A stretch of DNA of 64,000 bases. Origin: Gammaproteobacteria bacterium. Its GTDB lineage: Bacteria; Pseudomonadota; Gammaproteobacteria; Steroidobacterales; Steroidobacteraceae. Position 1 is the stretch's first letter, and every line of letters begins with the position of its first letter. The notes under the pieces were generated by a model. The model was not told the origin of the DNA, did not search any database, and saw nothing but the letters and a program-made list of their open reading frames with translations. The stretch is from NCBI GenBank assembly GCA_025359205.1, contig JANYHD010000040.1, positions 29,600 through 93,599 of the forward strand, given 5' to 3'. The position numbers and the translations under genes were made by a program. This document shows positions 1 to 64,000 of the stretch, piece after piece.

Positions 1-199
1 CGACATTGAGTACCGTGCCCGCACCGATCAGGCAATCGCGCAACCCCAGCGCCTTGAGGTTCGCGATGCTCGTGAACGGGTCTGGGGAGTTGAGCGGCAC
101 TTCGATGCAGCGAATACCGGCCTGGTACAGCGTAGTCGCCACTTGCGCGACGCTCGCAGGAGTCACGCCCCGCAGAATGGCCACCAGCGTGCGTGTCAT
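1..199 (-). CDS. dgoA: 2-dehydro-3-deoxy-6-phosphogalactonate aldolase, N-terminal part (cut by window edge)
   Basis: The first 66 codons are visible; the rest lies beyond the left edge. The reading starts MTRTLVAILRGVTP and continues to IEVPLNSPDP and LIGAGTVL, which is the N-terminal half of the KDPG/KDPGal aldolase barrel. Arg10 and Glu33 match the phosphate/active-site positions of the family; the Schiff-base lysine lies outside the window. The enzyme splits KDPGal into pyruvate and glyceraldehyde 3-phosphate. Its ATG overlaps the TGA of dgoK (ATGA), so the two are translationally coupled in one minus-strand operon with the dehydratase. The IEVPLNSP wording and the dgoK neighbour favour the galactonate enzyme over the Entner-Doudoroff KDPG aldolase. 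Confidence 0.9.
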   Translation of the reverse strand, partial: MTRTLVAILRGVTPASVAQVATTLYQAGIRCIEVPLNSPDPFTSIANLKALGLRDCLIGAGTVLNV

Positions 200-1143
200 G
201 ACGGGTCCCTCGAGGCTGCTTGTGAACGATAGATATGCATCAGGCCCGCGCGCGCCGCCGCTTCGCCATCGATGCTTTCCGGCGAAGCGCCAAAGGCCTG
301 CAGGGCACGCGCGTACAGGAGCGCCAATTGCTCCGTGCCAACGATATGCACGCTGCCGGCCGTGCCGTGCGCCATCAGGCGCAGTGCGCTGTGCGCATCG
401 CTCCCGATCAGCAGCCCTGACAGAAAAGCGGGCACGTCCGCGCTCGCCAGCTCGCCGATCAGCCGGCGGCTGCGGCACTGGAACAGGCGTTGCAGGAGGT
501 CTGCGGACGGTACCAGCCGCACCTGCTCCAGGCCGCGGGCGAAAGCCGCGTCGTCGGCGCCGGTTGCAGGGCCGGGCGCGCTGCGGGCGTCGCTGACCAG
601 CACGGAATGGCGCGTGAGCAGGGAATAAAGCTCGCCCGTGGGCGCGGTCAGGAAATCGCTCACTACGCCGTCGTTGATGGCCACCCACTTGGTATGCGTA
701 CCCGGCAGGCACAGCAGCCGTCGGCCCTTTCGCAGCGGCGGCTCGAGCTGCAACGCACCGAGTATCTGCGTTTCTTCGCCGCGCATGACATCTGGCGCAT
801 CGAGCCGGTTCGTGCAGGAGAGACCGGGCACGATGCACACCCGCCCGCCTTCGATGGTGACGCAGCGGGCCGCTATCTGGCCGGCACTGGCGGGGCAGGG
901 GACGTAGGGCACCTGCGTCCAGCCGATGCTCGAACCCACCATGCCGCACAACACGATCGGCAGCTCGCCATGATCGCGCTGCCAGTCTGAAACCAGCGTG
1001 GAAAGCAACCACGGGTAGGGTTGATCAACCGCCGCCGCACCTGGCCCGGCCTTGCTCGCAAGCGCAGCGCCATCCTCACTGCACAGGAACAGGCGCAGGT
1101 TGCTCGTGCCCCAGTCGCCGACGATGGCGGCAGCCGGGGTCAC
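196..1143 (-). CDS. dgoK: 2-dehydro-3-deoxygalactonokinase
   Basis: A 315-residue sugar kinase of the DgoK family. It phosphorylates 2-keto-3-deoxygalactonate, the middle step of the De Ley-Doudoroff pathway. The N-terminus has the nucleotide-binding signature IVGDWGTSNLRLFL; further landmarks are LCGMVGSSIGW, GEETQILGAL, LPGTHTKWV and the C-terminal IVGTEQLALLYARAL. An open frame continues about 48 codons upstream, but that part overlaps the dehydratase. The GTG at 1143 is the better start because it shares one base with the dehydratase stop (TAGTG). The 3' end overlaps dgoA by four bases, so all three genes look like one transcript. Length is normal for the family. Confidence 0.9.
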   Translation of the reverse strand: MTPAAAIVGDWGTSNLRLFLCSEDGAALASKAGPGAAAVDQPYPWLLSTLVSDWQRDHGELPIVLCGMVGSSIGWTQVPYVPCPASAGQIAARCVTIEGGRVCIVPGLSCTNRLDAPDVMRGEETQILGALQLEPPLRKGRRLLCLPGTHTKWVAINDGVVSDFLTAPTGELYSLLTRHSVLVSDARSAPGPATGADDAAFARGLEQVRLVPSADLLQRLFQCRSRRLIGELASADVPAFLSGLLIGSDAHSALRLMAHGTAGSVHIVGTEQLALLYARALQAFGASPESIDGEAAARAGLMHIYRSQAASRDPS

Positions 1144-2882
1144 TAATGTGATTCCCGCTCGACCATGCTGCCGCTGGCGCCCGCGAGGAAGTCGAAGTCG
1201 CAGCCGCGTTCGGCCTGGGTGACGTGTTCGGTGTACAGCCGGTAGTAGCCACGCGTGAATTTCGATGGCTGCTGGTTCTGTTGCCACTCGGCCAGCCTTG
1301 CCTTGAGCTCATGGGCGTCGATCAGCAGCTCGAGGCGGCGATTGGGCCCGTCGAGCAGGATCTCATCGCCGCTGCGGACCACGGCGAGCGGGCCGCCGGC
1401 CGCCGACTCGGGCGAGACGTGCAGCACCACCGTGCCGAAGGCCGTGCCGCTCATGCGCGCATCGGATATGCGCACCATGTCTTTGACGCCCTGCTCGAGC
1501 AACTTGCGCGGCAGCGGCATGTTGCCGACCTCCGGCATTCCAGGATACCCCTTCGGCCCGCAGCCCTTAAGCACCAGCACGCTGTCGGCGTCGACCACCA
1601 GCGCCGGGTCGTCGATACGCGCGTGCAGGTCTTCGATGGACTCGAACACCACGGCCCGGCCGCGATGCCTGAACAGCTCATTGGCTGCGGCGCTCGGCTT
1701 CATGACGGCGCCGCCCGGACACAGGTTGCCACTCAGCACCCAGATGCCGGAGGCCGGCTTGACCGGCGCGGACAGCGGACGAATAACTTCGCGATTGAAA
1801 CACTCGGCCGCGGCGTAGCTCTCACCCAAGGTCTGGCCCGTGATCGTGGGTACGCCCGCGTTCAGCAACGAGTCGAGTTCCTTCATCACGGCCGGCAGGC
1901 CACCGGCATAGTGCAGGTCTTCCATCAGGTAACGGCCGGAGGGTTGCAGGTCGACGAGCAGCGGGATGCCGGATGAGAGGTGATCGAAGTCGGACAGTTC
2001 GAACGGGACACCCAGGCGTCCCGCCAGCGCCAGCAGGTGCAGCACGGCGTTGGTGGAACCGCCGATGGCCGCCAGCACGCGCACCGCATTTTCAAACGCG
2101 CTGCGGGTGAGGATTTTGGAGATGCGCAGGTCTTCGCGTGCCATGCGCACGATGAGCCGGCCGCTGTCGTGCGCGATCAGCCGGCGGCGTGCGTCGACGG
2201 CGGGCGCCGTTGCGTTGAACGGCAAGGCAAGGCCCATGGCCTCGACCAGGCCGGCCATCGTCGAGGCGCTGCCCATCGTCATGCAGGTGCCCGGCGTGCG
2301 TGACATGCCCGATTCTGCCGCCATGAATTCGGCGGTGGACATGGTGCCGGCGCGCACCGCCTCGCTGAATCGCCACACGTCGGTGCCCGAACCGATGTCG
2401 CGGCCGCGAAACTTGCCGTTGAGCATCGGGCCGCTGGAGACGACGATCGTCGGCAGATCGACGCTCGCAGCCCCCATCAGCTGGCCCGGCGTGGTCTTGT
2501 CACAGCCACCCAGCAGCACCACCGCGTCGATGGGATTGCCGCGTATCGATTCCTCGACCTCCATGGCCAGCAGGTTGCGAAACAGCATCGCGGTGGGCCG
2601 CATCTGTGTCTCGCCGAGCGACATGGCCGGAAACTCCAGTGGCAAGCCGCCGGCCTCCCAGACCCCGCGCTTGACGTGTTCGGCGACGTCGCGGAGGCCC
2701 GCGTTGCAGGGCGTAAGCTCTGACCAGGTGTTGCAGATGCCGATGACCGGCCGGCCGTCGAAGGCATCGGCCGGTAGGCCCTGGCTCTTCATCCAGCTGC
2801 GGTGGATGAAGCCGTCCTTACCCTGGCCGCCATAGCTCCTGGTGCTGCGGAGCACGGGCTTGTCTTTCGGTTTTGGGCTCAA
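1143..2882 (-). CDS. IlvD/Edd-family sugar-acid dehydratase (L-arabinonate/D-galactonate type)
   Basis: A 579-residue member of the IlvD/Edd dehydratase family, which removes water from aldonic acids to give 2-keto-3-deoxy acids using an Fe-S cluster and Mg. Cys59 (LTPCN), Cys127 (GGCDKTTPG) and Cys200 (GTCMTMG) fit the three cluster ligands known from Rhizobium L-arabinonate dehydratase, also 579 residues long. Lys129 follows Cys127 as expected and Ser478 lies in ARMSGTAFG. That characterised enzyme also accepts D-galactonate and D-fuconate. With dgoK and dgoA directly downstream, D-galactonate is the likely substrate, so this gene would replace the usual enolase-superfamily DgoD. This substrate call is inference; L-arabinonate remains possible. 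Confidence 0.88.
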   Translation of the reverse strand: MSPKPKDKPVLRSTRSYGGQGKDGFIHRSWMKSQGLPADAFDGRPVIGICNTWSELTPCNAGLRDVAEHVKRGVWEAGGLPLEFPAMSLGETQMRPTAMLFRNLLAMEVEESIRGNPIDAVVLLGGCDKTTPGQLMGAASVDLPTIVVSSGPMLNGKFRGRDIGSGTDVWRFSEAVRAGTMSTAEFMAAESGMSRTPGTCMTMGSASTMAGLVEAMGLALPFNATAPAVDARRRLIAHDSGRLIVRMAREDLRISKILTRSAFENAVRVLAAIGGSTNAVLHLLALAGRLGVPFELSDFDHLSSGIPLLVDLQPSGRYLMEDLHYAGGLPAVMKELDSLLNAGVPTITGQTLGESYAAAECFNREVIRPLSAPVKPASGIWVLSGNLCPGGAVMKPSAAANELFRHRGRAVVFESIEDLHARIDDPALVVDADSVLVLKGCGPKGYPGMPEVGNMPLPRKLLEQGVKDMVRISDARMSGTAFGTVVLHVSPESAAGGPLAVVRSGDEILLDGPNRRLELLIDAHELKARLAEWQQNQQPSKFTRGYYRLYTEHVTQAERGCDFDFLAGASGSMVERESH

Positions 2883-2930
2883 GGCCTTTGTCCTCGCTGG
2901 TTTGGCGTCGCCAGCATTTTGCCCGGCTGC

Positions 2931-3046
2931 ATTTTCATAATATCAATATACTTCGAATGAAATCGACCGCAGTGCCCGCAAGGTCCAGGTTGGCGGGTAG
3001 TAGGCATCGCGGGGGAAAAGCATATTATCATATTAATGCTATGATA
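2931..3046. promoter_or_regulatory. AT-rich divergent control region with inverted repeat
   Basis: This is the stretch between the galactonate operon (minus) and the SDR gene (plus), and it is sharply AT-rich against a GC-rich background. It holds a perfect inverted repeat TATCATA-N7-TATGATA at 3026-3046. The second arm contains TATGAT, a good -10 hexamer for the SDR gene. A looser AT-rich patch, CATAATATCAATATAC, lies at 2936-2951. The 11-mer ATATTATCATA at 3022-3032 recurs exactly, in inverse orientation, in front of the secreted hydrolase at 5471. GntR-type sugar-acid regulators use comparable AT-rich palindromes, but no regulator gene is in view. Operator function is inferred. Confidence 0.45.
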
Positions 3047-3081
3047 GCGTACGGGCCGGCGCCGGGGCCGGCGGGGGTCGC

Positions 3082-3849
3082 ATGTACCGCATCGGTGATC
3101 TGCAAGATAAGCGCATATTGGTCACGGGCGCCAGCAGCGGCATTGGTGCGGCGCTGGCCGAGGCATTTGCGCTGCAGGGTGCACGCGTGGCGCTGCATGG
3201 CCACCGGCACGCCGCAGCCATGGCCGCAGCCGTGCAGCGCATCCAGGATGCCGGCGGGCGGGCCGTTGCCCTCGTCGCAGACCTGGGCGAAGCGGGTGCC
3301 GGGCGACGCGTCGTCGACGCGGCCGCCCGCGGCCTGGACGGCCTCGACGTGCTCATCAACAGTGCCGGCTCCATCGTCGCTCGCGAACCCATCGTTGATG
3401 CCGATGACGCCTTGCTGGACCGGGTCTTCGACCTGAACGCCCGGGCGGTGCTGGCTACCTGCCAGGCAGCCGTGCCGCACATGGTGGCGCGCGGCGGTGG
3501 CGCCATCATCAACGTCGGCTCGATCGCTGCGCTCGATGGCGGTGGGCGAGGGGCAGGCCTGTATGCGTCGGCCAAGGCCTTCGTGCACGCGCTGACGCGC
3601 CATCTGGCGCGCGACCTGGCCGCCTCCAACATCCGCGTCAACGCCGTCGCGCCGGGCGCGATCGACACGCCGTTCCATGTGAGCACGCCACCGGAGCGCA
3701 TGCAGGCCATGAAGTCGGCGATACCGATGGGCCGGATCGGCGTGCCCGCCGATTGCATCGGGGCCTTTCTGTTCCTGGCGTCGGCGGAGCTCAGCGGCTA
3801 CATCACCGGCCAGATCATCCACGTGAACGGCGGGCAGGCGATGCCCTGA
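3082..3849 (+). CDS. SDR-family NAD(P)-dependent oxidoreductase
   Basis: A 255-residue classical short-chain dehydrogenase. The cofactor motif TGASSGIG lies near residues 14-21, NSAG near 92-95, the catalytic Ser in NVGSIA and the Tyr/Lys pair in YASAK. The C-terminal YITGQIIHVNGGQAMP is typical of the family. It is transcribed divergently from the galactonate operon across a shared AT-rich control region. A role as a sugar or aldonate dehydrogenase feeding the De Ley-Doudoroff steps (for example galactose to galactonolactone) is therefore likely but not proven. General annotation as a 3-oxoacyl-ACP reductase-like protein would be the sequence-only alternative. Confidence 0.85.
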   Translation: MYRIGDLQDKRILVTGASSGIGAALAEAFALQGARVALHGHRHAAAMAAAVQRIQDAGGRAVALVADLGEAGAGRRVVDAAARGLDGLDVLINSAGSIVAREPIVDADDALLDRVFDLNARAVLATCQAAVPHMVARGGGAIINVGSIAALDGGGRGAGLYASAKAFVHALTRHLARDLAASNIRVNAVAPGAIDTPFHVSTPPERMQAMKSAIPMGRIGVPADCIGAFLFLASAELSGYITGQIIHVNGGQAMP

Positions 3850-3862
3850 GTGTGTGCCGGCA

Positions 3863-4492
3863 CTAGTGTGCGGCCGGCGTGAATGGCCAAAGCGTGCAGC
3901 CGAAGAAGCCCATGGGGGCGTGCGCGGGATTCGGCCACAGCTCCACGGAGACCGGCTCCACGCGCGGACGGGCGGGTAGCAGCAGCAGTACGTGTCCGTC
4001 CAGGACCTCCAGCTCACCCTGGCCCGTGAATGCGCCCTCGTCGCCGCTGTAGATCTTGTAGGCGATATTGCCGGAGGAATAGAGACGGCAGACCAGCAGC
4101 GCCGCTACTTCGGCCCGGCGGGTAATGCCGACGCCGATGTGCCCCTCGTTGTAGAGGTCCCAGAAATTGAATCCGGCCTCGCCGGTGCCGGCAGTGCCCA
4201 GCAGAAAGGCAGGCTTCCAGAATGACAGGTGCGTGCCGTCGGCGGCGTACGGGGCGTTGGGCGTGACGGAAACGGCCTCACCCAGGGTGGGTGGCACGCC
4301 AAGCGACAGCAGCTTTTGCAGCGCCCGGGTGATCTGCGGAGCGCTGAAGTCCGCCACCGGCGCGGCGCCCGGAAATCCGGCGCGCATCTGCTCACTCAGC
4401 GGCGCGGCCCAGGCAGGCGCAACCAGGGCAAGCATCGCTATCGGCGCCCAGACCGATGCGCTCGTGGGCTTGCTGACTATCTGCTGCGTCAT
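3863..4492 (-). CDS. exported protein of unknown function
   Basis: A 209-residue protein that I do not recognise. The N-terminus has a hydrophobic stretch ending in LVAPAWAAP, a good signal peptide with cleavage near residue 29. The mature part contains FSAPQITRALQKLLSLG and a segment NFWDLYNEGHIGVGITRR, with no catalytic signature I can name. It begins 15 bases after the stop of the upstream esterase on the same strand, and GGAG lies about nine bases before its ATG, so the two probably form an operon. It likely works in the periplasm with the esterase and glycosidases of this island; that is context inference only. Confidence 0.7.
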   Translation of the reverse strand: MTQQIVSKPTSASVWAPIAMLALVAPAWAAPLSEQMRAGFPGAAPVADFSAPQITRALQKLLSLGVPPTLGEAVSVTPNAPYAADGTHLSFWKPAFLLGTAGTGEAGFNFWDLYNEGHIGVGITRRAEVAALLVCRLYSSGNIAYKIYSGDEGAFTGQGELEVLDGHVLLLLPARPRVEPVSVELWPNPAHAPMGFFGCTLWPFTPAAH

Positions 4493-4507
4493 CTCGTTGA
4501 CTCCATG

Positions 4508-5425
4508 TCAGCTGCCCTTGAGGAATCCGCTGGCGGCGAGCCAGTTGTAGAAGAGCGTCGGCCATATTGCAACCGCCGGCGGGTTGGCGTCGCGCAGGCC
4601 GAATCCATGATTGGCATTGGCGAGAATGTGCAATTCTGCCGCGCCACCGGCGGCCACGATGTCCCGATACAGTTGCGGCAGGCGCGCGACCAGTGCGGGC
4701 GAGTCCTGCGCACCACACAGCAGGAACATGGGCGGCAGCCGCTTCGGCAGCGGCATGCTCTCGGGTATGCCCGGATACATCAGCCCCACGAAAGCCGGGC
4801 TGGCGGATTGCCGTTCAACCTCGTCGCCCCCCTTGGCGCTATCGCTCCCGGTGTTCAAAGCGCGAGCCGGCCGCGTGCCGGCCAGCAGCGCGAGTTCGCC
4901 GCCGGCCGAGAAACCCAGTACGCCAACCCGTCCGGCATCGATATGCCATGCGGTGGCTCGGTTGCGCACGAATCGAATGGCCCGTTGCACGTCTGCGAGC
5001 TCGTCGCCTTCCACGGTATAGGTCGAGCCGCGCTGCCGGGCGAGCCGGTACTTGAGCACGAAGGCGGCGATGCCGTGTGCGCTCAGCCATTGACCAACCC
5101 AGTAGCCCTCGTGATCCATCCACAGTTCGCTGTGCCCGCCGCCGGGAATCACGATCACGGCCGCGCCGGTCGCCAGCGCCGGGTCAGGCAGGTAGGGAGT
5201 CAGTGACGGGTGGTGAACACTGGTTATGATGTGCTCGCCCAGTTCGGTCAGGCGGACTTGCTCGGGTGCAGCCGCTGCCGCAGTGCCTGGCGGATCGCCG
5301 GGCCAGATGGAGACGGAGGCATTCCCGACCGCACCGCTTTCGGCTGCAGCTGCGCCCGCCGTGGTGATGCGCGCCCACGCCAGTACCGATGCAGTCAGCA
5401 GCAAATGCGGCCAGCGTCGCTGCAT
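4508..5425 (-). CDS. secreted alpha/beta-hydrolase (carbohydrate esterase-like)
   Basis: A 305-residue alpha/beta-hydrolase with a signal peptide (MQRRWPHLLLTASVLAWARI to about residue 27). The oxyanion-hole motif is IPGGGHSELW, the nucleophile elbow is GFSAGG and a late His sits in NANHGFGL. An Asp in LLCGAQDSP completes a plausible triad. This is the pattern of acetyl-esterase/BD-FAE-like enzymes that deacylate plant polysaccharides. An open frame runs 73 codons further upstream, but it would overlap the divergent hydrolase gene and would hide the signal peptide, so the ATG at 5425 is chosen. It shares a control region with the secreted hydrolase on the plus strand. Confidence 0.85.
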   Translation of the reverse strand: MQRRWPHLLLTASVLAWARITTAGAAAAESGAVGNASVSIWPGDPPGTAAAAAPEQVRLTELGEHIITSVHHPSLTPYLPDPALATGAAVIVIPGGGHSELWMDHEGYWVGQWLSAHGIAAFVLKYRLARQRGSTYTVEGDELADVQRAIRFVRNRATAWHIDAGRVGVLGFSAGGELALLAGTRPARALNTGSDSAKGGDEVERQSASPAFVGLMYPGIPESMPLPKRLPPMFLLCGAQDSPALVARLPQLYRDIVAAGGAAELHILANANHGFGLRDANPPAVAIWPTLFYNWLAASGFLKGS

Positions 5426-5470
5426 GGGTGAGGTGCTCCGGAGGGGCGTGCGGGGTCGGTAAGCTATTTG

Positions 5471-5481
5471 TATGATAATAT
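5471..5481. promoter_or_regulatory. AT-rich 11-mer shared with the galactonate control region
   Basis: TATGATAATAT lies between the divergent esterase and secreted hydrolase genes. It matches exactly, in inverse orientation, the 11-mer at 3022-3032 in front of the galactonate operon and SDR gene. A common regulator for both promoters is the simplest reading, but the match is short and also resembles a -10 box. Confidence 0.35.
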
Positions 5482-5528
5482 TGCGGGCCGCGTTTGCAAG
5501 TCTGATCGCCGATGCGAGGTTCAACAAG

Positions 5529-8216
5529 ATGCGCAGTCTGATGATCATCCTGTGGGCCTGTGCAGTGCTGGCTGGGGTTCCTGTCGCGGCGGTCGCTGCC
5601 AGCGCCACCGCTGGCGCCGCTGCCGCGGATGCGCCAACCGCCACGGCCTCGCGCCGAGTCTACGTCGACCAGGCGGGCACCATACGCTGGCGTGACAACA
5701 GCCAGGAAATTGGCCTGTTCGGCGCCAATTACTGCCTGATGTCCGGCTCCGACTACCGCATGGCAGGGCTCCTGTCGCGCGATCGCAAGCAGATGATCGA
5801 CGAGGACATGGCGCAGTTCGCGCGCATGGGCTGGACCGCGCTGCGGCTGTGTTCCTGGGGTGACTGGGAGAATTCGGACCGGCAGGGAAACCTGGTCGTC
5901 AACGAGCACGTGGACCTGCTCGACTACCTGGTCGCCGCGGCCCGCAACCGCGGCGTCTATATCCTGCTGACGCCGATCCATACCTACGATCCGCGCTTCG
6001 CCGATCAGCTAGGCAAGCCATCGACCGAGGTTGGCTTCTCCCGATACTACGATCGCGCGGAAATGGGGCTGCAGCCCGAGTCGATCCGGGCGCAGGCCAA
6101 CTACATCGGGCAACTGCTGCGGCACGTCAACCCTTACACGGGTGTAGCGCTGAAGGACGAGCCGGCCATCCTGTTCGTCGAGGTCATCAACGAACCCGTG
6201 CACCATCCTGAAGATCTCAAGGGCTCGGTGGCCTACGTCAATACCCTGGTCAAAGCCGTACGCGACAGCGGCAGCCGGCAGCTGACGTTCTTCAATGTCT
6301 CGCAGGATTTCAACATTTCAGAGGCTTTGCGCCGCTCGCAGGTCGATGGTGCCAGCTTTGGCTGGTATCCCTCGAGCCTGGTCGCAGGGCACACGCTGCA
6401 GGGGAATTTCCTGCAGAGCGTCGATGCCTACCCGGACATGCTGCGGCCGGAGCTGGCGCAGCGACCGCGCATTGTTTACGAATTCGACCAGGCCGACCTG
6501 CTGACGGGCTACATGTACCCTGCCATGGCGCGCACCTTTCGGGCAGTGGGCGCGCAGTGCGCCACGATGTTTGCCTATGACTCACTGCAAACCGCGCCCT
6601 ACAACCTCGGTTGGCAGACTCACTACCTGAACCTCGTGCACACGCCCAGGAAAGCCGTGAGCGCCATCATTGCCGCCGAGGCCATGCGCCGGCTGCCGTT
6701 GCGGCAGGACTACGGACGCTATCCCGCCAGCCGAAACTTTGGCGATTTCCGCGTCAGCTACGAAGAGGACCTGAGTGAACTGAACGCGGCTGATGCCTAC
6801 ATGAACGCTGGGCCGACGCACACGGAGCCGCGCGCCGCTGACCAGCTCAAACGCATCGTCGGCTTCGGCTCCTCGCCGCTGGTCGCGTACGAGGGAACGG
6901 GCGCGTATTTCCTCGACAAGGTGCGCGAGGGCGTGTGGCGGCTCGAAATCTATCCGGACGAGCTGCTGGTCCGCGATCCCTTCGAGCAGCCACAGCCCGG
7001 CAAGGTGGTCTCGCGCCTGCTCGACCGTTCGTGGCCGATGACGGTGCACTTGCCGGACCTCGGCGCTGCGTTCTACGCGCAGCCGGTACGGCTATGGCAG
7101 AAGCATGCGGGTGCGCAACAGCGCGCGCAGTCCGGGCGCTTCACCGCCGCAGCAGGCGTGTGGCTGCTGAGTGCGGCTGCGCAAGTCAATACGGCTACGC
7201 TGCCGGCCACGGTCAATCGAGTGGGCTTCGATGAATACCATGTCAATGAACCGCGCCGCTACGGCGATGATGTCCAGACCCTGACACCCTCAGAGTTCGT
7301 GACCGGCGCTGCGGTCCGGGTGCGTGTGCGGGTCGCAAATGATGCGCTGCCTGACGCCGTGTCGCTGTGGCTGCGGCCGCTCGGCAGCCGTGATTTCGGC
7401 GCGCCCTTGGCCATGACGAGGACTTCCGGCAATGAATACGCCGCGACGCTGGATCCTGACCGGACTGGCACCGGCGTGTACGAATATGCTGTGACGACGA
7501 CGACTGCTGAGCGCCGGACCACTTTTCCTGGTGCGGCGAATGGCCAGCCGGGAACCTGGCCATTCCACGGTGATTTGTTCTGGAGCTTCCACGTCACGCT
7601 CGGGCACGCAGCGCTGCGCCTGCTCGATCCGGGCCGCGATGCCGCGCGCTTATCCTTCGTGCGGCCGGGCGAGCAATACCGCTCGGCGTTCTTCAAGATC
7701 CTGCCTGGCGAATCCAGCGACGCGGCCGCGCTGCGCCTTGAGTTGCCGCGGCTCGGCGCGGATACGCCGCCGCGCTACGCCGCGTCCCTGTACATAGGCG
7801 ACACCATCGCGGCCAGGGCCGCCGTGGCTCCGGTGGCAGATCGCCTGCATATCAGGCTGCGCGCGGCGGGGGGTGAACACGGCTTGGTGACCGTCAAGTT
7901 GATCGAAAAGGACGGCTCGAGCTGGAACGTGGACGCAAAGGCCGACGGTCATTGGAGCGAAGTGAGCGTACCGCTCGAGGAACTGCGGCCGGGCCGCAGC
8001 ATCCTGATTCCGACTCCCTACCCTGGATTGTGGAACTACTGGCGGGCGAGTCCGGCCAATCGCGGCGGCGTGGGCGATCGCGTGCACATCGGGGATATCG
8101 AGCGGCTCGAACTGGATATCGAAGCGAGCCACGCGAGCGATGCGCTCATCGATGCAGCGGGCGTCGACGTGGAATCGGTCTGGCTGAGTTTCGACCGCAA
8201 GATCGCAACGTCGTAG
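5529..8216 (+). CDS. large secreted clan GH-A-like glycoside hydrolase
   Basis: An 895-residue exported enzyme. The start at 5529 is preferred over one 57 bases upstream because GAGG sits nine bases before it and a clean signal peptide follows (MRSLMIILWACAVLAG, cleavage near residue 24). Residues about 40-400 look like a GH5/clan GH-A barrel. The acid/base Glu would be E222 in VEVINEPVHH and the nucleophile E318 in IVYEFDQAD. About 500 further residues form probable beta-sandwich domains, with a late segment rich in carbohydrate-binding-like strands (VTVKLIEKDGSSWNVDA). It sits between an esterase and a GH35 enzyme, so a plant or algal polysaccharide is the likely target. The family number and substrate are uncertain. 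Confidence 0.75.
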   Translation: MRSLMIILWACAVLAGVPVAAVAASATAGAAAADAPTATASRRVYVDQAGTIRWRDNSQEIGLFGANYCLMSGSDYRMAGLLSRDRKQMIDEDMAQFARMGWTALRLCSWGDWENSDRQGNLVVNEHVDLLDYLVAAARNRGVYILLTPIHTYDPRFADQLGKPSTEVGFSRYYDRAEMGLQPESIRAQANYIGQLLRHVNPYTGVALKDEPAILFVEVINEPVHHPEDLKGSVAYVNTLVKAVRDSGSRQLTFFNVSQDFNISEALRRSQVDGASFGWYPSSLVAGHTLQGNFLQSVDAYPDMLRPELAQRPRIVYEFDQADLLTGYMYPAMARTFRAVGAQCATMFAYDSLQTAPYNLGWQTHYLNLVHTPRKAVSAIIAAEAMRRLPLRQDYGRYPASRNFGDFRVSYEEDLSELNAADAYMNAGPTHTEPRAADQLKRIVGFGSSPLVAYEGTGAYFLDKVREGVWRLEIYPDELLVRDPFEQPQPGKVVSRLLDRSWPMTVHLPDLGAAFYAQPVRLWQKHAGAQQRAQSGRFTAAAGVWLLSAAAQVNTATLPATVNRVGFDEYHVNEPRRYGDDVQTLTPSEFVTGAAVRVRVRVANDALPDAVSLWLRPLGSRDFGAPLAMTRTSGNEYAATLDPDRTGTGVYEYAVTTTTAERRTTFPGAANGQPGTWPFHGDLFWSFHVTLGHAALRLLDPGRDAARLSFVRPGEQYRSAFFKILPGESSDAAALRLELPRLGADTPPRYAASLYIGDTIAARAAVAPVADRLHIRLRAAGGEHGLVTVKLIEKDGSSWNVDAKADGHWSEVSVPLEELRPGRSILIPTPYPGLWNYWRASPANRGGVGDRVHIGDIERLELDIEASHASDALIDAAGVDVESVWLSFDRKIATS

Positions 8217-8260
8217 CGACCCCCGGATGGATCCCAGGGCAGCTGCTCCTGGTGCAGTGG

Positions 8261-10732
8261 CTAGTGCAGCTGCAGCGCGTACTCCGGCACGATCTCGATG
8301 TTGCCGAGCTCGGCGAGCTGGGCAGCGCCGGCAAACTTCGGCGTGAACTCCGGCTCCAGGTAAATCGGCGCGTCCTGCCGCAAGGGCAGTAGCGTCAGGG
8401 TGAGGGGCTTGTCCAGCAGACTGGCGTAACGCTTCAGGCCAATCTCCCAGCGCTGACCGTTGTAGTACGCGTCGTCGATGAGTTCCGTGCCTGCGAACAG
8501 GCGCACGACGTCGCCTGAATAGTGAATCTGCAGGTAGGCATCGTTGACCCCCGCGAGCGCGGCGCGTGGCACTGTCAGTGTCCACGCGGCGGACTTGCCG
8601 AAGGTTTCGGGATAGGGTTGCAGCGCGGCCTGTGCGGGTCCGCCTATCGCGATGGGTGGCACCGCCTGCGCTTCGCGCAGGCGCGTCACGACTACCGCAG
8701 CTCCCGGCAGCTGCGGCGCCGTGGCATCGAGGATCTCGAATATCCCGTCGGGCGCGTGCTTGCGCAGCGGCAGGTTCGCGCTCAAGTCGGCGCCCACAGC
8801 CGGAAACACTGCGAGTTGCATGTGCGGGTCACCCTTGGAGTGGACCTGCAGCGTATCGCCATCCAGGTACAGTTGCGCGTCGGTCATGATCAGCCGGGTG
8901 CGGCCGTGCAGCGGCAGCACCCACAACTTTTCGGCCTGCACGGCGCTGACTACCAGCACCTGCACCGTGACGCCCGCTTTCGTCCGGACGATGATGGCTG
9001 GCCGCGTTCCCGGCCGGATTCCAGTAATCAGGATGCGCCCGTCCGCGCTGCCGTTGCTGCGGCGGGTGCCCGATCCCACCTGCACGGAAGACACCGTCTT
9101 GCCGTCCAGAGCCAGCTCGGTCGGAATCCCCGCAACTGCGCGAAACACATACAGCGCACCCTGGTCGGTGGCGATCCGCGTGACGGGTTGCGCCGTGGCG
9201 TAGGTCAGCCCCACGCCGTCGAGATCCATGTTGAGCGGCCACACAAAGTAGCAGTCAGTGGGAATGTCGACCGGCATGCTGGGCAGCGTGAGCGTCTCTG
9301 AGGGCAGGCGTATGGAGAACCGCACGGCGTGCTGCACGGCCATCGGGTACAGGCGCACGTGATTGCTGACGAAGAGGAAGCCTCGATCATCGAAACTGCG
9401 CACGGAGAATCTGGGCGTGTCGAAGTCGTCAACGCCCTTGGGCACGCGCTCAGGTCTGCGGGTGACCATCGGCGCGAGCTCGGCGCCGAAGCTGGAGAGG
9501 AAATAGTGCATTGGCCGCAGGCGGCCCAGCACCGGATGCATCTGCCCGTACTCGCCGATCGGCGCCTGGAAGTCGTAGCCCATCGCAGGCAGGTCATTGT
9601 AACCGCCGATGCCCGTGTTTTCCTCGCGGCTCGGGAGGCCGGGCGGGTTGCGTCCGCCGTGGAACATGTAATAGCCGTAGAGATTGACGCCCGAGCCAAT
9701 CTGAATCGTCAGGAGCGAGGCGATGTCGTCGGGGCTGACCACGGTACGCCGCCGGTACATGCTGGGCAGGCCGCCGGCATATTCGGCGCTGAGGAAGGGC
9801 GTATTGGCCCTGTCGGCGTCAGCGTCGCCCGACGCCGTCGCCGCGAGCGATCGCTCGCTCACGTCACCGGTCACGCGGCTCGTGAACCGGAACGCGTAGG
9901 CTTCATTGGGCGGGGACTTCGCGCTCGAGGCGGCCCACGGTGCGTCGGGGTAACTGCCGAACACAGGCGTCACTTCGCGGGTTGGATAGATTGTGTTGTC
10001 CCAGGCCGTCACGGTGTAGAGCGGCACATCGAACCCGGCGTTCAGGGCGAGCTGCTTGAGATCGGTGATATGCGCGCGCCCTTCATGCACGCCGCTGCGG
10101 TTGTATTCATTCTCGATCTGCACACCGATGATGGGCCCACCGTCTTTCCAGAGCTGGCCCTTGACCTGCGCGCCGATGTGCTCGTAGAAGCGGCCGACGT
10201 AGCCCAGATACGTGGGGTCGCTGCTGCGGGTCGGCATCGCATTGACCACCCAATCCGGGATGCCGCCATAGCGAACCTCGGCGTGCACCCAGGGCCCCAG
10301 GCGGACGAATACGAGCAGCCCGTGTCTCGCGCACAGCTCGACGAAGTGGCGCAGGTCGCGATCACCGCTCCAGTCGAATTGCCCGTCGCGCTCTTCGTGG
10401 TGCTGCCAGATAACGTAGGCGGACACGATATTGACGCCTGCGGCACGCATCTTGGCGAGCTCTTCGTCCCAGTACTGCGCGGGCACGCGCGTGTAGTGGA
10501 ATTCCCCCATGACCGGCAGCCAGGGCTGGCCGTCGCGCAGCAGGTAGCGGCTGTTGATGCCGATGCTGTGACCGGAAGGCGAACTCGTCTTGCCTAAATG
10601 CAGGTAGCCCGTGCTCGGCGCCGTGACGGCGCCGGTTGCATCCACCGTCAACAGGGTTTCTGCCTGGCAATCCATGGCCCCGAAGAGCGCGACCAGCGGC
10701 AGGATCAGCAGCAGTTGGCGGGACAGGCGCAT
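8261..10732 (-). CDS. GH35 family beta-galactosidase, exported
   Basis: An 823-residue protein with a signal peptide (LLLILPLVALFGAMDCQA) and a GH35 barrel. Landmarks are GEFHYTRVP near residues 76-84, WVHAEVRYGGIPDW near 148-161, QIENEYN with acid/base E209, and FLSAEYAGG with nucleophile E317. The C-terminal half has beta-rich domains as in other GH35 enzymes. AAGGAG stands seven bases before the ATG. It would release galactose from oligosaccharides in the periplasm or outside the cell, giving substrate for the galactonate pathway next door. It follows the TonB receptor on the same strand after a strong hairpin at 10,775-10,810, so its expression may be set below that of the receptor. Confidence 0.9.
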   Translation of the reverse strand: MRLSRQLLLILPLVALFGAMDCQAETLLTVDATGAVTAPSTGYLHLGKTSSPSGHSIGINSRYLLRDGQPWLPVMGEFHYTRVPAQYWDEELAKMRAAGVNIVSAYVIWQHHEERDGQFDWSGDRDLRHFVELCARHGLLVFVRLGPWVHAEVRYGGIPDWVVNAMPTRSSDPTYLGYVGRFYEHIGAQVKGQLWKDGGPIIGVQIENEYNRSGVHEGRAHITDLKQLALNAGFDVPLYTVTAWDNTIYPTREVTPVFGSYPDAPWAASSAKSPPNEAYAFRFTSRVTGDVSERSLAATASGDADADRANTPFLSAEYAGGLPSMYRRRTVVSPDDIASLLTIQIGSGVNLYGYYMFHGGRNPPGLPSREENTGIGGYNDLPAMGYDFQAPIGEYGQMHPVLGRLRPMHYFLSSFGAELAPMVTRRPERVPKGVDDFDTPRFSVRSFDDRGFLFVSNHVRLYPMAVQHAVRFSIRLPSETLTLPSMPVDIPTDCYFVWPLNMDLDGVGLTYATAQPVTRIATDQGALYVFRAVAGIPTELALDGKTVSSVQVGSGTRRSNGSADGRILITGIRPGTRPAIIVRTKAGVTVQVLVVSAVQAEKLWVLPLHGRTRLIMTDAQLYLDGDTLQVHSKGDPHMQLAVFPAVGADLSANLPLRKHAPDGIFEILDATAPQLPGAAVVVTRLREAQAVPPIAIGGPAQAALQPYPETFGKSAAWTLTVPRAALAGVNDAYLQIHYSGDVVRLFAGTELIDDAYYNGQRWEIGLKRYASLLDKPLTLTLLPLRQDAPIYLEPEFTPKFAGAAQLAELGNIEIVPEYALQLH

Positions 10733-10774
10733 GGCGGTACTCCTTCAGGGTGACACGAAGGCAGACGCGAAAAC

Positions 10775-10810
10775 GCAGCGGGGGCGCGTTTTGACCCGCG
10801 CCCCCGCTGC
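10775..10810 (-). terminator. strong hairpin between the TonB receptor and GH35 genes
   Basis: A perfect 14-bp stem (GCAGCGGGGGCGCG with its complement at 10,797-10,810) closes an 8-base loop. On the minus strand it lies just past the receptor stop and is followed by GTTTT. This looks like an intrinsic terminator or a processing/stabilising hairpin that separates a highly expressed receptor from the downstream enzyme. The T-run is short, so read-through is likely. Confidence 0.7.
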
Positions 10811-10830
10811 CCGTCAAGCCAGCACTGTCA

Positions 10831-13455
10831 TCAGAGCTTCAGGCCTACATCGAGCAGATAGGAGCGGCCGAACAGATCATAGCCGCTGTCGTTGGAAAGA
10901 TGGTTCGGATCGTTGTCGACCGTAAACAGCCCACGTTCGTTGGTCAGGTTGTGACCCTGCAGGCGGAAGCTCCAGCGCTGGTGCCAGTCGTAGGAAACGC
11001 TGGCATCGAGCGTGGTCTCCTCGGCCAGTTGCTTGAGACTGGTGCCCACCCACGTTGGTGCCACGGTGAACGGCGTGTGGTGCTTGGCGGCCACGCGCGA
11101 TTCGAATCCGCCCTTGCTGTAGTACAGGTCGAATTCTGAAGTGCCATGCGCCAGGCCGATCATCGGGTACGGATTGTTGCTCGGTGCGACTTCGTGGATG
11201 TTCGATTGCACGTACGCGTGATTCAAATACAGACCGAAGTTCTTCAGGACACCCGGCAGGAAGTAGAAGCGCGTCTGATACGTGAATTCAATACCCTCGA
11301 GATGCCCACCCGGTGTGTTGTTCTCCGAGGTGATGATCGCCAGCTGCCCATCGATGATCTGTGACGACTGGCTTGCGCCGATCATGGTGTTGATGTCCTT
11401 GTAGAACACCGCCGCGGCGAGCATCGATTCCGGATGGAAGTACCACTCATACGACAAGTCGATCTGGTTGGCTTTGTACGGCTTGAGCAGCGGATTCCCA
11501 CCGCCGCCCGTGCGCGGAGTGCCCGTCGCGCTTATGGAGAAACCAGTGGTTAGCGCATCGAGCGGCGGACGCGATATGGCGACTGACATACCGTAGCGCA
11601 ACAGCCGGTCGTCACTGAGGTTGAGCACCAGATTGAGGCTCGGCAGGATATCCGTGTAGTTGTTCTTGACCGATACCGGCCCCACCGTGCCGCCCACCGA
11701 TGCAAAGCCGTCACTCTTCGTGTCCACGTGCGCGACGCGGACACCGAGGCTCCCCTTGAGAGGGCGATTAGCGATGTCCGACTTGAATTCCACCTTGCCG
11801 TAGGCCTCGTATGACGTCTCGGTCACTTTCGTGTGTTGCAGCATCAGTTCCGCGCCGGCCGGCTGGTTCGGGTAGATCATGGGCCAGAGCGCATCGAAGT
11901 TGCCCCAGACCATCGGCGGAACCGTGGTGCCCGGAACATCGAAGGATTCCAGCCCCGCATTGGCCAGCGACATGGGCACAGCGGCGAAATTGGCCTGGAT
12001 ATGCGAGTGCGTCTTCTCGCGATTGGAAAGGCGGCCGCCCAGCTTCAGCGCGGAGGTGCCGAAGTCCCGGGAGAAATCGAGGGTGAAAGCCGTCAGCTTG
12101 TCGTGGGTTTCCTCGGGACCATCGCTCTGGCCGTTGCGGGAGCCATCGACATACTGAATCGAAGGATCGGCCGGATTGAACCCGGTCATCGCCGCCCAGG
12201 GCGCGTGCCCTGCGCCGATGTCGAAAGACAGGGCCGGCGAGTAGATGCTGCCCAGGTAAATGGCGTCCCAACGATTCTTGCGCCAGGCATCCGAGTAGCT
12301 GAGGTCGGCCTGGCCATCCCAGGTCCCGCCGGTCCAGGCGGCATTCAGTCCCGTGACCAGCAGCGTGTGGCGTTCTTTGTAGCGCGCAATCTCACTTTGG
12401 TAGTTGGCGAACCTGTTGACGATGTTCGCCGCTACCACTGAACCATCGATGACCTGGTACGAACTGCCGAGGGAATTGTAGTCAGCGGAGTTGCCGTTGG
12501 CCCAGTTGCCGAGGACGTTGTTGCCGAACCAGGCCTGGAACTGGTTCTCCGAAATCTCGTACTGCGACCAGAGCGCATCGGCTTTGATCGTCAACTTGTC
12601 ACTTTGCCGCCAGCCCAGGCCACCGGCAACCGCGAAGCGGTTCTGGGTGACTTCCTTGACTTCGGTGTTGAGGCCCCAAGTGGTCTGGTCGGGCACGCCA
12701 TCGCCATTCAGATCGCCCGGGCTCCCCGAGCTGGGCGTATTCCAGCCCCAGGAGCGAAAATCCGGGAAGCCGTTCTTTTCCTTCTGCGCGCTGACGGCCA
12801 GTGACACCGCCAGGTCGTCGTTGAGGTGCGCGAAATAGCCGGCGCTGCCACGGAAGCCGAGCGGATTATAATGCGGCAGATCCTTGCCGCCCGCGTTGTA
12901 GGTCGGGCCGCCACGCAGCGTAATGGTCGGCCCCTTGTAATCGAGAGGCGAGAGCGTGCGGATGTCGATCGTGGCCGCGATGCCGCCAGGCACCAGCGAA
13001 GCGTCCTGTGACTTGTAGACATTGGCGCCGGACAGCACTTCAGAGGGGTAGATCTCCCAGCGCAGGTCCTGCGAGGGCTCGGAGGATGCGACCTCGCGGC
13101 CGTTGACCAGGCCCAGCACCAGGCGCGGACCGAGCCCGCGCACCGAGGCCTGGCTGGCATTGCCGCGGTCGCGGGTGGTGTTCACGCCGGGCAGCCGGTT
13201 CAGCTCTTCGGCAATGGTGACGTCGGGCAGGGCGCCGATGTCCTTGGTCGTGATGTTGTCGCTGACCAGCAGCGTGTTGCGCTTGGTGTCGATGGCGTCC
13301 GCGAGCGCCTTGCGCACCGCGGTGACGACGACTTCCTCGAGATTGCCGCTGGGTGCGGCAGCGCCCGGGTCGGCGGCGTATGCCGGGTTGTATATGGAAC
13401 CGATGAGCGCCAGCGCGCCCGTGCCGCACATCTGGCGGCGATAGTTTCGCTTCAC
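10831..13455 (-). CDS. TonB-dependent outer-membrane receptor
   Basis: An 874-residue receptor of the Xanthomonas/Caulobacter carbohydrate type. After a signal peptide (CGTGALALIGSIYNPAYAAD) come the TonB-box-like LEEVVVTAVR and a plug with ALPDVTIAEELNRLPGV and SVRGLGPRLV. A 22-strand-type barrel ends in the aromatic LLDVGLKL. An open frame extends 109 codons upstream, but it overlaps the divergent halogenase gene. The GTG at 13,455 has AAGGGGG at good spacing and sits right before the signal peptide, so it is the likely start. It imports an oligosaccharide, probably galactose-containing given its neighbours. The upstream AT-rich stretch 13,517-13,546 is the shared promoter region. Confidence 0.92.
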   Translation of the reverse strand: MKRNYRRQMCGTGALALIGSIYNPAYAADPGAAAPSGNLEEVVVTAVRKALADAIDTKRNTLLVSDNITTKDIGALPDVTIAEELNRLPGVNTTRDRGNASQASVRGLGPRLVLGLVNGREVASSEPSQDLRWEIYPSEVLSGANVYKSQDASLVPGGIAATIDIRTLSPLDYKGPTITLRGGPTYNAGGKDLPHYNPLGFRGSAGYFAHLNDDLAVSLAVSAQKEKNGFPDFRSWGWNTPSSGSPGDLNGDGVPDQTTWGLNTEVKEVTQNRFAVAGGLGWRQSDKLTIKADALWSQYEISENQFQAWFGNNVLGNWANGNSADYNSLGSSYQVIDGSVVAANIVNRFANYQSEIARYKERHTLLVTGLNAAWTGGTWDGQADLSYSDAWRKNRWDAIYLGSIYSPALSFDIGAGHAPWAAMTGFNPADPSIQYVDGSRNGQSDGPEETHDKLTAFTLDFSRDFGTSALKLGGRLSNREKTHSHIQANFAAVPMSLANAGLESFDVPGTTVPPMVWGNFDALWPMIYPNQPAGAELMLQHTKVTETSYEAYGKVEFKSDIANRPLKGSLGVRVAHVDTKSDGFASVGGTVGPVSVKNNYTDILPSLNLVLNLSDDRLLRYGMSVAISRPPLDALTTGFSISATGTPRTGGGGNPLLKPYKANQIDLSYEWYFHPESMLAAAVFYKDINTMIGASQSSQIIDGQLAIITSENNTPGGHLEGIEFTYQTRFYFLPGVLKNFGLYLNHAYVQSNIHEVAPSNNPYPMIGLAHGTSEFDLYYSKGGFESRVAAKHHTPFTVAPTWVGTSLKQLAEETTLDASVSYDWHQRWSFRLQGHNLTNERGLFTVDNDPNHLSNDSGYDLFGRSYLLDVGLKL

Positions 13456-13516
13456 GGAGAACCCCCTTGCTGCACGCGTTATGCGCTGCCGAAAAGATCC
13501 GGCAACCGCCCCTTTC

Positions 13517-13546
13517 TTTATTATAGGATAAATCGGATTATATAAG
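13517..13546. promoter_or_regulatory. AT-rich divergent promoter of TonB receptor and halogenase
   Basis: This 30-base AT-rich block contains TTATAGGATAAA and GGATTATATAAG, in strong contrast to the flanking sequence. It lies 62 bases upstream of the receptor GTG and 13 bases upstream of the halogenase TTG. The halogenase message would therefore have a very short leader. It loosely resembles the TATGATAATAT motifs at 3022 and 5471. Confidence 0.4.
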
Positions 13547-13558
13547 TCAAGGGATACA

Positions 13559-15052
13559 TTGCAGCTACGCAGCATCGCGATCGTCGGTGGCGGCACGGCC
13601 GGATGGATGGCCGCCGCCTTGCTTGCGCGCGTGCTCAAAACTGCGCCGGTGCAGATCACGCTGGTGGAATCTCCGGCAATAGGCACGGTGGGTGTAGGCG
13701 AGGCGACCATCCCGCCAATCCGCACCTTCAACGCGCTGCTTGGAATCGACGAGGACGATTTCATGCGGCGCACCCAGGCCACCTACAAGCTGGGCATCGA
13801 ATTTCACGACTGGGCGCGAATCGGCGATTGCTACTGCCACCCATTCGGGAAGTACGGCCAGACTTTGCAGCAGATCGCCTTTCATCATCACTGGCTGCGG
13901 CTGCGGGCACAGGGTGATCCCTCGCGCCTGCGCGACTACTCACTCACCGCCACGGCCGGAGAGTTGGGGAGATTTGCGCGACCGGCAGACGATCCGCGCC
14001 TGGTCCTGTCCAGCCTGGCCTACGCATTCCAGTTCGATGCCGGCCTCTACGCGCAATACCTGGCGGAATACGCGCAGGCACGCGGCGTGCAGCATCTGCA
14101 ACGGAAGGTCGTCGACGTGCAGCTACGAGGCGAGGACGGCTTCATCCGCTCGCTCCAATTCGATGACGGCTCACAGCTCGAGGCCGACCTGTATATCGAC
14201 TGCTCGGGTTTCCGCGGGCTGCTGATCGAGCAGGCGCTGAAGACGGGTTACCAGGACTGGTCGCACTGGCTGCCCTGCGACCGCGCCGTGGCCGTGCCGT
14301 GCGAGCTGGGCGGTGAGTTCAAGCCATTGACGCGCTCAACAGCACGGAGTGCCGGCTGGCAATGGCGCATCCCGTTGCAGCACCGCATCGGCAACGGCTA
14401 CGTGTACTGCAGCCACCACCTCAGCGATGACGAGGCGACCGCGACCCTGCTCGCCAATCTCGATGGCCAGGCGCGCGCCGAGCCGCGCCTGCTACGCTTC
14501 ACAACTGGGCGTCGCTTGAAATTCTGGAACCGCAACTGCATCGCCCTGGGGTTGGCGAGCGGGTTTCTCGAACCGCTGGAATCAACCAGCATCCACCTGG
14601 TGCAAAGCGGCATCACCCAGCTCGCGGCGATCTTTCCGGACCGGAGTTTCGATCCGCTCGACGCGCAGGAGTACAACCGGCTGCAGATCGACGAATGCGA
14701 GCGGATCCGTGACTTCATCATTCTGCACTATCACGCCACTGAGCGGAGCGACGCACCGCTGTGGGACTACTGCCGCCACATGCCCATTCCAGAGACGCTG
14801 CAGCATCGCATTGCCGTTTTTCGGAGCAGCGGCCGCGTCGCCTACCTCGATCGTGAGCTGTTCGTGGAATCGAACTGGCTGTCCGTGATGCTGGGCCAGG
14901 GAATCTGGCCGCGGAGGTACGATCCGCTGGCCGACTTCCTGCCGATCGAAGCGTGCCGCCGGCACCTCACGCGCATGAAAGAGCTGATCCGCCAAACTGC
15001 CGAGGCCATGCCCATGCATGAGCAATTCATCGCAGCACACTGCCGGGCTTGA
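13559..15052 (+). CDS. tryptophan halogenase-family flavoprotein linked to TonB receptor
   Basis: A 497-residue flavin-dependent halogenase-family protein. It has the FAD motif GGGTAGWM at residues 10-17 and the GVGEATIPP segment. Lys77 (TYKLGIEF) is at the place of the catalytic lysine, and the second signature is WQWRIP, followed by GNGYVYCS. The likely start is TTG with AAGGGA five bases upstream; no ATG lies in frame near it. Genes of this family are often found beside TonB receptors in sugar-use loci of Xanthomonads and Caulobacters, where their substrate is not known. It need not act on free tryptophan: modification of a glycan-linked or small aromatic compound is possible. Confidence 0.87.
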
Positions 15053-15138
15053 GCCATGCAGCCGCCCTGAAAACCTTGTCGTGCATGGCAGGCAACGAGC
15101 ATTATCCGCACTGGCTACCAGCGCCGAGGTATATGCCC

Positions 15139-15471
15139 ATGACGGATTCGACTGCCACGCTGACTCTTACGGCGCACTATGAGCATTTCGGTGTGGGGCG
15201 CGTTCGCGACAGCGACCCGCTGTCGCTGGTCCTGCCGGCTGACACGGTGAATCGTCTCAACGGCGCGTGCGCCGCGGCCCGCAGCAGGATGCTGGCCATG
15301 CCGCCGGTCTCCGGCATGGAGGACATCGAGGATCTGGTGGAACTGATGCACGCGCTGTTGGGTGGCTACGCCAAGGTTGCCGCCGCCGATGCACTGGCCT
15401 TGCGCAGCACCGAGACGCTGCAGCAGGCCTTGAGTGAAATTGAGCAGCTGCGGCGCGAATTCGGCAAGTGA
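15139..15471 (+). CDS. small protein of unknown function downstream of the halogenase
   Basis: A 110-residue protein starting MTDSTATLTLTAHYEHFGVGR. GAGG lies nine bases before this ATG; an in-frame ATG two codons earlier is too close to it. The middle region VLPADTVNRLNGACAAARSR and the C-terminal LQQALSEIEQLRREFGK look helical, with a possible short coiled coil. No signal peptide or membrane span is seen. It follows the halogenase by 86 bases on the same strand and may be co-transcribed. I cannot name a family. Confidence 0.55.
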   Translation: MTDSTATLTLTAHYEHFGVGRVRDSDPLSLVLPADTVNRLNGACAAARSRMLAMPPVSGMEDIEDLVELMHALLGGYAKVAAADALALRSTETLQQALSEIEQLRREFGK

Positions 15472-15472
15472 A

Positions 15473-16315
15473 CTAAATCATTGGCAAGTGGCGCGACCTC
15501 GGGCCGAGCCCAAACGCTGCCTCGATGGCCGCCATATCCGCCGTCGTCAGTTCAAAGTTCGGCGCAGCAGCGTTCTCACGCACATGTTCGATACCGGCAG
15601 CCTTGGGAATCACGAACAGGTTGGGCTGTCGCAACAGGAAGTTCAGCGCCACCTGGCGGGAAGTGACGCCGTGGGCTCCCGCGATGTCCCGCAATACGCG
15701 GCCTTGCGCCGAGCTGGCAGCGTAGATTGCGGCCGAACTCCCCAGCGGCGTGTAGGCGACAACAGCGGTGCCGTGGGTCTGGCACCAGGGAATGACGGCG
15801 TGTTCGATGGCGCGCTCGCCGAGGTTGTAGAGCACCTGGTTGCAGGCGGGTGAGCTGGCGATGGCCGTCACTTCTTCCAGGTCTGCCACGTCAAAATTGC
15901 TGACTCCCCAGGAGCGGATCTTGCCAGCGCGCCTGAGCACCTCGAAGGCACCGACGGTTTCAGCGAGTGGAACCTTGCCGCGCCAATGCAGCAGGTAGCA
16001 ATCCAGATATTCGGTGCCGAGATTGCGCAGGCTCCGCTCGCAGGCCTTGAGCGTGCCGCGTGCCGAAGCGTTTGACGGCAACACCTTGGAGACGAGGAAC
16101 AGCTGTTCGCGCCGGCCGCGAATCGCCTCGGCGATGAGCTGTTCCGAGGCTCCGTCGCCGTACATCTCGGCGGTGTCGATGTGCGTCATGCCGAGATCGA
16201 GGCCCGCGCGCAGTGCCGCGATCGCCTCCTGGCGGCGCGCGATTTCAATCTGCCAGGATCCCTGACCCACAATCGCGACCGGAAGCCCCGTAGTGCCGAA
16301 TGGTCGAAGTTGCAT
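15473..16315 (-). CDS. aldo/keto reductase
   Basis: A 280-residue NAD(P)H-dependent aldo/keto reductase with a complete catalytic tetrad: Asp47 (HIDTAEMYG), Tyr52, Lys77 (FLVSKV) and His110 (YLLHWRG). The NADPH-binding C-terminal part has VIPKAAGIEHVREN. It faces the preceding small gene tail to tail with only a base between them. Substrate cannot be read from the sequence; relatives reduce small aldehydes and diketogluconates. Confidence 0.88.
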   Translation of the reverse strand: MQLRPFGTTGLPVAIVGQGSWQIEIARRQEAIAALRAGLDLGMTHIDTAEMYGDGASEQLIAEAIRGRREQLFLVSKVLPSNASARGTLKACERSLRNLGTEYLDCYLLHWRGKVPLAETVGAFEVLRRAGKIRSWGVSNFDVADLEEVTAIASSPACNQVLYNLGERAIEHAVIPWCQTHGTAVVAYTPLGSSAAIYAASSAQGRVLRDIAGAHGVTSRQVALNFLLRQPNLFVIPKAAGIEHVRENAAAPNFELTTADMAAIEAAFGLGPRSRHLPMI

Positions 16316-16351
16316 ATCCTCCGCGCCTGCGCGCCGCGGCCAATAGCCCTG

Positions 16352-18946
16352 CTAGCGCGGACGCGGACGCAGGAAGGTAACAGATGAAGTCTCGCCCGTC
16401 ATGTCGTCGCGCGCCCGGGCGGCGCCGGCCGGCCATACGGCCGCCATGCGCGAGGTAGTCTCCGGGATGAATGCGGCAATTTCATCGAGCGGCGCCGGGC
16501 GCGCGATCAGGAAGCCCTGCACCTGGATGTCCCCGCAGCTGACCAGTGCGTCGAGCTGGCCCGCACGCTCGATGCCCTCGACGGTAACGGCGAGGCCACG
16601 GCTCTGGCAAAGCTGCACGCAGGAATGCGCAAAGGCGGCGGCGTTGGCATTGCCTTCGATGTTGCGCACCAGGCTGCGATCGAGCTTGACGCGGGTGAGG
16701 GGCAATTCCTCGATGGATTTGAGCGTCGAATAGCCGGTGCCGAAATCGTCGAGCGCCACCGCGACTCCGAGGCGCCGCAGCTCCAGCAGCGATTCCGTGG
16801 CGCGGCGACCCGTCTGCAGGGCGCTCTCGGTGAGCTCGATTTCCAGGCAGTCGGCGCTCATCCGGGCAGTGTGCAAAGCTTTTTGCACTGACTCGACGAA
16901 GCGGCCGGCGAGGAACTGCTGGGGCGAGACGTTGACGGCGACGCGCGCGTTGGGCCAGGGCCCGGCGCGCAGGTCGCGCGCGGCCTCGACGGCCGTGCGC
17001 AGCAACCAGTCGCTGAGTTCGAGCAGCAGCCCGGACTGCTCGGCGATGTCGATGAATTCCCCGGCAGTGGTGATCTGCCCGTCCGGGCGTTGCCAGCGCA
17101 GCAGCGCCTCGACCGCCGTGGTCTTGCGCGTCAGGAGCGAAACTTCGGGCTGGTAGTGAAGCCGGAAATCACCGTTGCCGAGCGCGTGGCGGAGCGCCTG
17201 TTCGGTGTGGAAGCGGTGCGAGGCGCCCGCCAGCAGTTCCGCACGGTAGAACTGGAAGCCGCTGCGCCCCTTCTCCTTGGCGTCGTGCAAGGCGGAGTCC
17301 GCAGCGCGCAGCAGCGATTCGACCGAATCGCCGTGTTCGGGATAGAGCGCAATGCCGGCACTCAGGCTGACCAGTAGATCGCGGTCGTCCACGCGCAGTG
17401 GCGTGGCGAACTCCCGCAGGATGTGCGTCATGAAACGCTCGACCGCCACCGCCTGCCGTACGGTCGGGATCACCAGTGTGAACTCGTCGCCGCCGAGCCG
17501 GGCGAGGAAGCCCACCTTGCCTGCCAACTTCTGCAGCCGCGCGGCGATGGCGCGCAGCACGCGATCGCCATACTGGTGGCCGAGCGTGTCGTTGATGGTC
17601 TTGAAATTGTCGATGTCCATGTACAGCACGGCGCAGGTCGTCGACCTGGCGCGGGCGTCTTCGATGGTCGATTCAAGCCGACGGGTCAGATCGCGCCGGT
17701 TGGGCAGTTCGGTGAGCGGATCATGGTGGGCGAGGTGACGCAGGTCTTCGGTGCGCTGGGCAATACGCTCCTCGAGGACCGCCTGGTGTTCACGGAGCGA
17801 TTGCTGCGAGCCGTGCAGTGCTTCCGCCATGTCGTTGAAGGCCGCGGCCAGCTCGTCCAGTTCGCGCACGCCGCCGCGTGGCACGCGCGCCTCGAGTGAA
17901 CCGCGCGCAAGGCGGCGGGTGCCATCCAGGAGCCTACGCACGGGCGAGGCGATGCCCAGCATGGCCACCAGCGCGATCAGCAGCACCACACCGACAATGC
18001 CAAGCGTGACCCGCGTGAGGTTGACTTCAGTGCGCTCGGCCGCGACGCGGGCATTGCCCGCGGCGGCCGTGAGCGACTGCCAGGCCGGTTTCTGCAGATC
18101 GCTCTCGATCAGTGCGGCCAGTTCATGCGCGGACAGCTCGAAGTCGCCGAGCGAAGTCTGGATCGTCTGGTCCAGCGCCAGAAAGTGGGCGCGGCCGCGT
18201 GAGGCGGCGTTGAGATCGTCACGCATGAGCTCGAGCCAGGCGCCACCCGGCGAGCGGGCGAATTCCTGCGCATGCGTGCGGAACAGGGAGGTCAGCGACG
18301 CGTCGCTGGCCGCGGCGGCTTGCGCCGTCGCATCGGATGGCGAGGCGAACAGCATCAGGATGCTGGCGCGCAGTGCCGCCGCGGACCGCGCCAGTTCCGA
18401 CAGGGACTTGCGCATGTAGACCTGGTCGCCGGCCTCGAAACCGCGCGCGGCGAGCGCGGAGCGGCTTGCCAGCGAGTTCAGTGCCGTCAGCGCCGTACGG
18501 GTCTGCGATCCGCGTTGTCGGCACAGCTCGGCAATGGACTGGCCCTGCGCCCGGATGGCTTCCAGCCGCACGCGTATGCCGGAGCCGGCTATGGCAGGCG
18601 CGGCCGCCGACAGATTGGAGTAGTCATCGAAGGTCGACAGCAGCCTGGTCGCCGCGCGGTCGATGTCCGCGGTCGGATCGCCCGCACTCGCATGCGTGTG
18701 ATCCGCGACCTCGCGCTCATAGTCGGTGAGCGCCTCCTCAAGTTCGCGCGCCTTGCGCAGGATCGGTTCGTATTGCCGCTCGACGCTGCCGATCAGGAGC
18801 GCCGCCTGTTCGGTACTGCGATGCGCGAGGCGCATGCCCAGCGCCAGCGCCAGGAATACCACCAGGAAGGCAACACCCAGGGATACGCCGATCGAGGGCT
18901 TGAGGGACAGCATACGCCAGCCGGACTTTTGCGCCTTCGGGTCCAT
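16352..18946 (-). CDS. membrane GGDEF-EAL c-di-GMP enzyme with periplasmic sensor and HAMP
   Basis: An 864-residue protein. One membrane span (about 20-42, GVSLGVAFLVVFLALALGM) and a second (about 308-330, LGIVGVVLLIALVAML) enclose a mostly helical periplasmic sensor region. A HAMP-like linker follows. The GGDEF domain has an intact RLGGDEF near residues 483-489, and the EAL domain has VEALLRW, AVNVSPQQF, DDFGTGYS and QGFLIARP. Both catalytic motifs are intact, so it could make or break c-di-GMP. An open frame extends 46 codons further upstream and would overlap the divergent methyltransferase. The ATG at 18,946, with AAGG upstream, is the better start. Confidence 0.88.
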   Translation of the reverse strand: MDPKAQKSGWRMLSLKPSIGVSLGVAFLVVFLALALGMRLAHRSTEQAALLIGSVERQYEPILRKARELEEALTDYEREVADHTHASAGDPTADIDRAATRLLSTFDDYSNLSAAAPAIAGSGIRVRLEAIRAQGQSIAELCRQRGSQTRTALTALNSLASRSALAARGFEAGDQVYMRKSLSELARSAAALRASILMLFASPSDATAQAAAASDASLTSLFRTHAQEFARSPGGAWLELMRDDLNAASRGRAHFLALDQTIQTSLGDFELSAHELAALIESDLQKPAWQSLTAAAGNARVAAERTEVNLTRVTLGIVGVVLLIALVAMLGIASPVRRLLDGTRRLARGSLEARVPRGGVRELDELAAAFNDMAEALHGSQQSLREHQAVLEERIAQRTEDLRHLAHHDPLTELPNRRDLTRRLESTIEDARARSTTCAVLYMDIDNFKTINDTLGHQYGDRVLRAIAARLQKLAGKVGFLARLGGDEFTLVIPTVRQAVAVERFMTHILREFATPLRVDDRDLLVSLSAGIALYPEHGDSVESLLRAADSALHDAKEKGRSGFQFYRAELLAGASHRFHTEQALRHALGNGDFRLHYQPEVSLLTRKTTAVEALLRWQRPDGQITTAGEFIDIAEQSGLLLELSDWLLRTAVEAARDLRAGPWPNARVAVNVSPQQFLAGRFVESVQKALHTARMSADCLEIELTESALQTGRRATESLLELRRLGVAVALDDFGTGYSTLKSIEELPLTRVKLDRSLVRNIEGNANAAAFAHSCVQLCQSRGLAVTVEGIERAGQLDALVSCGDIQVQGFLIARPAPLDEIAAFIPETTSRMAAVWPAGAARARDDMTGETSSVTFLRPRPR

Positions 18947-19082
18947 GAACACCTTATCTGATGCTGCGGTCCGCCTTGCCCACGCTAACGGATCCTTGTG
19001 CCGGCGGCGCATTATCGTAACGCGACTGAGACTCCAATCACCGCGAAACAGCGTTATGTCACCCTCCGTGGCATCATTAGCC

Positions 19083-19868
19083 ATGGAAACGCAGGGCGGC
19101 GAGCTCTATCACGGCCGCATGATCGAAATGCTGCAGGCCGTCTGGGGCGAGGGCTTTCTCTCGCCCGGCGGAACTGAAGAGGTCGCCCGGCTGGTCGCGG
19201 ATACGGCGCTTGCTGGCCTCGTGGTGCTGGACATCGGCTGCGGCGCAGGTGGCATCGATATCGCGCTGGTGCGCAATCATGCGGCCGGCTACGTGACCGG
19301 CATCGACGTCGAGGACACCGTCATCGCCTGCGCGCGCGCGCTCATTGTGCGCGAGAACCTGGGTGCTCGCATTGGCCTGGCCAAGGTCGCTCCCGGCCCA
19401 CTGCCATTCCCGCCCGCCAGCTTCGATATCGTGTTCTCAAAGGACAGCATCGTCCACATTGCCGACAAGCACGCGCTGATGGCCGAGGTCTTCCGCGTGC
19501 TCAAGCCGGGCGGCTGGTTCATCGCTTCGGACTGGCTGATCGGCCACGATGGCGCGCCCTCGGCGGAAATGGCGGCTTACATTGCCTCCGAGGGCCTGGA
19601 CTTCGGCATGGCCTCGCCGGCGCGTTACCGCGACGCCATGCGCAGCGCGGGTCTTACCGACATATCAATCACCAGCCGCAACGCCTGGTACCGCGAGGCC
19701 GCCAGGCAGGAACTGGAGCGGCTGCGCGGGGTGGTCGGCGCCGCGGCCGCCGAGCGGGTCGGGCGGGAATTCGTCGAGCAGAACATCGGCATCTGGTTGC
19801 GCATGATCCCCGTGCTCGACAGCGGCGAGCATTGCCCGACCCACCTGCGCGCACGCAAAGCGCGCTAG
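19083..19868 (+). CDS. class I SAM-dependent methyltransferase (phosphoethanolamine N-MT-like)
   Basis: A 261-residue methyltransferase. Motif I is VLDIGCGAGGID, motif II region VTGIDVED, and the segment FSKDSIVHIADKHALMAEVFRVLKPGG closely follows the phosphoethanolamine/sarcosine N-methyltransferase pattern. It may methylate an amino-group lipid headgroup or osmolyte precursor; the exact substrate is open. An in-frame ATG at 19,053 would add ten residues. It lies between two minus-strand GGDEF-EAL genes and is divergent from one of them. Confidence 0.8.
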   Translation: METQGGELYHGRMIEMLQAVWGEGFLSPGGTEEVARLVADTALAGLVVLDIGCGAGGIDIALVRNHAAGYVTGIDVEDTVIACARALIVRENLGARIGLAKVAPGPLPFPPASFDIVFSKDSIVHIADKHALMAEVFRVLKPGGWFIASDWLIGHDGAPSAEMAAYIASEGLDFGMASPARYRDAMRSAGLTDISITSRNAWYREAARQELERLRGVVGAAAAERVGREFVEQNIGIWLRMIPVLDSGEHCPTHLRARKAR

Positions 19869-19879
19869 GCGCAGGCGCG

Positions 19880-22669
19880 TCAGGCCACGCCGGCGATATC
19901 CTTGAGCGCAGCGTAGCGGCCCGAGGGCGAGAGATCCTCGCGGCCAGCCTGCGAGGTCCACAACTCATTGCGCCTGGACACGAACGGCATGGCGGACAGT
20001 TCCACCAGCGAGCCGGGCCGCGCGAACAAAAAGCCCTGCCCGGCCACGCAGCCGAGGTTCAGCAGCGCCTCGACCTGCGGTTCGCTCTCGATGCCCTCGG
20101 CCACCGTGTCCAGGCCCAGCGTCTCGCCGAGCGTGATCACGGCGCGCGCCAGCTCCGGGCCGTTCGAGGAGTTGATCAGGCGGCCAACGAACGAGCGATC
20201 AATCTTCAGGATGTCGATCGGGAAGCGGTGCAGGTAGGAGAGTGAGGAGTAGCCGGTGCCGAAATCGTCGATCGCCAGGCGGACACCGAGCGATTTCAGC
20301 TGCACCAGCCGCGCCAGGTTGGCCTCGGTGTTGTGCATGATCGTGCTCTCGGTCAGCTCGATCACCAGGTTGCCGGGTTCAACGCCGGATTCCTCGAGTA
20401 CCTGCGCCACGTCCTGGGCGAGGTCGCCGTGTTCGAGATGCCGGGCGGATATGTTTACGGCGAGACGCAGTCCCGCACCGCCGGCCACGGAACTGCGCCA
20501 GGCGTGCATCTCGCGGCAGGCGCGAGCGAGCACCCAGCGGCCGAGCTTGACGATCTGGCCGCATTCCTCTGCGATCTGTATGAAGCGATCAGGCATCAGC
20601 ACGCCCAGTTCGGGGTGCCGCCAGCGCACCAGCGCCTCGACTCCGAGGAGGCTGCGCGTGCCAAGGTCCACGATCGGCTGGTATTCGACGAAGAACTCTT
20701 CGGTTGCGACCGCGCGGGCAATATCCGCCACCAGGCGCGTGCGCTCCTGCAGCAGTTCCTGCATCGGCGGCTGGAAGGCAACGAAGCGGTTCTTGCCTGC
20801 CGCCTTGGCATGGTACATGGCGATATCGGCCTTGCTGAGCAGCGCTTCGGCGCTGGTCTCGAAGGTCGAGAACGCGACACCGATGCTGGCTGAGACGCGC
20901 ACCTCGGTGCCGCCCAGCGTGAAGGGCTGGTCCAGTTCCTCGATCAGTGCGGTGGCCAGGCGCTCGATTTCCACGTTGGTCGCCGCGCCCTCCAGCAGGA
21001 TCGCAAACTCATCGCCGCCCAGCCGCGCCACGGTGTCGGAGAAGCGCGTCGATTTCACCAGGCGCTGGGCGACGGCCTGCAACAGCCGGTCGCCCACGTC
21101 GTGGCCGAGCGAGTCGTTGACGCTCTTGAAGTTGTCGAGATCAACGAACATCACCACCACCTGCGCTCGGGCACGCTGCGCAAGCATGAGCGAATGCTGC
21201 AGGCGATCGCGGAACAGGCTGCGGTTGGCCAGCAGCGTCAGTGAATCGTGGAAGGCCAGTTGCCGCAACTGCTCCTCGAGCGCCTTGCGCTCGGTGATGT
21301 CGCGCAGGTTGAGCGCCAGGCCCCGTACGGCGGGGTCATTCATCAGGTTGCTGCCGACGATCTCGAGCACGTAGCGATTGCGGCCGCGCTCGATGCGCAT
21401 TTCAACCGGGCCCACCGGCTCGCCAGACGAGGCCGTGACTTCACTGAGGAAGCCCCGCAGTCGCTCGGCATCCTCGCCGGTCCACACGCCAAGCAGGTTC
21501 TTGCCGCTCACTTCGTCAGGTCGCAGGCCGAGCGTGCGTTCGGAGGCCGGCGAGGCGAACATGAGCGAGCCATCGGGGGCCACGGTCATGATGACGTCGG
21601 ATGCGTTCGCGATCAGCGAGGCATAGCGTTCTTCGACCAGGCGCGCCGCGCGGCGCTCGCGCGTCAGTGCATCCTCGCGCAACACCAGGGCCTGGCGCAC
21701 CATCACCAGCAGGGCGAGCACGAACACCACGATGGTCATTGCCGTGGCCGGATTGCTCAGGTCGCCGTGCGTCAGTGAAACCAGTACCAGCAGCGCGGTC
21801 AGCGTGGCGGCGTAGGGCAGGGCCTGCGCGAAACCCTGCGACATGCTCGAGCCGGTTCCGGCCTCGCTGTGGCGCATCTGTTCGCGGCCGGCGGCCGCGA
21901 GCGGCACGTAGCAGGAAACGTAGAGCACGTCCTCGATGTCGCCGGAGAGATAGTGACCGGTGATCTTCGCGACCGACCACATGACATCGCCCAGCAACAT
22001 GGTGGTGAAGCCAAGCGACAGCAGCAGCGGCACGCTGCGCAGGCTCTTGTTGCCGGCCCCCGCCAGCAGCAGCACGCCCAACGAGAGTACCAGCACGCAG
22101 TTGAGTGCGATGTAGATCTGGCTCAACGTGAACTTCACCAGATCGATCTCGGCGCTGGCAGCGGCCGGCCTGATGATCAGGAACCAGAAGAACGCGCCGA
22201 ACCCGGCCACCAGCACGGTGGCATCCAGCAGGAACTGCGTCCAGCGGATCCGCACCGCTGCTGCGCGGATCATCAGCGCGACCGCCATCATGAAGAAGGG
22301 GTAGAAGGCGAGGTAGAACAGATCGGCCGGGCCCGGAAACGGGTCGCGTCCGTGCAGCCAGGAGGACACGCCAATCGTGGTGCCGACCAGGTACAGCCCG
22401 AGCGCCGTCGAAAGACTCATCCAGGCGAGGCGCGTGGCGCCGGGCGGCGTGCGACGGGCGGCCGTGATGGTGACGATCAAGGCGGCCAGGCTCGCGGGCG
22501 AGTCTGCCAGCAGGCCGACATAGTGACGCACACGTTCGCCGCCCAGCCCGGTCAGCATCCACACCGCGCAGATGGCCACGTAGATCACAAGCCCGATGCA
22601 GAGCTTGTCGATCCAGGCCGGTGGTGTCCCGGGCTTAGCTTGGTGTGCAGGTCCGGCTGTCTCGCCCAC
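19880..22669 (-). CDS. multi-span membrane PAS-GGDEF-EAL c-di-GMP enzyme
   Basis: A 929-residue protein. The first ~330 residues contain about nine hydrophobic spans, forming a MASE-like membrane sensor. A PAS domain follows (ASDVIMTVAPDGSLMFASP, with GLALNLRDITERK at its end). Then come a GGDEF domain with intact RLGGDEF near residue 550 and an EAL domain with GVEALVRWRHP, NISARHLEH, DDFGTGYSS and KIDRSFVG. All signature residues are present, so a bifunctional or phosphodiesterase role is possible. It is the second such protein within 6 kb; the two share the enzymatic half but have different sensor parts. Confidence 0.9.
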   Translation of the reverse strand: MGETAGPAHQAKPGTPPAWIDKLCIGLVIYVAICAVWMLTGLGGERVRHYVGLLADSPASLAALIVTITAARRTPPGATRLAWMSLSTALGLYLVGTTIGVSSWLHGRDPFPGPADLFYLAFYPFFMMAVALMIRAAAVRIRWTQFLLDATVLVAGFGAFFWFLIIRPAAASAEIDLVKFTLSQIYIALNCVLVLSLGVLLLAGAGNKSLRSVPLLLSLGFTTMLLGDVMWSVAKITGHYLSGDIEDVLYVSCYVPLAAAGREQMRHSEAGTGSSMSQGFAQALPYAATLTALLVLVSLTHGDLSNPATAMTIVVFVLALLVMVRQALVLREDALTRERRAARLVEERYASLIANASDVIMTVAPDGSLMFASPASERTLGLRPDEVSGKNLLGVWTGEDAERLRGFLSEVTASSGEPVGPVEMRIERGRNRYVLEIVGSNLMNDPAVRGLALNLRDITERKALEEQLRQLAFHDSLTLLANRSLFRDRLQHSLMLAQRARAQVVVMFVDLDNFKSVNDSLGHDVGDRLLQAVAQRLVKSTRFSDTVARLGGDEFAILLEGAATNVEIERLATALIEELDQPFTLGGTEVRVSASIGVAFSTFETSAEALLSKADIAMYHAKAAGKNRFVAFQPPMQELLQERTRLVADIARAVATEEFFVEYQPIVDLGTRSLLGVEALVRWRHPELGVLMPDRFIQIAEECGQIVKLGRWVLARACREMHAWRSSVAGGAGLRLAVNISARHLEHGDLAQDVAQVLEESGVEPGNLVIELTESTIMHNTEANLARLVQLKSLGVRLAIDDFGTGYSSLSYLHRFPIDILKIDRSFVGRLINSSNGPELARAVITLGETLGLDTVAEGIESEPQVEALLNLGCVAGQGFLFARPGSLVELSAMPFVSRRNELWTSQAGREDLSPSGRYAALKDIAGVA

Positions 22670-22857
22670 CTGGTTTGCCCTTTAGTATGTCGATCTCGAG
22701 GCCCGCCATTCCGCTAAAACACGCGCGTTTACGCCACGTTACAGAATGCGTCGCCACGCTGAGGCAGGCAAGGCGGCGGCGCGCGGGTTGCGATACAGGT
22801 CTCGTTATGCCAGCGGTTAAGATGTGAACCGCGACACACTGTTCAAGGAGGTGCGCT

Positions 22858-23451
22858 TTGGCGTGGATCGAGCCCCTGGTGTTGACCGGCCCTGGCGTCA
22901 GCCTGCTGCCGCTGTCGATGGATCACCACGATGAACTTGCCGGAGCGGTGCGTGACGGTGAGTTGTGGAAGCTGTGGTACACGAGCGTACCCAGCCCGGA
23001 AGCCATGCGCGCCGAGATCGCGCGGCGTCTGGATCTGCAGGCCCGTGGCACGATGCTGCCCTTCGCCGTGCAGGCGAGTGATTCCGGCCAGCTTGTCGGA
23101 ATGACCACCTATCTCAATATAGATGAGCCCAATCGTCACCTGGAGATTGGGGCGACCTGGTATCGCCGCAGTGTGCAGCGGACCGCACTCAATACGCAGT
23201 GCAAGCTACTGTTGCTGGCGCACGCCTTCGAAAACCGCGATGCCATCGCCGTGGATTTCCGCACGCATTACTTCAACCGGCAGAGCCGGCGCGCCATCGA
23301 GCGGCTCGGCGCCAGGCTCGACGGCGTGCTGCGCAATCATATGATCGGCGCCAACGGCGTGCTGCGCGACACCTGTGTCTACAGCATCATTGCCGGCGAG
23401 TGGCCTGCTGTAAAAACCCATCTATCGGCCGCGGTTTCCCGCAACCGGTAG
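22858..23451 (+). CDS. GNAT-family N-acetyltransferase (RimJ/RimL-like)
   Basis: A 197-residue acetyltransferase. The reading starts at TTG, with a very strong AAGGAGG six bases upstream and no better codon in frame. Landmarks are MTTYLNIDEPNRHLEIGATWYRRSVQRTALNTQCKLLLLAHAF and the RAIERLGA helix, as in acetyltransferases acting on protein N-termini or small amines. It is divergent from the membrane c-di-GMP enzyme and convergent with the M3 peptidase. Confidence 0.85.
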   Translation: MAWIEPLVLTGPGVSLLPLSMDHHDELAGAVRDGELWKLWYTSVPSPEAMRAEIARRLDLQARGTMLPFAVQASDSGQLVGMTTYLNIDEPNRHLEIGATWYRRSVQRTALNTQCKLLLLAHAFENRDAIAVDFRTHYFNRQSRRAIERLGARLDGVLRNHMIGANGVLRDTCVYSIIAGEWPAVKTHLSAAVSRNR

Positions 23452-23479
23452 CCTAAAGCTGCTCAGCGTAAATTGCCGC

Positions 23480-25528
23480 TCAGTGCTTTTTCAGACCCAG
23501 CTCTTCGTAGAAGGGCTCATAGCTCACAGCGCGGCCCAGGAAGCGATTCAGCAGCACCTCGGGTTCCTCTGCTCCGCCAGGCACCAGGATCTGCTGGCGG
23601 TAGCGCATGCCGACCGCGGGATTGTCGAGCCCGCCCCGCTTGAATTCGCTGAACATGTCCTGCGCGTAGACCTTTGACCACAGGTAACCGTAGTAGCCGG
23701 CGTCGTAGCCGCCCATCAGGTGACCAAAGGCTGCTTCAGGATAGGTCCCGGGAATCTCCGGGAACACCGTCAGCTTCTTCTTCAGGTCGAACCACAACCC
23801 CGTGGGATCGGGCTTGCCAGGCAGGCTGTGCAGCTGCAGGTCATATTCCGCGTAGAAGGCCTGTCCGCCCCACGACACGCCGTCGGTAACATGGCGCGCG
23901 GCGATCATCTTGTCGATCAGCGCATCGGGCAGCGGCTCGCCGCTGCCAACATGGCTCGAGATCTTCTTCAGCACGGTCGGTTGCCACATCCAGTTCTCGA
24001 GCATTTGTGATGGAGCCTCGCCGAAATCACCGCGCACGTTGACACCATAGAGCGTGGCGTAACGCGTGCGCGAGAGCGTCTCGTGCATCACGTGGCCGAA
24101 CTCGTGGAAGAACACCACCACTTCCTCGTGGTTGAGGAGCGCAGGGCTGCCCGCATCGGGCCGCGGCCAGTTGCCGATGATCGCGGACACCGGCGTGCGG
24201 TGACTGCCATCGGGCATGACCCGGCCAAAGCGTACTGGAATCGCCTCGAAGTGTTCGTACTTGCCCTCGCGCGGGTACAGGTCCAGGAAGAACCAGCCTA
24301 TTGCATCGCCGCTGGCTACATCGTAGATGGCGTATTCGCGGATGTCCGGCGCCCAGGCCTGCGGCGGCGTCAGCGGCTCGAAACGCACGCCGAGCAGCTG
24401 CGCATAGATGTCGAGCACGGCTGGCAGCACTTTGTCGACCGGGAAATACTGGCGCACCAGTTCCGCATCCACCGCATAGCGGGTCTTTTCGAGCCGGCGC
24501 TCGTAGTAGGCGTAGTCCCATTTCTCGAAGGGGCTGAGATCGCCAGCGGCGCGCTTCAGCGCCGCGAGCACTTTGACCTCGGCACGCGCCTTGGGCAGGA
24601 GCGACTGGCCCACCTGTTCCACCAGCGCCGTGGCGCGCTGCGGCGTCTTGGCCATCTTGACGTCGAGCTGGTAGTCGGCCCAGGTATGGAAACCCAGCAA
24701 CGGCGCGAGCTGCTGGCGTATCGTCACCGCATCAGCCAGGCGTTGCACGTTCTCGAGGCCACCGCGTTTTGCGAAGGCGATGTTGTAGCGCTTGCGCGCG
24801 GCGCCCGAAGTCTCGTTCTCCATGAACGGACCGATGGTGCTTTCGTTCACGGCGATCTGGGCGCCGTCGGCGCCGTGCGTGATCGCGCCGGCGAGCGCGG
24901 GCGGGAGCGAGGTCAGTTCGGCTGCACTCAGTGCGATGTTGGTGTGGTCCTCGGCCAGTACGCGACTGTATGCGATCTGCAGGTTGTTGAGCTGGTCGAG
25001 CAGCTTGGTGACCTTGGCGCGCGCTTCCGGGTCCAGGGCCGCGCCGGCGCGCCGGCCGTTTTCCATGTAGATCTTGGCGAGCTGCTGGTCCTCGGGATCG
25101 TGCGCGGCCGCGGCCGCTTCCTGCGCCAATTTGTACACCGCGGGATCCGCGGCCAGCTCAACGCCGAAAGCGGCGGAGTCATTGTTGCATTGGGTGGCCG
25201 CATCACGCACGTCCTTGCTGACGGCGAGCACGGACAGGTTGGTCGGTGCGGTCAGCGCTTCGCCGAGGTCGGCAACCACGGTGTCGATCGCGGCGAGCCC
25301 GTCCAGTTGCGGCGCGCCGCCGGCGGTTGGCGATTCGATTGCATGAATGCGCTCGCGCGCGCTGGCGAGTCCGCTCTTGCAGGCGGCCGTCACATCGGCG
25401 GCAGACAGGTTCCAGTTGATGCCGGTATCGGTGCCGAGCGTCGTGCCGGCGGAGGCCAGTGGCGGAACGGTGGCAAACAGCGCGCCGACAAGGACGCGCG
25501 CGCCACGCCAAATTGCGGAGCTGGACAT
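23480..25528 (-). CDS. exported M3-family zinc oligopeptidase
   Basis: A 682-residue metallopeptidase related to oligopeptidase A, Dcp and thimet oligopeptidase. The zinc site is HEFGH at 475-479, and Glu504 in FGEAPSQMLEN lies 25 residues later, as in the family. The N-terminal stretch (VLVGALFATVPPLASAG) is a signal peptide, so it acts on short peptides in the periplasm. The ATG at 25,528 is chosen over one 19 codons earlier because it puts the signal peptide at the terminus. Length is normal. Confidence 0.92.
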   Translation of the reverse strand: MSSSAIWRGARVLVGALFATVPPLASAGTTLGTDTGINWNLSAADVTAACKSGLASARERIHAIESPTAGGAPQLDGLAAIDTVVADLGEALTAPTNLSVLAVSKDVRDAATQCNNDSAAFGVELAADPAVYKLAQEAAAAAHDPEDQQLAKIYMENGRRAGAALDPEARAKVTKLLDQLNNLQIAYSRVLAEDHTNIALSAAELTSLPPALAGAITHGADGAQIAVNESTIGPFMENETSGAARKRYNIAFAKRGGLENVQRLADAVTIRQQLAPLLGFHTWADYQLDVKMAKTPQRATALVEQVGQSLLPKARAEVKVLAALKRAAGDLSPFEKWDYAYYERRLEKTRYAVDAELVRQYFPVDKVLPAVLDIYAQLLGVRFEPLTPPQAWAPDIREYAIYDVASGDAIGWFFLDLYPREGKYEHFEAIPVRFGRVMPDGSHRTPVSAIIGNWPRPDAGSPALLNHEEVVVFFHEFGHVMHETLSRTRYATLYGVNVRGDFGEAPSQMLENWMWQPTVLKKISSHVGSGEPLPDALIDKMIAARHVTDGVSWGGQAFYAEYDLQLHSLPGKPDPTGLWFDLKKKLTVFPEIPGTYPEAAFGHLMGGYDAGYYGYLWSKVYAQDMFSEFKRGGLDNPAVGMRYRQQILVPGGAEEPEVLLNRFLGRAVSYEPFYEELGLKKH

Positions 25529-25599
25529 GACTTTCCCCGTTGTTGTCTGGTCAGAGGGCGGCAGTATAGGGGAGCCGGAATCCACGGTACATTAGCTGC

Positions 25600-26310
25600 T
25601 TGGATCACCCGCTCGACAACGTCATCTGGAATACGCTGGTGGGGCCGCACGCCGCATTTGCCGCGGGTTCGCGCGGCGCGCGTCGCTACGCGCAGGGCTT
25701 CTCGCCCATCGTCGGTTTCGCCGACCAGCGGCAGCCGGACTTCGAGGCGCTGGCGCCTTGGTGTGAAAGCGGCGAGCACCTCTATTGCAGCGGCTGGGAC
25801 GGACCGGTGCCACCAGGTTGGCGAGTCGAGGCGGACGCCACGATGTGCCTCATGGTTGGTTCCCCGGATGCCGCCAGCGGTTCAGTCGCCGGCGCCGCGG
25901 GAAAATCCGGCGGCGAGCCCGACCGCGCCCGGCGGCTGGTGCCGCAGCATGCGCAACAGGCCATGGAGCTCGCGCAGCTGACGCGCCCCGGACCCTTCGG
26001 ACTGCGCACCATCGAGCTGGGCGACTACTTTGGCTATTTTGAGGGGGAGCGCCTCGTCGCCATGGCCGGTGAGCGGATGCACGTCGGCCCATTTCGCGAG
26101 ATCAGCGGCGTGTGCACGCACCCTGATTTCCAGGGCCGCGGCCTGGCCCGCGCCCTGATGCTCAGGCTCATGGCGCTGCAACGCGCCCGCGGCCAGACCT
26201 CATTCCTGCATGTCATGAGCGCCAACCAGGGTGCCCGCCGGCTCTATGAGGACCTGGGGTTCAGGAATTACCTCGAGCCAGTGGTGCGGGTCATTACAAT
26301 GGTGGCGTGA
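25600..26310 (+). CDS. GNAT-family N-acetyltransferase (FR47-like)
   Basis: A 236-residue protein. Its N-terminal LDNVIWNTLVGPHAAFAAG and the C-terminal GNAT core (AMAGERMHVGPFREISGVCTHPDFQGRGLARALM, then LHVMSANQGARRLYEDLGF) match FR47-type acetyltransferases. The start codon is TTG with no clear ribosome-binding site, but the conserved N-terminus supports it. It is divergent from the peptidase gene, 71 bases away. Confidence 0.85.
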   Translation: MDHPLDNVIWNTLVGPHAAFAAGSRGARRYAQGFSPIVGFADQRQPDFEALAPWCESGEHLYCSGWDGPVPPGWRVEADATMCLMVGSPDAASGSVAGAAGKSGGEPDRARRLVPQHAQQAMELAQLTRPGPFGLRTIELGDYFGYFEGERLVAMAGERMHVGPFREISGVCTHPDFQGRGLARALMLRLMALQRARGQTSFLHVMSANQGARRLYEDLGFRNYLEPVVRVITMVA

Positions 26311-26331
26311 AGGCAAGAGTGGGGGTGCATC

Positions 26332-26658
26332 ATGATGACGGCAACGGTATTTGAGATTCCCGGCCAGCGCGTGACGCGCAGCCTGGGCGTGGTGCGTGGT
26401 ATCACAGTGCGTACGCGCTCATTGCCACTCAGCATCCTCGGAGGCCTGCGCACGATTTTTGGCGGCCGGGTCGGCATCTTCTCGCAGCTGTGCGAATCCG
26501 CCCGCGCCGAGGCCTTTGACCTGATGACGGAGCACGCGCGGCAATTGGGCGCAAACGCCGTGGTCGGCGTTCGCTACGATACCGGTCCCATGATGGGCGC
26601 GGCTGAGGTCCTGTGCTATGGAACGGCCGTCGTGGTCACGCCGATCGATGCCCCCTAG
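26332..26658 (+). CDS. ybjQ: YbjQ/UPF0145-family protein
   Basis: A 108-residue member of the YbjQ family, which forms small pentamer-like oligomers and is often called putative heavy-metal-binding. Family marks are FEIPGQRVTRSLGVVRG, EAFDLMTEHARQLGANAVVGVRYD and CYGTAVVV. GGGGG stands a few bases before the first of two ATG codons. It follows the GNAT gene by 21 bases and may be co-transcribed. Confidence 0.85.
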   Translation: MMTATVFEIPGQRVTRSLGVVRGITVRTRSLPLSILGGLRTIFGGRVGIFSQLCESARAEAFDLMTEHARQLGANAVVGVRYDTGPMMGAAEVLCYGTAVVVTPIDAP

Positions 26659-26906
26659 GCCAATGCGCCTTGCCCGCCGGCATAGCCGATGCCGAGCGCA
26701 CGTTCGGCAGAGTCCGCCAGCGTCGTGCCTACGGTCGTGGTGTCGTGGCGCTAATCTTGATGATCCAGAATACCGATGTCATCGCGCTGCAACCGTGCAC
26801 GCGTAGTCTGGCGTTCAGTAGCGGTTGTCGTTCGGGCCCGACACATTTAGCCGGAACTCAGCGCTGCGCTGGCGAGTCTAGCTGATACAGACGCCTATAC
26901 GATTCA

Positions 26907-27167
26907 ATGGACCTGACGATGAATGAACTCAATCTGCAGAACACACCGGGCGTGACGCCACGATTCTCGGGGCGCGCGCCGGCGATGGAGCTGGGGCTGG
27001 CCGGCCTGCCCTCGTTTGCCCGCGCGCTGCGGCAGCGGGGCCTGATGCCAACAGTCGAGGCTGACGGCGACGAATCCTGGATTCCGGCGCTGTCCGTCTT
27101 TGAGGCCCACCTGCGCCGACGGACCATGGAGCAGGCTTTCGCGAGTCTGCGCGGCGACCACGGCTAG
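26907..27167 (+). CDS. small protein of unknown function
   Basis: An 86-residue reading frame starting MDLTMNELNLQNTPGV; a second in-frame ATG lies at 26,919. It has no signal peptide, membrane span or known motif, and no clear ribosome-binding site. The preceding 248 bases hold no gene that I can see. Composition (few rare residues, a closing helix LRRRTMEQAFASLRG) makes it plausible but not certain. Confidence 0.45.
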   Translation: MDLTMNELNLQNTPGVTPRFSGRAPAMELGLAGLPSFARALRQRGLMPTVEADGDESWIPALSVFEAHLRRRTMEQAFASLRGDHG

Positions 27168-27191
27168 GCGAGGCGCCGGGCGCCGGCCACG

Positions 27192-27293
27192 CTATTTCTG
27201 TTTCTTCTTCTCGGCCTTGGCGGCGCGTTTTTCCATCAGTGACTTGGCGGGCTTTTTCTTGCCTTCCTTCTTGCGATCCATTCCCTTGGTCAT
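27192..27293 (-). CDS. 33-residue Lys-rich small protein
   Basis: A very short gene: MTKGMDRKKEGKKKPAKS, then LMEKRAAKAEKKKQK. About 40 percent of the residues are lysine. GGAG and GAGG lie close before the ATG. Similar short KKE/KKPAK proteins occur widely in Beta- and Gammaproteobacteria as hypotheticals, to my recollection. Binding of nucleic acid or ribosome is a guess from charge alone. The next gene upstream on this strand (27,772) is in the opposite order, so it stands alone. Confidence 0.65.
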   Translation of the reverse strand: MTKGMDRKKEGKKKPAKSLMEKRAAKAEKKKQK

Positions 27294-27343
27294 GTGCCTC
27301 ACTCCACCGTGAAAAAATTGGGGCTGGCCACAGTGTAAGCCCT

Positions 27344-27772
27344 CTACCGGGGCGGCGCCACGACGCCGGGACCCGGGGAAGCGGGCATGGGCACGGGCGG
27401 ATCAACCGCCTGCACACTGTCGACAAAATAGGCGGTGTCGCCAAAGCAGCTTGAGGGCAGCCCGCGATGTTCCTGGTAGTGGAGCCGCACCCGCGCGCCG
27501 AGCGAATCGTTCAGGCGGCGGGCAACTGCCGCGTCCCGCACCGTGAAACTCCAGATCTGCGGCGTCACGCCACTGATCACGTAGAGCGCCAGCTCGCCCT
27601 CATGGGTTTTGCACACCCAACCCTTGCGCGAGAGCTTCTGCAGGATGCCGACGCGCTCGCCCTCGGAATAGGACCACCACAGCGCCAGGCAAGTGTAGGC
27701 GCCAAAGCCCAACAGCACGATTGCCAGCGCGTACGGCCAGCGGCGGCGGCGACTGTGCGGGGGCGTATTCAT
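27344..27772 (-). CDS. single-span membrane protein of unknown function
   Basis: A 142-residue protein with a basic N-terminus (RRRRW) and one span (YALAIVLLGFGAYTCLALWW). The conserved-looking motif YSEGERVGILQKLSRKGWVCKTHEGELAL follows, then a small beta-rich domain and a Pro-rich tail. The YSEGERxGxLQKxSxKGWxCKTxEGEL block recurs in many uncharacterised bacterial proteins, by recollection. It lies just downstream of gcdH on the same strand but with its own start signals unclear. Confidence 0.75.
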   Translation of the reverse strand: MNTPPHSRRRRWPYALAIVLLGFGAYTCLALWWSYSEGERVGILQKLSRKGWVCKTHEGELALYVISGVTPQIWSFTVRDAAVARRLNDSLGARVRLHYQEHRGLPSSCFGDTAYFVDSVQAVDPPVPMPASPGPGVVAPPR

Positions 27773-27790
27773 CGAAATGGAAACCTCTAG

Positions 27791-28945
27791 CTAGAATGCA
27801 CTGCGGCCCGTCAGTTCGCGTCCAACCGCCAGCTGGTGCACGGTCTCGGTGCCCTCGTAGGTGATCACGCTCTCGAGATTGAGCATGTGGCGGATCGGCC
27901 CGTACTCAGCGCTGATGCCCGCGGCGCCCAGCATGTCGCGGCAGTCGCGCGCGACATCGAGCGCCATGCGGCAGTTGTTCCACTTGGCAAGCGAGACCTG
28001 CACCGGCTTGAGCGCGCCTTTGTCCTTGAGCCGTCCAAGCTGCAGCGCCAGCATCTGCGCCGTGGTGATGCCGCGCGCCATCTCCGCAAGCCGCACCTGG
28101 ATGGCCTGGTTCTGCGCCAGCGGGCGGCCGAACAGCTCGCGCGTGGCGGTGTAGTCGATGAGCTCGCCGAGGCAGGCCTGCGCGGCACCGATCACGCCCC
28201 AGGCTATGCCATAGCGGGCCTGCGTCAGGCAGGACAGCGGCCCCTTGAGCCCGGCAGCGCCCGGCAGGCGCTGCGAGTCAGGCACGCGCACATCGTCGAA
28301 GAACAACGCACCCGTGTGGGAAGCACGCAGCGAAAACTTGTGCTCGATCTCGGTGGCAGTGAAGCCCGGCGTGCCCTTGTCGATGATGAAGCCGCGCACG
28401 CCGTCCTCGGTGTCGGCCCAGCAGATGCAGGCATCGGCGATCGCCCCGTTGGTGATCCACATTTTCGAGCCGTTGATCAACCAGTCGCCGCCGCTGCGAC
28501 GCGCACGGGTCTTCATGTTGGCCGGATCCGAGCCGCCGTGCGGTTCAGTGAGCCCAAAGCAGCCAATCAGCTCGCCGCGCGCCATGCGTGGCAGGTACTG
28601 CTGCTTCTGCGACTCGCTGCCGTAGCTCCAGATCGGATACATCACCAGCGATGACTGCACCGACACGAAGCTGCGGAGCGCGGAATCACCGCGCTCGAGT
28701 TCCAGGCAGATCAGGCCGCTGGCGATCGAATTCAGGCCGGCGCAGCCGTAGCCCTCGAGGCTCGCGCCCAGCAGGCCCAGTGAGGCGAGTTCCGGCACCA
28801 GCTCGCGCGGAAAGCGGTGTTGCTCGAAGCACCCGGCGATGATCGGCAGCACGCGCGTGTCGACCAGCCGTGCGACGCTGTCCTGCACGAGCTGCTCGTC
28901 CTCGCTTAAGGCTCCGCGCAGGTCGAATAGATCGAGCGCGTTCAT
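27791..28945 (-). CDS. gcdH: glutaryl-CoA dehydrogenase
   Basis: A 384-residue acyl-CoA dehydrogenase of the glutaryl-CoA type, turning glutaryl-CoA into crotonyl-CoA with FAD in the cytoplasm. Signatures are CFGLTEPHGGSDP, KMWITNG, FSLRASHTG and RDMLGAAGISAEYG, and the catalytic Glu is in ITYEGTETVHQLAVGRELTG. Its ATG overlaps the stop of the aldehyde dehydrogenase (ATGA), so it is the third gene of the lysine-catabolic operon. Confidence 0.93.
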   Translation of the reverse strand: MNALDLFDLRGALSEDEQLVQDSVARLVDTRVLPIIAGCFEQHRFPRELVPELASLGLLGASLEGYGCAGLNSIASGLICLELERGDSALRSFVSVQSSLVMYPIWSYGSESQKQQYLPRMARGELIGCFGLTEPHGGSDPANMKTRARRSGGDWLINGSKMWITNGAIADACICWADTEDGVRGFIIDKGTPGFTATEIEHKFSLRASHTGALFFDDVRVPDSQRLPGAAGLKGPLSCLTQARYGIAWGVIGAAQACLGELIDYTATRELFGRPLAQNQAIQVRLAEMARGITTAQMLALQLGRLKDKGALKPVQVSLAKWNNCRMALDVARDCRDMLGAAGISAEYGPIRHMLNLESVITYEGTETVHQLAVGRELTGRSAF

Positions 28946-30447
28946 TCGATCGGGAACTGCACGCCCTGCGCGAGCGGCATGGAGGAGGAATAGTTGACCG
29001 TCTGCGTCTGGCGGCGCATGTACGCCTTCCAGGAATCACTCCCGGACTCGCGCCCGCCGCCGGTCTCCTTCTCGCCGCCGAAGGCGCCACCAATCTCCGC
29101 ACCGCTGGGGCCGGTGTTGACGTTGGCAATGCCGCAATCGCTACCGGTTGCCGACAGAAAGGTCTCGGACTCGCGCATATCGGTGGTGAAGATGGCCGAG
29201 GAGAGGCCCTGACGCACTTCGTTCTGCAGCGCGATGGCTTCCTCAAAGGTGTCGTAGGGCAGTATGTAGAGGATCGGCGCAAAGGTTTCCTCGCGCATCG
29301 CCTCGAACTGCGACTCGGTCTCGACCAGCGCCGGCCGTACGTAGTAGCCGCCTTCGAGACCCGGCGGGACGATGCGCTCACCGCCGACCACCGTGGCCCC
29401 AGCCTGGCGCGCCGCGGCGAGTGCGGACTGCATGCGCACGAAGGCGCCGGCGTCGATGAGCGGCCCGACCAGCGTGTCGCGTTCGAGCGGCGACCCCACT
29501 GGCAGACTCGAGTAGGCCTTGCGCAGCATGCCTTTGAGCTGTGCGGCGAGGCTCCGGTGCACGATCAGCCGACGCAGCGTCGTGCAGCGCTGCCCGGCCG
29601 TGCCAGCCGCGGCGAACACGATCGCGCGCAGGCTTAAGCCGAGGTCGGCCGAAGGCGTGACGATCGCGGCGTTGTTGCCGCCCAGTTCGAGCAGCGAGCG
29701 TCCAAAGCGCGTGGCGACGCGCGGTCCGAGCGCGCGGCCCATGGCCGTGCTGCCCGTGGCGCTCACCAGCGGAATGGCTTCGCTGTCGGCAATCTGTTCG
29801 CCCGCCTCGCGCCGGCCGATCACGAGCTGCGAGATGGCTGGGTGCGCCGCCGCGAAATCACCGATGACCTCGCTCATGATCCGATGCAGGGCCAGCGCGC
29901 ACAGCGGCGTCTTCTCGGAGGGCTTCCAGATGACAGTGTTGCCGCACACCAGCGCGAGCGCGGCGTTCCAGGCCCAGACTGCCATGGGGAAATTGAAGGC
30001 CGTGATCACGCCGACCGGGCCGAGCGGATGCCAGCGTTCGAGCAGGTGGTGGCCCGGACGTTCGGAGGCGATGGTCAGTCCGTAGAGCTGGCGCGACAGG
30101 CCGACCGCGAAGTCGCAGATGTCGATGACTTCCTGCACTTCGCCCAGGCCTTCGCTGAGTATCTTGCCGGACTCGAGCGAGATCAGCTTGCCGAGCGCCT
30201 GCTTGTCGCGGCGCACACGGCGCGCAAAGCGGCGGATCAGCTCGCCGCGCAGCGGCGCCGGCACCGATCGCCACGCGAGGAACGCTTCGCGCGCTGCCCC
30301 GATGCGCGCAGCGACGACCTCCGTGCTGTCGATCGGGACGTAGCTGAGCGCCGAGCCATCAATGGGCGTGTGCGCCTGCAACCCGCTGGTCGCTTGCGAC
30401 ACGGCCGGCGGTACGCCGGCCTCCTGCATGATGACGCGGAAAGTCAT
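28942..30447 (-). CDS. amaB: ALDH7-type aldehyde dehydrogenase (alpha-aminoadipic semialdehyde dehydrogenase)
   Basis: A 501-residue aldehyde dehydrogenase of the ALDH7/AmaB branch, which oxidises 2-aminoadipate 6-semialdehyde. Landmarks are GVITAFNFPMAVWAWNAALALVCGNTVIWKPSEKTP, LELGGNNA, the catalytic Cys in AGQRCTTLRR, and ETFAPILYI. The start at 30,447 overlaps the stop of the upstream dehydrogenase by four bases (ATGA). A second ATG 18 bases later has AGGAGG just inside the gene and is less likely. An open frame extends far upstream on this strand but runs over the neighbour gene in the wrong frame. The symbol follows pathway context. Confidence 0.88.
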   Translation of the reverse strand: MTFRVIMQEAGVPPAVSQATSGLQAHTPIDGSALSYVPIDSTEVVAARIGAAREAFLAWRSVPAPLRGELIRRFARRVRRDKQALGKLISLESGKILSEGLGEVQEVIDICDFAVGLSRQLYGLTIASERPGHHLLERWHPLGPVGVITAFNFPMAVWAWNAALALVCGNTVIWKPSEKTPLCALALHRIMSEVIGDFAAAHPAISQLVIGRREAGEQIADSEAIPLVSATGSTAMGRALGPRVATRFGRSLLELGGNNAAIVTPSADLGLSLRAIVFAAAGTAGQRCTTLRRLIVHRSLAAQLKGMLRKAYSSLPVGSPLERDTLVGPLIDAGAFVRMQSALAAARQAGATVVGGERIVPPGLEGGYYVRPALVETESQFEAMREETFAPILYILPYDTFEEAIALQNEVRQGLSSAIFTTDMRESETFLSATGSDCGIANVNTGPSGAEIGGAFGGEKETGGGRESGSDSWKAYMRRQTQTVNYSSSMPLAQGVQFPIE

Positions 30448-31553
30448 GTTCCGGTCATGCCCAGCGCCTGTGGCGGGCGCATTGCGTAGATTCGGCCGAA
30501 GCGGTTGGCCAGGAAGTCCTTCAGCGGCACGTCTTCCTGGCGGATAAAGCCCTGCTGCGGCAGGCGCTTGTCGGCCAGCAGGTCGAGCACACCACAGATG
30601 CCCGCGGCGGTGGTGAGCTGGATCGCGCTGCGCTCCACGCCGTTCTGCACCTGGCCGTAGACCTTGTTGGCGTAGGTTTCCTGCACCAGGCGTCCTTTCT
30701 TCATGCCTGTGACCGTCACGAACACAATGACCACGTCCTGGAGCGTCGTGGGGAGCGAGTGCTCGAGGATATCCTTCAGCACGTCGCGCCGCTCGCGCAA
30801 GCGCAGGTCCTGCAGCAGCGCCTTCATGATGGCCGCGTGCCCAGGGTAGCGGATTGTACGGTAATTGAGGTTGCGCACCTTGCCGCGCAGGGTTTCGCAC
30901 AGCGTGCCGACTCCGCCCGAGGTGTTGAAGGCCTCGTAGGTCACGCCGTCGAGCGAGAATTCCTCGCGTTCCTCGAGCGGCGGGGCCTGCACGAGTTCGC
31001 CGTTGGCGATCTCCTCGCAGGGCTCGCAGTACTCGTTGATGACCCCGTCGGTGCTCCAGGTCAGGTTGTAATTCAGGGCATTGGACGGGTACTGGGGCAG
31101 GGCCCCAACGCGCAGTCGCACGTCCTGCAGCTGGTCGAAATGCTTGGCCAGGTCGTAACCGACGATCGTGATGAAGCCCGGCGCCAGTCCGCACTGCGGA
31201 ATGAAGGCGGTGCTGGCCGTGGCTGCCAGCGCACGCACGCGGCGGGTATTGGCGACGTCCTCGGTAAGATCGAGGTAGTGCACGCCGGCCAGTGCGGCCG
31301 CCTCGGCAATCTTGCCGGTCACCTGGAAAGGTGCGGCGCTCAGCACTGCGAAGCGCCCACGCAATGCCTGCGCCACGGCCTGCGGGTCGTTGACGTCGAT
31401 TGCCAGGCACTCGATCGGAGTCGCAGCCTTGAGCCGGGCGAGCTGGTCGGGGGACTTGTCGATCACGGCGACCTGGTAATCGCGGCTATGCACGAGCATG
31501 TCCGCGATCATGTGGCCGATCTTGCCGGCGCCGACGATGGCTACTTTCTTCAT
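30444..31553 (-). CDS. saccharopine dehydrogenase-family enzyme (saccharopine or lysine 6-dehydrogenase)
   Basis: A 369-residue NAD(P)-dependent enzyme with Rossmann motif VGAGKIGHM at 7-15 and family blocks VHYLDLTEDV, FIPQCGLAPGFI, SNALNYNLTWSTDG and VTYEAFNTSGGVGTL. It should yield aminoadipate semialdehyde, the substrate of the next gene. Two roles fit: saccharopine dehydrogenase (glutamate-forming), which needs a separate lysine-ketoglutarate reductase not seen here, or lysine 6-dehydrogenase, which acts directly on lysine and is a similarly short member of the family. It is the first gene of the operon, divergent from the Lrp-type regulator. Confidence 0.8.
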   Translation of the reverse strand: MKKVAIVGAGKIGHMIADMLVHSRDYQVAVIDKSPDQLARLKAATPIECLAIDVNDPQAVAQALRGRFAVLSAAPFQVTGKIAEAAALAGVHYLDLTEDVANTRRVRALAATASTAFIPQCGLAPGFITIVGYDLAKHFDQLQDVRLRVGALPQYPSNALNYNLTWSTDGVINEYCEPCEEIANGELVQAPPLEEREEFSLDGVTYEAFNTSGGVGTLCETLRGKVRNLNYRTIRYPGHAAIMKALLQDLRLRERRDVLKDILEHSLPTTLQDVVIVFVTVTGMKKGRLVQETYANKVYGQVQNGVERSAIQLTTAAGICGVLDLLADKRLPQQGFIRQEDVPLKDFLANRFGRIYAMRPPQALGMTGT

Positions 31554-31626
31554 GGCTTACCCCAATTGATACAGCCGCCTATCTTGACGAAGGCGTGTGC
31601 AAAAAGCAGCCCCAGAATCGACTATA

Positions 31627-31645
31627 TGACGAGCACTTCTCGTCA
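31627..31645. promoter_or_regulatory. perfect inverted repeat, likely Lrp-family operator
   Basis: TGACGAG-CACTT-CTCGTCA is a perfect 7-bp inverted repeat with a 5-base spacer. It lies in the 115-base gap between the lysine-catabolic operon and the Lrp-type regulator gene, 74 bases from the first and 24 bases from the second start. Partial copies of the half-site (ATGACG) flank it at 31,648. Its place suggests autoregulation and control of the operon by the adjacent regulator. Confidence 0.65.
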
Positions 31646-31668
31646 CTATGACGTATACTTTCTTCGTT

Positions 31669-32100
31669 ATGACGACGGATGCGATCGATCGCGAAATCCT
31701 CGCCCTGCTGCGCGAGGATGGCCGCGCCTCTACCGCGAAACTGGGTCGCCGGCTCGGGCTCTCGCGCACCACGGTGCACAGCCGCATCGAGCGGCTGCTG
31801 GCGCGTCAGGTCATCACGGGTTTCACCGTACGCATGGGGCCGGACCAGGAGCGCGGGCAGATCCAGGCGCAGGTGATGATTACGCTGGTTCCCAAGCTCC
31901 AGGCGCGTGCCGAAGCGGCGCTGCGGCGGCTCCCGGAGGTCCGCAAACTCTATGCCGTGAGCGGCCAGCACGACAGCATCGCGATCGTGGTCACCGACAC
32001 GGTGGGCGAGATGGATCGGCTGCTCGACCTGATCGGCTCGCTCGACGGCATCGATCGCACGGTCTCCTCGATCGTGCTGTCGACGCGCATCGACCGCTGA
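31669..32100 (+). CDS. Lrp/AsnC-family transcriptional regulator
   Basis: A 143-residue regulator: the helix-turn-helix spans DREILALLREDGRASTAKLGRRLGLSRTTVHSRIERLLARQVI and is followed by a RAM/AsnC effector domain (VMITLVPKLQARAEAAL to DRTVSSIVLST). An in-frame ATG at 31,648 gives seven more residues; neither start has a good Shine-Dalgarno, and the later one fits the usual N-terminus. By context it senses lysine or a downstream product and controls the divergent lysine operon. Confidence 0.88.
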   Translation: MTTDAIDREILALLREDGRASTAKLGRRLGLSRTTVHSRIERLLARQVITGFTVRMGPDQERGQIQAQVMITLVPKLQARAEAALRRLPEVRKLYAVSGQHDSIAIVVTDTVGEMDRLLDLIGSLDGIDRTVSSIVLSTRIDR

Positions 32101-32124
32101 GAGTTCTTCAGGCCAGGCAGTTCT

Positions 32125-32847
32125 TCAGGCCAGCGTGTGGAACACGCGCTGCACGTCGTCGTCCTGCTCCAGCAGGTCGATGAGCTCCAGCGCCTCTGCG
32201 GCCTGCGCCTCGGGCAGCTCGGTCGGCGCCGAGCAGATGTACTCGTGCTCGGCGGAAACCGGCACCACGCCGCGCGCCTCGAGGGCTTCCTGCAGCTTGC
32301 CAAAATCCGCGAAATCACAGCGCAGCACCAGCTGCGGCTCGCCCTTTTCGCCGCTGCTTTCGCCCATCTCCTGCAGGCCATGGTCGATCATGTCGAGCTC
32401 GAGCGAATCCTGGTCGATGCCGGCGGGGTTGAGGCGGAACACGCCCATCTTGCGGAACTGGAAGGAGACGCTGCCGGTGGTGCCGAGATTCCCGCCGTGC
32501 TTGACGAAGATGTTGCGCACGTGCGCGACCGTGCGCGTCGGGTTGTCAGTCGCCGTCTCCACCAGCAACGCCACGCCGTGCGGAGCATAGCCCTCGTAGA
32601 TGGCCTCGTGGTAGTTGGTGGCGTCGCGCCCGCAAGCGCGCTTGATCGCCGCCTCGACCTTGTCCTTGGGCATGTTGACCGCGCGCGCATTCTGGATCAC
32701 CCGCCGCAGCGTCGGGTTGGAAGCGGGATCCGCGCCGCCCGACTTTACGGTCATCGCGATGTCCTTTGATACCCGCGCGAACTGCTTGGCCATGCGGTTC
32801 CAGCGCGCGAACATCGCATGCTTGCGGACTTCGAATATGCGGCCCAT
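32125..32847 (-). CDS. yebC: YebC/PmpR-family regulatory protein
   Basis: A 240-residue YebC/TACO1-family protein. The N-terminal [30 protein letters not shown] and [30 protein letters not shown] are diagnostic, as is [31 protein letters not shown]. The MGRxFExRK start resembles the YeeN branch. Members act as transcription factors or help ribosomes through difficult sequences. Normal length; stands alone. Confidence 0.92.
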
Positions 32848-32893
32848 CGTGCGCGGATCCTTATGCCTTGGTGTGGACGGTCAGTGCAGCGTG

Positions 32894-33868
32894 CTAGTGC
32901 GGCGGCGGGCCCGGCGCCACCGACGGCACCGGCTGCATCAATCGCACTGGAACAGGCACGTTGCACAGCTCGATATAGCCGGCGGGCCGCACGTACCAGT
33001 CGTCGTGACGGTTGCGGCGCGCCTCCACCAGCGCCGTGAACGTGGGCGTGTCGGTGCGCAGCACTTCGAGCGGGGTGCGTTCCGCCGGCGACACCTCGCT
33101 CGCCAGGCGCACGGACCTGATCGGCGTGCGCTCCGCCGCGGTCGCGTAGAAGCCCAGTTCGGCCGTGCCGCGCGGCAAGCTAGAAAGCAGTTCGATGCCC
33201 TGGCGCACGCGGCCGACCACCGTGACATTGCGATCGAGGTGGCGGGGCGCGTGTCCGATCACCGCGTAGAGCTCGCTGCCATTGCCGCTGGCCGGATCGG
33301 TGCCGCGCCCGACGCCCACCGCGCCGTAGCAATGCGTGAGCCAGGCGAGACCGGCGGCCTGATCGCGCGCCGCGGGGAAACCGTCGATGAAACCCACCTG
33401 CGGTGCATAGCCATCGCGATCGGCAAGCCGCGTGAAGGCGGTAGAGCCCAGCGGCACCGCGAATTCGGGCGCAAGGGCCTGCAGGTTGTCGGGAATCTTG
33501 CGGGTTTCGTCGGGGTCGCCCCACTGCGCGACGTAGTTGTCCTGCAGCCGCAGGATAGCCAGGCCGTCGAAATAGTGGAGGCGCGCGAAGGCCTCGATGT
33601 TGGCGACTGTGTGCGGTGCGAGCGCCGGCGCCAGTTCGATGATCACGCGGCCGGCGGGCAGTTCCATGTAGAGCGTGTGCTCGTCCGCCAGTTTCCGCCA
33701 GGCGGAAGCGGGCGCCGCAGCGAGCATTTCCGCCATCGTGGGCGTGGACTTGGCGGCCACCGCCGGCTGTGCCGGTGGCGGCTCCGCGCCAATGCCTAGG
33801 CGGGCGGAGAGCAGCAGCAGGGCTGCCAGGCTCAGCCAGGCAGTCCTGGCGTCGTCGCGTTTGTGCAT
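32894..33868 (-). CDS. exported cyclophilin-type peptidyl-prolyl isomerase
   Basis: A 324-residue protein with a signal peptide ([21 protein letters not shown]). A cyclophilin fold covers about residues 55-230: [54 protein letters not shown], then GVGRGTDP and [15 protein letters not shown]. The core differs from standard cyclophilins (LRLQDNYV replaces the common FHRVI), so activity is plausible rather than certain. A Pro-rich C-terminal tail follows. The ATG at 33,868 is chosen because it puts the signal peptide near the terminus. It folds proteins in the periplasm. Confidence 0.85.
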
Positions 33869-33945
33869 GATCGGGACGTCCTTCGGGCGGGCCGTGGGGC
33901 GCAAATGCTAGCAGCCAGCCTGCATTTGCGCCTATCTTTGCAGCC

Positions 33946-35238
33946 ATGACCGGACCGGGCCATCAATCGCCGGCGACCCCGGCACGCTGGTACGCCTCGC
34001 TGTACACACAGGTGCTCATCGCCGTGGCTATCGGCGTGGCGCTCGGCTATTTCGCGCCGCAAACGGCTGTGAGCCTCAAGCCACTGGGCGACGGCTTCAT
34101 CAAGCTCGTGAAGATGATCATTGCCCCGGTGATTTTCTGCACGGTCACCAGCGGCATTGCGGGCGTCAGCAGCCTCGAGAAGGTAGGACGCGTCGGGTTG
34201 AAGGCGCTCGGCTATTTCATCGTGGTGTCGAGCCTGGCGCTGGTCATCGGCCTCGCGGTGGCCAACCTGGCGCAGCCGGGCGCCGGTTTCAACGCAGATC
34301 CCACGCAACTCAACACCAGCGCGGTCGCCACCTTCCAGCAACAGGCCCACAGCCATACCGTGGTGGAATTTCTGCTGCACGTGGTTCCGGACACCCTGGT
34401 CGGGGCCTTCGTCAGTGGCGATATCCTGCAGGTGCTGCTGGTATCGGTCCTGTTCGGACTGGCGCTCTCGCTGACCGGCGAGCGCGCGCAGCCCGCGCGG
34501 CGCGCGCTCGAGCTGCTGGGCACCGTGGTCTCCCGCATCGTGCAGCTCATCATGCGCGCGGCGCCGCTCGGTGCGCTGGGTTCGATGGCCTACACGATCG
34601 GGCAATATGGCATCAGCGCGCTGACGCACCTGGCCGGGCTGATGCTGTGTTACTACCTGACCAGCGCCTTGTTCGTGTTTGGTGTTCTCGGCGCAATCGC
34701 GCGCGCCAGCGGCTTCTCGCTGCTGCGGCTGCTGCATTACATCCGTCATGAGTTGCTGCTGGTGTTGGGCACGAGTTCCTCGGAGTCAGCCCTGCCGCTG
34801 CTGATTGACAAGCTCGAACGCGCCGGTTGTTCGCGTCCGGTCGTCGGACTGGTGGTGCCGGCCGGCTACTCGTTCAATCTCGACGGCACCAACATCTACA
34901 TGACCATGGCGGCCCTGTTCATCGCGCAGGCGACCAATGTGCACCTGGCGCTCAGCGACCAGCTGCTGTTGCTGCTGGTGGCGATGATCAGTTCCAAGGG
35001 CGCCGCAGGAGTCACCGGCTCGGGCTTCATCACGCTGGCCGCGACCCTGGCAGTCGTGCCGTCGGTGCCGGTCGCCGGGCTGGTCCTGATACAAGGAGTG
35101 GATCGCTTCATGAGCGAGTGCCGCTCGCTGACCAATTTCATCGGCAATGCAGTCGCGGCCATCGTGATCGCGCGCTGGGAACGCGAAGTCGACGCGGCCC
35201 AGCTGCAGCGCACGCTGCAGGGCGGCGCTGGTGACTGA
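33946..35238 (+). CDS. dctA: dicarboxylate/amino acid:cation symporter
   Basis: A 430-residue DAACS-family transporter with about eight to nine spans. The hairpin motif is [10 protein letters not shown] and the substrate/sodium motif [33 protein letters not shown] and the late Arg/Asp region ([17 protein letters not shown]) are also present. It takes up C4-dicarboxylates or glutamate/aspartate with protons or sodium. It overlaps the following TonB-C gene by eight bases. Confidence 0.9.
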
Positions 35239-35659
35239 TCGCGCAGTGCCGGCCACTCACGCCGCGGCCGCAGCAGTCGCCGCGCTGGCGGGCCTGAGTT
35301 CGGCCGGTTGCACGCTGCAAGCCCTGCGGCCGATAGTTGCGCCGCCACCCGTAGTCGTCCAGCCATTGGAAGTGACCACCACGTACATTGCGGCGCGCGT
35401 ACCGCGTTCCGCGCGTGGCGAAGTCGCGATCATCGAAGTGTGCGTGACGCCGGACGGCGAAATCGCCGCGACGCGCATCGCGCAGTCCTCCACGGACAAG
35501 ATCTTCGACGCGGCGGCACTCGATTTTGCGCGCCAGGCGCGCTACCGACCGCAGCTCGAGAACGGCCGCCCGGTCTACGCCTGCGAACAGGTGCGCGTGG
35601 AGGTGAATCCCAATCCCAGCCCGCGCCTCGGTGGCGGCGCCGACAGCGCGCTGGGTTGA
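35231..35659 (+). CDS. TonB C-terminal-domain protein
   Basis: A 142-residue protein starting at GTG inside the 3' end of the transporter gene. An N-terminal hydrophobic run ends in LSSAGCTLQ, a weak lipobox with Cys27. The rest is a TonB-C domain: [53 protein letters not shown]. There is no proline-rich linker or clear inner-membrane anchor as in full TonB. It may be a periplasmic or lipid-anchored partner rather than the energy transducer itself. Confidence 0.78.
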
Positions 35660-35672
35660 GCGCGCCCGCGGC

Positions 35673-37517
35673 TCAGGGCGCAGCCCCGGCCGCGCAGATC
35701 TCGAAATCCAGCGGTTCCAGCCGCACGTGATAGCTGCCTGGCGCATCGGCGTCCGCGCTGCAGCTTCCAAAGAGTGAATCAAAGTGGCTAGAGTGCGTGT
35801 CCACGAGCACATGTGCGTCGAGTTTGGTGGTCGAGGTATTGAACGCCACCAGAATCTCACGGCCGGTGAGCGGGTCGATACGCGAAGCGGCGAACAATCC
35901 GGGTGCGGCGCCGGCTGCCCGCACAATCTGCCGGCCGTGCAGTAGCGCGGGGTTTGCGCGCCGCAAAGCGGCGAGCTTGGCGATTAGCCGGTAGAGCGGG
36001 CGCGACACGTCGTAATTGTCGGTGGCCGTGGTCGCGGCAGAGCCGAGCAGCGGTTGGTCGTTATACGATGCCACCTGGCTTGCGAACATGTCCTGGCGCG
36101 AGGCCTGGTCGCCGCCGTGGCCGACGAACCCCTGCTCGTCACCAGAGTAGACCACGGGCACGCCGCGCAGCGTCAACAACATGGCCTGCGCCAGCCGCGT
36201 GCGCTGCAGGGTTTCGGCGTCGCTGATTCCCGGGCGCAGCTGCTGCACGAACATGGCGAAGCGCCCATCATCGTGGTTGCTCACGAATGTCGGCAGTTGC
36301 AGGGCGGCATCCGCGCCGCCTTCGTAGAGCGAGTCGCCTGCAAATACCCGCGCCAGCTCGTCCGTCCCCGCGTTGCCCGCCACGGTGTCGCGCACCGCGG
36401 CACGGAAAGCGAAGTCGAGCACGGCGGGCAGCCGATCGACGCGTGTGTGCCCGGCGAGCAGCGCGACATCGGGTTCACCGGTGCCCACCTCGCCAAAGAT
36501 ATGGAAGTTGGGAATGCCCCTGGCCGCCGCGCGCGCGCGCATGGCGGGTACGAAGGCCTGCCAGAATTCCGGATTCACATGCTTGGCGGTGTCGATGCGG
36601 AAGCCGTCTATGCCGTAGCGGTCGATCCAGCCGCCGTAGATGTCGATGAAACCCCGCACGACGCGCGGATTCTCCGTCATCAGGTCATCGAGCCCGCTGA
36701 AATCGCCGAGTGTGGAATCTTCGCCCTTGAAGGTGGTATTGCCACGGTTGTGGTAGTAGATCGGGTCATTCAGCCAGTCCGGCACCTTGACGTGCTCGTC
36801 GCCCGCGGGCACGTAGGGCGTGTAGGCGTAGGTGGGATTGGTGAGCAGGGCGAAGTTCGCGGCGGTCTGGTATTCGGTCGCGTGTCCGGCGAAGCCGGGA
36901 TTGATCGGTGTGCCATTGGGGCCACCGCGACGCGAGTACGGATAGTCGGCGAGCGAGCGGTACGGGCAGTTGCTGTCCGGGCACTCGCGGTAGCGGATCA
37001 CGTCCGCGGTGTGATTGACGACGATATCCAGGTAGATCTTCATGCCGCGTGCGTGCACGGCCGCAACCAGTGCCGCCATGTCCGCGGCCGTGCCAAAGTG
37101 CGGGTCCGCCGTGGTGAAGTCGGTGATCCAGTAACCGTGGTAACCGGCGGATTCGTCACCCGCGAGTCCCTGCACGGGCTTGTTCTTATATATGGGGCCC
37201 AGCCATATCGCCGTGGCGCCGAGCGATTGGATGTAATCCAGCCTTCCGGTCAGGCCTTTCAGGTCGCCACCATGATAGAAACCCTTGCGGGTCGGATCGT
37301 AGCCCGTCCGCAGTCGATCACCCGCGAGTTGGCCGCGATCGTTGGCCGCGTCGCCATTTGCAAACCGGTCCGGCAGCATGAAGTAGACGATCTCATCCTG
37401 CGGTGGGCGCGAACGGAAGTTCGCGGCGGTCTCCGCGGCGCTTGCGCCGGGCGCGGCGCTCCAGGCAAGCGTGCCGATCGCAGCCGTACGGCCGATGTGG
37501 CACCAGAGTTGCTTCAT
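35673..37517 (-). CDS. secreted GH13 alpha-amylase
   Basis: A 614-residue enzyme with signal peptide (TAAIGTLAWSAAPGASA). The four GH13 regions are present: DIVVNH 164-169, GFRIDTAKH with nucleophile Asp309, FGEV with acid/base Glu343, and FVSNHDD with Asp416. A C-terminal beta domain follows. It degrades starch or maltodextrins outside the cytoplasm. The ATG at 37,517 has GGAG eight bases upstream. A perfect CRP-type site 73 bases before the start points to catabolite control. It is divergent from fliM. Confidence 0.92.
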   Translation of the reverse strand: MKQLWCHIGRTAAIGTLAWSAAPGASAAETAANFRSRPPQDEIVYFMLPDRFANGDAANDRGQLAGDRLRTGYDPTRKGFYHGGDLKGLTGRLDYIQSLGATAIWLGPIYKNKPVQGLAGDESAGYHGYWITDFTTADPHFGTAADMAALVAAVHARGMKIYLDIVVNHTADVIRYRECPDSNCPYRSLADYPYSRRGGPNGTPINPGFAGHATEYQTAANFALLTNPTYAYTPYVPAGDEHVKVPDWLNDPIYYHNRGNTTFKGEDSTLGDFSGLDDLMTENPRVVRGFIDIYGGWIDRYGIDGFRIDTAKHVNPEFWQAFVPAMRARAAARGIPNFHIFGEVGTGEPDVALLAGHTRVDRLPAVLDFAFRAAVRDTVAGNAGTDELARVFAGDSLYEGGADAALQLPTFVSNHDDGRFAMFVQQLRPGISDAETLQRTRLAQAMLLTLRGVPVVYSGDEQGFVGHGGDQASRQDMFASQVASYNDQPLLGSAATTATDNYDVSRPLYRLIAKLAALRRANPALLHGRQIVRAAGAAPGLFAASRIDPLTGREILVAFNTSTTKLDAHVLVDTHSSHFDSLFGSCSADADAPGSYHVRLEPLDFEICAAGAAP

Positions 37518-37589
37518 GTCATTGCGCTCCCGGAGGTCGGTGCCGCAAACCGGTTGCGGCGTCAAAAGGCCGGCACCCACGCCGGGCTT

Positions 37590-37605
37590 TGTGATGTGCG
37601 TCACA
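37590..37605. promoter_or_regulatory. perfect CRP-type operator
   Basis: TGTGATGTGCGTCACA matches the CRP/Clp consensus TGTGA-N6-TCACA exactly. It lies 73 bases upstream of the amylase start and 81 bases upstream of the fliM start. Activation of the amylase by cAMP-CRP (or a Clp-like homologue) is the likely role; an effect on fliM is possible. Confidence 0.7.
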
Positions 37606-37685
37606 CTGGAACCGCATGTTTGGGCGGCACGCATCTTGCTCGATCAGCACCATGGCTGGACTGATCGCGTGTACAGGAGAGGATA

Positions 37686-38654
37686 GTGACGGACCCTGAA
37701 GTTCTCAAGCAGGAGGAGATCGACGCCCTGCTGGGTGGCGTAAACAGCGGCGAGATTTCCACGGCCGACGAACGCGGCCCGGCCGGGACGCCACGCCGCT
37801 ACGATTTCAAGAGCGAGATCCCGGTCGCGGGTGGTCGGGTGCCGAGGCTCGAGATGGTCAACGAGCGCTTCGCGCGCCTGTTCCGCACCAGCCTGAGCAG
37901 CATGCTGCGCCACCCGGCGCTGGTCACGGTGATGCCAGTCGCGGTGCAGCGCTGCGGTGATTTTCTGCGCACGCTGCCCTTGCCCAGCAGCATCAACCTC
38001 GTGCGTCTGGCGCCGCTGCGCGGCGCGGCCGTGGTGGTGTTGGCGCCGACGCTGGTGTCCGCGGTCGTGGACAAGTATTTCGGAGGCTCGGGTCGGGCCG
38101 CGAAAATCGAAGGCCGCGAATTCACGGCCACCGAATCGAGAATTACCGAGGTCGTGCGCAAGAGCGTATTTGGTGATCTAAAGGAAGCCTGGGCTCCGGT
38201 TGTGGCCATCGAGCCGGAGTATTTCGCTACCGAGACGAATCCGCAGTTCGTGAACCAGATCAGTCCGGCCGAACTGGTGGTCATTGCGCCGTTCCGCATC
38301 GACCTGGACGGAGACGGTGGAGAGCTGCAGCTGGTGCTGCCGCAGTCGATGATCGAACCGCTGCGCGATCGGCTCGACTTCGGGCTGCGCGGCAATACCG
38401 AAAAACCCGATGCACGCTGGTACGAATCGCTGCGTGGTGAAGTTGAAGAGGCCGAAGTCGGCATTCGCACCGTGCTCGGCAATGCCGAAGTGACGCTGGG
38501 GAAGCTCCTGGCGTTGCGTCCGGGCGATGTCGTGCCCTTTGATTTCGCAGGCCAGGCCACCGTCTACGCGGAAGGCGTGCCGATCTTCACAGGTGGCTTT
38601 GGCGGCTCGCGCGGACAGGAAGCGGTCAAGGTCGAGCGCGGCGTCCGTCGCTAA
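37686..38654 (+). CDS. fliM: flagellar motor switch protein FliM, isolated gene
   Basis: A 322-residue FliM. The CheY-binding peptide LKQEEIDALLGGV sits at the N-terminus. The middle domain has VVVLAPTLVSAVVDKYFGGSGRAAKIEGREFTATESRI, and the C-terminal SpoA/FliN-like domain has VLGNAEVTLGKLLALRPGDVVPF. It is complete and of normal length, with a GTG start behind AGGAGAGG. Unusually, no flagellar gene is next to it: fliM normally sits between fliL and fliN. It may be a second copy or a displaced one. Confidence 0.9.
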   Translation: MTDPEVLKQEEIDALLGGVNSGEISTADERGPAGTPRRYDFKSEIPVAGGRVPRLEMVNERFARLFRTSLSSMLRHPALVTVMPVAVQRCGDFLRTLPLPSSINLVRLAPLRGAAVVVLAPTLVSAVVDKYFGGSGRAAKIEGREFTATESRITEVVRKSVFGDLKEAWAPVVAIEPEYFATETNPQFVNQISPAELVVIAPFRIDLDGDGGELQLVLPQSMIEPLRDRLDFGLRGNTEKPDARWYESLRGEVEEAEVGIRTVLGNAEVTLGKLLALRPGDVVPFDFAGQATVYAEGVPIFTGGFGGSRGQEAVKVERGVRR

Positions 38655-38683
38655 GCCGCCGCTGGCCCGCCACCAGGCCACCG

Positions 38684-39451
38684 TCACTTCGGCTGCATAC
38701 GGATCGCGCCGTCGAGCCGGATTGTCTCGCCATTGAGCATGGCGATCTCATAGATTGCTTGGACCAGCCGCGCAAACTCGTCCGGGCGCCCCAGCCGCGG
38801 TGGAAACGGCACCTGGCGGCCGAGTGAATCCTGCACCTCCTGGGGCATGCCGGCCAGCATCGGCGTGCTGAAGATGCCCGGCGCGATCGACATCACACGG
38901 ATACCGAAGGCAGCGAACTCGCGCGCCAGCGGCAGCGTCATGCCTATCACGCCAGCCTTGGTGGCGGAATAGGCCGCCTGGCCGATCTGGCCCTCGAACG
39001 CAGCAACCGACGAGGTGTGAATGATCAGACCGCGCTCGCCGTCCGCATTGGGCACGTTTTTCTGCATGATGTCCGCCGCCGCCTTGTCGCACAGGAAAGT
39101 GCCGACCAGGTTGACCTGGATGACCTTGCTGAACTGTTCGGCTGGCATCGGGCCGTTGCGGCCGAGCGCACGCGCCGCGCCGATGATGCCGGCGCAGTTC
39201 ACCAGCAGGTTGAGTCCACCCATGCGGACCGCCGCGGCGGTCATTGCGGCATTAACGGCCGCCTCGGCGGTGACGTCGCATGCCACGAATTGCGCGCCGG
39301 CGCCGAGTTCGCGCGCCGCGCGCTCGCCCGGTTCCGCCTGCACATCCAGAAGTGTTACGCGCGCGCCTTGCGCGATCAGGTGGCGCGCGACGCCGTGGCC
39401 GAGTCCCGAGGCGCCACCGGTGACGACGGCGCGAGCTTGAGTGATGTCCAT
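38684..39451 (-). CDS. SDR-family 3-hydroxyacyl-CoA dehydrogenase
   Basis: A 255-residue short-chain dehydrogenase of the type-II 3-hydroxyacyl-CoA dehydrogenase (HSD10-like) kind. Motifs are VTGGASGLG, LVNCAGI, the catalytic Ser in HTSSVAA and YSATK, plus PFPPRLGRPDEFARLV at the end. It oxidises 3-hydroxyacyl-CoA intermediates, including 2-methyl-branched ones. GAGG lies seven bases before the ATG. It follows the thiolase gene by eight bases, so the two form the last steps of a beta-oxidation or branched-chain amino acid route. Confidence 0.88.
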   Translation of the reverse strand: MDITQARAVVTGGASGLGHGVARHLIAQGARVTLLDVQAEPGERAARELGAGAQFVACDVTAEAAVNAAMTAAAVRMGGLNLLVNCAGIIGAARALGRNGPMPAEQFSKVIQVNLVGTFLCDKAAADIMQKNVPNADGERGLIIHTSSVAAFEGQIGQAAYSATKAGVIGMTLPLAREFAAFGIRVMSIAPGIFSTPMLAGMPQEVQDSLGRQVPFPPRLGRPDEFARLVQAIYEIAMLNGETIRLDGAIRMQPK

Positions 39452-39459
39452 TTTCTGCC

Positions 39460-40638
39460 TCAGGTCAATTCGAGGGCCACGGCGGTTGCCTCGCCGCCGC
39501 CGATGCACAAGGCTGCCACGCCGCGCCGACCGCCGCGCTGGCGCAGCGCGTGAATGAGCGTGGTGATAATGCGCGCGCCAGTGGCGCCGATTGGATGCCC
39601 CAGCGCGCAGGCGCCGCCGTTCACATTGAGCCGCAGCGGATCGATACCGAGATCGCGCTGCGCCGCCATCGCCACCACGGCGAAGGCTTCGTTCACTTCG
39701 AACAGGTCTACGTCGCCGACCTTCCAGCCCGCAGCCTGCAGCACTTTCTGGATCGCGGCAACCGGCGCCACGGTGAACCACTCGGGTGCCAGCGCACTGC
39801 TGGTCCAGGCAACAAGGCGTGCAACAGGCCGCAGGCCGCGCGCGCGCGCCACTGACTCGCGCGTCAACACGGTGGCCGCAGCGCCATCTGAAATCGAGGA
39901 GGAAGACGCGGCCGTGACCGTGCCGTTAGGCCCGAAAGCGGGCTTGAGCGCCGGAATCTTTGCAATATCGCAGCCGAAAGGCGTTTCATCGCGCGCCACC
40001 TGTGTCGTGTCCTTGCGGCTCTTGACCTCGACCACGGCGACCTCGGTATCGAACTCTCCGGCCTGCAGCGCGCGCAGCGCGCGGCGCACCGATTCAGCCG
40101 CAAAGGCGTCCTGCTCATCGCGCGAGAAGGCGTACTTCTGCGCCGTGGCGTCGGCAAAGTAGCCCATGAGCTTACCGTCCCAGGCGCTCTGCAGGCCGTC
40201 GTAGAACATGTGATCGAGTATTTCGCCGTGGCCCATGCGGTAGCCGCTGCGTGCTTTCGGCAGCAGGTAGGGCGCATTGCTCATCGATTCAAGGCCGCCG
40301 GCGAGCACGAGCGAGGCCCGGCCTGCGCTGAGCTGGTCGGCGCCGATCATGATGGCCTTCATGCCCGAGCCGCACATCTTGTTGACGGTCGTGGCCGGCA
40401 CCGCCACTGGCACGCCCGCGCCGAGCGCTGCCTGGCGCGCCGGCGCCTGCCCTAGGCCCGCGGGCAATACGCAGCCCATGATCGTCTCATCCAGATCGGC
40501 CGCCGGAATACCGGCCGACGCGATCGCCGCGCGCATGGCGACCGAACCCAGTTGCGGCGCGGTCATGGTCGCGAATGCGCCCTGGAAGGCGCCGATCGGC
40601 GTGCGGCGGGCGCTGAGGATCATGACGGCGTCTGACAT
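39460..40638 (-). CDS. acetyl-CoA C-acyltransferase (thiolase)
   Basis: A 392-residue thiolase. The nucleophile Cys is in NKMCGSGMKA, the His in NVNGGACALGHPIGATGAR and the second Cys in ALCIGGGEA. It makes or cleaves 3-ketoacyl-CoA. The ATG at 40,638 is chosen over one 11 codons upstream because AAGGAT precedes it and the protein then begins with the standard MSDAVMILSARRTPIG. It forms a unit with the SDR gene downstream and the TetR gene upstream. Confidence 0.92.
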   Translation of the reverse strand: MSDAVMILSARRTPIGAFQGAFATMTAPQLGSVAMRAAIASAGIPAADLDETIMGCVLPAGLGQAPARQAALGAGVPVAVPATTVNKMCGSGMKAIMIGADQLSAGRASLVLAGGLESMSNAPYLLPKARSGYRMGHGEILDHMFYDGLQSAWDGKLMGYFADATAQKYAFSRDEQDAFAAESVRRALRALQAGEFDTEVAVVEVKSRKDTTQVARDETPFGCDIAKIPALKPAFGPNGTVTAASSSSISDGAAATVLTRESVARARGLRPVARLVAWTSSALAPEWFTVAPVAAIQKVLQAAGWKVGDVDLFEVNEAFAVVAMAAQRDLGIDPLRLNVNGGACALGHPIGATGARIITTLIHALRQRGGRRGVAALCIGGGEATAVALELT

Positions 40639-40667
40639 GGTGTCTTTATCCTTGGGTCTGCCCGGCA

Positions 40668-41324
40668 TCAAGTGCCGCGCGGCAGCAGGCCGTTCTCGAA
40701 CAGGGTAACAAAGGCGGCGGCAATCTGCGCCGCGGATTGCGGCTGGTTGTCGCGATACCAGTGCGCGATCCAGTTGAGCGCGCCCGCCAGTGCGAACGCG
40801 GTCATCTTCGGATCACACTCAGCGATCGAGCCGTCGGCGACGCCTTCGCGCAGCAGGCGGCGTATGCCCTGATCGATCTCTGACTTGAGCGCCTTGACGT
40901 GCGCACGCATGTCATCGCTGAGGTCCTGGTCCTCCGCGCGCACCATGCACCAGCCGAACTCGGAGGCGATCGCCTGCGCGTAGCGCAGCAGCACGGCACG
41001 GAGCCGCGCGCGGGCGCTCTGGTCGCTGGCGCGCGCGTCGCGGAACGCGGCACGCACGGGCTCGAGCCCGGCGCAGAAGCACTCGAACAGCAGTTGCTCC
41101 TTGTTCTCGACATAGTAATAGAGCGTCGGCTTGGTGACCTCGAGCGTGGCGGCGATGTCATCGAGCGAGGTGTTGTGGTAGCCGCGGGCGTTGAAAGCGC
41201 GGGCGGCGGCGCGGATCACGGCTTCGCGCTTGAGCCCGCGATCACTGCGGGCCTTGCGACGGCTCCGCCAGGGCGAGGGCGAGCGCGTTGGGCTGTGGTT
41301 GACGCTCATGGCGGGTGGGATCAT
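40668..41324 (-). CDS. TetR-family transcriptional regulator
   Basis: A 218-residue regulator with helix-turn-helix AVIRAAARAFNARGYHNTSLDDIAATLEVTKPTLYYYVENKEQLLFE. The ligand domain has the look of acyl-CoA-metabolism regulators (TetR_C-type helices, ALNWIAHWYRDN). The ATG at 41,324 has GGAG close upstream; another at 41,309 lacks one. An open frame runs much further upstream over icmF and is not credible. It sits between the thiolase unit and the divergent icmF, with under 20 bases between the two starts, and so probably controls both. Confidence 0.87.
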   Translation of the reverse strand: MIPPAMSVNHSPTRSPSPWRSRRKARSDRGLKREAVIRAAARAFNARGYHNTSLDDIAATLEVTKPTLYYYVENKEQLLFECFCAGLEPVRAAFRDARASDQSARARLRAVLLRYAQAIASEFGWCMVRAEDQDLSDDMRAHVKALKSEIDQGIRRLLREGVADGSIAECDPKMTAFALAGALNWIAHWYRDNQPQSAAQIAAAFVTLFENGLLPRGT

Positions 41325-41342
41325 ACTCTCCGGTAACATTTG

Positions 41343-44300
41343 ATGGAAGCCGCTATGAGCGCCAAGAACCCGGGCCGGACGGCCTCGTTGCGCGATTCCC
41401 CGGCGTTGGCCGCGCCGTCGCCCCCGCTGCGCTTTGTGAGCGCGGCTTCGCTCTTCGATGGGCACGACGCCGCCATCAACATGATCCGCCGCCTGCTGCA
41501 GGCACACGGAGCGGAGGTCGTGCACCTGGGCCACAACCGCAGCGTCGCCGACATCGTGCGCGCCGCCATCCAGGAGGACGCCGACGGCATCGCCGTCAGC
41601 TCCTACCAGGGCGGCCACAACGAATACTTCGTCTATATGGTCGACATGCTGCGCGAGCTCAATGCCGGCCACATCCGCGTCATCGTTGGCGGCGGCGGTA
41701 CCATTGCTCCCGAAGAGGTCGCTGCGCTCGAGCGACACGGCGTGGAAAAGATCTATACGCCCGAGGACGGCCGCCGGCTGGGCCTCAACGGCATGATCGA
41801 CGACGTGTTCGCGCGCGTGCGCGCGGCACGGCGCCCGGTCTATGCGTTCGGACCGCTCAATGCGCGCGACCATGCGCACATTGCCCGCAGCATCACCGCG
41901 CTCGAGGGTGGGCACGGCGATGAGCGCGCCGCCGAGCAGATCCGGCAGGCGCTGGCCAGGACCAAGCGATCAGCGCCGGTAATCGGCATCACCGGCACCG
42001 GCGGTGCCGGCAAGAGCTCGCTCACCGACGAACTGCTGCAGCGTTTCGTGCGCGCCTTCCCCGAACGCCAGATCGCCGTCGTGGCGATAGATCCCACGCG
42101 GCGCCGCTCAGGCGGCGCGCTGCTCGGCGATCGCATCCGCATGAATGCGCTGGCCGCGCCCTCGGTGTTCATGCGCTCGCTGGCCACGCGCCGTGAGCAC
42201 CTGGCAACGTCGGCGGTGCTGCGCGACGTCATTGAACTCTACACCCATGCCGGGTTTGACCTGGTGCTGGTCGAGACAGCTGGCATCGGGCAGAGCGACA
42301 CCGAGATCGCGGATCTCGCCGACATCCCGCTGTACGTGATGACCAGCGAATACGGCGCCGCCAGCCAGCTCGAAAAGATCGACATGCTCGACTATGCCGA
42401 GGTGATCGTGCTGAACAAGTTCGAGAAGCGCGGCGCCGAAGATGCGCTGCGCGACGTGCGCAAGCAATGGCGGCGCAATCATCCGGATCGCGCCCGGGCA
42501 ACGGAGGCTGAAGTGCCGGTGTACCCGACGATTGCCAGCCGCTTCAATGATCCGGGCGTGAATCGGCTGTTCGGTGCGCTGTTGGCGGCGCTCGATCGCA
42601 AGGGCGTGGGCAAGCTGCGCTGGGCTGAGCGTGACGGCCAGCCGGTGGCGATCGGCGCCACCGAATTTCGCACGCGCGAGCCACTGATCCCCGGCCAGCG
42701 CAGCCGCTACCTGGCGGAGATTTCCGGCGCCGGACGGCGCTGCCGCGAGCACCTGGAGCGCGCGGCAGCGAGCGCACGCCTGTGCCATTCATACTATGAG
42801 TCGCTCAAGGGCCTGCACGACGCGGCTCTGCCCGCGCCCCTCGAGCGCTATGCGACGGAGGCCACCGCCGACGGTGCCGCTGATCCCACACTGCTTGAAC
42901 TACGCCGCGCCTACGACCAGGCGCTCGAGGACATCGGGGCGGAAGGGGTGGGCTGGCTGAAATCCTGGCCGGCGCGCGCCGCGGCCGCTACGGCCGACAG
43001 CTACCAGTTCAAGGTGCGCGGCAAACAGCTGCGCGGCGACAACTACACGGAAACCATGAGTCGCAACCGCGTTCCCAAGCTTGCGGTGCCGAAGCTTTCG
43101 GACTGGGGCGAGTTGCTGCGCTTCCTGGGGAGCGAGAACCTGCCCGGCGCCTATCCCTACACGGGTGGCGTATACCCGTATCGTCGCGAGGCCGAAGATC
43201 CGACGCGCATGTTCGCAGGCGAAGGTCCGCCCGAGCGTACCAACCGGCGTTTTCACCTGCTGGCGCGCGGACACGCCGCGACGCGGCTGTCGACGGCCTT
43301 CGATTCGACCACCCTGTACGGCGAGGATCCGGACACGCGCCCCGACATCTACGGACGCACCGGCAATTCCGGTGTCTCCGTGGCCACGCTGGATGACATG
43401 AAGCGGCTCTATTCGGGCATTGATCTTTGCCTGCCGACCACCTCGGTGTCGATGACGATCAATGGGCCGGCGCCGATCATCCTGGCGATGTTCATGAACA
43501 CGGCCATCGACCAGCGCGTGGAGCGCTTCCTCAAGGAGCACGGCCGCTGGCCAGAGGCCGGGCAGCGCATCGCCGCGTTGCATGCGGAGCTGCGCGCGCG
43601 CGGCCTCGAGGTGCCTGTCTACCGGGGCGAACTACCCGAAAGCCACGACGGTTCCGGCCTTGCGCTGCTCGGCATCAGTGGCGAGCAGCTGGTGGCTCCT
43701 GGCGTACTCAGCGCCGCCGAGTACGCCCGCATCCGCGCCGAAGCGCTGGCTTCGGTGCGCGGCACGGTGCAGGCCGACATCCTCAAGGAAGACCAGGCGC
43801 AAAACACCTGCATCTTCTCGACCGAGTTCGCGATGCGGATGATGGGCGACGTGCAGCAGTATTTCATCGACCACAGGGTGCGCAATTTCTACTCGGTGTC
43901 GATCTCCGGCTATCACATTGCAGAAGCGGGCGCGAACCCGATCAGCCAGCTGGCTTTCACGCTCGCCAACGGCTTTACCATTGTCGAGTACTACCTGGCG
44001 CGCGGCATGAAGATCGACGAGTTCGCGCCAAACCTGTCGTTCTTCTTCTCCAATGGCATGGATGCGGAGTACGCGGTCATCGGCCGCGTGGCGCGGCGCA
44101 TCTGGGCACGCGCGATGCGTGAGCTCTACGAGGGTGATGCCCGCAGCCAGATGCTCAAGTACCACATCCAGACTTCGGGCCGCTCGCTGCATGCGCAGGA
44201 GATCCAGTTCAATGACATCCGCACGACCCTGCAGGCGCTGTATGCGCTGTTCGACAACTGCAACTCGCTCCATACGAACGCCTACGACGAGGCGCTGACT

Positions 44301-44861
44301 ACGCCGACCGAGGAGAGCGTGCGGCGTGCGGTGGCCATCCAGCTGATCATCAACCGCGAGCTGGGATTGAACCTGAACCAGAATCCCTGGTCGGGCTCCT
44401 ACCTGATGGAGTACCTGACCGACATGGTGGAAGAGGCGGTCTACAAGGAGTTTGACGCGCTGTCGGAACGCGGCGGCGTGCTGGGCGCGATGGAAACGAT
44501 GTACCAGCGCGGCAAGATCCAGGAGGAGAGCCTCTACTACGAAACGCGCAAGCACGACGGCACGCTGCCACTGATCGGCGTGAATACCTTTCTGGCCGAG
44601 CGCGACGCCGCCGCCGAGCATGCGGCCGTGGCACTGATCCGTTCCACGGAAGCCGAGAAGCAGGCTCAGGTCGACGGCGTCCGCAGCTTCCAGGCCCGCA
44701 ACGCCGCGCACAGTGCGGCGGCGCTGGCGCGCCTGCAGGAGGCCGCGGCGCGCGATGGCAATGTGTTCGCGGAGCTGCTCGCGGCTGTCCGTGTCTGCTC
44801 GCTCGGGCAGATCTCTCATGCGCTGTATGAGGTGGGCGGCCAGTATCGTCGCGGCGTGTGA
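41343..44861 (+). CDS. icmF: fused adenosylcobalamin acyl-CoA mutase with G-protein chaperone (IcmF)
   Basis: A 1,173-codon frame; the start at 41,343 gives 1,172 residues and an ATG at 41,355, behind GGAAG, is equally possible. Domains in order: B12-binding (about 30-160, LFDGHDAAINMIRRLL, SSYQGGH, VGGGGTI), a MeaI-type GTPase (P-loop GITGTGGAGKSSL near 213), a linker, and the mutase barrel (from about 560; PYTGGVYPYRREAEDPTRMFAGEG). It rearranges isobutyryl-CoA and n-butyryl-CoA, or the isovaleryl/pivalyl pair. The barrel has Tyr residues in GVYPYRR where, by recollection, typical IcmF has GVFPFK, so substrate needs care. It ends one base inside the next start. Confidence 0.92.
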   Translation: MEAAMSAKNPGRTASLRDSPALAAPSPPLRFVSAASLFDGHDAAINMIRRLLQAHGAEVVHLGHNRSVADIVRAAIQEDADGIAVSSYQGGHNEYFVYMVDMLRELNAGHIRVIVGGGGTIAPEEVAALERHGVEKIYTPEDGRRLGLNGMIDDVFARVRAARRPVYAFGPLNARDHAHIARSITALEGGHGDERAAEQIRQALARTKRSAPVIGITGTGGAGKSSLTDELLQRFVRAFPERQIAVVAIDPTRRRSGGALLGDRIRMNALAAPSVFMRSLATRREHLATSAVLRDVIELYTHAGFDLVLVETAGIGQSDTEIADLADIPLYVMTSEYGAASQLEKIDMLDYAEVIVLNKFEKRGAEDALRDVRKQWRRNHPDRARATEAEVPVYPTIASRFNDPGVNRLFGALLAALDRKGVGKLRWAERDGQPVAIGATEFRTREPLIPGQRSRYLAEISGAGRRCREHLERAAASARLCHSYYESLKGLHDAALPAPLERYATEATADGAADPTLLELRRAYDQALEDIGAEGVGWLKSWPARAAAATADSYQFKVRGKQLRGDNYTETMSRNRVPKLAVPKLSDWGELLRFLGSENLPGAYPYTGGVYPYRREAEDPTRMFAGEGPPERTNRRFHLLARGHAATRLSTAFDSTTLYGEDPDTRPDIYGRTGNSGVSVATLDDMKRLYSGIDLCLPTTSVSMTINGPAPIILAMFMNTAIDQRVERFLKEHGRWPEAGQRIAALHAELRARGLEVPVYRGELPESHDGSGLALLGISGEQLVAPGVLSAAEYARIRAEALASVRGTVQADILKEDQAQNTCIFSTEFAMRMMGDVQQYFIDHRVRNFYSVSISGYHIAEAGANPISQLAFTLANGFTIVEYYLARGMKIDEFAPNLSFFFSNGMDAEYAVIGRVARRIWARAMRELYEGDARSQMLKYHIQTSGRSLHAQEIQFNDIRTTLQALYALFDNCNSLHTNAYDEALTTPTEESVRRAVAIQLIINRELGLNLNQNPWSGSYLMEYLTDMVEEAVYKEFDALSERGGVLGAMETMYQRGKIQEESLYYETRKHDGTLPLIGVNTFLAERDAAAEHAAVALIRSTEAEKQAQVDGVRSFQARNAAHSAAALARLQEAAARDGNVFAELLAAVRVCSLGQISHALYEVGGQYRRGV

Positions 44862-45661
44862 TGTATCCGCAGCGCATCGTCTGCCTGACGGAGGAACCGA
44901 CCGAAGTCCTGTACGCGCTGGGCGAGCAGCAGCGCATCGTCGGCATTTCAGGATTCACCGTGCGGCCAGCGGGCGTGCGCGCCGAGAAGCCACGCGTTTC
45001 TGCATTCACCAGCGCAAGGATCGATAAAATACTTTCGCTCAAGCCGGACCTGGCGATCGGTTTCTCCGACATCCAGGCCGACATCGCCCGGGAGTTGATC
45101 CGGCAGGGGATCGAAGTCTGGATCAGCAATCACCGCTCGGTGGAGGGCATACTGGGCTACATCCGCCGCCTCGGTGCGATGGTCGGTGTGGCTGAGAAGG
45201 CAGAAGTCTATGCGCGGCAACTGGAAGCGGGCCTGGAGCGTATGCGCGCCGCTGCCGCGACACTGCCGCGACGGCCGCGGGTCTATTTCGAGGAATGGGA
45301 CGAACCCATGATCAGTGGCATTGGCTGGGTGTCAGAACTGATCGGCGTGGCTGGCGGTATCGATGTCTTTCCCGAACGCGGCGCCTGTTCGCTCGCGCGC
45401 GATCGCATCATCGCCGATCCTGGCGAAGTCGTGCGCGCGAGGCCGGACATCATTCTCGGGTCCTGGTGTGGCAAGCGCTTCAGGCCTGAACGGGTCGCGG
45501 CGCGCGCCGGCTGGCAGGATATTCTCGCGGTTCGCGACGGCGAACTGCACGAAATCAAGTCGCCCGAAATCCTCCAGCCGGGACCCGCAGCACTGACGGA
45601 TGGCCTGGCCCGTATGCACGCGCTGTTTGCACGCTGGGCCGCGCGCGGCGTGCCCTCATGA
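44861..45661 (+). CDS. BtuF-like cobalamin-binding protein without signal peptide
   Basis: A 266-residue periplasmic-binding-protein fold of the BtuF/FhuD class: RIVCLTEEPTEVLYALGEQQRIVGIS, then SARIDKILSLKPDLAIGFSDIQADIARELIRQG and ARPDIILGSWCGKRF. The ATG overlaps the icmF stop (TGATG). The N-terminus runs straight into the first strand and lacks any signal peptide or lipobox, so as read it would be cytoplasmic. Its link to a B12 enzyme suggests a role in holding or delivering cobalamin inside the cell. An ABC partner is not nearby. Confidence 0.8.
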   Translation: MYPQRIVCLTEEPTEVLYALGEQQRIVGISGFTVRPAGVRAEKPRVSAFTSARIDKILSLKPDLAIGFSDIQADIARELIRQGIEVWISNHRSVEGILGYIRRLGAMVGVAEKAEVYARQLEAGLERMRAAAATLPRRPRVYFEEWDEPMISGIGWVSELIGVAGGIDVFPERGACSLARDRIIADPGEVVRARPDIILGSWCGKRFRPERVAARAGWQDILAVRDGELHEIKSPEILQPGPAALTDGLARMHALFARWAARGVPS

Positions 45662-45885
45662 ACGAAGCGCCGCGAGTCTCCGTGCCTTCCCCATGTCGCG
45701 ACGTCTGCCAGCTCGACGGCGGTGATGTCTGCATCGGGTGCGGGCGCACCATTGCCGAGATCTCCGAGTGGACGCGTGCCGGCACCGAGCGCCGGCTGCA
45801 GATCCGCGCCGCTGCGCGTGCCCGCATCGAGCAGGCGCTAGAAGCCGCGCAGCAAGGCGAAATCGTCGACCGCGGCCCGCGCTGA
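45658..45885 (+). CDS. DUF1289-family small Cys protein
   Basis: A 75-residue protein with the DUF1289 pattern SPCRDVCQLDGGDVCIGCGRTIAEISEW: four cysteines that probably bind a metal or cluster. Its ATG overlaps the stop of the BtuF-like gene (ATGA), so it is the last of three coupled genes after icmF. Its last 48 bases overlap the end of the nitroreductase gene on the other strand. Confidence 0.88.
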   Translation: MNEAPRVSVPSPCRDVCQLDGGDVCIGCGRTIAEISEWTRAGTERRLQIRAAARARIEQALEAAQQGEIVDRGPR

Positions 45886-46932
45886 GCGCAGGCGGTTCAC
45901 CGGCGCTGCCGGATCCGCGACCCCGAGCGACATGGCGCAATAGATCAGGTCCGTTTCAGGCAACGCGAAGTGGCCGTGCAGCGTGTCCCTGATCGTGCCC
46001 CAGAACTCCTGCATGCAGGTGCCGAGCCCCTGCTCCAGGGCGGCAAGCGCCAGCGATTGCATGAACATGCCCAGGTGCGCCCATTGCCCCCGCCCCATGC
46101 GGCGATCGATGACGAAGAACAGCCCGACTGGCGCACCGAAGAACTCGAAATTTCGCGCCACGTGCGCAAGCCGGCCAGCACGGTCCTCGCGGGGAATGCC
46201 CATCAGCGCGTACATCTCCTCGCCGACCTGATAGCGCCGCGAACGGTACGGCTCCCACAGATTGGGCGGATAGACCAGGTCGGCGCCCTGTTCACGGGGA
46301 GCACCGCCGCCGGCAGCGGCGAGGATGCCGCGCGCTAGTGCGATGACCGCCTCACGCTCGGCGCCGGCGACCGCAATCACCTTCCAGGGCTGCAGGTTGC
46401 CACCCGAGGGCGACCAGCGTGCCGTGTCGAGCAGTTCGCGCAGCTGGGATTCGGAAACCGGCGTGGGCAGGAATTTGCGCACCGAGATGCGCTGCCTGAT
46501 CGCCGCGGAAACGCTGAGCATCGGTATCGAGCCTTGCAGGACGCGGCTGGGCTCGCCGCCAACCGGAGTTATACTCATTCTCAACCCGGGCGGGTAGGCT
46601 TGGATGACATTCTGGTCGGCGCCCGTAAATAACATCGCGGTGGCGCGATCGATGGCCGCGATTGTGGCCTCGGTCTTGTCCGTGGTTTCGACATCCTGCT
46701 CGCCGGTTGCTGCGGTTGCGAGCACGATCCGGGCCGGGCCGATTGCCGCGGCCAGCTGCAGGAACCGTTCGTAGACGGGCCGATTGTCATCATCGAGGCC
46801 GCCGCCAATCAGCAACAAGGTGCCGTGATGGAGCGGATGCTCACGAGTTGGCGTGGGAGCCGGCGTCTGGCAGCCGGCCATGCAGAGCACGGCGACGGAT
46901 ATCAGAAGCGTCACTGACTTGCTCATTTTCAC
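45838..46932 (-). CDS. chimeric ORF: truncated cyanophycinase-like lipoprotein fused to nitroreductase
   Basis: A 364-residue open frame with two unlike parts. Residues 1-~115 begin with a lipoprotein signal (LLISVAVLCMAGC, Cys21) and then resemble the start of an S51/cyanophycinase-like peptidase (GTLLLIGGGLDDDNRPVYERFLQLA, then AMLFTGADQNVIQAYPP). The peptidase core is missing. From about residue 138 a complete nitroreductase follows (SVSAAIRQRISVRKF, TARWSPSGGNLQPW, QSLALAALEQGLGTCMQEF). An internal ATG at 46,521 would give a normal 227-residue FMN nitroreductase. Either a deletion joined two genes in frame, or translation starts inside. Cytoplasmic action needs the internal start. Confidence 0.75.
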   Translation of the reverse strand: MKMSKSVTLLISVAVLCMAGCQTPAPTPTREHPLHHGTLLLIGGGLDDDNRPVYERFLQLAAAIGPARIVLATAATGEQDVETTDKTEATIAAIDRATAMLFTGADQNVIQAYPPGLRMSITPVGGEPSRVLQGSIPMLSVSAAIRQRISVRKFLPTPVSESQLRELLDTARWSPSGGNLQPWKVIAVAGAEREAVIALARGILAAAGGGAPREQGADLVYPPNLWEPYRSRRYQVGEEMYALMGIPREDRAGRLAHVARNFEFFGAPVGLFFVIDRRMGRGQWAHLGMFMQSLALAALEQGLGTCMQEFWGTIRDTLHGHFALPETDLIYCAMSLGVADPAAPVNRLRSARAAVDDFALLRGF

Positions 46933-47082
46933 CCTCGCCTGCCTCGTGCTGCGATCATATAGACGTCCGGGCGCGTCGCCATGCTCGCGACACAGGCAGG
47001 AATTGGCCTAGCAGCGGGTCGTTACGATATTCTTCGCCGCCAGATCCGCCAGCCGGTCCAACCCCACGCAGCTTCCAGGACT

Positions 47083-48762
47083 ATGAAATTGAAAAGCAAT
47101 ATTGAAATCGCGCAACAGGCGAAGATGCGGCTGATCCTGCAGGTGGCCGCCGACCGGCTCGGCATTGCAGAGGAACACCTCGAGCCCTACGGCCGCTACA
47201 AGGCCAAGATCTCGCTGGCCTACCTCGACTCGATCAAGTCGCGACCCGACGGCAAGCTGGTACTGGTGACGGCCATTTCGCCGACGCCCGCGGGCGAGGG
47301 CAAGACCACGACCACCGTGGGACTGGGCGACGCGCTCAATCGCATAGGCAAGAAGGCGATAGTGTGCCTGCGCGAACCGGCCCTGGGCCCCGTGTTTGGC
47401 ATGAAGGGTGGAGCGGCCGGCGGCGGGTTTTCGCAGGTCGTGCCGATGGAAGACATCAACCTGCACTTCACCGGCGACTTCGGCGCGATCTCGCTGGCCA
47501 ACAACCTGCTCGCGGCGCTGATCGACAACCACATCTATCATGGCAACGCGCTCGGCTTCGACGTGCGCCGCATCACCTGGCGCCGCGTCGTCGACGTGAA
47601 CGATCGCGCGCTGCGCGATATCACCGTTGGGCTCGGCGGCCCGGGCAACGGCTATCCGCGCCAGGACGGCTTCGACATCGTCGTGGCTTCGGAAGTCATG
47701 GCGATCTTCTGCCTCGCCACGAGTCTCGCTGATCTCAAGGAGCGCCTGGGCAACATCGTGGTTGGCTACACGCGCGAGCAAAAGCCAATCCGGGCGCGCG
47801 ACCTGAAGGCGAACGGCGCGATGACCGTGCTGCTGAAGGATGCGCTAGCGCCGAACCTGGTGCAGACGCTCGAGAACAACCCGGCGATCATCCATGGCGG
47901 GCCGTTCGCAAACATCGCACACGGCTGCAACTCGGTGATCGCCACCCAGGCGGCGCTCAAGCTGGCCGACTACGTCGTTACCGAGGCGGGCTTCGGCGCT
48001 GACCTGGGGGCCGAGAAGTTCATCGATATCAAGTGCCGCAAGGCCGGGCTTCGGCCCGCCGCGGTCGTGATCGTCGCGACGGTGCGCGCCCTCAAGTATC
48101 ACGGCGGCGTGGAAGTGGCGGATCTGGCGCGCGAGAACGTCGAGGCCATGAAGAAGGGCATCACCAACATCGAGCGCCACATCGACAACATGCGCAATCG
48201 CTTTGGCCTGCCGTGCGTCGTCTCGATCAATCATCGCGCCGAGGACACGGACGCCGAGATCCAGCAGCTCATCGAGCGGGCCGGGCAGCAGGGCGTGAAA
48301 GTCATCTCGGCAAAGCACTATGCCGAGGGCGGCGCCGGTGCGCTCGAGGTCGCCAAGGAAGTCGTGCGCCTCTGCGAGCAGCCCAACGAGTTCAAGTTCC
48401 TGTACGAAGATACCGTGCCGCTGTGGGACAAGATGAAGACGGTGGCGACCAGGATCTACGGCGCCGCGGACATCACCGCGGATTCCAAGGTGCGTGCCAC
48501 GATCAAGTCGCTCCAGGACGCGGGCTATGGGCACTACCCGGTGTGCGTGGCGAAGACGCAGTTTTCCTTCTCCACCGATCCGAAGCTGCGCGGTGCGCCG
48601 AGTGGCCACATGGTCAACGTTCGTGAAGTGCGCCTCGCCGCCGGCGCGGAATTCATCGTGATGATCTGCGGCGACATCATGACGATGCCAGGCCTGCCGG
48701 TGACGCCAGCGGCCAACAGCATCGACCTCGATGCCAACGGCAACGTAGTCGGGATGTTCTGA
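47083..48762 (+). CDS. fhs: formate-tetrahydrofolate ligase
   Basis: A 559-residue ligase that makes 10-formyl-THF from formate, THF and ATP. The P-loop is PTPAGEGKT near 67-75; other landmarks are [65 protein letters not shown] and [15 protein letters not shown] precedes the ATG at 47,083; an open frame 34 codons longer is not needed. It is followed by a CBS-domain gene and a permease in the same direction. Confidence 0.95.
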
Positions 48763-48782
48763 CGCTACACCAGAGGGAATCC

Positions 48783-49295
48783 ATGCTCACGCTCAGCAGG
48801 ATCGCGGCCTCCCAACTGCCGATACCGGGCACCGATGCCTGGTTTGCGAAGCCCGGTGATCCGGCGCTGTCGGTAATGACAGACTTTCGCGAGCGCGCTT
48901 CGATTACCGTGCCGGTGACCGCACAGATTGACGCGGCGCTCGAACACATGAAGCACACGGGCGTGCGCTGCGCATTCGCGATCGACGAAGCGCTGCGCGT
49001 GGTGGTCGGCATGATCACCGCCTACGACATTATGGGCGAGAAGCCGATGCGCCGCATGCGCGCCTCGGACGTCACGCGCGACCACGTGCTGGTGCGCGAT
49101 CTGATGGCGCGGCCTGATGACTGGCAGGTGCTGCAGCTGCGACAGCTGGAATCGGGCACGGTCGGTGCGGTCGCCAGGCTGTTCGAGGACACGCAGCTGA
49201 CCCACATCGCCGTGGTCGAAGCGGGCGAGCGTGGCGAGCCACGGCTGCGCGGCCTGCTGTCCGCGGCGCGCGTGCGGCGCGTGCTGGCGAGATAG
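48783..49295 (+). CDS. CBS-domain protein
   Basis: A 170-residue protein containing a CBS pair: SVMTDFRERASITVPVTAQIDAALEHMKHTGVRCAFAID ... GMITAYDIMGEKP, and a second unit VRDLMARP ... VARLFEDTQLTHIAVVE. Such pairs bind adenosine nucleotides or S-adenosylmethionine. GAGGGAA stands before the ATG. It lies 20 bases after fhs and 15 before the permease, so one operon is likely. It may sense adenine nucleotides for this C1/purine group, which is inference. Confidence 0.85.
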   Translation: MLTLSRIAASQLPIPGTDAWFAKPGDPALSVMTDFRERASITVPVTAQIDAALEHMKHTGVRCAFAIDEALRVVVGMITAYDIMGEKPMRRMRASDVTRDHVLVRDLMARPDDWQVLQLRQLESGTVGAVARLFEDTQLTHIAVVEAGERGEPRLRGLLSAARVRRVLAR

Positions 49296-49309
49296 CGGAT
49301 CGAACACAG

Positions 49310-50710
49310 GTGGCGATCGAGCGTAAGTCGATCGACTACGTTGCGCGCCACGAACGCCACGGCCGGGTGATCGACCAGGTGCCATTCTGGTTCCTGGGCA
49401 ATTTTCATTTCTTCACCATCGCCATCGGTTTCGTCGGACCGGGCATGGGCCTGGGTTGGGGCTACACCTCGCTCGCCGGCGCGCTCGGCATCCTGTTTGG
49501 TACCGTATTCGTCGCCTTTCACGCCTCGCAGGGTGTCGAATTAGGCCTTCCGCAGATGATTCAGTCGCGCGCGCAGTTCGGTTATCGGGGCGTGGTGCTG
49601 GTGTTGGTTGGCACGCTCCTCACCTTCGTCGGTTTCAACGTCGCGGACACCGTGCTCACCGCGAACGGATTGCACGGCATCCTGGGCTGGAACGAGCGAG
49701 CCGTGGCCATCGCCGCAGCCATCGCGTCGGGCGTGCTCGCCATCTACGGCCACGACTGGCTGCACCGGATATTCCGCTGGTGTTTCGCGCTGGGACTGCC
49801 GCTGTACACGCTGCTGACGCTGGCGATCATCTTCGGGCGCGTACCGGTGACTCACCTGCACGTTGGGGGCTTCACCTGGGTGGCGTTTGTCGCGCAGTTT
49901 GCCGCCAGCGCGAGCTACAACATCACCTACGCGCCCTCTGTATCGGATTACTCGCGTTACCTGCCGTACGACACGCGGCCGCGCAATATCATCGCGGCAG
50001 TATTCACCGGGGCAGCGACTTCGGCAATTTGGCTCATCTCACTGGGCGCGTGGCTGGCAACACGCCTCGGCGCGAGCGACGGCCTGGTCGCTTTGTACGA
50101 TGCTGGCAACGCGCTGGTAGCCGGGTTTGGCACCATACTGGCGATATCGTCCGTGCTGGCGCTCGTGGCCACCATGGGGCTCAACGCCTACAGCGGCATG
50201 CTGACCATCATCACGGGGCTCAGTTCGCTGTTCGACCTGCGACCCACCGCCCGGCTGCGCGTCGTGGCCGTTGCGGCGCTCGCGGCAGCCTGGCTGGCGC
50301 TCTCCTTCGTCATCAGCGTCAACTCGATCGCACTGGTATTCGCGGTGCTGACGATCATGCTCTACCTGCTGGTGCCATGGACTGCCGTGAACCTGGTCGA
50401 TTATTTTTTTGTACGCCGCGGGCGCTATGCGATCACGCAGCTATTTGTGCCGCACGGCATCTATGGCGCCTGGTCGGCGCGCGGACTGGCCGCCTACGGC
50501 ATCGGCTTCGCCGCAATGCTGCCGTTCTTCGTGCTGCCGGAGTTCTACATGGGGCCGGCTGCACGCGCGCTGGGTGGCGTGGATTTCGGCTGGCTGGTTG
50601 GGCTCGTGGTCTCCGCGGTCGTCTACCTCTGGCTGTCCCGCTCGTTCGACCCCGCACGGGAATCTGCGGCCGTCGCCGAAAGCAACGCCGTGCTCGGCAT
50701 CAGTGCTTGA
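49310..50710 (+). CDS. NCS1-family nucleobase:cation symporter (cytosine/purine permease)
   Basis: A 466-residue transporter with about twelve spans. The NCS1 N-terminal pattern is present (VPFWFLGNFHFFTIAIGFVGPGMGLGWGYTSLAGALGILFGTVFVAFHASQG), then GLPQMIQSRAQFGYRG and SASYNITYAPSVSDYSRYLP. The start is GTG. It probably imports a purine, cytosine or allantoin-like compound. Linked to fhs, whose product 10-formyl-THF feeds purine synthesis. Its last 11 bases overlap the end of the giant cytochrome gene on the other strand. Confidence 0.88.
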   Translation: MAIERKSIDYVARHERHGRVIDQVPFWFLGNFHFFTIAIGFVGPGMGLGWGYTSLAGALGILFGTVFVAFHASQGVELGLPQMIQSRAQFGYRGVVLVLVGTLLTFVGFNVADTVLTANGLHGILGWNERAVAIAAAIASGVLAIYGHDWLHRIFRWCFALGLPLYTLLTLAIIFGRVPVTHLHVGGFTWVAFVAQFAASASYNITYAPSVSDYSRYLPYDTRPRNIIAAVFTGAATSAIWLISLGAWLATRLGASDGLVALYDAGNALVAGFGTILAISSVLALVATMGLNAYSGMLTIITGLSSLFDLRPTARLRVVAVAALAAAWLALSFVISVNSIALVFAVLTIMLYLLVPWTAVNLVDYFFVRRGRYAITQLFVPHGIYGAWSARGLAAYGIGFAAMLPFFVLPEFYMGPAARALGGVDFGWLVGLVVSAVVYLWLSRSFDPARESAAVAESNAVLGISA

Positions 50711-53700
50711 AAGCCGAGTCCGCGACGCGGTGGTAGGGGCCGGGTATGGCCTTCGCCACATGCGCGAGTGTGGCATCGGTGTAGACGTGGCAAGCGCCAC
50801 TGCAGTCACGCAGCTCGCTGGCCGTGTAGCTTGCGCCGGCGCTGGTCTTCGGATGCCGGTCCGCGCGGAAGTTGCGTGCGTGGCAGCCTGCGCAGTTGCC
50901 TGCGTCCGCCGGCGAAGCCCAGGGTATCTGCTCCGTGTTGCTGGTGTGGCACGTGCTGCACTCGAGCGCCGCCTTGTGCTGGCCGGGCCAGGCCGCGGCC
51001 GTGTGTACGAAGTGCAGGGGAGTCCAGTCGGGATAGCTGTGACAGGTTGCGCAGTCGCGCTGCGTGTTCATGTGATTGCCGGGCATGCCCAACGCTATGT
51101 TGTTGTCGTGACAACTGACGCAGCTCGAGCTGAGCTTGCTGTGATCGAGCAGGGCTGGCTTCCAGCCAAGCGTGCCGTGGCAGGCGTCGCATTGCGCGCT
51201 CGTAGGCACGTGATTGGCCGGTTTGCCGGTCGCATGCACGGAATCGTGGCAACTGCGACAGGTGCCAGCGGGCATGGCGGCATGGTCGAAGCGCGCCGGT
51301 GACCAGGCATTGCTCGTGTGGCAGGCCTCGCAATTGGCGCCGCTCGCGATGTGATCCCTGGACTTGCCGCGCGCCGCGCTGCCGTCGTGGCAGCTCACAC
51401 ATGTGCCGTTCAGCTGCAGGTGATCCACGCGCGTGACCGGCGACCACGCAATCGTCATATGACAGCTCTCGCAGCGGTCGCTGCTGTGGATGTGAGTGGG
51501 CGGCTTGCCCATGCCACTCGCCTGTCCATGGCAGCTGATGCAGCTCGCGCCCATGACGCGCTGGTGATTGAAGCCCGCGGCGCCGACCAGACCTGCCGCG
51601 CCGCTGAACGCGGGCTTCGCGGCACTCGTTATGCCAGCTTTTTGGCCAGTAGCTGAACTCGCCGCGGCGCGGCGCGCAAATTTGTCGCGCGAGGAGTGGC
51701 AGCCCGAACCGCCGCAATCCTGCCCGGCGTGGTGCCCCGCCGAGTCACGCACCCACAGGCGCACGCCCGTGTTCGTCTTCCACTTCATGCCGATTTCATG
51801 GCAGCTCATGCAGGTCATCGCCCGTACCGCCGCGTGCTTCATGACGGTGCCCGCGAAGGTCGTGAACACGGTCGCGAGGTGGCATTGCTCGCAGGCGATC
51901 GTCGCCGTGCCATTGGGTGCGTTCGAGGGAATGTGTCCGGTCGTGCCCGACGGCGGCTGCACCAGCGTAGGCGCTGCGATGTTGGCAAAGCTCAGGCCGT
52001 AGGCGTGGCATTGGGCGCAATTGCTGCTGATGTTCACGTGATTCATCGTTGCCAGGGTGTAATTGCCGGCCGTCGTGTGGCACAGCACGCAGTTGTTGCC
52101 GTCGGCGGCCGGCAGCGGGATGTGATTGCTGGGCAGGTCGGTCGCGCCCTTGAAGCTGGTGGTGTTGAAGTGACAGGTCGAACATTCGCCGCCGGTCACG
52201 TGCGCGGTACCGTTGGCTTTGAGTGCCGGCCGCACCAACGTGGCCGGCGTGCCGGCCCAGCTCTTGCCGGCCTCGTGGCAGCTTGAGCAGGGCGTGGACG
52301 TGACCACGCCGTGCACCATCGAGGCCGGCGCCGTGCCGCTGGCGTTCGTGAATGCGAAGCTGGTGAAATTGGCCGGCGCGTGGCAGCTCTCGCAAGCCGC
52401 GCTGCCGATGGGCACGTGATTCGAGGGCAGTGTCCTGGTCGCGGGCGCTCCCACGAAGCTCTTGCCGGCCGCGTGGCAGGTCGCGCAGGCCACGCCTGCT
52501 ACTGCGGCATGCACCATCGCCGGCGGACTCGTGGCACTGGCATTGGTGAACACAAAACTCGTGAAGTTGCCCGGCGCATGGCAACTCTCGCATGCGGCCG
52601 TGCCGATCGGCACGTGGTTCGAGGGCAGGGTCCGCGTGGCCGGCGTGCCCGCGAACGTCAGGCCCGAGGCGTGGCAGGTGGCGCAGGCCATTCCTGATAC
52701 GGCAGCGTGCACCATCGCTGGTGGCGCGGTGCCGCTGGCATTGCTGAACTTGAAGCCGCCAGCGGCAAAGCTCGTGTTTGAATGGCACCTTTCGCAGGCC
52801 GCACTGCCAAAGGGAACGTGGTTTGCCGGCGGCTGCACCAGGGTCGGAGGCGCCATGTTGGCAAAGCTCTTGCCGGCCGCGTGGCAGCTCGCGCAGCCAC
52901 TGGCGATATTGGCGTGACTCATCGCTGCCAGGCTGTAGTTGCTCGGGTTGCTGTGACAGAGGGCGCAGTTGTTGTTGTCGGCGGCCGGCAGCGGCAGGTG
53001 GTTGGCGGGCAGATCGGTGGCGCCCTTGAAGCTCGTCGTATTGAAGTGACAGGTCGAGCACTCGCCCGCGGCCACGTGTGCCGTGCCGTCGGCCTTGAGC
53101 GCCGGACGCACCACGGTCACGGGGCTGCCGACCCAGCTTCTGCCCGCCTCGTGGCAGCTCGAGCATGCGGTCGAGCTGACCAGGCTGTGCACCATCGCCG
53201 GTGGCGCCGTGCCACTGACGTTGCTGAAGCTGAAGGCCGTGAAGTTGGCCGGCGCATGGCAGCCCTCGCAGGCCACGGTGCCCACCGGCACGTGATTGGA
53301 CGGGACGGTTCGCGTCGCTGGCGCGCCGACGAATGTCAGCCCCGAGGCATGGCAGCTGGCGCAGGCTGCGCCCGGGACGGCCGCGTGCACCATCGCAGGA
53401 GGCGCGGTGCCGCTGGTATTGGTGAATACAAAGGTCGTGAAGTTGCCTGGCGCGTGACAGCTCTCGCAGGCCCCACTGCCGATCGGCACGTGGTTCGGCG
53501 GCAGCGTCCGCGTTGCCGGGGTTCCGGCAAAGCTCAGGCCCGCGGCGTGGCAGCTCGCGCAGGCCATGCCGCTGACTGCTGCGTGCACCATGGCGGGCGG
53601 TGCGCTGGCGCTGGCATTCGTGAACTTGAATCCGCCACTGGCAAAGTTCGAACTCGAGTGGCAGCTCTCGCAACCGGCGCTGCCAAAGGCAATGTGATTG

Positions 53701-56700
53701 GCGGGTGGCAACACAAGCGTGGGCGGCGCCATGTTGGCGAAGCTCTTGCCCGAAGCGTGACAGGTGGCGCAGGTCTCGGCTGTCACCACGGAGTGATTCA
53801 TGGCGTAGAGCGCAAAGTTGGCGAGGTTGCTGTGGCAGGTGGCGCAATTGCTTGCCGAGCCACCCGGCAGCGGGATGTGGTTGCTCGGCAGATCGGTGGC
53901 GCCCTTGAAGCTGGTGGTATTGAAGTGGCAGGTGGAGCATTCGCCCGCAGCCACATGCGCGGTGCCATCTGCCTTGGTGGCGGGCCTCAGCAGCGTAACG
54001 GGCGTGCCGATCCAGCTGTTACCGGCTTCATGGCAGGTCGAACATGCGGTCGATGCGACCTGGGCATGCACCATCCCGGGCGGCGCCGTGCCGCTGACAT
54101 TCGTGAACGCAAAACTCGTGAAGTTGCTGGCCGTGTGGCAGCTCTCGCAGGCCGACGCGCCGACCGGCACGTGCGTGGCCGGCAGCACTTTGGTCGCGGG
54201 TGTGCCGACGAAGCTCATTCCCGCCGCATGACAGGAGGCGCAGGCCGCTCCGGCAACCAAGGCATGCACCATGGCCGGTGGTGAAGTGCCGCTCGCGTTC
54301 GTGAACCTGAAACCCCCGATCGCAAAACTCGTGCTGGAATGACAGCCCTCGCAGGCCGCGGCGCCAAAGGCCAGGTGATTCGCCGGGGGCTGCGCCAATG
54401 TCGGCGGCGCCATGTTGGCAAAGCTCTTGCCCGCAGCGTGGCAGACGGCACAGCCATTGCCGATGTTCACGTGGTTCATCGTGGACAGCGTGTAGTTGCC
54501 GGTGTTCGTATGGCACAGCGCGCAGTTGTTGTTGTCGGCCGATGGCAAGGGGATGTGGTTGCTGGGCAGGTCGGTCGCGCCCTTGAAGCTGGTGGTGTTG
54601 AAATGGCAGGTCGAGCACTCGCCCGTGGCCACGTGCGCCGTGCCGTCGGCCTTCACGGCCGGGCGCAACACCGTCGCGGGAGCGCCAATCCAACTGTGTC
54701 CGGCCTCGTGACAGGCAGAGCAGGCTGTCGCTGCGACAATCGCGTGCACCATCGCAGGCGGCGCCGCGCCACTGGCATTCGTGAATACAAAGTTCGTGAA
54801 GTTGGTGGCGGTGTGGCAACTCTCGCAAGGCCCGGCGCCCACCGGCACGTGCGTAACAGGCAGCGTTTTAGTGGCGGGCACGCCGGCGAATGTCAGTCCG
54901 GAAGCGTGGCAGGTGGCGCAGGCCATGCCCGCGACGGCCGCGTGCACCATGGCAGGCGGTGCGCTGCCGCTGGCATTACTGAACTTGAAGCCGCCCGTTG
55001 CAAAACTGGAATTCGAATGGCAGGTCTCGCAAGCCGAAGTTCCGAATGAGACGTGATTGGCGGGCGGTTGCACCAGCGTGGGCGGCGCCATGTTGGCGAA
55101 GCTCTTGCCGGCCGCGTGGCATTGGGCGCAGTTACTGGTGATGTTGGCGTGGCTCATGGTGGCCACGCTGTAGTCGTTCGGTTTGCTATGGCAAAGCGCG
55201 CAATTGTTGTTGTCGGAGGAAGGCAGGGGAATGTGATTGCTCGGCAGGTCAGTGGCGCCCTTGAAGCTCGTCGTGTTGAAGTGGCAGGTGGAGCACTCGC
55301 CCGCTGCCACGTGTGCGGTGCCGTCGGCCTTGGTTGCAGGTCGCAGTAGCGTCGCGGGCGTGCCGATCCAGCCGTTGCCGGCTTCATGGCAGGTTGAACA
55401 CGCAGTCGACGCAACCAGGCTGTGCACCATGGCGGGTGGCGCCGTGCCACTGGCGTTCGTGAATGCAAAATTGCTGAAGTTGGTGGCGGTGTGGCAGCTC
55501 TCGCAGGTCGCTGTGCCGATCGGCACGTGCGTGGACGGGAGCACCTTGGTGACAGGCGTGCCGACAAAGCTCAAGCCGGCCGCATGACAGCTGGCGCAGG
55601 CTGTGCCAGTAACCGCCGCGTGCACCATCGCGGGAGGCGCAGAGCCGCTGGCGTTGTTGAAACTGAAACTCGTGAAGTTGCTCGCGGCATGGCAGGCCTC
55701 GCAAGCAGCGGTCCCGAAAGCGATGTGATTCGACGGCGGTACCACCAATGTCGGTGGCGCCATGTTGGCAAAGTTCTTGCCGGTCGCGTGGCAGGTCGCG
55801 CAGCCGCTGGCGATATTGACGTGGCTCATGGTGGCCACGCTGTAGTCGTTCGCATTGCTATGGCACAGGGCGCAATTGTTGTTGTCGGCCGAGGGCAAAG
55901 GAAAGTGATTGCTCGGCAGGTCGGTGGCGCCCTTGAAGCTCGTCGTATTGAAGTGGCAGGTCGAGCACTCGCCCGTGGCCGTGTGGGCCGTACCGTCCGC
56001 CTTCAGTGCCGGCCGCAGTACCGTCGCGGGCGTGCCGATCCAGCTCTTGCCGGCTTCGTGGCAGGCTGAGCAGGCCGTCCCGCCCACCGCGCTGTGAATC
56101 ATGGATGGCGGGGCGATGCCGCTGGCATTGCTGAACATGAAGGTCGTGAAGTTGCCGGCCGCGTGGCAGCTCTCACAGCCCGCGGTGCCGATCGGCACGT
56201 GATTGACAGGCAGGGTCTTCGTCACCGGTGTCCCGGCGAAGCTCAATCCCGCTGCATGACAGCTTGCGCAGGCCATGCCCGGCACCGCGGCGTGCACCAT
56301 CGCGGGCGGTGCGTTGCCGCTGGCATTCGTGAACCTGAAACCACTGGTCGTGAAAGTGGAACTCGAATGACAGCTCTCGCAGGCCGCTGCGCCGAACGCG
56401 ATGTGATTGGCCGGCGGCTGCACCAGCGCGGGCGGCGCCATGTTGGCGAAACTCAAGCCGGCCGCATGGCAGCTCGCGCAAGCCTCGGCCGTCACCACGC
56501 TGTGGTCCATCGTGTAGAGCGCAAAATTGGCCAGGTTGGCGTGGCAGGAACCGCAGGTGCTGGCCGAGGCCGCCGGCAATGGAATGTGGTTGCTGGGCAG
56601 GTCGGTGGCGCCCTTGAAGCTCACAGTATTGAAGTGGCAGGCCGAGCATTCGCCGACCGCCACGTGCGCACTGCCATCCGCCTTGGTCAACGGACGCACC

Positions 56701-58265
56701 ACGGTCAGTGGCGCACCGATCCAGCTCATGCCGGCCTCATGACAGCTCGAGCAGGTCATGGAGCCGACCTGGCTGTGCACCATGGCGGGCGGCGCGGTGC
56801 CGCTCGCATTGGTGAAAGCGAAGCCGCTGAAATTCGAGTTCGAGTGACAGCCTTCGCAAGGCCCGGCACCGGTCGGGATGTGATTGGGCGGTACTGTGAC
56901 CGTGAGCTTGGGCGACTTGCCGACATCGGTCTTGCCTGCGCCGTGACAGCTGCTGCAGTTGTCCGTGAAACCGCTGTGATTCATCGGCGGCACGGCATTT
57001 TGAATCACGAAGCTGGTGAAGCCGGCAGGCGAGTGGCAGTTGACGCAGGCCGTGGTGCCCACTGGAATGTGATTGCTGGGCTCGACCACGGTCGAGGGCG
57101 TGCCGGCCCAGGTCAAGCCCTGCGCGTGGCAACTCTCACAGCTCATGCCCGCCACGGCTGCGTGCACCATCGCTGGCGCTGAACTGCCGCTGGCATTGGG
57201 GAAGGCGAAGCCGCCGATGGAGAAATTGCTGCCCGCATGGCAGCTTTCGCACGGCGCCGCGCCAGATGCCACGTGATTCGCCGGTGGTTCGACCAGCGCC
57301 GGCGCCGCCAGGTTTGTGAAGCTCAGTCCTGCGGCGTGACAGGTGGCACAGCCGCTGGCGATGCCGTCGTGACGCATCAGGTATACGCTGTAGTCGTTCG
57401 GGTTCGAGTGGCAGAGCGTGCAGGGTTGTGTGGTGGGAATGTGACCGACCGGCTGCAGCGTGCCGGTTTTGAACGAGGTGGTGGACAGGTGACAGACACC
57501 GCAGTCCTGGCTGGCCGGGTGCGGCGCCGGTGGGCGCGTCACCATCGTCACTCCGAAGAAACTCAGGCCGGCTTCGTGGCAATTGGCGCAAGGCATGGGC
57601 GGCGAGACCGCCGGGTGATTCATGCTCGCGCCACCGAAACTCGTGTACTGGGTCGGAATGTGGCAGGCCTCGCATGGCGCCGCAGCCACGGGTATATGCG
57701 TTGGCGGCATGCCCTTGGAGGCCACGCCGTTGTGGCAGGCCGCGCAGCCGGTCACGATGCCGACGTGGTTGAAGACGGCGCCCGCCCAACTCATCGTCGT
57801 ATGGCAGGCATCGCATTCCAGCGACGTGTCGATGTGACCCGGGCCTTTGCCCTGGGCCTGCACGCCGTTGTGGCAACTCGAGCAACTCCCGATCACCTCG
57901 GCGTGATCGAAGTTCACCGCGGGATTCCAGGCGACTGGTGTATGGCAGGCCCCACAGCGATTGGAACTCATGATGTGGCTGACGGGCTTGGCCGTGGCCC
58001 GTACACCATGGATGCCCAGGCCGTGGCAAGCGGCGCAATCGGTCGGTGTCCCCTTGAATACGGCGTTGTTGTGGCAGCTTTCGCAGGGCAGGTCGCGGTG
58101 TTGGCCGACGAGTTCGAAGCCCGTGGTCAAATGGTCGAAGCGCGGTTGCGCCGCATCAGCGGCCAGCGCGCCGGCGGCCCACGAAGACAGCAGCCAAACC
58201 GCAACTGCGCCGCGCAAGAAGCGCGCAGCGCTGGCTGCCGAATCGCGTGGCGGCGGGACGAGCAC
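50700..58265 (-). CDS. giant exported multihaem c-type cytochrome (80 candidate haem motifs)
   Basis: A 2,521-residue protein. Residues 1-35 form a signal peptide (AVAVWLLSSWAAGALAAD). By hand count it has 78 CXXCH motifs, one CX4CH (CGGSGCH near 2184) and one CX3CH (CSGACH near 2488). Layout: N-terminal domain with motifs 1-8; a divergent 9-motif module (from residue 255); four 7-motif modules (from 540, 767, 991, 1217); two 9-motif modules (1443, 1736); a partial module (2028-2180); and a different C-terminal domain with motifs 69-80. In the modules nearly every linker has one extra His, giving a bis-His pattern. The start is GTG, directly after an in-frame stop, without a clear ribosome-binding site. 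There is no lipobox or anchor. Long-range electron transfer is the likely role; partners are unknown. Confidence 0.93.
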   Translation of the reverse strand: MLVPPPRDSAASAARFLRGAVAVWLLSSWAAGALAADAAQPRFDHLTTGFELVGQHRDLPCESCHNNAVFKGTPTDCAACHGLGIHGVRATAKPVSHIMSSNRCGACHTPVAWNPAVNFDHAEVIGSCSSCHNGVQAQGKGPGHIDTSLECDACHTTMSWAGAVFNHVGIVTGCAACHNGVASKGMPPTHIPVAAAPCEACHIPTQYTSFGGASMNHPAVSPPMPCANCHEAGLSFFGVTMVTRPPAPHPASQDCGVCHLSTTSFKTGTLQPVGHIPTTQPCTLCHSNPNDYSVYLMRHDGIASGCATCHAAGLSFTNLAAPALVEPPANHVASGAAPCESCHAGSNFSIGGFAFPNASGSSAPAMVHAAVAGMSCESCHAQGLTWAGTPSTVVEPSNHIPVGTTACVNCHSPAGFTSFVIQNAVPPMNHSGFTDNCSSCHGAGKTDVGKSPKLTVTVPPNHIPTGAGPCEGCHSNSNFSGFAFTNASGTAPPAMVHSQVGSMTCSSCHEAGMSWIGAPLTVVRPLTKADGSAHVAVGECSACHFNTVSFKGATDLPSNHIPLPAASASTCGSCHANLANFALYTMDHSVVTAEACASCHAAGLSFANMAPPALVQPPANHIAFGAAACESCHSSSTFTTSGFRFTNASGNAPPAMVHAAVPGMACASCHAAGLSFAGTPVTKTLPVNHVPIGTAGCESCHAAGNFTTFMFSNASGIAPPSMIHSAVGGTACSACHEAGKSWIGTPATVLRPALKADGTAHTATGECSTCHFNTTSFKGATDLPSNHFPLPSADNNNCALCHSNANDYSVATMSHVNIASGCATCHATGKNFANMAPPTLVVPPSNHIAFGTAACEACHAASNFTSFSFNNASGSAPPAMVHAAVTGTACASCHAAGLSFVGTPVTKVLPSTHVPIGTATCESCHTATNFSNFAFTNASGTAPPAMVHSLVASTACSTCHEAGNGWIGTPATLLRPATKADGTAHVAAGECSTCHFNTTSFKGATDLPSNHIPLPSSDNNNCALCHSKPNDYSVATMSHANITSNCAQCHAAGKSFANMAPPTLVQPPANHVSFGTSACETCHSNSSFATGGFKFSNASGSAPPAMVHAAVAGMACATCHASGLTFAGVPATKTLPVTHVPVGAGPCESCHTATNFTNFVFTNASGAAPPAMVHAIVAATACSACHEAGHSWIGAPATVLRPAVKADGTAHVATGECSTCHFNTTSFKGATDLPSNHIPLPSADNNNCALCHTNTGNYTLSTMNHVNIGNGCAVCHAAGKSFANMAPPTLAQPPANHLAFGAAACEGCHSSTSFAIGGFRFTNASGTSPPAMVHALVAGAACASCHAAGMSFVGTPATKVLPATHVPVGASACESCHTASNFTSFAFTNVSGTAPPGMVHAQVASTACSTCHEAGNSWIGTPVTLLRPATKADGTAHVAAGECSTCHFNTTSFKGATDLPSNHIPLPGGSASNCATCHSNLANFALYAMNHSVVTAETCATCHASGKSFANMAPPTLVLPPANHIAFGSAGCESCHSSSNFASGGFKFTNASASAPPAMVHAAVSGMACASCHAAGLSFAGTPATRTLPPNHVPIGSGACESCHAPGNFTTFVFTNTSGTAPPAMVHAAVPGAACASCHASGLTFVGAPATRTVPSNHVPVGTVACEGCHAPANFTAFSFSNVSGTAPPAMVHSLVSSTACSSCHEAGRSWVGSPVTVVRPALKADGTAHVAAGECSTCHFNTTSFKGATDLPANHLPLPAADNNNCALCHSNPSNYSLAAMSHANIASGCASCHAAGKSFANMAPPTLVQPPANHVPFGSAACERCHSNTSFAAGGFKFSNASGTAPPAMVHAAVSGMACATCHASGLTFAGTPATRTLPSNHVPIGTAACESCHAPGNFTSFVFTNASATSPPAMVHAAVAGVACATCHAAGKSFVGAPATRTLPSNHVPIGSAACESCHAPANFTSFAFTNASGTAPASMVHGVVTSTPCSSCHEAGKSWAGTPATLVRPALKANGTAHVTGGECSTCHFNTTSFKGATDLPSNHIPLPAADGNNCVLCHTTAGNYTLATMNHVNISSNCAQCHAYGLSFANIAAPTLVQPPSGTTGHIPSNAPNGTATIACEQCHLATVFTTFAGTVMKHAAVRAMTCMSCHEIGMKWKTNTGVRLWVRDSAGHHAGQDCGGSGCHSSRDKFARRAAASSATGQKAGITSAAKPAFSGAAGLVGAAGFNHQRVMGASCISCHGQASGMGKPPTHIHSSDRCESCHMTIAWSPVTRVDHLQLNGTCVSCHDGSAARGKSRDHIASGANCEACHTSNAWSPARFDHAAMPAGTCRSCHDSVHATGKPANHVPTSAQCDACHGTLGWKPALLDHSKLSSSCVSCHDNNIALGMPGNHMNTQRDCATCHSYPDWTPLHFVHTAAAWPGQHKAALECSTCHTSNTEQIPWASPADAGNCAGCHARNFRADRHPKTSAGASYTASELRDCSGACHVYTDATLAHVAKAIPGPYHRVADSAFKH
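52185..53939 (-). repeat. two tandem 9-motif modules inside the cytochrome gene
   Basis: Two successive units of 879 and 876 bases, each opening with CSTCH-FNTTSFKGATDLP. They equal the 7-motif unit plus an extra pair of haem motifs (an ASGLTF/AAGKSF-type and an APxNFT-type segment). The two copies are closely alike in both DNA and protein. Confidence 0.85.
53940..56648 (-). repeat. four tandem 7-motif modules inside the cytochrome gene
   Basis: Units of 681, 672, 678 and 678 bases (224-227 residues), each opening with CS[AT]CH-FNT[TV]SFKGATDLP. The seven segments in order are FNTTSFKG, NDYSVATM/NYTLSTM, FANMAPPTL, the FTNASG/MVHA segment, AAGLSFAG, a second FTNASG/MVHS segment and EAGxSWIG with KADGTAH. 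The close match between copies points to recent tandem duplication or gene conversion, and it makes copy number open to assembly error. Confidence 0.88.
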
Positions 58266-58578
58266 GTGTGGGTTGGTTCAGGAAGCGCGGGGCGCTGACG
58301 CGACTATCGCGGGCCCATGCGGATGGTGAGTAACGCGGTCACGGTGATTTCACTCCTCCGTCGCGGCTGTGCGGGAGGAGATGCTGTATGAAAGGCTGTC
58401 GCCAAACACCGTGTCGCCCATGGCCGACTCGCGTTTGACTTAGTGCCTGCGTTTGGTGCGCGATTTTAGCGTGACGCAGTTCACACTCTGGCCGCCGACC
58501 TCACCAAGGTCGGTGGTGGCGCGACCGGCACGGGAACCTGCGTTCCCGTGCCGGTCGCCCGGATCAACTCTCTGGAGC
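58266..58578 (-). promoter_or_regulatory. leader/control region of the giant cytochrome gene
   Basis: No protein gene of normal size is seen in these 313 bases. On the minus strand they hold, in order of transcription: a CRP/FNR-type site at 58,470-58,485; a 7-bp inverted repeat CTCCTCC/GGAGGAG at 58,353-58,380 whose proximal arm is itself a strong Shine-Dalgarno; and a 12-codon mini-ORF (MTALLTIRMGPR, GTG at 58,343) ending 41 bases before the cytochrome start. A leader-peptide or SD-sequestering control is possible but unproven. Confidence 0.4.
58470..58485. promoter_or_regulatory. CRP/FNR-family-type site
   Basis: CGTGACGCAGTTCACA matches TGTGA-N6-TCACA at nine of ten consensus positions. 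It lies 205 bases upstream of the cytochrome start, on the transcribed side. TAAAAT follows directly and could be a -10 box. Binding by CRP or a related regulator is inferred. Confidence 0.45.
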
Positions 58579-58917
58579 TTACCTGCCGATCTGCTTGCTG
58601 ACCGCATTTTCCTGCTGGTTCAGCGTGCGCTTTTCCTGCTTCGTGATGTGACTGCCGTTCTGGCTGGCCATATCGCGCTCTTCCTGCCGGATCTGGCGAT
58701 CATCCTTGTGCAGCGCTGCAGCCTGCGCCGGGGTCAGGTCGCCTTCTTTCCGTTCCTCGTGGATGCGCCGGTTCTGGTTGGCGAGGCGATGGTTGACTTC
58801 AGCGCGGCGCGGATGCGACTTCTGCCACGCAGTCTCTGCATTGGCGGTGGCCGTGAAACAGGCCAGCGAAGCAATGGCCGTCGCCGTGGTCAGAAGAAAT
58901 TTTGTGGACTTCAACAT
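58579..58917 (-). CDS. small periplasmic protein of unknown function (HPRRxEVNxRLxNQNRRI type)
   Basis: A 112-residue protein with signal peptide (LLTTATAIASLACFTATANAE). The mature part is highly charged and helical: WQKSHPRRAEVNHRLANQNRRIHEERKEGDLTPAQAAALHKDDRQIRQEERDMASQNG. Similar proteins are common in Proteobacteria as uncharacterised periplasmic proteins, by recollection. AAGGAG stands five bases before the ATG. It is upstream of the cytochrome gene on the same strand, 313 bases away, and may or may not share its transcript. Confidence 0.82.
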   Translation of the reverse strand: MLKSTKFLLTTATAIASLACFTATANAETAWQKSHPRRAEVNHRLANQNRRIHEERKEGDLTPAQAAALHKDDRQIRQEERDMASQNGSHITKQEKRTLNQQENAVSKQIGR

Positions 58918-59064
58918 AACAACTCCTTGGGGGTCGGTTTGCGGGGCTCATTTCAGCCGGAATGCCGGCTCTACAGGTGTTAGCAACGTCACAACCCAGG
59001 AAGCGCTGACCAAGGTGAACCGAATGTAATCCTGGCCTGGGGAGTCTCCAGGTGGAATTGGCAA

Positions 59065-60543
59065 ATGAATCAGCTTGCCAGTCAACCAATTGGCAAACCG
59101 CGCGTTGTCGCGGTAATGGCGGACACCAATGCAGCCGCGATTGCGGCCAATCGCTTCGGCCTGGGAGCACGTCCCGGGGACCTCGACCATTTGGCCGGTG
59201 ATCCGCGCGGCGCGCTTCGCGGCCAGCTGCTCGGCTCGGCGCCGCTGCTCGCAGATGCCGGATTGCTGGACACAGCCACCGTCCTGGAACGCGTTGCAGA
59301 ACTGCGCCTGGAGCGAAAGGAGCAGAAGCGGGAGGCGGCCAGCGAGGCGACGAACGAGGCCGCGGCGCAGGCCGCCGTGCAAAAGCTGCCCGCATTGCTG
59401 CGCCCCATCTATGTCGACGATGCCGTCGCGCGCGTACGTTCTGGCGTAGCCACGGACCGGCCGTTCCTCGAGCGGCTGGTGCACTTTTGGAGCAACCATT
59501 TTGCGGTCTCCGTAGACAAACAGGCCGTACTGGGCATTGCCGGGGCCTTCGAACGCGAGGCGATCCGCCCGCATGTGCTCGGCAGTTTTCAGGAGCTGCT
59601 GCTGGCGGTGGAACAGCACCCGGCGATGCTGCTTTATCTGGATAACGCCCAATCCGTGGGCCCAAATTCGGACGCGGCGCGCAAGCTGTCGCGGCACGGT
59701 TTTTGGGTCCACGCGCCACAGCGCAAGGTCGGTATCAACGAAAATCTGGCGCGTGAGATCCTCGAATTGCACACGCTCGGCGTGAACGGCGGCTACAGCC
59801 AGGCCGATGTCACCGAATTTGCGAAAGTGATCACGGGCTGGTCGATTGGCGGCGGCCAGGGCCGCCAGCGCGGCGGTGATCCCGGGCGATTCTATTTTCG
59901 CGAGGCACTGCACGAGCCGGGCAGGCGACGCATGCTGGGCCGGGAGTATCCCGAGTCTGGGTACGCGCAGGGCGTAGCTGCGCTGCGAGACCTGGCGGCC
60001 TCGCGCGCCACGGCACTGCACATTGCAACCAAGCTGTGCCGGCATTTCATCGCCGACGAGCCGCCGCCAGCGGCGGTCGATCGCATCAGCTCGGTATTCC
60101 TGGCCAGCTCGGGCGACCTGCCGAGTGTCTACCGCGCGCTGATCGACGCGCCCGAGGCCTGGTCCGAGCCACTGGCCAAATACAAGACGCCGTCCGACTA
60201 CGTTTACTCGACTTACCGCGCCTTGCAGTTGCCGGTTCCAGAAGGGCAGAAGGCGCTGGCGCCGTTCGAATTGCTCGGGCAACGCAACTTTTCACCTGGC
60301 TCGCCCGCCGGCTGGCCGGATCGGGCGGCCGACTGGGACGGTTCGGCCTCGCTCCTGAAGCGCATTGAGTGGGCGGACCAGCTGGGCCAGCGCATGGGCT
60401 CGCACGTTGCGGCCGCGGCGCGCGCGGCGCAGTCGCTGGGCGGCACGCTCAGCGATCGCACTCGTATCGCGATCAATCATGCCGAGAGCGGCGCCCAGGG
60501 ACTGACACTGTTGTTGGCCAGCCCGGAATTCATGCGACGGTGA
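59065..60543 (+). CDS. DUF1800-family protein
   Basis: A 492-residue DUF1800 protein. Family marks are AIAANRFGLGARPGDL, LVHFWSNHFAVSVDK, VNENLAREILELHTLGV (here INENLAREILELHTLGV), VTEFAKVITGW and the C-terminal LLLASPEFMRR. It has no clear signal peptide; the start could also be the ATG at 59,116. It is followed 29 bases later by a DUF1501 gene, the usual partner. The pair is thought to work in the cell envelope, with no established function. Confidence 0.9.
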   Translation: MNQLASQPIGKPRVVAVMADTNAAAIAANRFGLGARPGDLDHLAGDPRGALRGQLLGSAPLLADAGLLDTATVLERVAELRLERKEQKREAASEATNEAAAQAAVQKLPALLRPIYVDDAVARVRSGVATDRPFLERLVHFWSNHFAVSVDKQAVLGIAGAFEREAIRPHVLGSFQELLLAVEQHPAMLLYLDNAQSVGPNSDAARKLSRHGFWVHAPQRKVGINENLAREILELHTLGVNGGYSQADVTEFAKVITGWSIGGGQGRQRGGDPGRFYFREALHEPGRRRMLGREYPESGYAQGVAALRDLAASRATALHIATKLCRHFIADEPPPAAVDRISSVFLASSGDLPSVYRALIDAPEAWSEPLAKYKTPSDYVYSTYRALQLPVPEGQKALAPFELLGQRNFSPGSPAGWPDRAADWDGSASLLKRIEWADQLGQRMGSHVAAAARAAQSLGGTLSDRTRIAINHAESGAQGLTLLLASPEFMRR

Positions 60544-60572
60544 CGAGTACCGTACGGCCGAGGAAATCATCG

Positions 60573-61841
60573 ATGACACACATCAGCAGGCGGCGCTTTC
60601 TCGGCCACGGTGCGCTGGGCATCGGAGCGCTGGGCATGGGCGCCTTATGGACCACGCGGCTCGCCTTCGGTGCTCCGGGCGTCGGCGCGGACGGGCGCGT
60701 GGTGTTCATCATCATGCGCGGCGCGCTCGACGGGCTGAGTGCCGTACCGCCTTATGGCGACCCGGCCTACCTCTCATTGCGCGGTACGCTGGCGATACCG
60801 CCGCCGGACGCAAGCGGTGGCGGCCTGCAGCTCGACAAGCTGTTCGCACTGCATCCCAGCCTCCTGTTTCTGCACGAGCGCTACGCCGGCGGCGAACTGA
60901 CGGTCATGCATGCGGCCGCGACACCGTATCGTGAGCGCTCGCATTTTGATGGCCAGGACGTGCTCGAGAGCGGCGTGACCCTGCCACATGCATCGGAGAG
61001 CGGCTGGCTGAATCGCGCCCTGCAACTCAAGGACGCTGGCAGTGCGCGCCTCGGCATTGCCCTCGGCGCCAACGTGCCACTCGTCATGCGTGGGCCAGCC
61101 GAAGTGGCCTCCTGGTCCCCATCGAAGCTCGCGAACCTCAGCGACGACACGCTGCAACGGGTCACCGACCTGTACTCAAAGGACCCCGTCCTGAGCCAGC
61201 GACTGGCCGATGCGCTCGTCAGCAATGCGATCGCTGCCGAAGGGCAGGCGCCGCAGGAAGCCATGATGAATGCGCCCACGAATGCGCCGATGGATGCGTC
61301 CGCCGCCCAGCGCGGTGGCGCGGCACGCTACGTAGAAACCGTGCGTGCGCTGGCCAGCTTCCTGCGCCGCGACGACGGACCACGCGTCGCCGTCATGGAA
61401 ACCAGCGGCTGGGACACGCATGCCAACGAGGGCGGTGCGCAGGGCCAGCTCGCGCAGCGCCTCGCCGCGCTGGACGCGGGCCTGCGCGAACTCTGCACCG
61501 CGCTCGGGCCCGTGTGGCGCAATACCACAGTGCTATTGGCAACCGAGTTCGGTCGCACTGCAGCGTCCAATGGCACGCGTGGCACCGATCACGGCACCGG
61601 CTCGGCCGCGCTGCTCGTGGGTGGTGCGGTCGCTGGCGGCCGCGTGCTGGCTGACTGGCCCGGACTCCATGCGTCCGCCCTCTACGAGGGACACGATCTC
61701 CGGCCGACCCTGGACCTGCGCTCCGTCATGAAAGGCGTCCTGCACGACCAGCTCCAATTGTCTGACCGCGAGCTGGATACTGTGGTGTTCCCGGAGAGCG
61801 GCAACGCGCGCCGTCTGGCAGGGCTGATCCGACCGTCCTGA
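60573..61841 (+). CDS. DUF1501-family protein with Tat signal
   Basis: A 422-residue DUF1501 (sulfatase/phosphatase-superfamily-like) protein. The Tat signal is SRRRFLGHGALGIGALGMGALW. Marks are VVFIIMRGALDGLSAVPPYGDP, the SHFDGQDVLESG segment, METSGWDTHANEGG, LLATEFGRTAASNGTRGTDHGTG and LRSVMKGVLHDQL. It is exported folded, perhaps with a metal. GAGGAAA precedes the ATG at 60,573; an open frame starting at 60,369 lies inside the DUF1800 gene in another frame. Together with DUF1800 it forms a common two-gene unit of unknown role. Confidence 0.92.
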   Translation: MTHISRRRFLGHGALGIGALGMGALWTTRLAFGAPGVGADGRVVFIIMRGALDGLSAVPPYGDPAYLSLRGTLAIPPPDASGGGLQLDKLFALHPSLLFLHERYAGGELTVMHAAATPYRERSHFDGQDVLESGVTLPHASESGWLNRALQLKDAGSARLGIALGANVPLVMRGPAEVASWSPSKLANLSDDTLQRVTDLYSKDPVLSQRLADALVSNAIAAEGQAPQEAMMNAPTNAPMDASAAQRGGAARYVETVRALASFLRRDDGPRVAVMETSGWDTHANEGGAQGQLAQRLAALDAGLRELCTALGPVWRNTTVLLATEFGRTAASNGTRGTDHGTGSAALLVGGAVAGGRVLADWPGLHASALYEGHDLRPTLDLRSVMKGVLHDQLQLSDRELDTVVFPESGNARRLAGLIRPS

Positions 61842-61962
61842 CTGAGTGTGCTCCGGCAGGCTCCGCCGGCGGTACCTGACCCCTGTCTGGCAGATTTGAG
61901 CGGAGCACAGGATATACTGCCCGCCGGCCGCGGGTGATTATCCAGAATAAAAGGGGAATAAC

Positions 61963-63525
61963 TTGACACTCTCGACGCTCGATATCGCCATCATCTGCCT
62001 GTACGCAGTGTCCATCTTTTCACTCGCCCAATGGGTTTCGCGTGAGAAGGGCACCCACCAGAAAGATGCGCAGGACTACTTCCTGGCCAGCCGCACCCTG
62101 CCGTGGTGGGCCATTGGCACTTCGCTGATCGCCGCGAACATCTCGGCGGAACAGATCATCGGCATGTCCGGATCGGGGTACGTGATTGGCCTCGGCATCG
62201 CTTCCTACGAGTGGATGGCTGCGCTCACCCTGCTCATCGTCGGCAAGTACTTCGTGCCGATCTTCCTGAAGAATGCCATCTACACCATGCCGGAGTTCCT
62301 GGAGCGCCGGTTCAATACCACGGTCAGGACGGTCATGGCGATCTTCTGGCTGGGCGTGTATGTGTTCGTCAACCTGGTGGCCATCCTGTGGCTGGGGGCC
62401 ACGGCGGTGAGTACCGTCACGGGTCTCGAGGTGCAGACGGCGCTGATCGCGCTCGGCGTGTTCGCCGGCGTGTACGCGCTGTACGGCGGGCTGAAGGCGG
62501 TGGCGCTGACCGATATCGTGCAGGTGTCGCTGCTGGTGCTGGGTGGATTGATCATCAGCTACATTGCGCTGAACAAGGTCAGTGGCGGCGCCGGCGTGGT
62601 GGCGGGCTTTCACGAGCTGACGGTGCGCTTCCCGGAGCATTTCCACATGATCCTTCCGGCCAACAGCCCGAACTACAAGGATCTGCCCGGCCTGTCCGTG
62701 CTGCTCGGCGGCATGTGGGTCATGAATGTGTCCTACTGGGGCTTCAACCAGTACATCATTCAGCGCGCGCTTGGCGCCAAGGATGTGCGCGAGGCTCAAA
62801 AGGGCATCGTGCTCGCGGCATTCCTGAAGCTGCTCATGCCGGTGATCATCGTGCTGCCCGGCATTGCCGCCATCGCACTCGCTCCCAACCTGGCCAAGCC
62901 GGACCAGGCCTATCCGCACCTGATGGCCATGCTCCCCTCGGGGATCCTGGGCCTGGTGTTCGCCGCGCTGATCGCGGCGATCGTGGCTTCGTTGGGGTCC
63001 AAGATCAATTCGATCGCCACCATCTTCACGATGGATGTGTACCGTCCGCTGCGTCCGCAGACCTCGCAACAGAAGCTGGTGCTGGTCGGGCGCCTGACGG
63101 CCGTGACGGCCCTGGTCATTGCCATCATCTCGGCCAAGCCGCTGCTGGGGAGCTTCGATCAGGCCTTCCAGTACATCCAGGAATTCACCGGGTTCTTCAC
63201 GCCTGGCATCTGCGTGATCTTCCTGCTCGGCATGTTCTGGGATCGCTGCACTGCAGCGGGCGCGCTGGTGGCTGCCGTCGGCTCGGCGGTGCTGTCCTTC
63301 GCGCTTAAGATCTGGTGGCCCGCACTGCCGTTCATGGATCGCGTTGGCCTGGTGTTCCTGGCCTGCATGGCGGTGGCCGCCGTGATCTCACTTGCACAGC
63401 CGAAGAGCGAAGCTGCGTTGCGGGTCGATCTGAAGAATATCGATTACTCAACCAGCGCCGGCTTCAATGCAGGAGCGGCGGTTGTCGTGGCGATCCTGGT
63501 CGCGCTGTACGCGCTGTGGTGGTAG
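61963..63525 (+). CDS. SSS-family sodium/solute symporter (SGLT-like)
   Basis: A 520-residue transporter with about fourteen spans. SGLT-type marks are DYFLASRTLPWWAIGTSLIAANISAEQIIGMSGSGYVIGL, the YTMPEFLERRF segment, YGGLKAVALTDIVQ and the sodium-site region AALIAAIVASLGSKINSIATIFTMDVYRP. Sugar such as galactose or glucose is the likely cargo, which would suit the carbohydrate island at the far end of the window; this is inference. The start is TTG behind AAGGGGAA. No ATG lies in frame nearby. Confidence 0.9.
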   Translation: MTLSTLDIAIICLYAVSIFSLAQWVSREKGTHQKDAQDYFLASRTLPWWAIGTSLIAANISAEQIIGMSGSGYVIGLGIASYEWMAALTLLIVGKYFVPIFLKNAIYTMPEFLERRFNTTVRTVMAIFWLGVYVFVNLVAILWLGATAVSTVTGLEVQTALIALGVFAGVYALYGGLKAVALTDIVQVSLLVLGGLIISYIALNKVSGGAGVVAGFHELTVRFPEHFHMILPANSPNYKDLPGLSVLLGGMWVMNVSYWGFNQYIIQRALGAKDVREAQKGIVLAAFLKLLMPVIIVLPGIAAIALAPNLAKPDQAYPHLMAMLPSGILGLVFAALIAAIVASLGSKINSIATIFTMDVYRPLRPQTSQQKLVLVGRLTAVTALVIAIISAKPLLGSFDQAFQYIQEFTGFFTPGICVIFLLGMFWDRCTAAGALVAAVGSAVLSFALKIWWPALPFMDRVGLVFLACMAVAAVISLAQPKSEAALRVDLKNIDYSTSAGFNAGAAVVVAILVALYALWW

Positions 63526-63580
63526 CGCGGCGGGCAGGTCATGCGGCGATTGTCGTAAAAGTCAGCAGTATCGATCGAGC

Positions 63581-63784
63581 CTACCGGCCAGGTTGATAGT
63601 CGATTTGATTTCTGACCGCTTCGGCGGCGGAGATCTCGCGGATGAGTCTGTCCGATCCCCGCAATAGCTGGTACTCCTCGAAGCCGGAGACCCAGTGCCT
63701 CCAGATGGGCGTATCGAGCGTCGCCGTTTCACTGGTCCACGGGTAGCCGATAGCAATCACCGCCTGATCGCGTCCGAGGCGCAT
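63581..63784 (-). pseudogene. probable remnant of an outer-membrane/lipoprotein-like gene
   Basis: A 67-codon frame whose product (MRLGRDQAVIAIGYPWTSET, then TLDTPIWRHWVSGFEEYQLL) looks like only the C-terminal domain of a small SmpA/BamE-like or lipoprotein family, where a GMxxxQVxxxxGYP motif is usual. The homologous-looking reading goes on upstream (YAEISARK) with no start codon and hits an in-frame TAG at about 63,817. No signal peptide or N-terminal domain is found. A decayed or truncated gene is the best reading; a real small protein starting at this ATG cannot be excluded. Confidence 0.4.
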
Positions 63785-64000
63785 CTTACGAGCGCTAATC
63801 TCGGCGTAAGCGCACTACCGTCCGTAGCTAAATACCGTTATTGGAGTGCCCGGGCAATGACTCGGCAGGACCGCGTAGTTGTGCGCTCTGGACTACGTTA
63901 GAATTGTGCATTGCAAACCAACGCAAGTATGGAAGTCTTGGCCATTCTGTAGGCGGCCAGTCTTTTCACCCACTCGGGGGACCCAAAGGGAAGCTCATGG
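63785..64000. other. intergenic stretch to the right edge
   Basis: I see no convincing gene, RNA or repeat in these 216 bases; short open frames here have no family features. Confidence 0.5.

What the first reader, a model, noticed from the sequence alone, without database searches (positions are those of the whole stretch)
50700..58265. A single gene for an exported cytochrome with 80 candidate haem sites
Hand counting of the 2,521-residue product gives 78 CXXCH, one CX4CH and one CX3CH. Most known multihaem cytochromes have 4-40 sites; only a few very large ones, for example in anaerobic methane-oxidising archaea and some metal reducers, exceed this. In a gammaproteobacterial, carbohydrate-using context it is unexpected. 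It could be an extracellular or periplasmic haem wire, an electron store (capacitor), or a haem/iron reserve.
Basis: partly seen in the sequence, partly recalled or inferred. Interest (0 to 1): 0.92.

Follow-up and report, generated by a model that had tools for sequence, protein, structure and literature searches.

The report
Eighty-haem extension of an outer cytochrome
One gene of a gammaproteobacterium encodes a protein with 80 haem-attachment motifs that is a lengthened second copy of the predicted outer cytochrome of a known gene cluster (PCC3), so it would likely serve as an extra-long electron cable on the cell surface and would let us test why such proteins need so many haems.

Summary
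The count is right: the minus-strand ORF 58265..50700 (2,521 aa, no internal stop) has 78 CXXCH, one CX4CH and one CX3CH. No exact repeat in the gene exceeds 44 bp, and an 80%-identical protein on a 2.27-Mb contig keeps the same haem spacing. It is a second, longer copy of the extracellular cytochrome of a PCC3 porin-cytochrome cluster. The same genome holds that cluster on another contig: inner-membrane protein, 21-haem periplasmic cytochrome, 44-haem extracellular cytochrome and an 818-aa protein in the porin position. PCC3 cytochromes with up to 85 haem sites were published in 2017 (PMC5566968). What I did not see in the papers read: haem number grows by whole modules (here 9,7,7,7,7,9,9) between fixed end caps, and in 4 of the 9 genomes of the genus that carry this cytochrome a long copy lies away from the cluster, while each has one strong porin match. 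I infer a long-form outer haem cable sharing the single conduit (confidence 0.5). Docking, haem loading, export and electron direction are untested. Two structure predictions failed (pLDDT 39 and 31).

The parts
50700..58265 (-). whole coding sequence, 2,521 aa, 80 haem-attachment motifs (stop codon included)
58158..58265 (-). predicted Sec-type signal segment (residues 1-36; hydrophobic stretch 20-34; no Cys before residue 61, so no lipoprotein box)
   Evidence: hydropathy only, no signal-peptide program was available
57351..58157 (-). N-terminal cap, residues 37-305, haems 1-10, spacing 16,27,24,23,23,24,28,29,27,24
   Evidence: residues 15-305 are 64% identical to the PCC3 extracellular cytochrome of the same genome
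56481..57350 (-). module 1, residues 306-595, 9 haems
55803..56480 (-). module 2, residues 596-821, 7 haems
55131..55802 (-). module 3, residues 822-1045, 7 haems
54453..55130 (-). module 4, residues 1046-1271, 7 haems
53772..54452 (-). module 5, residues 1272-1498, 7 haems
52896..53771 (-). module 6, residues 1499-1790, 9 haems
   Evidence: tandem repeat of period 198 bp at 53187-53624
52020..52895 (-). module 7, residues 1791-2082, 9 haems
   Evidence: tandem repeat of period 198 bp at 52312-52749
50703..52019 (-). C-terminal cap, residues 2083-2521, 15 haems, spacing 42,27,32,58,23,24,23,24,23,23,23,31,22,30, ending in FKH
   Evidence: region 2066-2521 is 71% identical to the PCC3 extracellular cytochrome; keeps 146 of 152 columns invariant in 8 homologues
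51696..51716 (-). CX4CH motif (residues 2184-2190)
   Evidence: its Cys and His columns are invariant in the 10 rows of A2
50787..50804 (-). CX3CH motif (residues 2488-2493)
   Evidence: its Cys and His columns are invariant in the 10 rows of A2
58579..58917 (-). small 112-aa protein gene upstream, same strand; kept beside the orphan cytochrome in genome G012
   Evidence: (no Pfam match)

Best explanation
The gene encodes a 2,521-residue protein with 80 haem-attachment motifs that is a separately encoded, lengthened paralogue of the predicted extracellular cytochrome of the genome's single PCC3 cluster, and it would likely work as a long-form outer haem cable that docks through its conserved end caps on that cluster's porin and carries electrons further from the cell than the 44-haem form. 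Shown: motif count, paralogy, conserved caps, module structure, purifying selection, one strong porin match and one strong inner-membrane match per genome. Inferred: export, full haem loading, bis-histidine ligation, a linear haem chain, docking on the shared porin. Not decided: which cap docks and which way electrons flow. I lean to discharge of respiratory electrons onto minerals or humic matter, because no RuBisCO was found and COX1-type genes are present. At about 8-10 angstrom per haem (about 100 angstrom for the ten-haem MtrA is cited in PMC5566968; the lower value is recalled) the chain would span very roughly 60-80 nm, against 35-45 nm for the short form.
For: Same-genome PCC3 cluster on contig C38 (L025): inner-membrane protein with SGXXG and two WX3HX13H motifs, 21-haem periplasmic cytochrome, 42+2-haem extracellular cytochrome, 818-aa protein in the porin position; these motifs and this gene order are those given for PCC3 in PMC5566968. 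In the whole genome, PF14522 matches lie only in the window gene and the C38 cluster, the porin has one match and the inner-membrane protein one. Caps: N 64% and C 71% identical to the C38 protein. The C-cap keeps 146 of 152 columns invariant in 8 homologues, and 88 of the 94 that are not Cys or His, but equals the majority in only 135 of 301 variable columns. Ligands: 71 of 80 motifs have exactly one non-motif His since the preceding motif, 78 of 80 at least one, the nearest 6-11 residues upstream in 73 of those 78. All 4 genomes in which the orphan was seen also carry PCC3 cluster genes (in G012 the cluster is split over two contigs).
Against: No porin, periplasmic cytochrome or inner-membrane gene lies beside the gene (and whole-genome searches). 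Docking is inferred from sequence conservation alone; the caps may be conserved for folding. Module 3 is as similar to the C38 protein as the N-cap is (65% against 64%; module 1 is 50%). In the C-cap tree the orphans fall into two starred clades, so they may have arisen twice or exchanged pieces, although in the N-cap tree they group together (93/93). Structure predictions failed (pLDDT 38.6 and 30.6). PCC3 has no verified function: in Sideroxydans ES-1 both clusters went down on Fe(II) (PMC8788666, passages) and the extracellular cytochrome Slit_1448 is 0 in all eight listed proteome samples (PMC12016527, passage).
Confidence: 0.5

Rival explanations
1. It is released or loosely bound outside the cell and works as a free electron store (capacitor) or matrix cable, independent of the PCC3 porin.
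For: Orphan locus without porin; no lipobox and no hydrophobic segment beyond the signal-like one; 80 redox centres in one chain; storage is a role suggested for PCC3 cytochromes in PMC10734462 (passages).
Against: Caps remain as in the cluster-encoded form, including 88 of 94 non-ligand invariant columns in the C-cap, which a free store would not obviously need; the orphan was seen only in genomes with PCC3 genes (4 of 4).
Confidence: 0.25
2. It polymerises end to end into a cytochrome filament like those of OmcS, OmcE or OmcZ.
For: Multi-haem repeats with an upstream His per haem; extracellular cytochrome polymers are said to have evolved several times (PMC9473688, title and abstract start in a search listing).
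Against: The full-length sequence had no PDB match at E <= 0.001, the module profile none at E <= 0.01; the C-cap profile best matched MtrC, and none of its 12 matches is named OmcS, OmcE or OmcZ, though one weak match (28pb_A, 'Cytochrome c', E 0.0074) is of a kind I did not identify. A chain this long has less need of polymerisation.
Confidence: 0.08
3. A redundant paralogue drifting towards loss, poorly expressed or only partly haem-loaded.
For: No clear ribosome-binding site at the GTG start and no sigma-70-like promoter found, though shuffles also gave only 0.8; seen in 4 of the 9 genus genomes that have the family; whether such proteins can be fully loaded is left open in PMC7096707 (passage).
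Against: dN/dS 0.13-0.16, all 160 cysteines in motifs, collinear spacing in P0002, no internal stop.
Confidence: 0.1
4. A haem or iron reserve.
For: The number of haem sites; a Peripla_BP_2 protein (PF01497) is encoded 5 kb away at 44858-45661, a family that as recalled binds B12, siderophores or haem; a TonB-type receptor lies beside the G001 copy.
Against: Covalent c-type attachment makes recovery costly; an extra His precedes 78 of 80 motifs, as electron-transfer haems need; the PF01497 gene overlaps the end of a B12-binding methylmalonyl-CoA mutase gene, so B12 is its likelier ligand.
Confidence: 0.02
5. An assembly artefact (false join or expansion of repeats).
For: In genomes G002 and G012 the homologous gene breaks at contig ends, as repeats often cause; the window genome is a 43-contig draft.
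Against: No exact repeat over 44 bp; P0002 on a 2.27-Mb contig and G001 (76 sites on a 155-kb contig) show the same architecture.
Confidence: 0.02

Closest known systems
PCC3 extracellular multihaem cytochrome (He et al. 2017, PMC5566968)
   Same: Homologous to the extracellular cytochrome of a same-genome cluster that matches PCC3 in gene order, inner-membrane motifs and periplasmic haem number; very many haem sites (published median 34, maximum 85); low residues-per-haem ratio; internal repeats.
   Different: Encoded apart from porin, periplasmic cytochrome and inner-membrane gene, as a second longer copy; module and cap architecture described here.
MtrC/OmcA outer-membrane decahaem cytochromes
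   Same: Assumed place outside the porin; C-cap profile best matches MtrC in the PDB (E 6.9e-6); PF22113 match.
   Different: Eight times the haems; no lipobox (that MtrC is a lipoprotein is recalled); TIGR03507 score 130.6, below its cut-off of 209.3.
DmsE/MtrA-type decahaem cytochromes (TIGR03508)
   Same: Dense c3-type haem spacing; best TIGR03508 stretch in the C-cap (residues 2233-2410).
   Different: 158.9 bits, below the cut-off of 192.2.
Giant multihaem cytochromes of anaerobic methane-oxidising archaea
   Same: Very large multihaem proteins thought to conduct electrons outwards.
   Different: Groups A and B of those carry S-layer domains, B also a peptidase-like region (PMC9012536, passages); the nine Pfam and NCBIfam families matched here are cytochrome families or motifs and one DUF.

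Membership tests
PCC3 gene cluster (window locus) | beta-barrel porin gene in the same cluster | tested here: not met
   The only own-genome match to the PCC3 porin is on contig C38; none of the ten neighbouring proteins scanned looks like one, though Pfam does not name the C38 porin either. Window 1-41 kb was not annotated protein by protein.
PCC3 gene cluster (window locus) | periplasmic multihaem cytochrome of about 21 haems in the same cluster | tested here: not met
   PF14522 matches in the genome lie only in the window gene and on C38; other cytochrome families were not searched.
PCC3 gene cluster (window locus) | conserved inner-membrane protein in the same cluster | tested here: not met
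   Own-genome match only on C38.
PCC3 gene cluster (contig C38 of the same genome) | inner-membrane protein with SGXXG and two WX3HX13H motifs | tested here: met
   SGLIG at 117, WX3HX13H at 76 and 257; motif definition from PMC5566968.
PCC3 gene cluster (contig C38 of the same genome) | extracellular and periplasmic multihaem cytochromes side by side | tested here: met
   521 aa with 21 CXXCH, then 1,391 aa with 42+2.
PCC3 gene cluster (contig C38 of the same genome) | beta-barrel porin | tested here: inconclusive
   An 818-aa protein stands in the porin position and is kept in the compared loci; Pfam shows only SPOR and TPR-like stretches; its barrel was not tested.
PCC3 extracellular cytochrome (protein level) | homology over both ends to a cluster-encoded extracellular cytochrome | tested here: met
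   64% (N-cap) and 71% (C-cap) identity; spacing of both caps shared.
PCC3 extracellular cytochrome (protein level) | location outside the cell, bound to the porin | not testable with these tools
   Only a hydrophobic signal-like segment was seen.
Cytochrome c7/c3 superfamily | Pfam gathering score | tested here: met
   PF14522 314.4 bits (cut-off 24.8), PF14537 235.2 (25), PF02085 84.3 (22.9).
OmcA/MtrC family (TIGR03507) | NCBIfam cut-off | tested here: not met
   130.6 against 209.3 bits.
DmsE decahaem family (TIGR03508) | NCBIfam cut-off | tested here: not met
   158.9 against 192.2 bits.
OmcS/OmcE/OmcZ-type polymerising cytochromes | sequence or fold similarity to solved filaments | tested here: inconclusive
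   No match named as one of these (one weak match, 28pb_A, not identified); folds not testable because the predicted models had pLDDT 38.6 and 30.6.

The most novel reading that the evidence does not exclude
Some Gammaproteobacteria build haem cables of adjustable length: haem number rises by whole 5-, 7- or 9-haem modules inserted between two fixed docking caps, and one cell keeps a short (44-haem) and a long (80-haem) interchangeable outer cytochrome for a single membrane conduit, the long one encoded elsewhere in the genome so that reach can be switched independently.
Probability: 0.35. Interest if true: 0.72.

Novelty: new variant of a known kind. Interest (0 to 1): 0.5.

Why it matters
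A 2019 review (PMC7096707, one passage) says it is unclear why one protein should need so many haems and whether such proteins are ever made with all of them. Here one genome holds a short and a long form with matching ends, and relatives form a ladder of lengths that differ by whole modules (for example 71 and 78 sites, apart by exactly one seven-haem module). Haem number can therefore be treated as a natural variable: reach, charge storage and conduction can be compared between forms with the same ends. It also warns that counting PCC3 clusters alone misses orphan copies.

Tried and rejected
Assembly artefact: rejected on repeat length and on P0002. Plasmid origin: a tblastn of the plasmid collection gave one weak match (Emticicia oligotrophica, 23% identity); not pursued. 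Structure: two AlphaFold2 jobs on two modules (9 rows) and on the C-cap (10 rows) gave pLDDT 38.6 and 30.6; no fold search was run on them. Solved structures by sequence: none for the full protein, none for the module profile, 12 for the C-cap profile, MtrC first. Promoter and terminator scan: nothing above chance. Ten neighbours of the orphan in G001 and G002 (TonB-type receptor, DUF480, FKBP isomerase, GGDEF protein, esterase, aldo/keto reductase, hydantoinase B, acetyl-CoA hydrolase, enoyl-CoA hydratase, one without match) gave no functional lead. Metabolic context: no RuBisCO, four secretins, three COX1-type matches, not split into oxidases and NO reductases. Papers: nothing in the titles and abstract starts listed, nor in the passages I read, describes an orphan PCC3 extracellular cytochrome or the module ladder. 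Nine papers were opened, passages only; two searches gave nothing used here. Absence from print is not shown.

Full report
Observation. The minus-strand ORF at window 50700-58265 encodes 2,521 residues without an internal stop. It holds 78 CXXCH, one CX3CH and one CX4CH; every one of its 160 cysteines lies in one of these 80 motifs. 200 shuffles gave at most 3 CXXCH.

Organism. The window's genome is an unnamed 43-contig draft of 2.98 Mb. Close homologues bear the name Steroidobacteraceae.

Assembly. The longest exact direct repeat within the gene is 44 bp and no 51-mer occurs twice, so collapse or false expansion by short reads is unlikely. The nearest homologue, P0002 (2,407 aa, 80% identity), comes from a 2.27-Mb contig. 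Its gene call lacks the first 116 residues, and its 77 sites match sites 4-80 of the window protein with the same spacing apart from 1-2 residue shifts. Against G012 and G002 homologues dN/dS is 0.13, 0.15 and 0.16 in three stretches (dS near 1).

What it is. Pfam places it in the cytochrome c7/c3 group; it scores below the cut-offs of the decahaem NCBIfam families. The own-genome PF14522 search found matches in two places only: the window gene and contig C38. On C38 (locus L025) lies a cluster: a CcmI/CycH-like protein, a 282-aa membrane protein with SGXXG and two WX3HX13H motifs, a 521-aa protein with 21 CXXCH, a 1,391-aa protein with 42 CXXCH plus one CX3CH and one CX4CH, and an 818-aa protein in the porin position. 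This is the PCC3 cluster of He et al. 2017 in gene order, haem number of the periplasmic subunit (published median 21) and inner-membrane motifs (PMC5566968, passages). The beta-barrel nature of the 818-aa protein was not tested.

Relation of the two. The window protein shares both ends with the C38 extracellular cytochrome: N-cap 64% identity over 304 residues, C-cap region 71% over 456; module 3 is 65% and module 1 50% identical to its best counterpart. Of 152 C-cap columns invariant in 8 homologues, the window keeps 146; of the 94 that are not Cys or His, 88; of 301 variable columns it equals the majority in 135. Seven of those 8 rows come from loci with a porin match; the context of L054 was not examined. 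Between the caps the window protein has seven modules of 9,7,7,7,7,9,9 haems; by the same reading of its spacing the C38 form has three, of 7,5,7. Six stretches of the window's repeat array, cut at another point of the same repeat, are 66-77% identical to each other.

Module ladder. Of 656 homologues found, 120 were listed. Of these 120 (the window protein included), 112 show the N-cap spacing and 44 parse with both caps under a strict rule; the other 76 were not counted, although many differ only in one interval of the C-cap. Among the 44 the commonest form is 50 sites as 7,9,9 (13 of 44). P0004 (71 sites) and P0003 (78 sites) differ by exactly one seven-haem module. A branch of five-haem modules shows 45, 55 and 65 sites among the parsed rows, and 40 sites in loci L053, L058 and L059. 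Proteins outside this scheme reach 122-133 CXXCH (P0049, P0034, P0111, P0101), more than the 85 or 86 reported for Agromonas oligotrophica S58 (PMC5566968, PMC7096707; passages).

Distribution. Of 60 genomes searched (the window's own and 59 relatives), 19 match the protein at E <= 0.001; in G032 the match is weak and may be its periplasmic cytochrome. The inner-membrane protein matches in 24 of 60; 18 of the 19 carriers have it at E below 1e-50 and the 19th (G039) has a partial match (E 4e-13) at a contig edge; the other five matches are weak (E 1.5e-8 to 3.1e-12). In the genus, 9 of 15 genomes carry the family, and 4 of these 9 (the window genome, G001, G002, G012) have an additional copy away from the cluster. 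It is long in the window genome (80 sites) and in G001 (76); in G002 and G012 it is cut by contig ends, so its length there is unknown. Some of the other five are incomplete (72% in G004 and G014), so an orphan may be missed there. Each of the four has one strong porin match (G002 also a weak one, E 7.7e-5; one search scored at most 6 candidates a genome, all 17 in the window's own). The G012 copy keeps the small 112-aa gene and the DUF1800 gene upstream as in the window; the G001 copy has other neighbours. A cluster-encoded form can also be giant: L060 (Burkholderiales) has at least 81 motifs, cut by the contig end, beside a 24-haem cytochrome and an inner-membrane homologue.

Descent. In a tree of N-caps (33 rows) the four orphans, with P0003 and P0004, form one group (93/93) apart from the cluster-encoded forms. 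In a tree of C-caps (32 rows, G012 orphan not available) they form two starred groups: window, P0002, G002, and G001, P0003, P0004. Two origins, or exchange of pieces between paralogues, are possible.

How it may work. 71 of 80 motifs are preceded by exactly one non-motif His since the last motif, 78 by at least one, the nearest 6-11 residues before in 73 of the 78. I infer bis-histidine ligation and a conducting rather than catalytic role. The N-terminus looks like a signal segment; there is no lipobox and no other hydrophobic segment. With one conduit and two outer cytochromes of different length per genome, the simplest mechanism is a long-form cable sharing the porin. The electron direction is open: no RuBisCO, three COX1-type matches, four secretins for possible export. 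Structure prediction did not help.

Known and new. PCC3, its large haem numbers, its internal repeats and its proposed wire function are published (PMC5566968, PMC10734462; passages). Function remains unverified (PMC12442390, passages); in Sideroxydans ES-1 both clusters were lowered on Fe(II) (PMC8788666, passages) and one extracellular cytochrome was not detected in the listed proteomes (PMC12016527, passage). The separately encoded long paralogue beside a single conduit, and growth by whole modules between fixed caps, are the additions made here; I saw neither in what I read. Verdict: real, well assembled, conserved; a new variant of a known kind.

Noticed in passing
P0034, P0049, P0101, P0111: Homologues with 122-133 CXXCH in 3,274-4,069 residues, above the 85-86 given as the largest in the two papers read.
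   Followed up: partly
L060:11715-21002: Burkholderiales PCC3-type locus whose extracellular cytochrome has at least 81 CXXCH and runs off the contig; the periplasmic cytochrome beside it has 24.
   Followed up: partly
P0064-P0120; L053, L058, L059: A branch of the family is built of five-haem modules: 4, 6 or 8 modules in the parsed rows, three in these loci.
   Followed up: no
L064:3728-5119 and window 49310-50710: The cytosine/purine permease gene lies at the 3' end of the giant gene in the window (convergent, 11-bp overlap) but upstream and divergent in G002: a local rearrangement or an assembly difference.
   Followed up: no
window 58579-58917 and L030:286-621: A 112-aa protein with no Pfam match is kept upstream of the orphan cytochrome in two genomes (86% identity).
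   Followed up: no
L025:4090-7379 (minus strand): A ferredoxin/FAD oxidoreductase (11 of 13) and an ankyrin-repeat protein (10 of 13) lie in the compared loci that hold the inner-membrane gene; neither is among the four PCC3 components named in the passages of PMC5566968.
   Followed up: partly
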